Source: a virus. From it: a stretch of DNA of 23,092 bases. The stretch covers positions 1 through 23,092 of the IMG/VR virus record IMGVR_UViG_3300043499_000160; one strand, given 5' to 3'. Of the stretch, positions 1 through 23,092 are shown one piece after another (within the stretch, counting starts at the first letter, position 1; each line of letters opens with the position of its first letter). A program made the position numbers and the translations under genes. Below the pieces are notes generated by a model. That model had not been told where the DNA came from. It searched no databases and saw only the letters and a list, made by a program, of their open reading frames with translations.

Positions 1-27
1 GGCGGGCGCTGAGCACGATTCACGCGA

Positions 28-549
28 TTATCGGCTACCCCTAGGCCGGCTACCGGTCCAATCGTCAATTCGACCACGAGCATCGAGCGATGCCTTACCG
101 ACCGGCCCCAGGTAAACTACAATCCGGGTCCGTTTGCTGTACCAACTAGGAAGATCAGGTAGGTACAAAGTGAGGTTATTAGATAAAGCCCACCGATTAA
201 ACAACGCCTCCTCGAATGGTGGTACATATATGTGGTTTAGTTGTGCGGCTGCTTTTGCGTTAACACGGTAGTATTGAGGATGATCTACAAACGGGCGCCG
301 CATATCATAATACTGCCTATCGTGAACTCCACCTTTGGCCAAGCATTTGTGGCTGAAGGGGGTACTCAAGATCCAACCATGTCGTATCCCGAACTCCTTG
401 GCGATCGATAGCTCTAGCTTACCAACACGCCATTCCGAACCCCTGACTATACCGGCGACCTTGCGCCATTCCGGGGATCGGATATCGATCCGCCGCTCCG
501 GAATGCCCCTTTCCCGTTCGATCTCAGCTAGGGCCGCGAAAATATCCAT
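28..549 (-). CDS. Hypothetical phage protein, 173 aa
   Basis: I do not recognise this protein. It is soluble-looking, with no signal peptide or membrane segment. The N-terminal third is charged (many Arg and Glu; starts MDIFAALAEIERERGIPERR), the middle has an aromatic patch (QYYDMRRPF, PQYYRV), and the last 25 residues are basic and Gly/Arg-rich. The ATG start is supported by a purine-rich GGGAGAG site a few bases upstream on the minus strand. It is the last gene of the leftward block seen here, downstream of the primase-helicase and separated from it by a 232-base AT-rich gap, so it may have its own promoter or be read from the primase transcript. Its link to replication is by position only. 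Confidence 0.7.
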   Translation of the reverse strand: MDIFAALAEIERERGIPERRIDIRSPEWRKVAGIVRGSEWRVGKLELSIAKEFGIRHGWILSTPFSHKCLAKGGVHDRQYYDMRRPFVDHPQYYRVNAKAAAQLNHIYVPPFEEALFNRWALSNNLTLYLPDLPSWYSKRTRIVVYLGPVGKASLDARGRIDDWTGSRPRGSR

Positions 550-670
550 GTTTCTCTCCCGCTGGGGTGTAAGGGTGCAAGGGGCGTGGGGTGTGAGGAA
601 AATCTACCCCATATGAAAAACACATTTGATTTGTAATTTGGATAACTTACCTGTATTTTATACACCCTAT

Positions 671-744
671 ACACCCCATTAATATTATTATTATTATTAT
701 TATTAATAGAATCAATAGGTTATATAGATAAAGGTATGGGGTGT
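671..744. repeat. 9-bp inverted repeat flanking AT-rich core
   Basis: ACACCCCAT at 671-679 is the exact reverse complement of ATGGGGTGT at 736-744. The 56 bases between them are almost all A and T. The spacing is long for a hairpin, so paired protein-binding sites are more likely than an RNA structure. Confidence 0.6.
684..704. repeat. ATT trinucleotide microsatellite, seven units
   Basis: Seven perfect tandem copies of ATT occupy these bases, with near-matching flanks. It sits in the middle of the AT-rich core and may be a DNA unwinding element or simply a slippage-prone tract. It lies outside any gene. Confidence 0.85.
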
Positions 745-781
745 GTGGTTGGGGTGAGTGGTGGGGTTTGACCTGAAAAAA

Positions 782-3214
782 TTACAGTTCACCCCCTAAA
801 ACCCGATCAATAATTAATGCGCGGAGCCTTTGTACGTCCGCAGAAATGATTTCCGGGCTTTTTGACCAGCAATAATAATCCCGGCGGGGGTTTGTCATCT
901 TTACCCTCCGTCCCAAAACAGGCGTTAATTGCAGTCGCCGTAGGGTGCTGATGATGCTTCTGTGGTCGGAATAAAATCCGACCTTATTTAATTCCTCAAC
1001 TAGAAGGTGAATTATCGTGATTTCTTCTGAAATTCCTGGTATATTTTGCTCCATTAAATCCTCAATCGCTATTTGCAGATCCGGACGTTGCTCATCAATT
1101 AACCGAGTTTTTCCGGTGCTGGATGGTGCTCTCCCGACAGGGCTGAACTCGGGAGACAGCTTATAATCCTTCAACCAGCCATAGATCGCCCCTGGAGATT
1201 CTGAAATCGCTCGAAACAAGTTTCGATAATAGAACGGGTTCTCTTTCTTAAACTTATCCACTTCCTCTTTGGACTGCCACGGCGAGAGAATGACGTAATA
1301 CCGCGTGTCGCCAATCCCTAGCGGTATGGCGTCTCGGTGGTTTGTGAAGCCAAGATAGGTCGTAGTATTCACCGCAGTGTATTGTTTGACAAATTTCGGA
1401 TGTACGCTTATCGCTTCGTCAGTAATGTATACCTTCATTTTGTCCAACACGTCATATCTGTGGCCGGGGAGCCATAGTTCTTCGATAAAACTTAGTTGGT
1501 GCCCTTCAGCCCAATCGGTGTGTACGCTCATGATCGTGTTAATATCCAGCTTGTGGACATTTGGCGCCCCGCCTAATACAGCACCCATCATTTTGGCGAT
1601 GAACGTCTTTCCGATCCCCTCTGCGCCCTGGATAATCGTCATGTAGTTGCAACGTTTACCGGTTTGAACGATGTACGCGAGAGTCGATATTAATAACTCT
1701 ACGTCCCGCTTGTCCCCGATAAGATGGCCAAAGTGACTTTGGATGGTCGCTAGATCCTTTTTCTCCTTCTCACTTAACATTAACGGGATATCCGGGTGTA
1801 GGCTGCGGTAGGTGTTGACCCATTCCAATCCAGAGGCGTCTTTAAAAGTGGCTTCGCTGCCCGGCAGGTACATTGTCATGTGGAAAACTGGGATCTTTGC
1901 GATGTCTAAGGCGTACCGGGAGGCGGTTCCTTCCGACAGGTATCGCCCGTGGGCGGCATCGAATGCCTCACGCCCAATCCGTTCACCGGTTCCCTTGTGA
2001 TAGAAATCCGCTGTATGCTTCAGGTAGACCCATCCCTTCAGCCACTCGGGCACCCCTTCCACCGTAGGACGCACCATGCTCCGCGCTCTGGCGGCACTTA
2101 GCGTCACCCCAAGTCGCTTTGCGTTGCGTTGCATCGACGTGGACAGGCGTTCCAGGTCGAGAGAGTCCAAAACTAGCTTTTTAGCGTCAGCGATCGCCGC
2201 CTTTAACCCGTCTACGTCAACCGCAGCGTCCAGCTTCGTCAGGATTCCCGCCAATCCCTGCCGCCCATAGAACGCCGCCCACTTCCTTATATACTTATGG
2301 GTGAGCTTCCGACCCTTCCCCTGCCCGAGAGACATCCACGTCTTCTCGAATCTCTCATCCTTGTGCTTCGCCGCTCGTGCGGACCATTCCAGGGCTAGCC
2401 GGCGACCGATCTCACCCCCACCCGTCTCATGGTGAATCGCACACATCACCTTGAACCAGCCAAGCTGCGCGTCCGTGTTCGTCTCGTCCCCGTAGGGAAC
2501 CCTGTCATCATTCGGGATCGAGCGGACCAGCCTCCCCAACTCCTCCTCGCTCATCCCTGATGGGTCGCTACCGACCCCCAGTTCTTCTAACTCATCCTCT
2601 CCGTATTCCCGCACCGTAGAGGCGACCGCACCTTCTGCCGTGTACCCCCTAACGGCCATCAACCGCTCGAACTCCGCGATGATCCGCCGGCAATCCTCAA
2701 CCGTGATCACGGGCAGTTCATCTACCGGTGTCCACTCTGGACCATCGCCGATCTGCCATTGGTACGGCTTCCCCGTCTCCGGGTGGACGTGGTACGCGAC
2801 GAACTGCTGACCCTCCCCCAGGATCTCGATCTGGAACCGGCGGCCTAGCTCATCCCGGTAGACCCTGGACGCCATTTTCCGGATCGGCGTATGCGCGCGG
2901 AACATGAACCCGCGTTTGGGGAAGTTGCCGATCCGCACCGGGGCGAACCCGATCTCGGTGATAATCCAGTCTTCCATCCATTTAGCGTCATCCACCGCAG
3001 GGATGTCGCAGTCCACGAAACTAACTTTTCCGCACGTAATCCCGACTCCCGCATCGGCGTGACCGTTCCCCAGCCAGTAACCCACATCTGCCGCAGTGGT
3101 CAGGAGTTTCTGCCACCCCCGGATCACCGGATATTTCGCGCCCGGTTTGATGGGTATAACGTTGTACCCATTGCGTAATACTTGCAGCCCTAGATCCGCC
3201 AGAAAACCGGCCAT
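782..3214 (-). CDS. Phage primase-helicase: Prim-Pol, PriCT and SF3/D5-like ATPase domains
   Basis: This is an 810-aa replication protein that should lay down primers and unwind DNA at the fork. Residues about 1-160 form a bifunctional primase-polymerase (Prim-Pol) domain with the metal-binding DxD at D68/D70 (FVDCDIP) and a conserved GEGQQFVAYHVHP segment near 133-145. Residues about 235-315 resemble the primase C-terminal helical module (DAQLGWFKVMCAIHHETGGG and following). The C-terminal part (about 480-700) is an SF3/D5-like or VirE/DUF5906-type ATPase: Walker A GAEGIGKT at 530-537, Walker B-like LSFIEEL around 574-580 and a sensor-like TTYLGFTNH around 618-626. The ATG follows the upstream HTH-like gene by 13 bases with only a weak AGGG site, so the two are probably cotranscribed. 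Oddity: the helicase half is much more AT-rich than the Prim-Pol half. Family assignment is firm; exact activity is inferred. Confidence 0.93.
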   Translation of the reverse strand: MAGFLADLGLQVLRNGYNVIPIKPGAKYPVIRGWQKLLTTAADVGYWLGNGHADAGVGITCGKVSFVDCDIPAVDDAKWMEDWIITEIGFAPVRIGNFPKRGFMFRAHTPIRKMASRVYRDELGRRFQIEILGEGQQFVAYHVHPETGKPYQWQIGDGPEWTPVDELPVITVEDCRRIIAEFERLMAVRGYTAEGAVASTVREYGEDELEELGVGSDPSGMSEEELGRLVRSIPNDDRVPYGDETNTDAQLGWFKVMCAIHHETGGGEIGRRLALEWSARAAKHKDERFEKTWMSLGQGKGRKLTHKYIRKWAAFYGRQGLAGILTKLDAAVDVDGLKAAIADAKKLVLDSLDLERLSTSMQRNAKRLGVTLSAARARSMVRPTVEGVPEWLKGWVYLKHTADFYHKGTGERIGREAFDAAHGRYLSEGTASRYALDIAKIPVFHMTMYLPGSEATFKDASGLEWVNTYRSLHPDIPLMLSEKEKKDLATIQSHFGHLIGDKRDVELLISTLAYIVQTGKRCNYMTIIQGAEGIGKTFIAKMMGAVLGGAPNVHKLDINTIMSVHTDWAEGHQLSFIEELWLPGHRYDVLDKMKVYITDEAISVHPKFVKQYTAVNTTTYLGFTNHRDAIPLGIGDTRYYVILSPWQSKEEVDKFKKENPFYYRNLFRAISESPGAIYGWLKDYKLSPEFSPVGRAPSSTGKTRLIDEQRPDLQIAIEDLMEQNIPGISEEITIIHLLVEELNKVGFYSDHRSIISTLRRLQLTPVLGRRVKMTNPRRDYYCWSKSPEIISADVQRLRALIIDRVLGGEL

Positions 3215-3227
3215 CTTTGGATCAACC

Positions 3228-3560
3228 CTAAAAGTTAGTTTCGAACGTCAGTCCGCGTGGGGTCCATCCGATAATCTGGATGCCCATGACACGTTCGATT
3301 TCGTCAAACGTCTTTTGCGGGACGTAGACGATCCGGCGATCGTTTAGCTGCGATTTCAAGGTGGAATAGTTTATTCCGATCGTATCCGCGAGAATTTGGA
3401 TTTGTTTCTTCCGACTCCGACTCGCGTAGATGCCTCCGAGTTGAATGAGAAACGCATCTATGGCTCGATTTTTTTCGACGCCATCAGGCAATTCTAGAAT
3501 CCATTTGGGGAATGGGATCATTTCGTAGTACCCCCTTCGATTTGTACTTGACGCCTTCAT
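3228..3560 (-). CDS. Small HTH-like protein, possible regulator, 110 aa
   Basis: The protein is small and basic. Residues about 55-95 contain a segment that reads like a helix-turn-helix (QILADTIGINYSTLKSQLND), resembling Cro/CI-type or replication-initiation DNA-binding proteins. The rest is not recognised. I chose the ATG at 3558-3560 (protein starts MKASSTNRRG); the frame is open back to a TTG at 3579-3581, which has an AAGG site about six bases away and would add seven residues, so the start is uncertain. It is the first gene of the leftward block, divergent from the rightward operon with only about 57 bases between starts, and lies just ahead of the primase-helicase. That position fits an autoregulator acting on the divergent dyads, but no binding evidence is available. 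Confidence 0.7.
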   Translation of the reverse strand: MKASSTNRRGYYEMIPFPKWILELPDGVEKNRAIDAFLIQLGGIYASRSRKKQIQILADTIGINYSTLKSQLNDRRIVYVPQKTFDEIERVMGIQIIGWTPRGLTFETNF

Positions 3561-3583
3561 CTTCCCGACGATAAGCTCCAACC

Positions 3584-3610
3584 GTTGCCTTTTGCAACTC
3601 CAATTTGGAG
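3584..3610. promoter_or_regulatory. Two adjacent dyad symmetries in the divergent gap; candidate operator
   Basis: GTTGC-CTTTT-GCAAC (3584-3598) is immediately followed by, and shares one base with, CTCCAA-T-TTGGAG (3598-3610). Both are perfect inverted repeats. The second includes the GGAG ribosome binding site (3607-3610) of the rightward gene that starts at 3618. A protein bound here, or an RNA hairpin, could affect both divergent units. No clear -35/-10 pair could be picked out in either direction, so promoter positions are not given. Confidence 0.4.
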
Positions 3611-3617
3611 GTAAAAC

Positions 3618-3962
3618 GTGGCGTTAGAAGATGATGTGAAAGCACTTACTACAGTTATCGCCGCTTTAGCAGCTAAATTGCCTGTGGGCGCGGCTACAAC
3701 TGCTCCGTCCACCTCTACGGCAGCAGCCACTCGCGGTCCTGGGCGGCCGAGAAAAGTGACTTTGGACGAGGTTAAGGTCGTTGCAAAACGGTTGATGGAC
3801 GAGCGGGGCGGCCCGGTTGCCCGTAAATTGATCGCAACGCACGTTGGGACCGAGAACGGCAAGCTGGCGGACCTGGACGAAAGCAAGTACGCGAATTTTA
3901 TCGCCGAGGTCGATGTACTCCTTGCTCAGCAGCCGGCCGAACACGCGGAATCGGATCTGTAG
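3618..3962 (+). CDS. Small AT-hook-like phage protein, 114 aa
   Basis: The start is GTG at 3618 with a strong GGAGG site six bases upstream. Residues about 1-20 are helical and hydrophobic/Ala-rich, about 21-38 are a low-complexity Ala/Thr/Ser linker, then RGPGRPRK (about 39-46) matches the GRP core of an AT-hook, a minor-groove DNA-binding motif. The C-terminal half (about 47-110) is a small helical module of a kind often seen at the ends of small phage DNA-metabolism proteins (pattern VxxxAKxLxDxxG...KLADLDxSKYxxFI). It is the first gene of the long rightward operon, ahead of the DUF2800 nuclease. A DNA-binding accessory role is reasonable, but one AT-hook match is weak evidence and the specific function is unknown. 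Confidence 0.75.
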   Translation: MALEDDVKALTTVIAALAAKLPVGAATTAPSTSTAAATRGPGRPRKVTLDEVKVVAKRLMDERGGPVARKLIATHVGTENGKLADLDESKYANFIAEVDVLLAQQPAEHAESDL

Positions 3963-3974
3963 CCGGTGGGCGGA

Positions 3975-5153
3975 ATGGCTATTTCATCGTTTCGACCTAG
4001 TTATTCCGCCACCTCTCTGTTCTGTGCCGGTTCACTCCTCCCTTCCCTCACCGCCGTGGATAAAGCGGGTTACGAGGCGGCTGAGGGCACGGTCTTCCAC
4101 GAGTTGATTGCTGAATGGCAAACACGCGGGCGGCCCGATCACTGGTTGGGGCAAACCAGGGAGGTTGATGGCTATACCGTCGAGATAGTCGAGGAAATGT
4201 TTACCCATGCAGAGGAATGCTTGACCCGTGCTAACGAGATCCACGGCGATCGGTATGTTGAGACACGGGTTGACCTAACCGCGATCACACCCATCCCCGG
4301 TCAAGGTGGTACGTGTGATCTGGCGTTCTGCCGACAGGGGATACTCGATATAACCGACTGGAAGTACGGTAAAGGTGTGCAGGTTTTCGCGTACAAGAAC
4401 ACGCAGTTGATGTTGTACGCTCTCGGTTTCTACTTCGAATTTAACCAGTTCTACGACTTCCAGCTAATCCGGATGCGGATCGCGCAGCCGCGTTTTAATC
4501 ACTGGGATCTCTGGGAGGTCCAAGTCGAAGAGCTACTGGAATTCGCCGACTGGGCGCGTGAGCGGTGGTCACTCGCATGGCAACCCGACTCTCCCCGTAC
4601 CCCAAGCCCGAAGGCTTGTCAGTGGTGCAAGGTGCGACTGACATGCCCTGCATTGGAGGTAGCGCGTCAAGCCCTGGTCGATCTCACTTTTGAGGTACTC
4701 GATGTGGACCCACGCCAACCTGTGCAGCCTGTTGCACCTGTAATCCCGCCCGCGATCGAGTTGACCACTACCCAGCTTGCCCAGATCTACCGATACCGCA
4801 AGCTCATGGAAAGTTGGTTTAGCGACATCGGCGACGAGTTGATAGCGCGTGGGCTAAGCGGAGAAGACCTGGGCGGTCAGTGGAAGGTCGTTGAGGGGCG
4901 ACCGGGGCGTCGTCGTTGGACTGACGAGGAGCAGGCTGTCCAGGCTTTCGATCGGATTGGGGTAGACCCATACGAAGTGAAACTCCGTTCGCCGGCTCAG
5001 GTTGAAAAGCTGGTTCGAGCGGCCGGGGTACGTGACCCCACACCATACGTGAACCTATTCACTGATCGTACTCCCGGTAAGCCGGCTCTCGTGCCGATCG
5101 GTGACGCTCGTGCCGATCTCCAGTCAGCCGTGGAGGACAGTTTTAATGGCTAG
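3975..5153 (+). CDS. DUF2800 family Cas4/RecB-like PD-(D/E)XK nuclease with Fe-S cysteines
   Basis: This is a phage exonuclease-type protein of the DUF2800/Cas4-RecB group. Counting from the ATG at 3975 (392 aa), the nuclease core shows H42 (GTVFHELI), D115 (GTCDLAF), D128 and K130 (ITDWKYGKG) and the QxxxY motif Q144-Y148 (TQLMLY). One N-terminal cysteine, C17, and the C-terminal set C215-x2-C218-x5-C224 (ACQWCKVRLTC) match the four-cysteine iron-sulfur arrangement of Cas4 and AddB nucleases. The ATG was preferred over an in-frame GTG at 3966 because family members begin near a (S/F)xPSxxxxxxxCxxS segment. The last 130 residues hold family-specific helices and an Arg-rich patch. It overlaps the next gene by eight bases. 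It likely processes DNA ends for replication or recombination with the DUF2815 partner downstream. Confidence 0.9.
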   Translation: MAISSFRPSYSATSLFCAGSLLPSLTAVDKAGYEAAEGTVFHELIAEWQTRGRPDHWLGQTREVDGYTVEIVEEMFTHAEECLTRANEIHGDRYVETRVDLTAITPIPGQGGTCDLAFCRQGILDITDWKYGKGVQVFAYKNTQLMLYALGFYFEFNQFYDFQLIRMRIAQPRFNHWDLWEVQVEELLEFADWARERWSLAWQPDSPRTPSPKACQWCKVRLTCPALEVARQALVDLTFEVLDVDPRQPVQPVAPVIPPAIELTTTQLAQIYRYRKLMESWFSDIGDELIARGLSGEDLGGQWKVVEGRPGRRRWTDEEQAVQAFDRIGVDPYEVKLRSPAQVEKLVRAAGVRDPTPYVNLFTDRTPGKPALVPIGDARADLQSAVEDSFNG

Positions 5154-5331
5154 GGTCTTCGCCACTCGGAATGAAGCGGAGTTGTACCGCTATACATTGC
5201 CACTGGCGGATCGGTGGGAGACGATACACTTTACCAGCAACATGGGGAGAGAGGGATACGTGATACGGCGTAAACCAAAGATGTGGCGTGAACCGGTGAA
5301 AGAGGTGGGCGATGTCAGACGTGATTGTTGA
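5146..5331 (+). CDS. Small hypothetical protein, 61 aa
   Basis: The ATG at 5146 lies inside the end of the nuclease gene and has GGAGG at 5132-5136, nine bases upstream. The protein is basic (starts MARVFATRNEAELYRY, with RRKPKMW near residue 40) and has no recognisable domain or membrane segment. Its stop overlaps the start of the DUF2815 gene by 20 bases, so translation is probably coupled. A reading frame of the same phase extends further upstream, but inside the nuclease gene. I cannot assign a function. Confidence 0.65.
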   Translation: MARVFATRNEAELYRYTLPLADRWETIHFTSNMGREGYVIRRKPKMWREPVKEVGDVRRDC

Positions 5332-5947
5332 GCGTAAGGTGTTACGAGAGGAAAAGTACGTTGTCACTTATAGTGACCAGAGCATCATGATTAAAGAGGT
5401 GCGGCTGTCGTATCCGCATCTCGACAAGCCTTGGGCAATGGGCGGGGATAAACCGAAGTACAGCGCATATGGGTTGATGCCTAAAACCCCGGCGTACGCG
5501 AAGTCGAAGGCTTTGATTGATGCTGCGATCCAGAAGATTGCGACCGATAAGCAGAGTCCGAATTTGCCGGCTACGCAGCGGTTTTTTCGTGACGGCGATG
5601 AGACGGACAAACGAAGCTTTAAGGGGCATTGGAGTATCAGTGCCAGCGAGGACACTCGTCCCGGTCTTCGCGGACGTGGTGTAGACCCGATCACAGGTCG
5701 GGCAAGGATGATCGCGCCGGAAGAGATAACAGAGGTGTTTTACCCCGGTTGTTGGGTGAACTTACTCGTAAAACCCTGGTGGCAATCCAATACATACGGC
5801 AAGCGGGTTAACGCCAACCTCGTCGCGGTACAGTTTGTGCGCGATGATCAGAAGATCGTTGGCGAGGGTCGTATCGGGGACGATGCGATCGATGATTCCT
5901 TTGGCGTCTTGCCCGAGGATGAGAGCGGCTTCGAGGATGACCTGTAA
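5312..5947 (+). CDS. DUF2815 single-stranded DNA-binding protein
   Basis: The 211-aa protein matches the DUF2815 family, regarded as OB-fold-type phage ssDNA-binding proteins. Seen in the sequence are the family-like segments RLSYPHLDKPW (about 31-41), the conserved KxFKGHWxIxASEDTRPG region (about 101-120), a PGCWVNLLVKPWW strand (about 144-156), the NANLVAVQFVRDD segment, and a strongly acidic C-terminal tail of about 25 residues, the typical partner-docking tail of phage SSBs. The ATG has AGAGGTGGG just ahead. It sits between the Cas4-like nuclease and the DNA polymerase, the usual order DUF2800-DUF2815-polymerase in many phages. It should coat ssDNA at the fork and recruit the polymerase or helicase. 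Confidence 0.9.
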   Translation: MSDVIVERKVLREEKYVVTYSDQSIMIKEVRLSYPHLDKPWAMGGDKPKYSAYGLMPKTPAYAKSKALIDAAIQKIATDKQSPNLPATQRFFRDGDETDKRSFKGHWSISASEDTRPGLRGRGVDPITGRARMIAPEEITEVFYPGCWVNLLVKPWWQSNTYGKRVNANLVAVQFVRDDQKIVGEGRIGDDAIDDSFGVLPEDESGFEDDL

Positions 5948-5951
5948 GTAG

Positions 5952-5995
5952 GATGGAGCAGGGATAGTTCGGGGGAGCGAATCCCTGCTCCCATC
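5952..5995 (+). promoter_or_regulatory. Strong hairpin after the SSB gene
   Basis: GGAGCAGGGAT (5955-5965) and ATCCCTGCTCC (5981-5991) form a perfect 11-bp stem with a 15-base loop; three more pairs (5952-5954 with 5993-5995) extend it past a single bulged C. No T-run follows, so it does not look like a standard intrinsic terminator. It may be an RNA processing or stability element, a translational control structure, or a protein-binding site. Confidence 0.55.
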
Positions 5996-6006
5996 GGGGC
6001 CGTGTG

Positions 6007-6036
6007 GCAACCGAGCGGTCCTACAACATCGGTTGC
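6007..6036 (+). promoter_or_regulatory. Second hairpin before the DNA polymerase gene
   Basis: GCAACCGA (6007-6014) pairs perfectly with TCGGTTGC (6029-6036) around a 14-base loop. It begins 12 bases after the first hairpin and ends 20 bases before the polymerase ATG, leaving the GGTGG ribosome binding site (about 6047-6051) outside the stem. It could tune polymerase expression; no U-tract follows. Confidence 0.5.
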
Positions 6037-6055
6037 ACTTCCTTACGGTGGATAG

Positions 6056-8122
6056 ATGCTGCACCTAGATTACGAAACAGCCTGTGACCTTGATCTACGA
6101 AAGGTCGGGCTGGACAGGTACAGCGCTGACCCTAGCTGCCGTGTTCATATGGCGGCCTACCGGATAGGTGACGGTCCCCTCGAACACTGGGAAGCGCATC
6201 TTGCTCCTTTTCCGAAACGGCTGAAAGAGGCGTTGTTAGATCCGGAGATCCCGAAGTGGGCGTTTAACGCGCAGTTTGAGCGGGTGATCACTCGTCGCGT
6301 CTTACGGATCGCGACCCCGCATCGCAACTGGCGTTGCACGATGTGCCTTGCCTACATGCAGTCCTTCACCGGGGGGCTTGCCGACATCGGAAAGCAAGTT
6401 GGGTTACCCCCGGACGCCCAGAAGCTGAAGACCGGTTCGGACCTGATCCGGATCTTCTGCATGCCGCAGAGGTTGAGCACCAATTTCACCAGTGAGTGGC
6501 GGAATTGGGTCACCGATCCGCATCTCTGGGAGGAGTTTTGCGAGTACAACAAGCAGGACGTATTGACCGAGGAAGCTATTAAGCGGCGATTGATCCAGTA
6601 CCCGGTTCCCCAGGACGAATGGGATTTCTACGAGCTAGACCAGATCATCAATGATCGTGGCATCCCGTTGGATTGGCTGTTTGTGGACAATGTCATCCGG
6701 CTGTCGGACTACCGGAAGCGGGAACTGCTTGACGAGATGTCGGCGATCACGGGTCTTGGTAACCCAAGTTCCGTTTCACAGTTACTTCCTTGGGTCCGAC
6801 ACCACGGCTACCCTTACCCCAACCTCCAGAAAGAGTTTATCGAGAAGGCGCTTACCCAGCATGGCCATGAGGGCGGAATGCTGACTGATGAGTGCGCTGA
6901 AGTCCTTGGGATGAGGCTGCTGGTCAGTAAGACGAGCATCAGCAAAGCGGATACGGCCCGGAAGATGGCGGGACCGGGTGGTCGGGTACGATTCATGTAC
7001 CAGTTTGCCGGTGCGTCCAGAACTGGCCGATTCGCTGGTCGTCACGTGCAGCCGCAGAACATGATTCGCACCCCGAAGATGTTCGATCCGGAGGACAACT
7101 ACGACAAACTCCAGATGGCGACGGACCTGATCCGCCAGGGCGACTATTCCGAGTTCGAGTTGTTCGTGAACGAGCCGATGCTGGCCTTCACCGGGGCGAT
7201 GCGCTCGATGTTCCGCGCACCCGAGGGTTACCAGTTGCTTGTTTGTGACTATTCATCGGTGGAGTCGGCCGGTCTGGGTTGGGTGTCACAGTGCCCTCGC
7301 CTCCTCAACGTCTTCCGTGATGGGCGTGACCCGTACAAGGATTTCGGCACCCTCTTCTTCGAAAAACCGTATGACCAGATCACGCGAGCGGAACGCAACA
7401 TCTGCAAACCACCCACGCTGGGGTGTGGCTACAGGCTGTCGGCCGGCACGGTGACAGAGGGCACCAAGACCGGGTTACTCCGGTACGCCGAGGGTATGGG
7501 GATTGAGATGAGCGAGGAGCAGGCCGAACGGGCTGTCTCGGTCTTCCGCTCCGGTTATCCCGAGATCCCGCAGTTCTGGTACGGCTGCGAGGACGCCATA
7601 AGGCAGGTTATGCAGACGCAGCGTCCATTCAACCTTGGCTACGTCCAGTTCGATTACCGTAAACCCTACCTGATGATCCGCCTGCCGAGTGGGCGGCACA
7701 TCTACTACTACAAGCCGCAACTGCGGATGAAGGAGATCAAGTTCAAACGGAAGCGTGGTTCCGTGGGTTGGACGGGCGCGGTTGACGAATGGGAAGTGAT
7801 CTGGCGGCGCGTCTTCAGCTACATGGGCCGCAAGCAGGGGACTACGAAGTGGGAGTTGGTCGATGCCCACGGTGGGGTGACGACGGAGAACATCGTTCAG
7901 GCACTAACCAGGGACATCTTGAAGGTGGGTTTGCGGCGATTGCATGAAGCCGGTTACAAGGTTGTCGGTCACTCGCATGACGAAGCAATCGCCATCGCGC
8001 CGATTGGTGACAATTACCATACCTTGGAACGTATGCGGGAATTGATGAGTGCTCCGATTTCGTGGGCACCGGGCTTTCCGCTCAATGCGACTGCGTGGCG
8101 TGGCGCATTTTATCGCAAATGA
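6056..8122 (+). CDS. Family A DNA polymerase with 3'-5' exonuclease domain
   Basis: This 688-aa protein is a T7/PolI-type replicative polymerase without a 5' nuclease domain. The proofreading exonuclease shows Exo I D5/E7 (LDYET), Exo II around N71-F74 (NAQFE), and Exo III around Y164-D168 (YNKQDVL). The polymerase shows the GRFAGR..QPQN region (about 324-335), motif A with catalytic D398 (VCDYSSVES), motif B with R447, K451 and Y459 (RNICKPPTLGCGY), and motif C with H641-D642-E643 (GHSHDEAI). All key catalytic residues are present, so the enzyme should be active. Length is normal for phage family A polymerases. The start ATG has GGTGG upstream and follows two hairpins. It is the core enzyme of the rightward replication block. 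Confidence 0.96.
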   Translation: MLHLDYETACDLDLRKVGLDRYSADPSCRVHMAAYRIGDGPLEHWEAHLAPFPKRLKEALLDPEIPKWAFNAQFERVITRRVLRIATPHRNWRCTMCLAYMQSFTGGLADIGKQVGLPPDAQKLKTGSDLIRIFCMPQRLSTNFTSEWRNWVTDPHLWEEFCEYNKQDVLTEEAIKRRLIQYPVPQDEWDFYELDQIINDRGIPLDWLFVDNVIRLSDYRKRELLDEMSAITGLGNPSSVSQLLPWVRHHGYPYPNLQKEFIEKALTQHGHEGGMLTDECAEVLGMRLLVSKTSISKADTARKMAGPGGRVRFMYQFAGASRTGRFAGRHVQPQNMIRTPKMFDPEDNYDKLQMATDLIRQGDYSEFELFVNEPMLAFTGAMRSMFRAPEGYQLLVCDYSSVESAGLGWVSQCPRLLNVFRDGRDPYKDFGTLFFEKPYDQITRAERNICKPPTLGCGYRLSAGTVTEGTKTGLLRYAEGMGIEMSEEQAERAVSVFRSGYPEIPQFWYGCEDAIRQVMQTQRPFNLGYVQFDYRKPYLMIRLPSGRHIYYYKPQLRMKEIKFKRKRGSVGWTGAVDEWEVIWRRVFSYMGRKQGTTKWELVDAHGGVTTENIVQALTRDILKVGLRRLHEAGYKVVGHSHDEAIAIAPIGDNYHTLERMRELMSAPISWAPGFPLNATAWRGAFYRK

Positions 8123-8133
8123 CGAGGGAAACC

Positions 8134-8325
8134 ATGATTACAGGTGACGCTGGGAGACGGTTGGAAGCTGCGCTGATCTACGGTTTCAGCGAGATGCCTG
8201 ACATCGCGACACTGTCGTTGCGGCAATTACAGATTATCGAGGACATCGCTCGCGCATTGGGGGAGCGCGACAAGATCATCGCTAAACTCGAAGCGGAGTT
8301 GCGCAATGCGGCAACCACGGATTAG
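8134..8325 (+). CDS. Small hypothetical protein, 63 aa
   Basis: The ATG at 8134 has GAGGGA five bases upstream; another in-frame ATG at 8119 overlaps the polymerase stop as ATGA, so the start could be five codons earlier. The protein is mostly helical, with a heptad-like charged C-terminal half (IIEDIARALGERDKIIAKLE) that may form a short coiled coil. No family is recognised. It overlaps the next gene by 20 bases. Confidence 0.65.
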   Translation: MITGDAGRRLEAALIYGFSEMPDIATLSLRQLQIIEDIARALGERDKIIAKLEAELRNAATTD

Positions 8326-8578
8326 TGGGTTCACGCTGTTCGAGCACCCCGGCAAGGGGTGGCAGATGTCTGTGCGGCGTAAAGATGAAACCGGATGGGA
8401 CGTGAAGATCATCCCCGCGGAACAGGCCGCGATGGTGCTCTCGATGCTGGAAGCTAGCGGTCACCCGGACGGCCCCTGGAAGGTGTCGCAGGGCAATCTC
8501 CAAGAGGAGATCTGGTACTTGACCGTGGCGGTTCGCCAGTTGACCGGAGCACTGAATAATATGGAGGAGGTAAAATGA
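8306..8578 (+). CDS. Hypothetical phage protein, 90 aa
   Basis: The ATG has GGAG seven bases upstream, inside the end of the preceding gene. The N-terminal half looks like a small beta-rich fold (FTLFEHPGKGWQMSVRRKD, then GWDVKIIP), followed by a helix (AEQAAMVLSMLEA) and a second C-terminal helix. It has no known motif. Its stop overlaps the next start as ATGA, so it is part of the same operon. Confidence 0.7.
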   Translation: MRQPRISGFTLFEHPGKGWQMSVRRKDETGWDVKIIPAEQAAMVLSMLEASGHPDGPWKVSQGNLQEEIWYLTVAVRQLTGALNNMEEVK

Positions 8579-9369
8579 CGCCCATCGCTCATTACCTCGC
8601 TAAACAGGTTTCATTGCCTAGACGTGAACGTACTATAGTTGACCCTGCACTATTGGATTTGGTCGAAGATATTCATTGTTTTGAGGTAACGGAGATACAA
8701 GAACTTGTGATGGATTTAGTAGAAGACGCTGAAACTACTAGTAGGATCGATACTAAACGTTTGTTTCTTCCCGCGCCAAGGACTTGGTTGGAGTGGGAAG
8801 CAAATCTCGGAGTCGATTCAGAATATCCGGAGTTAAGTAACCTGAAGAGGATGGCGGTTCTTTTAACCGAAGATGGTGAAAATATTTACTGTAAGTCAGT
8901 GTTTTATAGATCTCCGACTCAGATTAATTACGCCGAAGACCCCCGGATGAACTTTCGCAAGGATGAATTTGTTACCGCTGATCACATTTCCAAGGCGTTG
9001 ATTTATGCTGAACTCGCTTGTATCAACCATCCGAAGATAATCGGTAGGCGGCAACACATGCCGCACCGTGGGCTGGAGAAAAGACTTAATCAAACATTTG
9101 GTGTGGGCAAGTTCCCTCTCCACGCGTGGACGGAGATCAAGCTAGAGGTAACTCCAACGCTCGACGCCCGTCGCGATCTGTCGATCGAGGCACACTATAC
9201 CGGGAAACGCGCTCTGCACTTCTGCCGCGCCCACCTACGCTTGTGGAACGGAAAGTTGATTTTCGTATCGGCTCACTGGCGAGGTGATGGAGCGGTTGGG
9301 ATTAAGCGGTCAAGGTATAAAGTAGTTCAAGGGAAAGGTGCAAGCTTGAACAATATGGTAGGTGTGTGA
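8575..9369 (+). CDS. Conserved phage protein of unknown function, 264 aa
   Basis: The protein begins at an ATGA overlap with GGAGG upstream. The N-terminal 130 residues are acidic and unrecognised. The C-terminal 70 residues contain KRALHFCRAHLRLW, then SAHWRGD and GIKRSRYKV; this resembles a C-terminal signature I recall from phage hypothetical proteins (pattern (H/R)xxRGHxxxY...G..W.PAHxRG), which has no established function. The conserved His, Cys and Arg might form a binding or catalytic site, but that is only a suggestion. Base composition is uneven: about 8640-8950 is AT-rich compared with flanking genes while about 9060-9300 is GC-rich. It lies between the polymerase and methyltransferase, in a stretch of accessory genes. 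Confidence 0.75.
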   Translation: MTPIAHYLAKQVSLPRRERTIVDPALLDLVEDIHCFEVTEIQELVMDLVEDAETTSRIDTKRLFLPAPRTWLEWEANLGVDSEYPELSNLKRMAVLLTEDGENIYCKSVFYRSPTQINYAEDPRMNFRKDEFVTADHISKALIYAELACINHPKIIGRRQHMPHRGLEKRLNQTFGVGKFPLHAWTEIKLEVTPTLDARRDLSIEAHYTGKRALHFCRAHLRLWNGKLIFVSAHWRGDGAVGIKRSRYKVVQGKGASLNNMVGV

Positions 9370-9563
9370 TGAAGGAGAATCGTAGTCGGATTGAGCGAAA
9401 AGTCATCAGAGAGTTGCAGATCTTATTTGATAAATATTTTGATACTGATAGGGAAGTAGCAGGGGAAATCATGTGGGAGTTAATTCTTGAATACACGCAA
9501 AAATATGGGTGGATAATCGATGAATCGAATCAAATTGTTAAAGGTAAAATGAGTGCTTTTTAA
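9369..9563 (+). CDS. Small hypothetical protein, 64 aa
   Basis: The ATG overlaps the upstream stop as TGATG and has GGTAGG about seven bases upstream; a GTG codon directly before it could add one residue. The protein is a charged helical sequence (KVIRELQILFDKYF, then EIMWELILEYTQKY) ending in a basic tail. It is AT-rich compared with the genes that follow. No family is recognised. It overlaps the methyltransferase start by 11 bases. Confidence 0.65.
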   Translation: MKENRSRIERKVIRELQILFDKYFDTDREVAGEIMWELILEYTQKYGWIIDESNQIVKGKMSAF

Positions 9564-10140
9564 CGGGCTGCCGTTGGGCGTCTACGGGGCGATCCTCGCA
9601 GATCCCCCGTGGTCGTTCCGTATCTACAGTGGCAACGATACGACACCGCACCGTACCGCCGCCGAGCCGTACCCGGTGATGTCTATCGAGGACATCGCGG
9701 TTTTGCCCGTGGCCGATCTGGCGAGGCGCGATTGTGCCCTTTTCCTGTGGGTGGTCGATCCGCTGCTGGATGTGGGTATCGAGGTCGGTAAGGGTTGGGG
9801 GTTCCGATACAAGACCCGTGCCTTTGAATGGGATAAGGGCACGATCGGGATGGGCTATTGGACCCGGAAGGAGGGCGAATCCTGTCTGCTCTTCACCAGG
9901 GGATCGCCACCCCGATTGGACAAGGGCGTTAGGCAGTTCATTCGCGAACCGCGTAGGCAGCACAGCCGCAAGCCGGATGAAGTGTACCGGCGGATCGAAC
10001 GGCTAGTAGCGGGGCCATACGTCGAGTTGTTCGCCACACAGTATTGGGCTGGTTGGGACGGCTGGGGGCGAGATTACCCGCAGTCCGATTTGTCGAGCGC
10101 GCTCCAGGGACTGGCTAGGCGGATAGAGGGATTATGGTGA
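9553..10140 (+). CDS. MT-A70 family adenine N6-methyltransferase
   Basis: This 195-aa protein carries the DPPW catalytic motif at residues 17-20 (ILADPPWSF) and the MT-A70 pattern that follows: YPVMSIEDIAVLPV, ALFLWVVDPLL, GFRYKTRAFEWDKG, and the C-terminal REPRRQHSRKPDEVYRRIE plus YVELFATQ signature. It should transfer a methyl group from S-adenosylmethionine to the N6 of adenine in DNA. The GTG start at 9553 is supported by AAGG eight bases upstream and by the overlap with the previous gene. GC content rises sharply here relative to the preceding gene. In phages such enzymes are usually linked with protection from host restriction or with regulation; the target sequence cannot be read from the protein. 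The gene overlaps the VRR-NUC gene. Confidence 0.92.
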   Translation: MLFNGLPLGVYGAILADPPWSFRIYSGNDTTPHRTAAEPYPVMSIEDIAVLPVADLARRDCALFLWVVDPLLDVGIEVGKGWGFRYKTRAFEWDKGTIGMGYWTRKEGESCLLFTRGSPPRLDKGVRQFIREPRRQHSRKPDEVYRRIERLVAGPYVELFATQYWAGWDGWGRDYPQSDLSSALQGLARRIEGLW

Positions 10141-10415
10141 ACCGCAGTCAGCTTGAGAGTGACATCGAACGCCGGCATCGCCAGGAAGCGGTTATGGCTG
10201 GTTGGTTCGTGGAGAAGATTGAGCGCACCACACGAAACGGGTTTCCCGATCGATTTTACGCGAAGGATGGTCGGGTAGTCTTGTTCGAGTGGAAGCGGCC
10301 CGGTCAGCGTCTCACCCCACAACAGTTACTTCGTCACGATGAACTGCGGGCAGCCGGGGTTGAGGTTCATACGGTGTACTCGATCGATGAAGCTAACCAA
10401 ATCCTTGAGATATGA
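10134..10415 (+). CDS. VRR-NUC domain nuclease
   Basis: The 93-aa protein is a single VRR-NUC (PD-(D/E)XK) domain. The catalytic set is visible as D39 (GFPDRF), E52 and K54 (LFEWKRPG), with a conserved Gln at 63/64 (LTPQQLLRH) and the family ending GVEVHTVYSIDEA. The ATG has GAGGG four bases upstream and overlaps the methyltransferase stop; its own stop overlaps the helicase start as ATGA. Stand-alone VRR-NUC proteins are common in phage replication modules next to an SNF2-type helicase, where they are thought to cut branched or structured DNA. That role is inherited from family knowledge, not shown here. Confidence 0.92.
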   Translation: MVNRSQLESDIERRHRQEAVMAGWFVEKIERTTRNGFPDRFYAKDGRVVLFEWKRPGQRLTPQQLLRHDELRAAGVEVHTVYSIDEANQILEI

Positions 10416-11839
10416 CGTACCTAGAGGACGCTTTCGCCCAAGTGCGTTATACCGAGGGTGACCTACGGCCGGAACAGCGTGAGGCGATCGAGTTCGTCAA
10501 GGTCACGCCATTCAGTGCTCTGTACCTCGATGTCGGCACCGGTAAAACCGTTATCATCCTGTCCCTGATCGATTGGCTGTGGCTGCACGGCTACTACGGT
10601 AAGGTGTTGATCATCGCGCCGATCCGAGTGGCGACTCGCGTCTGGCCGTTCGAGCCAGGGCAGTGGTCGCACCTCGCGTATATGAGCACCACCGTCATCC
10701 GGATCGAGGATGATGACCCCAGGCTGAAGGGTCGCGGTTCTGCCCGGACCGCCGTGAAACACCAGCTACGTGAAGCGCTGTTGGACAGTTCTGACCAGAT
10801 CCACATCATCAATCAGGAAGCGGTCGATTGGCTTGTAGAGGTTTGCGCGAAGCGGAAGTCGTGGCCGTACCGGGTGGTGATATTTGACGAGTCTAGCCGG
10901 CTGCGTGACCACCGGAGCGTGACGTTTAGAGCGCTTCACCGGGTGCTGCCATACATCAAACGGTTTCATCAATTGACGGCTACACCGGCATCACAGACTT
11001 ACATGCACCTGTTCAGTCAAATCTACCTGCTGGACAAGGGTGAACGGTTCGGTAGGCGCATCACCCCGTTTCGGGAACGGTACTTTACGTATAACCACTG
11101 GGCCAGATCATGGAAGATCCGCGAAGGGGCGGCCCAGGAGATCGAGCGGAAGATCGCTGACATCTGTCTGGTGAAGCGCCGGGAGCGTGACTTCCAGATC
11201 AACGTTCGCCGGGTTCACCTAGCACCGCAACAGATGGCCGACTATTACCAGTTCGAGCGGGATCTGGTGCTCGACCTGGGGGACAAGGTTATTGACGGGG
11301 TTAACGGTGCTGTTTTGTGCGCGAAGCTGCTCCAGTACGCCAGCGGTGCCCTCTATGATGAGATGCGAGTCGTTCACGCGATCCACGATGAGAAGATCGA
11401 GGAGTTGAAGTCGATCGTGGACGAGACGATCGACCAGCCTTTGATGGTTGCCTACTGGTTCAAACACACGTTAGCTCGATTGAAAAAGGCTTTTCCGAAT
11501 GCGGTAGTGATGGACCGCGAAGGGAAGATGGAGGCTGAGTGGAATAGGCGAAAACATAAGATGATGCTGGTGCATCCGCAGAGTGTTGGGCATGGGATGA
11601 ACCTGCAATGGGGTGGTCATCATCTGGTTATCTTCGATCTGTTCTACTCATTGGAGCTATTCACGCAGTTGATTGGCCGGCTGGATCGACCAGGGCAGAC
11701 GAATACTGTGATGGTGCACCTGTTATCGGTTGCCCGTAGTCTCGATGAGGTAGTAGCATTCAACTTACAGCGACTTCGCAACGCTGAAGAATCGATGTTT
11801 CAGCGATTGCAGCAAATTCGGGGGAAACTACATGGCTGA
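10412..11839 (+). CDS. SNF2-type superfamily 2 DNA helicase/ATPase
   Basis: The 475-aa protein has the SF2 motifs in order: Walker A LDVGTGKT at 39-46, motif Ia-like IIAPIRV about 68-73, motif II FDESSRL with D159/E160, motif III TATP at 189-192, and motif VI QLIGRLDRPGQ at 419-429 with its arginine fingers. Motif II is DESS, the form often seen in phage SNF2 helicases, rather than DEAH. Length fits the compact phage type, with no extra N-terminal or chromatin-type domains. It is coupled to the VRR-NUC gene by an ATGA overlap and overlaps the RNR gene by eight bases. It probably remodels or unwinds DNA during replication or recombination. Confidence 0.94.
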   Translation: MTYLEDAFAQVRYTEGDLRPEQREAIEFVKVTPFSALYLDVGTGKTVIILSLIDWLWLHGYYGKVLIIAPIRVATRVWPFEPGQWSHLAYMSTTVIRIEDDDPRLKGRGSARTAVKHQLREALLDSSDQIHIINQEAVDWLVEVCAKRKSWPYRVVIFDESSRLRDHRSVTFRALHRVLPYIKRFHQLTATPASQTYMHLFSQIYLLDKGERFGRRITPFRERYFTYNHWARSWKIREGAAQEIERKIADICLVKRRERDFQINVRRVHLAPQQMADYYQFERDLVLDLGDKVIDGVNGAVLCAKLLQYASGALYDEMRVVHAIHDEKIEELKSIVDETIDQPLMVAYWFKHTLARLKKAFPNAVVMDREGKMEAEWNRRKHKMMLVHPQSVGHGMNLQWGGHHLVIFDLFYSLELFTQLIGRLDRPGQTNTVMVHLLSVARSLDEVVAFNLQRLRNAEESMFQRLQQIRGKLHG

Positions 11840-13646
11840 GCACTACGGTCCACGCACTGCATTTGGTCAGCTTCTTCATGCCTCCAAATACCGTGCAAAA
11901 GAGGAAAGGTTTGACGATTACTGTGTGCGCTGGTCGCGGGCTACAACCGACAATGACAAGGACTTCCGGCGGGCGCTGAGATACACGCGTGATCAGTCGT
12001 TGTTACCGGCAGGGCGGCAGCAACATTCAATGGGGCGACCATACCTGACCACGGCTTATAACTGTTTTGTCGGTGGCCTGATCCCCGATTCTTATGAGGG
12101 GATACTGGAGGCGCTGAAACTGGGCGGGATGACGCTTCGTACCGGGGGAGGCGTGGGTTGGAATTTCGACACGCTGCGGCCCGAGGGTGAAGCGATTCGA
12201 GGACTCGGGGAGGGGAGTTTCAGTAGCGGGCCGATCTCCTTTATGCGCGTGTGGGACATCAATTGCGAGACGATCCTGACGGCCGGTCATCGCCGTGGCG
12301 CTATGATGGGTACATTTAGCGTACACCATCCGGACATCCTGAAGTTCATCAGCGCAAAGCGCGGCACCGGCCAACTGAAGAATTTCAATATCAGCGTGAC
12401 GGTGACGGACACCTTCATGGAAGCCCTGGAGAAGGATGGGCTTTACCAACTTAGTTTTGGGGACACCAAATTTGGGGCCGTTCGCGCTGCGGATGTGTGG
12501 GCCAGGATCATGGAGTCGAACTGGGATTGGGCGGAACCCGGTGTGCTGTTTATCGACCGGATCAACGCTAGAAACCCGCTTTACTATTGCGAAACGATCT
12601 ATGCGACCAATCCTTGCGCCGAGCAGCCGTTGCCGCCAAACGGAGCGTGCCTCCTTGGTAGTTTGAATGTCGTCAAGGTGTTGACCCCGTCGCGCATTGG
12701 CAACGTGGTCGAGATGGCCCGCCCCGAAGGTTACGGTGTCGCGACGGATCACCGGATCGTTGACCCGCGTTCTTCGCGGTATGACATCGATTGGGAGTTG
12801 TTGGACGATCTGGTCGATACGGCAGTTCGTTGTTTCGACAACGTACCAGAACGCACCGTCTTCCCCTTGGAAGCCCAGCGGGAGGAAGCCCTGGCGAAGC
12901 GCCGCATGGGCATAGGCGTGACCGGCATGGCGAATGCGATCGAGATCATCGGGCACCGTTACGGATCGCCAGGGTACATCGCGATGCAGGATCAGATCCT
13001 CTGGCGGATCGCGCTTCAGTCTTACCGCACCTCGATTGAGTTGGCGAAGGAGAAGGGGAGCTTTCCCCTGTTCGATGCCGACAAATACCTTGATGGCTGG
13101 TTCGTCAAGAACTCGCTGACCGATGAGATCCGGGACGGTATCAGGCGGCACGGGTTGCGGAATGGGTTGTTGCTGTCGATCGCACCAACCGGGACGATCT
13201 CAATGGCGGCCGACAACCTGTCGTCGGGGATCGAGCCACCATACGCTATAGAGGGTAAGTACACGATCATCATGCCGGATGGAAAGCAAGTTTTCGACAC
13301 CGTAGACCACGCTTACGAGTTCTTCGGGGTCCGGTGCCAGACGGCCAACGAAACGACGGCGGAGCAACACGTAGACGTGTTGTGTGCGGCCCAACGATGG
13401 GTGGACAGTTCGATCTCTAAGACCTGCAACGTTCAGGGGCAGGTAGCTGGTCATGGACCGGGTGTCTCGTTTAACGATTTCAAGGGACTCTACATGCGCG
13501 CTTACGAGGGCGGCGCGAAGGGGTGTACCACCTTCAATACTAACGGTAAGCTTCAGGGGGTCCGGGAGGTTGTTGATACTAAGGTAGACGAGGGGGCCGC
13601 GTGCGTGATGGACGGTACAACCGGTTTGCGCTCGTGTGATTCCTGA
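11832..13646 (+). CDS. nrdJ: Class II (adenosylcobalamin-dependent) ribonucleotide reductase
   Basis: This 604-aa enzyme converts ribonucleotides to deoxynucleotides for phage DNA synthesis using coenzyme B12, and so needs no small radical-generating subunit. Key residues are visible: redox C78 (TAYNCFV), the active-site set N260-C262-E264 in NPCAEQPLPPNGACLLGSLN and its partner C273, the SIAPTGTIS phosphate-binding loop, and two C-terminal cysteines C591 and C602 as a possible re-reduction tail. No nrdB-like gene or nrdD-type glycyl radical motif is present, which supports class II. GGGGAA lies six bases before the ATG, and the gene overlaps the helicase end. The C-terminal pair is spaced CX10C. 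Likely B12 supply comes from the host or environment. Confidence 0.95.
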   Translation: MAEHYGPRTAFGQLLHASKYRAKEERFDDYCVRWSRATTDNDKDFRRALRYTRDQSLLPAGRQQHSMGRPYLTTAYNCFVGGLIPDSYEGILEALKLGGMTLRTGGGVGWNFDTLRPEGEAIRGLGEGSFSSGPISFMRVWDINCETILTAGHRRGAMMGTFSVHHPDILKFISAKRGTGQLKNFNISVTVTDTFMEALEKDGLYQLSFGDTKFGAVRAADVWARIMESNWDWAEPGVLFIDRINARNPLYYCETIYATNPCAEQPLPPNGACLLGSLNVVKVLTPSRIGNVVEMARPEGYGVATDHRIVDPRSSRYDIDWELLDDLVDTAVRCFDNVPERTVFPLEAQREEALAKRRMGIGVTGMANAIEIIGHRYGSPGYIAMQDQILWRIALQSYRTSIELAKEKGSFPLFDADKYLDGWFVKNSLTDEIRDGIRRHGLRNGLLLSIAPTGTISMAADNLSSGIEPPYAIEGKYTIIMPDGKQVFDTVDHAYEFFGVRCQTANETTAEQHVDVLCAAQRWVDSSISKTCNVQGQVAGHGPGVSFNDFKGLYMRAYEGGAKGCTTFNTNGKLQGVREVVDTKVDEGAACVMDGTTGLRSCDS

Positions 13647-13837
13647 TGGATCGCTTCAAGAAGGCGCGGCCAAAGATTGACCGGGAGTGGTGCCTGAGTC
13701 CTCTTAGTCCGACAGTCTGGACGACAATGGAGCGGAGATGGGCTTTGGGTAAACGCTGGCGGAGTATCGGTGACGGGGTGTTCTGGTCGGTGGGTAAATA
13801 CGTGGAGCGGGATGATGACTGCCGCGAAGCCGAATAG
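13646..13837 (+). CDS. Small basic hypothetical protein, 63 aa
   Basis: The start overlaps the RNR stop as TGATG, which suggests translational coupling since no strong ribosome binding site precedes it. The protein is Arg/Lys/Trp-rich (KKARPKIDREWCLSPLSP, then MERRWALGKRWRSIGDG) with no recognised domain. It overlaps the TerS start. It sits exactly at the boundary between nucleotide metabolism and packaging genes. It could be a small nucleic-acid-binding protein, but that rests on composition alone. Confidence 0.55.
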   Translation: MDRFKKARPKIDREWCLSPLSPTVWTTMERRWALGKRWRSIGDGVFWSVGKYVERDDDCREAE

Positions 13838-14402
13838 CGAGAAGGTCAATCTCGATACCGAATCCCGTGCGATCATCTACCAGGGTGCGTCGGTAAACCA
13901 GCTTGCCGAAATCTTCCGCATGAAGACCCCGGATGTCATGAGGCGTCTTGGGGATCTTCCGGCGGTTGGGGTTGGCCGGCAGAACAATCCGATATACGAA
14001 TTGCGTGATGCGGCTCGCCGGCTGATCCCCGTCCCGATCACTCCGGAGATGATCGACGCGTACATGCGGCGGGTCAACGGGCGCGATCTGCCGCCGATCC
14101 TCAATAAGCTGTACTGGGAAGGAAAACTTTCACGGGACCGATACCTTGAGAAATCGAATGAGTTGTGGTTCACGGAAGACGTGAATAGGGTTGCGTCCGA
14201 GTCTTTCCAATCGCTCCGGATGAGTATAATGCTTATCCCCGATGTTCTGCGTGAGGAAGGCGACTTCAACGAACGCCAATTTAAGCTCGTACAGCGGATC
14301 GTTGACGACGCATTAGAGGCAGCCCGTGTTCGACTCGTTACCGATCTCCGAAAACCGGATCAGGCTGGACCCGGACCTGTTGACGAAGACGGGGCGCTAT
14401 AG
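13815..14402 (+). CDS. terS: Terminase small subunit, Nu1/DUF1441-like
   Basis: The 195-aa protein begins at one of two adjacent ATGs (13812 or 13815); 13815 gives seven bases to GGAG. Residues about 20-50 form an HTH (GASVNQLAEIFRMKTPDVMRRL), followed by YELRDAARRLIP, then a helical segment with the LYWEGKLSRDRYLEKSNELW pattern and a C-terminal oligomerisation-type helix pair. This is the arrangement of small terminase subunits that pair with GpA-type large subunits. It should bind the packaging site and guide TerL. It overlaps the TerL start by 77 bases. Assignment leans on both domain order and its place directly before TerL. Confidence 0.8.
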   Translation: MTAAKPNSEKVNLDTESRAIIYQGASVNQLAEIFRMKTPDVMRRLGDLPAVGVGRQNNPIYELRDAARRLIPVPITPEMIDAYMRRVNGRDLPPILNKLYWEGKLSRDRYLEKSNELWFTEDVNRVASESFQSLRMSIMLIPDVLREEGDFNERQFKLVQRIVDDALEAARVRLVTDLRKPDQAGPGPVDEDGAL

Positions 14403-16437
14403 GTCCGTCGCCGATGTCTTTATCGACGCTGCCCAGGTTTTCCGGAAAGCGGATCGCCTGTCGGTTACCGATGTAGCAGAGCAGTACGTGATGATTAAGC
14501 GGTTGGGCGCTAGGTCCGAGCCGTGGAATCGCGAACGCACCCCCTACATGGTGGAACCACAAAACTTACTTTCGAGTCGCGAATTGTCGGCGGTGATCTT
14601 CGCCGGCCCCGCGCAATCGGGGAAAACCGAGTCCTTGGTGCTCAACTTTATCGCCTACTCGGCGATCCAAGACCCGATGGATATGATCCTGTTTAACCCG
14701 ACCCAGCAGGCCGCGAGAGACTTTAGCGTGCGGCGTATCGATCGGCTCAATTTCAATTCGCCGCAGATGAAGGAGCGGCTGCTTCGTAACCGGGCCGGTG
14801 ACAACAAACAGGTCAAGCTCTACTCCTCCGGCATGATCCTGTCGCTGAGTTGGCCCACGGTCAGCGAAATGGCTGGCAAGCCGGCCGGGCGGATCGCACT
14901 GACCGATTACGACCGAATGGAGGATAACGTTGGTGACGAAGGGTCACCGTTCGACTTGGCGTACATGCGGACCACGACCTTCGGTTCACTGGCTATGACA
15001 GTTGCCGAGTCGTCCCCGTCCAGGCCGGTGACGGACCCCAGGTGGCTCGCCAGTACCCCGCACGAAGCACCCCCCACCACGGGCATCCTAGCGCTCTACA
15101 ACCGGGGTGACCGGAGACGCTGGTACTGGCACTGCGTGCGATGCACTGAGTATTTCGAGGGGCGGTTCACCCACCTTAAGTGGGACGATAAGGAGAACCC
15201 CCTGGATGCGGCTGACACCGTCCGGATGATCTGCCCGACGTGCGGGAACGCCTTGTACCCCGGCGATCGGATGGAGATGCAGGAATACGGTACGTGGCTC
15301 AAGGACGGGCAGTCGCTCGACCGGCAGGGGAACGTGGTTGGCAGCGGGCCGCGCAGCCATATCGCGAGCTTCTGGCTGAATGGGGTCGCTGCCGGATTCC
15401 AGACTTGGCCACAGCTTGTCGTAAAGTTCTTGAATGCCCAGCGCGAATTTACGGCGACGGGGTCAGAGGAAGCCCTAAAGCAGTTTTACAATAACGATTT
15501 GGGCGAACCGTATCGATCCAAGGCCGAAGAGTTGATGCGGTTGCCCGAGATACTGCAAGCGCGAGCGGAACCGATGCCACAAATCCCGCAGGGGGTCCGG
15601 TTCCTCGTGGCGGCGGTTGACGTGCAAAAAAACGCTTTTGTGGTTCAAGTTCACGGGATTGGCCCTGGCGTTCCGTATGACATAGCCATTGTTGACCGCT
15701 TTAGCATCATGAAGTCTAACCGGTACGACAATGATGGTGACCGGTTGTGGGTTAAACCGGGAACGTTTCAAGAGGATTGGGAGCAACTGGTTGAAGAGGT
15801 GATGCTGAAGACCTACCCCATCGAGGATGGGACAGGTAAGGTTATGACCGTGAAGATGACCATCTGCGATAGCGGTGGTCGGGCGGGCGTCACTACAAAT
15901 GCCTACGAATTCTACCGGAGTCTGCGGAGGCGTGGGTTAGCCGGCCGGTTTCACCTCGTCAAGGGCGAGGGTCGATGGTCTTCGCCGAGAGCGCACATCG
16001 AATACCCTGACCAACAGCGGAAGGACCGTTTGGCGGCGGCACGCGGTGATGTCCCGGTCCTGTTTCTCAACTCGAACATCCTGAAGGATGCACTGCACAA
16101 TCGGCTCGATTCCATCGAACCCGGCAAGGGGATGATCCGGTTCCCCGATTGGCTGCCTGATTGGTTCTACAAGGAACTTTGTGTTGAGCGCAGGACGGAG
16201 AAGGGCTGGGAAGCGACCAGGGGTATCCGCAATGAGGCGTGGGATCTGCTGTACTACACACTTGGTGCGTGTGCCTCACAGATTCTGTTGGTCGAGAAGA
16301 TCGATTGGTCGAACCCGCCATCGTGGGCCGATGTGTGGGGCCGTAACCCGCTGGTGGTTAAGCCGAATGATCCAGACTCGTTGACTTCAACAGAGACTTC
16401 CTACAACTTTGCTGAACTGGGGAAAAGCCTTGGATAA
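14326..16437 (+). CDS. terL: Terminase large subunit, GpA family
   Basis: The 703-aa protein is the packaging ATPase and nuclease. The ATPase domain has Walker A GPAQSGKT at 94-101 and Walker B around 191-196 (IALTDYDRME), with an adjacent FNPTQQAARDFS segment. A zinc-binding insert is formed by C270-x2-C273 and C303-x2-C306 (HCVRC, CPTCG). The nuclease domain begins with AAVDVQKNAF (D432) and includes TICDSGG (D515), matching the GpA endonuclease fold. The GTG start at 14326 has AGAGG six bases upstream inside terS. Length and order match lambda GpA-like terminases, which suggests cos-type or related packaging, although no cos site was seen in the window. Confidence 0.95.
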   Translation: MFDSLPISENRIRLDPDLLTKTGRYRSVADVFIDAAQVFRKADRLSVTDVAEQYVMIKRLGARSEPWNRERTPYMVEPQNLLSSRELSAVIFAGPAQSGKTESLVLNFIAYSAIQDPMDMILFNPTQQAARDFSVRRIDRLNFNSPQMKERLLRNRAGDNKQVKLYSSGMILSLSWPTVSEMAGKPAGRIALTDYDRMEDNVGDEGSPFDLAYMRTTTFGSLAMTVAESSPSRPVTDPRWLASTPHEAPPTTGILALYNRGDRRRWYWHCVRCTEYFEGRFTHLKWDDKENPLDAADTVRMICPTCGNALYPGDRMEMQEYGTWLKDGQSLDRQGNVVGSGPRSHIASFWLNGVAAGFQTWPQLVVKFLNAQREFTATGSEEALKQFYNNDLGEPYRSKAEELMRLPEILQARAEPMPQIPQGVRFLVAAVDVQKNAFVVQVHGIGPGVPYDIAIVDRFSIMKSNRYDNDGDRLWVKPGTFQEDWEQLVEEVMLKTYPIEDGTGKVMTVKMTICDSGGRAGVTTNAYEFYRSLRRRGLAGRFHLVKGEGRWSSPRAHIEYPDQQRKDRLAAARGDVPVLFLNSNILKDALHNRLDSIEPGKGMIRFPDWLPDWFYKELCVERRTEKGWEATRGIRNEAWDLLYYTLGACASQILLVEKIDWSNPPSWADVWGRNPLVVKPNDPDSLTSTETSYNFAELGKSLG

Positions 16438-16666
16438 ACTACGTGAGCTAAACCGCCGGTTCGATCAATTCGTCTTCGACAACTTGCGCCTGGAGAGGAA
16501 ACACATTGAACAGCGGATGAAGGAGATCGGTGATGATCGTACAGACGACGGCGGATTGTGCGGCGATCAAGGACGAACTGGACAAGGCAAGGGCGACGTA
16601 CGAACGCCTGATCGCTCCCGGTGTACGGTCGGTAATGGATTCAGACGGCTCTCGGATCGAGTATAG
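16409..16666 (+). CDS. Doubtful small reading frame spanning the TerL-gpW gap
   Basis: Between the TerL stop and the gpW start there are 95 bases not covered by a confident gene. One frame through them reads as a charged helix (DKLRELNRRFDQFVFDN, then LRLERKHIEQRMKEIGDD) that looks coding. The possible starts are ATG at 16409 inside terL or TTG at 16430 with GGGGAAAAG ahead. After about residue 45 the frame runs over the gpW gene and turns into low-quality sequence (Gly, Arg and Asp rich). It may be a short real gene, a remnant, or a chance frame. No function can be given. Confidence 0.3.
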   Translation: MLNWGKALDKLRELNRRFDQFVFDNLRLERKHIEQRMKEIGDDRTDDGGLCGDQGRTGQGKGDVRTPDRSRCTVGNGFRRLSDRV

Positions 16667-16784
16667 TACGGGTAACGCCGAGTATTATCGCGAGAAGGTG
16701 CAGATGCTCCAGGCCGCCTATAACGCTTGCCTGTCCGGTAGGGGCGCGGCGTTGACCACTCCAATTAACTTCATTTTCCCGTGA
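16533..16784 (+). CDS. gpW-like head-tail joining protein
   Basis: The 83-aa protein resembles lambda gpW: an N-terminal helix (CAAIKDELDKARATYERLIA), a beta hairpin region with MDSDGSRIEYSTGN, and a second helix (EYYREKVQMLQAAYNAC). In lambda, gpW fills the portal after DNA packaging and enables tail joining. The ATG at 16533 has AGGAG seven bases upstream; a GTG directly before it is the alternative. It lies between TerL and the portal, the lambda gene order A-W-B, which supports the call. Its stop overlaps the portal start as TGATG. Confidence 0.8.
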   Translation: MIVQTTADCAAIKDELDKARATYERLIAPGVRSVMDSDGSRIEYSTGNAEYYREKVQMLQAAYNACLSGRGAALTTPINFIFP

Positions 16785-18583
16785 TGCCTGATATCGCGCT
16801 CTCACGACCCGAGACGGCATCGATTGGCGGTGCCCTGGAGGGTGCCGATCGGACCACTCGCGAGACGATGTTGTGGAATGCCGATTACCGGCATCCCGAC
16901 CAGATCATCAATCAGGTCAAAGACGAAGCTGATTTCAGGGGCCGGGATGTCGTTACCAATGATGGCTACTCCCAGGGTATCGTCGATATCAATCGGGACA
17001 ACATCGTTGGGTCGCAGTTTCGGCTGAATGCGCAGCCTAACTGGACTGTCCTACAGCAACTTTACTCGTCACGGTTCGATGAGGTTTGGGCGGAGGACTT
17101 TCAGCTTGCGGCTGAAGAGCAATTCAACATCATGGCCGATTCGGCCGCCTGTTACCTCGATGCGGCCAGGAAGCACACGTTTACCTCGTTGGTGCGGTTG
17201 GCTGTAGCGGGGTGGGTGTATACCGGTGAGGTGTTGGCGACGGTCGAATGGATACGTGAGATCGGGCGACCGTTTAGCACGGCGATTCAGATGGTCGCGC
17301 CCACCCGTTTATCGAACCCCGATGGGCGAGAGGATGACCAGTTTTTACGGCGGGGGATTCGCAGAGATATCCGAGGGCGGGCAACCGGTTACTTCATCCG
17401 CATCGGTTACCCGACACAATGGTATCTCGGCACCGATACATTCCGGTGGGCGTTTGTCCCGGTCGAAAAGCCGTGGGGTCGCCGTCAGGTCATCCACATC
17501 ATAGATGCGATTCAGCCCGATCAGTCACGAGGGATATCAAAGCTCGTGGCGGTGTTGAAAGACATCAAGATGACCAAGAAGTTCGAGGAGATCGTGTTGC
17601 AGAATGCGGTCATCAATGCGAGCTACGCTGCTACAATTGAAAGTGAGTTACCGAAGGAAGTTATCGCGGCGGCAATGGGTGGCGGCGGGTTGGACCCGAA
17701 CGCCAGCTTCCTGAATGTCATCGGCAGTTACCTGAGTAGCCTTAATCAGTACCTGTCGAGCGCTAATGGGGTCGCGGTGGACGGGGCGAAGATGCCGCAT
17801 TTGTTCCCCGGCACGAAATTGAACATGCAGACCCTGGGGACACCGGGGGGCGTTGGAACCGACTTTGAGGTAAGCCTTTTGCGGCATATTGCGGCTGGTC
17901 TGGGTATCTCCTACGAGGAGTTTGCCCGCGATTTTAGTCGAACGAATTACTCGTCAGCCCGTGCGGCCATGATGACGACGTGGAAGCACATGATGGGTAC
18001 GAAGAGATTCGTTGCTGATCGGTTCGCCGATGAGATCTACGCCTTGTGGCTCGAAGAGGATATGAATGCCGGCAACATGCCATTGCCTCGTGGCTTTACC
18101 AGTGAGATCTGGTATCGCCCCTGGGGTAAGGAATGCCTTACCGCATGCGATTGGATTGGGGCTGGACGTGGGCAGATTGACGAGTTGAAGGAGACTCAGG
18201 CTGCCTTGTTACGGGTGAAGGGCGGCATGTCCACCCGTGAATTTGAGATCGCTAAGCAAGGCGGGGATTGGAGGAAGGTGTTTCGCCAGCTTAACCGTGA
18301 GCAGAAGCTTGCGGCTGATCTTGAGTTGGACTTTGGGCAAGTCGAGCAACAAGGCGGCGTTCAGCGGGATGCCTCGACCTCCGGTCAGACTGTAATGGAT
18401 GCACCGCTGCTGGAGACTGAGGACGAGGGAGACGATGCGGCCCCGAGTTATTCACTTGATGAACTGATGACAGCAGTCCGCAGTGCGACTCCCGCTCCCG
18501 ACAATCGAGTCGAACGTACTGTTGTTACCAAATGGGATGATCGCGGACGCATTCTTGAGTACGAACGTCATCGGATCGATTGA
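16784..18583 (+). CDS. Portal protein, lambda family
   Basis: The 599-aa protein matches the lambda-type portal family. Seen are the N-terminal arm (TTRETMLWNADYRHPDQII), the RDNIVGSQFRLNAQPNW segment near residue 75, the central body with the PTRLSNPDG and HIIDAIQPDQSRGIS segments, and the conserved GISYEEFARDFSRTNYSSARAA stretch near residue 375, a portal hallmark. The C-terminal end is acidic and low in complexity. It forms the ring through which DNA enters the head. Start at ATG 16784 overlaps the gpW stop; a GTG directly before is the alternative. No capsid protease domain is fused at the C-terminus. Confidence 0.94.
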   Translation: MPDIALSRPETASIGGALEGADRTTRETMLWNADYRHPDQIINQVKDEADFRGRDVVTNDGYSQGIVDINRDNIVGSQFRLNAQPNWTVLQQLYSSRFDEVWAEDFQLAAEEQFNIMADSAACYLDAARKHTFTSLVRLAVAGWVYTGEVLATVEWIREIGRPFSTAIQMVAPTRLSNPDGREDDQFLRRGIRRDIRGRATGYFIRIGYPTQWYLGTDTFRWAFVPVEKPWGRRQVIHIIDAIQPDQSRGISKLVAVLKDIKMTKKFEEIVLQNAVINASYAATIESELPKEVIAAAMGGGGLDPNASFLNVIGSYLSSLNQYLSSANGVAVDGAKMPHLFPGTKLNMQTLGTPGGVGTDFEVSLLRHIAAGLGISYEEFARDFSRTNYSSARAAMMTTWKHMMGTKRFVADRFADEIYALWLEEDMNAGNMPLPRGFTSEIWYRPWGKECLTACDWIGAGRGQIDELKETQAALLRVKGGMSTREFEIAKQGGDWRKVFRQLNREQKLAADLELDFGQVEQQGGVQRDASTSGQTVMDAPLLETEDEGDDAAPSYSLDELMTAVRSATPAPDNRVERTVVTKWDDRGRILEYERHRID

Positions 18584-18996
18584 TGCCAAGCTTGATCTAC
18601 AACTCGGCTCTTACCGACGAAGCGACGGGCGCGATCGACTACGACAGCGACGCTTTTCGATGCATGCTGGTGACGGGCTATGCCCCAGACCAGCAAACTC
18701 ATCGCCACCGCAGTGATGTGACAGGCGAGGTGGTCGGGAACGGCTACACCGCCGATGGCACTGATGCCGTTGTTTCGGTTGCCGAGGACACCGTCAACAA
18801 TCGCACTGATATCACTCTTGGTCCCGTGTCTTGGTCGGCGGCGACAATCGCGGCAACGGGAGCGGTGTATTACAAGGCGAGGGGTGGCGTGTCTACTGCC
18901 GACGAGTTAATCGCGTACATCGATTTCGGTGGCGAGGTGTCTTCGACTAGCGGTCTGTTCAGCCTCTCGGCATCGACAATTCGCAAGCAGAACTAG
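18583..18996 (+). CDS. Conserved phage structural-region protein, 137 aa
   Basis: The start overlaps the portal stop as TGATG. The sequence fits a widespread but unnamed phage family that I recall with the pattern NSALxDxATGAIDxDxDxFxxxLxT, then SDVTxEVxGxGYTAxG, then an AVxYKxRGG and ELIAxIDFGxxxSSxxGxF ending. The fold is probably mostly beta. It lacks a signal peptide. Family members tend to lie near head, neck or tail genes; whether this is a decoration, head-completion or tail-associated protein is not settled. It precedes the fibre-like gene by 23 bases. Confidence 0.8.
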   Translation: MPSLIYNSALTDEATGAIDYDSDAFRCMLVTGYAPDQQTHRHRSDVTGEVVGNGYTADGTDAVVSVAEDTVNNRTDITLGPVSWSAATIAATGAVYYKARGGVSTADELIAYIDFGGEVSSTSGLFSLSASTIRKQN

Positions 18997-19019
18997 AGGC
19001 TCGACGGGGGAGTTTTAGC

Positions 19020-22000
19020 GTGAACAACGGCTATAACCTTGCCCGCGTCTCCACTATGACCACTGGTCCCGGCACTATCACGCTTGGGACGGCAGCGCTT
19101 GGATATCTTTCTTTTGCTCAGTCCGGGGTGCCGGATGGTGCGGTGGTGTCTTACGGCATCGCCGATGGCATCAACAGCGAAGCGGGGTGGGGCGTCTATA
19201 GCGCTACCGGACCGACCCTAACCCGCAATGTGTACCGCTCGACCGGCGCCGGTAACAACACGCCGATCGCGCTCTCGGGTTCCGCCCAAGTGTTTATCTG
19301 CCCGCTCTCCGAGGATTTGGCAACGCTGTTGCCATTGACTGGCGGCGCGCTGAGCGGCGGTTTGAGCTTCGGTTCTGCGGTTGCCAACAGCCCAACCGAT
19401 CTATCTAGGCATGTTGCGTTATTTTCTAATAATTATGGGTTCAGTATCACCGCCAGTAGACAGAACTACGTTGTAACCGGCGGCAGCCATGAGTTTGTAA
19501 TTGATGGAAGTGACATAGCGTCAATTAATGCGGATGGTTTGCACGCTTATCGCGCCGGCATAAATACAGCGGGTCTTCCTTCTCAAGCCGACCTGCACGT
19601 CGGCCGCTCGGCTGCGACGGCGCGCAGCTACCACTCCATGACAGACGCCAGCAACGGCGAGTGGGCGTATATGGGGTCGTGGTCTGGCAACGTCGCCAGA
19701 TACGGCACCGACAAGAACGGCTCGGGGCTCATCCGCAATATTCAGTTCTTGGTCGGTGGCGTCGTTCAGTTGGACTATGGCGTTACCTCCCCCGGCAATT
19801 GGAAGTTCAATAGCCCTATAGCTGTAGGACTTGCGGGTCCGCGCCAAGCGTATTTCACCAGCACCGGCGCTAACAGCGCCTCGATCGTTATTGACAATGC
19901 TGCGGGCGGCAATCAAAGCAATATTACGTTTCAAGACCTGTCGAGCAACAAGTGGCAGATCGGCAAGCAGACCGACAATACTTGGTTCCAACGCGACAGT
20001 GTCAACGCCCTGAACTTTCTTACTGTATCCATCGCCGGAACTTTGGCGTTGGGAGAAAGCTCTCAGATACAAATCCCAAAGACCGGACTTGTTGGGTTTT
20101 CTGGTACTAGCTCGGCCTTTCCAGCCCTAAAGCGCGTCGCCGTCGAACTTCAGGTGCGGCTCGCCGATGATAGCGATTACGCATATATCTCAGCGTTCAC
20201 AGCTGCCCCAGGAACCTCTAATAACCAATTGGCGACTACAGCCTTTGTTCAAACCGCTGTCGTAACAGGTGGGGCGGATTATTTACCTCTAGTTGGCGGC
20301 GCATTAAGTGGACCGTTAATTGTACAGCCATCTAATCCAGTACCTTATCCTCTAGATATTATAGATAGTGGTTCTATTGGTCGTAGTGTATTGCGGATCA
20401 TAAACACCCCTTCCAACTGGGGTCTGTCGTTTGATCCGTTTTGGCCGGGTGTCAGCTTCAATAGTTACCATGATGGTGTGAATAAAAAGGCTTATAGTGA
20501 TGATTACAGCGGAGCCTTTTTCTTAAACCCGGCAACTGGAGCTTTGACATTTTCTAGTGGAAATGCTCCCGGAGCCGGTAATCCTGTTACAGAAACTGAT
20601 CGTTTGACCATTACGGTTACCGGACTTATTGGCATCAACAATCCAAACCCAACAGCCAATTTGACTGTAGGTGGTACCGCTTCGACCGCTCGCACCTACA
20701 ATATTATATCCGATGCCAGCAATAGCGAATGGGCTTACCTGGGAGATTGGGGCAAGACGGCGAACGTCGCCACTTACGGCACCGACCTGAACGGCTCGGG
20801 CGTTGCGCGCGATGTGAATTTTCTCCGTGCGGGCGCAACGGTAATGTCGCTAACCAGCGCGGGCATTACCGCAACAGATGCCCGGGTGGTGGTTTCTGGC
20901 ACGGTAACTGGCAATCATCTTAGTCATGTGAATATTGCTGGAACCTTTGCCAGTTCTACCACAAGCCCGCAAAGCCCATTGCTGATCAATCCTATCGTTA
21001 CGCCAACGGGGTCGTCAGGTAGTATCTACAGCGTCAACATTACGCCTTCGTTGTCTGGATCAACCAGAATAGCTACCCTCTATGGGGTTAACCATAATCC
21101 AAGAATTGAAGCCGGATACACTGGAGCGCAGACCACAACCGCGGCTGGTTTTGTTGCAGGGACCATAGCAAACTTTAGTGCCGGTCCTTCCCCAGCGACT
21201 ACCTATGGTTTCTGGTCGCGCTCGCAAGGCAGCGTTGGCAGCACCGGTGTGTTTACAAATGCCGGCATCCGAATTGACAATATCAACAATGGCGGATCGG
21301 GAACGGTAACTGTTAATAATTATGGTGTTTATGTATTTGTCCCCGGCCCGAATGCGTCGGCTGGCACTTATAACAATAGAGGTATATTCATTACGGGTAA
21401 TGGCGGCGTCGGGACCGGAACCCACGCGAATTATGCGATTTATAGCGACAGTACGGCCCCAATTTATGTCAACGCTAGGGTCGGGATCAAGACAACGACC
21501 CCCTTGGCTGATTTGCATATTGGGCAGGCGGTTGCGACGGCGCGCAGCTACAATATGACGATCACCACCACTAATAGCGAATGGGCGTATCTGGGGGATT
21601 GGTCCGGTAATGTGGTGCGATACGGCACCGACAATAACGGTGTTGGCCTCGCACGCGACGTCAGTATTATGCGGGGCGGCGCCGAGTCTATTCGCATTGG
21701 GCCGAACGGCTATGTAGGTATTAAGAGCCCCGTACCTAGCGTGCTTCTTGATGTTGTCGCACAACTGAACCAATCAGATACTATCCGGCTTACTAATACC
21801 TATGTTAGCGGTCCTGATGTTAGCGTTGGCGCAACAATTGAATGTGTAGGAGTGCGCGGCGACGGCAACAGCACTTTCGATGGTAGGTTCGCTGTCGGCT
21901 TCCGTCGCACTGATGGTAATCCGATAAACAACGAGTATGGAGGGTATCTCGGCACATTTGGGTTTGGCGGGCAATGGGGCACCGACCAGGGCTATGTAGC

Positions 22001-23092
22001 GGCAAAGCATCTATACTCGGCCTCAATCCGGGCGATGATCGAGGGGCCGTTCACTGCCGCCAACTCGATGCCGACTGCCCTGTCGTTCCGTACCGGCGCT
22101 GTTGGCGAGGACATCCGCGCGCCGAACACGTCTTTCGGCACCGAACGGATACGGATCACCAGCGCCGGCAACGTTGGGATCGGTAATTTCCCCACTATCC
22201 CACCGCAAGCTCTACTGCACATCGGCACGGCAGGGGCGACCGCCCGCAGCTATAACACCATGACCGACGCTAGCAACGGCGAATGGGCTTATATGGGAGA
22301 TTGGAGCGGTAACGTCGCGAGGTATGGGACCGATAAGAACGGCACTGGGGCGGCGCGCAATGTCCAGTTCTTGGTTGGTGGCGTTGACCAGCTGAATTAC
22401 GGTGTGTCACTAGCTAATTATTGGACTGCATTGAGCCCGCTTTATATATATGGCTTAGATGCGGCTAGTGGCGCGGCGTTAGTGCTCGGTAATAATGGCG
22501 GATACAACTCCTATATTGGCAGTTCGTTTTTTAACTTTAATACGTATTGGAATGGATCGAGTTATGTATATGGCCCGGGTAGCACCACCCAATGGGGCGG
22601 ACAATATGCGTTTGATCCACCTACTGGAGTTCACAGGTGGAGTATAACCGACGCAGGAGGTGCTACCGGGGCGGCGACTTCGCCTGTTACTGCTTTAGCG
22701 TTGAAGCGTATCGCCGGTGTCTCATTATTAACGATTGGAACCTGGGTCGATTTTACCGCCGCTTTTCCGGCATTGCGGGCCAACAGCAATTCACTGGAAG
22801 TGCGCCTCGCCGATGACAGCAACTACGCGCAGTTACGCGCTTCTACCCTATACGGTGATACGTTGGGTGGTCTCGCTATGGCGTATGCCCATGCTCAGTG
22901 GACGATGAGTTGTGCCGGTACAATCACTTGGGCCGGTTCCCGGTTAAGCTGGACCGTCCGGATTATCTGCATCCCGACATCGCAGCCGCTCGGAAGTTGG
23001 ATCGAGTTCAACCAACCGACGACCGACATCCCTGCCGCTCAGGTTTACGATGGTGTCGCGCGCAGTGTTGCCGGGGGCATATTGCTTAACTC
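19020..23092 (+). CDS. Long repetitive tail-fibre-like protein, 3'-truncated by the window
   Basis: A GTG at 19020, with GGGGGAG seven bases upstream, opens a frame that I translated through to the window edge without a stop: 1357 codons. Residues about 1-100 form a typical phage fibre N-terminal region (NLARVSTMTTGPGTITLGTA, YRSTGAGNNTPI). LPLTGGALSG (about 104-113) and LPLVGGALSG (about 422-431) are linker motifs common in tail fibres, as is NNQLATTAFVQTAV (about 401-414). A roughly 65-aa module (ATARSYxxMTDASNxEWAYxGDWSGN and YGTDxNGxGxARxVxF) occurs four times. FPAL...VRLADDSxYA occurs twice. The last 60 residues look like a compact C-terminal beta domain. It probably contacts the host surface. 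Composition is mosaic, with AT-rich inserts between GC-rich modules. The real C-terminus lies beyond the window. Confidence 0.88.
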   Translation, partial: MNNGYNLARVSTMTTGPGTITLGTAALGYLSFAQSGVPDGAVVSYGIADGINSEAGWGVYSATGPTLTRNVYRSTGAGNNTPIALSGSAQVFICPLSEDLATLLPLTGGALSGGLSFGSAVANSPTDLSRHVALFSNNYGFSITASRQNYVVTGGSHEFVIDGSDIASINADGLHAYRAGINTAGLPSQADLHVGRSAATARSYHSMTDASNGEWAYMGSWSGNVARYGTDKNGSGLIRNIQFLVGGVVQLDYGVTSPGNWKFNSPIAVGLAGPRQAYFTSTGANSASIVIDNAAGGNQSNITFQDLSSNKWQIGKQTDNTWFQRDSVNALNFLTVSIAGTLALGESSQIQIPKTGLVGFSGTSSAFPALKRVAVELQVRLADDSDYAYISAFTAAPGTSNNQLATTAFVQTAVVTGGADYLPLVGGALSGPLIVQPSNPVPYPLDIIDSGSIGRSVLRIINTPSNWGLSFDPFWPGVSFNSYHDGVNKKAYSDDYSGAFFLNPATGALTFSSGNAPGAGNPVTETDRLTITVTGLIGINNPNPTANLTVGGTASTARTYNIISDASNSEWAYLGDWGKTANVATYGTDLNGSGVARDVNFLRAGATVMSLTSAGITATDARVVVSGTVTGNHLSHVNIAGTFASSTTSPQSPLLINPIVTPTGSSGSIYSVNITPSLSGSTRIATLYGVNHNPRIEAGYTGAQTTTAAGFVAGTIANFSAGPSPATTYGFWSRSQGSVGSTGVFTNAGIRIDNINNGGSGTVTVNNYGVYVFVPGPNASAGTYNNRGIFITGNGGVGTGTHANYAIYSDSTAPIYVNARVGIKTTTPLADLHIGQAVATARSYNMTITTTNSEWAYLGDWSGNVVRYGTDNNGVGLARDVSIMRGGAESIRIGPNGYVGIKSPVPSVLLDVVAQLNQSDTIRLTNTYVSGPDVSVGATIECVGVRGDGNSTFDGRFAVGFRRTDGNPINNEYGGYLGTFGFGGQWGTDQGYVAAKHLYSASIRAMIEGPFTAANSMPTALSFRTGAVGEDIRAPNTSFGTERIRITSAGNVGIGNFPTIPPQALLHIGTAGATARSYNTMTDASNGEWAYMGDWSGNVARYGTDKNGTGAARNVQFLVGGVDQLNYGVSLANYWTALSPLYIYGLDAASGAALVLGNNGGYNSYIGSSFFNFNTYWNGSSYVYGPGSTTQWGGQYAFDPPTGVHRWSITDAGGATGAATSPVTALALKRIAGVSLLTIGTWVDFTAAFPALRANSNSLEVRLADDSNYAQLRASTLYGDTLGGLAMAYAHAQWTMSCAGTITWAGSRLSWTVRIICIPTSQPLGSWIEFNQPTTDIPAAQVYDGVARSVAGGILLN
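19587..19781 (+). repeat. Fibre module copy 1 (65 aa)
   Basis: It encodes ADLHVGRSAATARSYHSM followed by TDASNGEWAYMGSWSGNVA and RYGTDKNGSG, ending QFLVGGVVQLDYG. It is closest to copy 4 at the protein level and shares an exact 19-base stretch (19613-19631) with copy 3 (21533-21551). Confidence 0.85.
20118..20183 (+). repeat. FPAL/VRLADDS motif copy 1
   Basis: It encodes FPALKRVAVELQVRLADDSD followed by YA. The same pattern recurs at 22764-22829. Motifs of this type mark the end of shaft segments in many phage fibre proteins. Confidence 0.7.
20655..20852 (+). repeat. Fibre module copy 2 (66 aa)
   Basis: It encodes ANLTVGGTASTARTYNIISD, then ASNSEWAYLGDWGKTANVAT and YGTDLNGSGVARDVNFLRAG. It is the most diverged copy, with one extra residue in the GDWGKTANVA segment compared with GDWSGNVA in the others. 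Confidence 0.82.
21507..21701 (+). repeat. Fibre module copy 3 (65 aa)
   Basis: It encodes ADLHIGQAVATARSYNM, then TNSEWAYLGDWSGNVV and RYGTDNNGVGLARDVSIMRG. It begins 1920 bases after copy 1, a whole number of codons. Confidence 0.85.
22209..22403 (+). repeat. Fibre module copy 4 (65 aa)
   Basis: It encodes ALLHIGTAGATARSYNTM, then TDASNGEWAYMGDWSGNVA and RYGTDKNGTGAARNVQFLVG, ending DQLNYG. It nearly matches copy 1 in protein but differs at many third codon positions, so the duplication is old or under protein-level selection. Confidence 0.85.
22764..22829 (+). repeat. FPAL/VRLADDS motif copy 2
   Basis: It encodes FPALRANSNSLEVRLADDSN followed by YA, matching the earlier motif at 20118-20183, and precedes the putative C-terminal domain. 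Confidence 0.7.

Follow-up and report, generated by a model that had tools for sequence, protein, structure and literature searches.

The SSB-polymerase gap of a phage replication operon

What might two tandem potential hairpins contribute in the space between the SSB and DNA polymerase genes of a phage replication operon? We examined this in the rightward replication operon on the phage contig IMGVR_UViG_3300043499_000160, of which the whole analyzed stretch of 23,092 nt is here termed the window (Table 1). By eye in the ORF table, the intercistronic region is the sole sizeable gap of the rightward run 3618-13646, in agreement with the original prediction. It holds both of the perfect stems that this prediction had claimed, namely that of H1 (11 bp), to which three further pairs beyond a one-base bulge can be added (approximately 5952-5995), and that of H2 (8 bp). 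The spacing had been given as 12 bases; the distance is about 11 nt from the extended H1 and 15 nt between the perfect stems. Perfect stems of at least 8 bp with a loop of at most 20 nt are found at eight separate places across the window, two of which are inside this 108-nt gap, as against a by-hand chance expectation of ~0.04 places in 108 nt; H1 is the longest perfect stem of the window with such a loop. RNA folding of the 131-nt region gives −54.2 kcal/mol (z −2.5), a value equaled by 2 of 200 shuffles. No further copies of H1 or H2 were seen within the window, and positions 5900-6120 have no match to Rfam covariance models at E ≤ 1. The terminator scan lists neither hairpin; its loop range is limited to 3-8 nt, which H1 and H2 as drawn (15- and 14-nt loops, respectively) exceed.

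Table 1. Features of the SSB-polymerase junction and its flanking genes (window coordinates).
Feature	Positions	Strand	Basis
SSB gene, Enc34/T7 gp2.5 type, 211 aa, acidic C-terminus	5312..5947	+	PF10991 E 1.1e-23; phrog_112 E 5.8e-33
Intercistronic region, 108 nt	5948..6055	+	ORF table
H1, 11-bp perfect stem, 15-nt loop, starting 7 nt past the SSB stop codon, no U-tract	5955..5991	+	Stem search; compensatory changes in L002/L003 and L005/L007
H1 loop motif GGGGG(A/C)(A/G)C	5971..5978	+	Alignment: GGGGG and final C invariant, arms differing
Conserved block, 36 of 40 positions invariant	6000..6039	+	Five genomes (three sequence types); confident model R1 matches only in the clade, among the sources searched
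Alternative pairing of CCG (6000-6002) with CGG (6016-6018), putative	6000..6018	+	Energies; no covariation
H2, GCAACCGA / TCGGTTGC, 8 bp, 14-nt loop (15 in L002)	6007..6036	+	Stem search and relatives; absent from the window's minimum-energy and centroid folds
Polymerase-gene ribosome-binding site GGTGGA, probable	6047..6052	+	Read from the sequence
Family A DNA polymerase gene, 688 aa	6056..8122	+	PF00476 E 4.2e-11; phrog_17 E 3.3e-104

The H1 hairpin

Relatives were gathered from IMG/VR by a scan with the polymerase protein, from which the best 80 of 318 were taken, and by DNA scans for the H2 pattern; four contigs (L002, L003, L005 and L007) carry the H1 and H2 pair. In the polymerase scan, L002 and L003 stand at 92% polymerase identity and have identical junctions, and L005 and L007 stand at 76-77% and have junctions that differ by one base, so that the window and the four contigs make up five genomes and only three independent sequence types. 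For the comparison of H1 between the window and L002, the 5′ arms were aligned column by column and the 3′ arm was shifted by two columns for the stem register. Three of the 11 pairs (columns 13, 20 and 21) change on both sides and are still paired, six are unchanged, one carries a one-sided change that still pairs and one (column 17) is broken; three additional inner pairs are present in L002. L005 and L007 display wholly different arms that form a longer stem (by eye 14 pairs, including one G-U). RNAalifold reports eight pairs with double changes across the five rows, from an alignment that is imperfect at H1 and in which some pairs are broken. H1 is contained in both the minimum-energy and the centroid fold of the window. 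Compensatory changes in relatives, by which the original prediction proposed to judge the region, are found for H1 (the three double changes versus L002 and the new arms of L005 and L007) and not for H2, the arms of which are invariant in all sequences found. Judged from these comparisons, H1 is under selection as an RNA hairpin, since its arms have been rewritten with compensatory changes and its loop motif has been kept.

The earlier observation that neither hairpin is followed by a U-tract is upheld: the next bases are CATCGGGGC after H1 and ACTTCCTTACGG after H2, and the tract is absent after H1 from all three sequence types (tails TCGCGGTGA and GGGTGCCGT in the other two types, those of L002 and L005). 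The H1 stem has 7 G-C pairs out of 11 and is in this respect a G+C-rich stem-loop like that of an intrinsic terminator. Because the U-tract is missing, H1 is unlikely to function as an intrinsic terminator and is better seen as a 3′-end or decay-barrier structure or, in view of its conserved loop, as a hairpin that may be bound.

H2 and the conserved block before the polymerase gene

The H2 stem, which encloses the loop GCGGUCCUACAACA, can be lengthened to 10 bp if a G is bulged out (GTG...CAC). Against the 36 of 40 invariant positions of the block (6000-6039) stand pairwise four-fold-site identities in the clade of only 43-53% for the SSB gene and 45-61% for the polymerase gene. The codon-aligned SSB genes contain no 36-nt stretch with more than 28 identical columns, and 9 of 2026 36-nt windows of the codon-aligned polymerase genes reach 34. 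By these measures H2 is exceptional for non-coding DNA and not for all DNA, since some polymerase coding stretches are equally conserved. The H2 loop of L002 carries one inserted base that puts the conserved right arm into a different frame, so that protein coding does not explain the conservation of this arm; the same indel speaks against a rigid DNA operator with two half-sites. The end of H2 is separated from the polymerase ATG by 19, 15 and 19 nt in the three sequence types, and the block appears to be a sequence-specific RNA element adjacent to the ribosome-binding site of the polymerase gene.

For the window itself, the H2 stem is missing from the minimum-energy fold and from the centroid fold, the latter pairing the left arm locally, whereas the L002 and L005 RNAs do fold it. 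We compared the local energies of two forms, one (form B) in which the arm GCAACCGA pairs with TCGGTTGC to give H2 and the other (form A) a local CAA-loop hairpin closed by CCG/CGG. The values for B versus A are −16.4 versus −17.4 kcal/mol in the window, −17.3 versus −14.0 kcal/mol in L002 and −18.8 versus −18.4 kcal/mol in L005 and L007; the competing forms thus lie near each other in energy. In the order CCG - GCAACCGA - CGG - TCGGTTGC the segments would also suit an H-type pseudoknot, a fold that has both pairings at once; scored singly as duplexes, stem 1 yields −10.8, −5.2 and −7.0 and stem 2 yields −12.1. From these separate stem energies, it is possible that the H2 region forms an H-type pseudoknot with CCG/CGG as stem 1 and H2 as stem 2.

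With up to three mismatches, the H2 core is present in one copy in each of the clade's three larger records and absent from four other records. A covariance model of H2 scores its members (window, L002, L005 and L007) at 68-73 bits, with nothing else above 20 bits in 60 sources (59 of the 246 loci surveyed below and the window), and nothing convincing was recovered outside the clade from these sources and 10 whole records. Likewise, three H2-pattern scans of viral contigs returned no members beyond the same four contigs. Within the sources searched, the H2 element is restricted to the clade. Candidates that we rejected are an exact pattern match in L083, which lies in an unrelated context and scores 19.2 bits with the model, and 19 H2-pattern stretches in genome contigs, which we read as chance occurrences, the clade flanks being missing in the context inspected. 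An Rfam search of 15 relatives returned only a tRNA, in L004.

Stem-loops at the SSB-polymerase junction of related phages

The junction was surveyed in 247 sequences (the window and 246 loci, many of which overlap or share a contig), 192 of which have both genes. Merging of gaps more than 85% alike left 116 distinct gaps, 10 shorter than 24 nt, 74 of 24-200 nt and 32 longer, and only the 74 were tested, by comparison of a stem score with dinucleotide shuffles (a pass, p ≤ 0.05, meaning a score reached by at most 4 of 100 shuffles). This census replaces an earlier one made with local RNAfold, which was set aside as it over-extended stems and blurred the U-tract call. A stem-loop beyond the shuffles is found in 53 of the 74 distinct gaps and, by the same test on controls, in 0 of 42 gaps before the SSB gene and 9 of 30 after the polymerase gene. 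These counts are a guide and not independent trials, since the rows share descent, a rule was used to call start codons and control ORFs, and most control gaps are shorter (below 24 nt in 54 of 100 before SSB). A T-run of at least four stands at the stem end in 25 of the 53 passing gaps, and in five of the other 28 the run was counted into the stem; by these features, the junction stem-loop of the relatives often looks like an intrinsic terminator. The 21 gaps that miss the threshold include that of L002 from the window's own clade (p 0.059), those of L014, L020, L022, L025 and L029, which are terminator-like by eye, and those of L107, L197 and L199, with branched structures that the stem score cannot see. 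The SSB gene of the outgroup L191 runs into the polymerase gene with no gap, and the best stem-loop of L004 and L006 is not directly at the SSB stop. Stem-loops were also seen by eye after SSB in 14 loci with no downstream match to the window's polymerase, several of them near-identical (L198, L200, L202-L205, L207, L209-L211, L213, L214, L217 and L241). As judged from this survey, a stem-loop commonly recurs at the SSB-polymerase junction, yet is not universal, and annotators of this replication module may expect one, as a rule of thumb, 3′ of the SSB gene. H1 is like the terminator-like stem-loops after SSB in L026, L030, L120 and L219 in occupying the same junction and in being compact and G+C-rich; unlike them, it has no T-run following it and has a conserved G-rich loop.

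A further observation concerns the gaps of L107, L196, L197, L199/L233 and L208, which feature a branched RNA with a long closing stem of variable sequence (e.g., GAGGGGGCGGTC/GACCGCCCCCTC in L208) around a partly shared inner sequence. It has no Rfam match at gathering thresholds (L107, L196, L197, L199 and L208) and possibly constitutes a separate RNA family at this junction.

Proposed functions and alternatives

Our best reading is that both elements of the gap are cis-acting RNAs in the replication-operon mRNA. The specific assignment that we favor, with a probability of roughly 0.45, is that H1 is the clade's SSB 3′-end stem-loop and H2 a translational operator of the polymerase. H1 would be the clade's version of the stem-loop that recurs just past SSB in related phages and most likely serves as the 3′-end mark of the SSB message, where it would slow 3′ decay or trap processed ends, with the effect that SSB would be made in excess over the polymerase. 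For the earlier suggestion that the region sets the SSB to polymerase ratio, the census provides indirect support where H1 is concerned, in that junction stem-loops are position-enriched and often terminator-like. The block 6000-6039 would most likely fold as a hairpin or an H-type pseudoknot and serve, by binding a phage protein, as a translational operator. The obvious candidates for this protein are the polymerase and SSB, and the effect would potentially be to keep polymerase synthesis low when the polymerase is in surplus. Conservation in H2 extends equally to paired and unpaired bases, which a translational operator with a bound protein would lead one to expect, and we propose this role from position and analogy. 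A more elaborate version, which we hold to be rather unlikely, has 6000-6039 as a pseudoknot operator through which the family A polymerase or the gp2.5-type SSB represses polymerase translation, with the G-rich loop of H1 as a further contact.

One somewhat unlikely alternative, which we nevertheless take seriously, reduces the whole region to an SSB 3′-end stem-loop (terminator or decay barrier), the polymerase-proximal block being an initiation enhancer or standby site with no regulator. It accords with the census, wherein a junction stem-loop is common and often terminator-like, and with the placement of H2 15-19 nt before the start codon, but the 36 of 40 invariant positions, unpaired ones included, exceed what a standby site would be expected to need. 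We consider it improbable that H1 is an intrinsic terminator or attenuator with no clear U-tract and that H2 modulates termination by attenuation or processive antitermination: the position of H1 is homologous to that of the U-tract stem-loops of relatives and two exclusive folds are open to H2, but the U-tract after H1 is missing in all three sequence types.

The inverted repeat GCAACCGA-N14/15-TCGGTTGC is highly conserved and might on these grounds be read as a DNA site (operator, origin or promoter) at 6000-6039. We think this quite improbable in light of the spacer indel, the conservation of asymmetric flanks, the single copy (≤3 mismatches) in each of the three records searched, the lack of any promoter-like site in the SSB-polymerase gap in a promoter scan, the co-directional genes on either side and the adjoining hairpin that covaries as RNA. 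Translation of the region has the lowest standing and we regard it as very improbable, be it as a GTG-start leader peptide (MWQPSGP...) from 6002 or as SSB stop readthrough stimulated by H1. The codons GTG TGG CAA CCG AGC GGT CCN are common to all three sequence types, in a frame that ends beside the polymerase gene or runs into it; however, peptide conservation ends after seven codons, whereas in L002 the DNA is conserved again further on, in a shifted frame. Readthrough was rejected in that, of 58 gaps, 22 have at least 25 open codons in frame 0, 15 in frame 1 and 24 in frame 2, the frame after the stop being no more open than the others.

Comparison with known phage operators

The favored assignment, with H2 as a translational operator, has parallels in T4, in which, according to passages of two papers (PMC3014915, PMC535899), gp32 and gp43 repress their own translation via an mRNA pseudoknot and a hairpin, respectively. 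These passages place the gene 32 operator ~67 nt 5′ of the SSB gene itself, with an A+U-rich stretch containing UUAAA repeats after it (PMC3014915, PMC535899). In passages of the former, the gene 43 operator is a hairpin to which gp43 binds, 18 bases long in T4 and 16 in RB69; its loop is UAAC, and it precedes the start by ~40 bases (PMC3014915). Like the T4/RB69 gene 32 operator, the element described here is an mRNA structure 5′ of a phage replication gene for which an H-type pseudoknot is possible; unlike it, the element is downstream of SSB and upstream of the polymerase gene, is G+C-rich and lies 15-19 nt from the start, and an A+U-rich stretch of UUAAA repeats over the ribosome-binding site is absent here (6037-6055). 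Its likeness to the T4/RB69 gene 43 operator would lie in a candidate hairpin 5′ of a phage DNA polymerase start and near the ribosome-binding site (H2 at 6007-6036, ATG at 6056), one that is present in the sequence and absent from the window's own best fold; it differs in that the enzyme is of family A and the H2 loop GCGGUCCUACAACA is not of the UAAC kind. We see the likeness to the T4 operators as one of principle only, the elements not being homologous, and claim no membership. If a pseudoknot operator were indeed present, the T4 strategy, in which replication proteins limit their own supply through their mRNA, would have been invented a second time and independently. With a compact conserved RNA next to the polymerase start in an unrelated replication module, one can test whether this solution has been reached by other phages as well.

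Among the papers listed in a literature search on this phage group and on polymerase autoregulation, none is on the SSB-polymerase junction as judged by title or start of abstract; subscription papers and preprints were outside its scope, and absence of such work is thus unproven. Key-word passages of the Enc34 SSB paper (PMC5686142) and the JS26 paper (PMC8754663) hold nothing on this junction.

Additional observations

The polymerase genes of L005 (2462-5515) and L119 (1501-4527) display in-frame insertions of ~0.95 kb, which by their motifs look like inteins: they begin with CFxxDTLV, end with HN before C and occupy the same site (LGC^GYRL in L005 and LGC^TYQL in L119). At E ≤ 0.001, NCBIfam and Pfam return only polymerase families for these two proteins, and L007, with a junction one base from that of L005, has no such insertion.

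A near-palindrome, CGGAAGTWACTTCC, recurs many times with at most one mismatch in 8 of 13 records searched, those of L119, L109, L012, L018, L197, L208, L107 and L199 (G010, G011, G013, G014, G008, G012, G007 and G009, respectively), and at this threshold has no match in the window's clade (records of L003 and L007) or in L009, L194 and Carli. The 57-kb record of L119 has 35 forward and 35 reverse matches, mostly at the same sites, with 0 for reversed-pattern controls. In some gaps the repeat stands directly before a start codon, and these repeats recall dispersed phage repressor sites.

Toward the end of the window (19584-22405), a direct repeat in diverged copies of up to 200 nt occurs three to four times, at intervals of ~0.7-1.9 kb. 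The copies lie within a single long reading frame (19020-23090, 1357 aa), which runs off the contig end; judged by its position, its product is perhaps a tail or fibre protein in which domains are repeated.

Follow-up and report, generated by a model that had tools for sequence, protein, structure and literature searches.

A modular, Peptidase_S74-ended probable adhesin fibre in an exchangeable slot between the portal and head-protease genes of a Casjensviridae-like phage

The determinants of host range in phages are usually sought in the tail-tip genes. The locus analysed here raises the question of what a very long, repeat-built gene encodes when it lies behind the portal gene, and whether its product may take part in host contact. 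The window, that is, the whole stretch of DNA analysed, is an entire linear virus contig of 23,092 nucleotides (IMGVR_UViG_3300043499_000160), and the gene occupies its right end together with the following features.

16781-18583, + strand: portal protein (lambda type), left border of the slot (PF05136, E 7e-78; phrog_21, E 3e-117)
18509-18580, + strand: portal C-terminal tail with the motif TVVTKWDDRGRILEYE, common to other cassette-bearing phages (exploratory)
18580-18996, + strand: p644, a small beta-rich protein and probable fibre adaptor, first gene of the cassette (phrog_644, E 5e-28)
19006-19012, + strand: Shine-Dalgarno-like GGGGGAG preceding the GTG at 19020 (read in the sequence)
19020-23092, + strand: modular fibre gene, first 1,357 of 1,701 codons, continuing in L041:126-1158
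22968-23092, + strand: 125 bases matching exactly the start of L041, where the gene is completed (sequence overlap)

The 1,357 codons at 19020-23090 form one open frame, as the sequence-only reading had claimed, and this frame is cut by the contig end. It continues in contig L041 (IMGVR_UViG_3300043499_000285, 34,557 bases), where a further module, the fifth and weaker than the others, and a Peptidase_S74 domain at the C-terminus bring the gene to its full size of 1,701 codons (1,701 aa). Downstream of the fibre, L041 continues with a 104-aa gene, a small gene, orf186, the S49 head protease, the capsid protein and the tail genes. From the 125 shared bases we infer that both contigs belong to one genome; their sum is 57.5 kb, and the genome of Burkholderia phage BcepNazgul has 57,455 bases. 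When the far end of L041 was compared with the window start as a check for a circular molecule, no overlap was found. An assembly break inside the fibre gene with such an overlap is the expected effect of coexisting fibre alleles in the sample.

The backbone into which the gene is set is Casjensviridae-like, as judged by comparison with BcepNazgul in gene order and in the homology of core proteins. Primase, exonuclease, DNA polymerase A, helicase, terminase and portal follow the BcepNazgul order with roughly 35-55% protein identity, and the order from protease to tail and the genome size are also similar. The two phages differ in two respects. First, BcepNazgul has no cassette between portal and protease. 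Second, it has no ribonucleotide reductase gene before the terminase, where the window carries one of phage type (PF02867, 11832-13646) between helicase and terminase.

The explanation that we favour, and consider likely as a whole, is that the gene encodes a 1,701-aa, probably trimeric modular adhesin fibre with an S74 end, placed in an exchangeable slot between the portal and head-protease genes. The kind of protein is known; the position of its gene is exchangeable and has been little described. Its parts within the window are as follows.

19020-19328, + strand: N-terminal (anchor-like) domain, residues 1-103 (62% identity to the L006/L007 fibres, 56% to that of L069)
19329-19358, + strand: linker LPLTGGALSG (motif position)
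19584-19784, + strand: module 1 (HMM i-E 9e-36)
20118-20174, + strand: first FPAL...VRLADDS unit, inside the duplicated unit at residues 186-394
20283-20312, + strand: linker LPLVGGALSG, with TTAF at 20235 (motif position)
20652-20858, + strand: module 2 (HMM i-E 3e-31)
21507-21704, + strand: module 3, counterpart of L021 module 1 (HMM i-E 4e-33)
21849-23092, + strand: start of a DNA block common to the unrelated phage L021 (78-79% identity; extends to L041:1645)
22206-22406, + strand: module 4, counterpart of L021 module 2 (HMM i-E 6e-37)
22764-22820, + strand: second FPAL...VRLADDS unit, inside the duplicated unit at residues 1060-1276

The four copies of a 65-aa module that had been placed at 19587, 20655, 21507 and 22209 start there indeed, and the module pairs reach Smith-Waterman scores of 178-286 against shuffle maxima of 46-56, at 51-78% amino acid identity. 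Using a profile HMM of the module, four copies were recovered in the window (residues 189-255, 545-613, 830-895 and 1063-1129; i-E 3e-31 to 6e-37), and the fifth was found past the contig end at residues 1433-1495 (E 5e-22). The paired motifs reported earlier are also present, with LPLxGGALSG at residues 104 and 422 and FPAL/VRLADDS at residues 367/379 and 1249/1261, and the FPAL pair belongs to a larger duplicated unit (residues 186-394 versus 1060-1276; 229 columns, 40.6% identity, E 6e-45). The module is not in Pfam, and its fold was not predicted when a single module was modelled by AlphaFold with 14 sequences (pLDDT 51, pTM 0.22). The PDB sequence search gave no match for the fibre and only chance matches for its N-terminal domain, and scans of bacterial genome contigs with the module alignment and a 540-aa fibre alignment found no relative and so pointed to no host.

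The view of the product as a modular fibre is supported by the S74 end, by matches to tail-fibre PHROGs (phrog_9942 for the window part; phrog_1980 and others for the L041 end) and by the LPLxGGALSG and TTAF linkers. The C-terminal match to PF13884 (Peptidase_S74), in L041, scores 33.2 bits against a curated cut-off of 22 (E 6e-8). The protein resembles endosialidase-type S74 tail fibres in its S74 domain, its coiled-coil-like end, its repeat-built shaft and its LPLxGG/TTAF linkers, but differs from them in being encoded between portal and head protease and in having Cys in place of the usual Ser. The nucleophile position of S74 domains is usually Ser, and because a Cys occupies it here, self-cleavage is not assured. 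The motif of the domain (L041:859-1035) reads TCDYRIK, as in L021, L042 and L043, and this type may represent a Cys-type S74 sub-family or a non-cleaving one. On the 111 kb contig L043, three fibre genes stand in a row (3591-10699), the first of which ends in the same S74 type.

The exchangeability of the slot can be read from the relatives of the window. In the window clade, portal and head protease are separated by p644, by an adhesin cassette that is exchangeable and by a small conserved gene; p644 is kept in all clade loci, always as the first cassette gene. In contrast, 11 relatives outside the clade (L008, L010-L015, L017-L019 and BcepNazgul) are cassette-free, with the protease directly after the portal; in these, no more than a few hundred bases separate the portal match from the start of the protease match. 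What follows p644 varies: the present fibre and then orf186 in the window; a 666/672-aa collagen-S74 fibre and then orf151 in L006 and L007; and a Gp80-type gene, orf148 and a 1,533-aa adhesin in L003 and L004, with the start of the same adhesin also present in L002 and L005. Homology links the orf186 and orf151 products to the last 145 aa of the 1,533-aa adhesin. In the DNA comparison with L003/L004, similarity breaks off at the p644 stop codon and returns at the protease start, which shows the slot content to have been replaced as a block, down to the gene borders, within the window clade. Against the L006 phage, identity is 68-94% for the tail-tip proteins and 63% for the tape measure, whereas it is 57% for p644 and 33% for orf186, and the fibre matches over residues 1-103 only (62%). 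By these identities, change is more rapid in the slot than at the tail tip. For the 1,533-aa sister adhesin, a PDB sequence search did not confirm a lectin-like domain.

Based on these features, the fibre could work in the following way. An N-terminal anchor domain is followed by five 65-aa modules, joined by LPLxGG/TTAF linkers and variable inserts. The fibre would bind a receptor, and the C-terminal Peptidase_S74 chaperone would help it to trimerise and might then be cut off. The slot is framed by p644, the probable adaptor, on the left and by the small orf186-type protein on the right. Since its content is swapped as a block while the tail-tip genes are conserved, the slot would be a second, faster-changing host-contact locus, and it is plausible that the fibre alleles alter host range. 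The locus suggests that some phages hold the tail tip fairly constant and vary an adhesin encoded behind the portal, where it could be overlooked in annotation.

Where on the virion such a fibre would sit can be read in two ways. The first reading, an ordinary tail-tip fibre with a gene that was simply relocated to a place beside the portal, comes close to an even chance. Its domain types are those of tail fibres, and p644 has relatives in at least 499 stretches of viral contigs, among the best 80 of which most are not found after a portal and lie in tail-tip-like regions. The AlphaFold model of p644 (pLDDT 68) had nothing significant in Foldseek, and the VIA alignment of this low-confidence model, a hint only, resembles tail baseplate and arm proteins and also neck proteins; the PDB sequence search with p644 gave only chance antibody-type matches. 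However, the same phage has what looks like a complete, conserved tail-tip block, and the post-portal place recurs in unrelated backbones, a recurrence that a chance move does not predict.

The second reading is a refinement of our favoured explanation with regard to position, and we hold it tentatively, at somewhat below an even chance. Here the product would be a neck or head fibre, attached via p644 at the portal vertex or capsid and making first contact before the separate tail tip binds. The fibre gene lies inside the head block, while the same phage has a separate tail-tip block. In addition, the adjacency of portal and p644, together with the portal tail motif, recurs beside four portal families, and PF23140 (Gp80) takes its name from a fibre protein of podophage GP4. 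In phiCbK, gp75 is phrog_644 and gp72 is PF23140/Gp80, and gp76, directly after gp75, was proposed as a candidate head filament by Gill et al. 2012 (PMC3556154), an assignment that is a proposal only. Head or neck fibres are known in phage 7-7-1 (PMC12796354), A-1(L) (PMC10966104) and RcGTA (PMC7296036), and with the phiCbK link they make a neck or head position credible for the window fibre. On the other side stand the best 80 p644 stretches, which mostly do not adjoin portals, and S-LBS1, whose p644 lies among minor tail genes. Moreover, portal C-termini usually face the head interior.

The likeness to phiCbK gp72-gp76 concerns arrangement: a giant adhesin gene close to the head genes is immediately preceded by a phrog_644 gene, and a Gp80/PF23140 gene stands nearby, as it does in the sister cassettes. 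The window fibre differs by its S74 end and has no match in the phiCbK region, hence none to gp76, and the sister 1,533-aa adhesin resembles gp76 only in size class and Gly/Ala richness. Gp80-type genes, named after fibre I of podophage GP4, precede the adhesin in the sister cassettes and in L021, and the PF23140/Gp80 gene is absent from the window's own cassette, where p644 leads straight into the fibre. A grouping of p644 and Gp80 as one family was tried, and hhalign gave it no support. As the same small gene, p644, precedes both the window fibre and gp76, the phiCbK head-filament assignment becomes testable.

The portal-p644 adjacency was found beside portals of phrog_21 (the window clade and L069), phrog_12 (L057), phrog_146 (L064, L065, L073 and L112) and phrog_156 (L128). 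For example, L069 has the order portal, p644, a fibre with the same N-terminal domain, a Gly/Ala-rich protein ending near DNDFLL, and protease, and its portal is only 26% identical to that of the window, over part of the length. A common terminal motif, TxVTKxDxxGRILE[YF]E, is found in the portals of both the clade and L069; it is carried by 7/7 portals with a cassette and by 0/10 of cassette-free relatives. Among 58 distinct cases, the gene just 5' of p644 ends in a looser form of the motif in 10, and each of these 10 genes is a portal gene or adjoins one. Because inspection of the sequences preceded the definition of the motif, these counts are exploratory. Post-portal cassettes of unrelated phages are closed by Gly/Ala/Ser-rich repeat proteins whose ends are acidic and rich in leucine (e.g. 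DNDFLL).

L069:7933-9186, L057:4375-5313 and L128:6404-7165: Gly/Ala/Ser-rich cassette-closing proteins

We also propose, as a rather unlikely generalization, that post-portal adhesin islands may be a general arrangement, so far without a name, by which unrelated phages bear at the portal vertex or head a second adhesin that can be exchanged. In such islands, portals of different families would share a C-terminal tail motif, and behind them would come p644 as adaptor, an adhesin open to replacement and a Gly/Ala-rich protein with an acidic end, with the portal tail and p644 forming the socket. In a limited open-access literature, no description of the post-portal slot, the p644 frame or the portal tail motif was found. 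The recurrent order beside four portal families, often with the portal motif, is a concrete candidate for the attachment of a second fibre set.

The sequence-only reading had explained the gene mainly by duplication of its own modules with exchange of AT-rich inserts, which we now regard as improbable, although one part of it stands. Modules 1 and 4 with their FPAL units (75-78% amino acid identity) look like an internal duplication, and module numbers and inserts differ among relatives as that reading would have it (five modules here, three in L021, two in L033, one in the others). For the other modules, the comparison with L020-L022 points elsewhere. The portal of these phages is of HK97 type (phrog_12), their terminase belongs to phrog_9, and protease and capsid are fused in one gene; neither the terminase nor the portal of the window has a significant match in them. 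Their fibre, located a little 3' of the portal and directly after a Gp80-type gene, is 66% identical overall to the window fibre over residues 821-1700 and 74% over residues 818-1357. The DNA block shared with L021 covers half of the fibre and two small downstream genes, the first of which is 93% identical as protein. Modules 3, 4 and 5 match L021 modules 1, 2 and 3 in order, and being colinear they would be older than the split from L021. Module 2 is nearest to another phage's module (57%; tree support weak), and module 5 pairs with L021 module 3 in a tree of low support. Block and whole-cassette exchange, as far as these alignments tell, explains more of the difference than module duplication does. 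Sharing of fibre modules between phages of distant families is already known for Alteromonas phages A5 and V22 (PMC10579305); there it concerns a tail host-recognition module with a separate chaperone, whereas the window fibre is post-portal and has an S74 end.

The GC evidence for exchanged inserts is weak. The three 60-base counts given earlier are exact, but those stretches were selected, and low-GC stretches are not enriched in the gene (60-base stretches with at most 20 G+C make up 0.7% of the fibre gene versus 1.2% across the whole window). Nothing beyond a moderate difference was found, with modules at 57-63% GC versus 49-56% in the stretches between them (crude p about 0.02).

A wrong joining of the fibre to the portal contig by the assembler, which the contig end inside the fibre gene might suggest, was rejected as scarcely credible, as the independent contigs L002-L007 have p644 and adhesins at the same place, the L006/L007 fibres share a homologous N-terminus with the window fibre, L041 holds the fibre end and then the protease, and L069 shows the same order on another backbone.

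A second contig of the same phage, L053, encodes an 837-aa tail protein (4028-6541) whose N-terminus resembles a bulb-type (GNA-like) lectin, and this protein is conserved in the L006 phage, with 84% identity over the first 214 residues.
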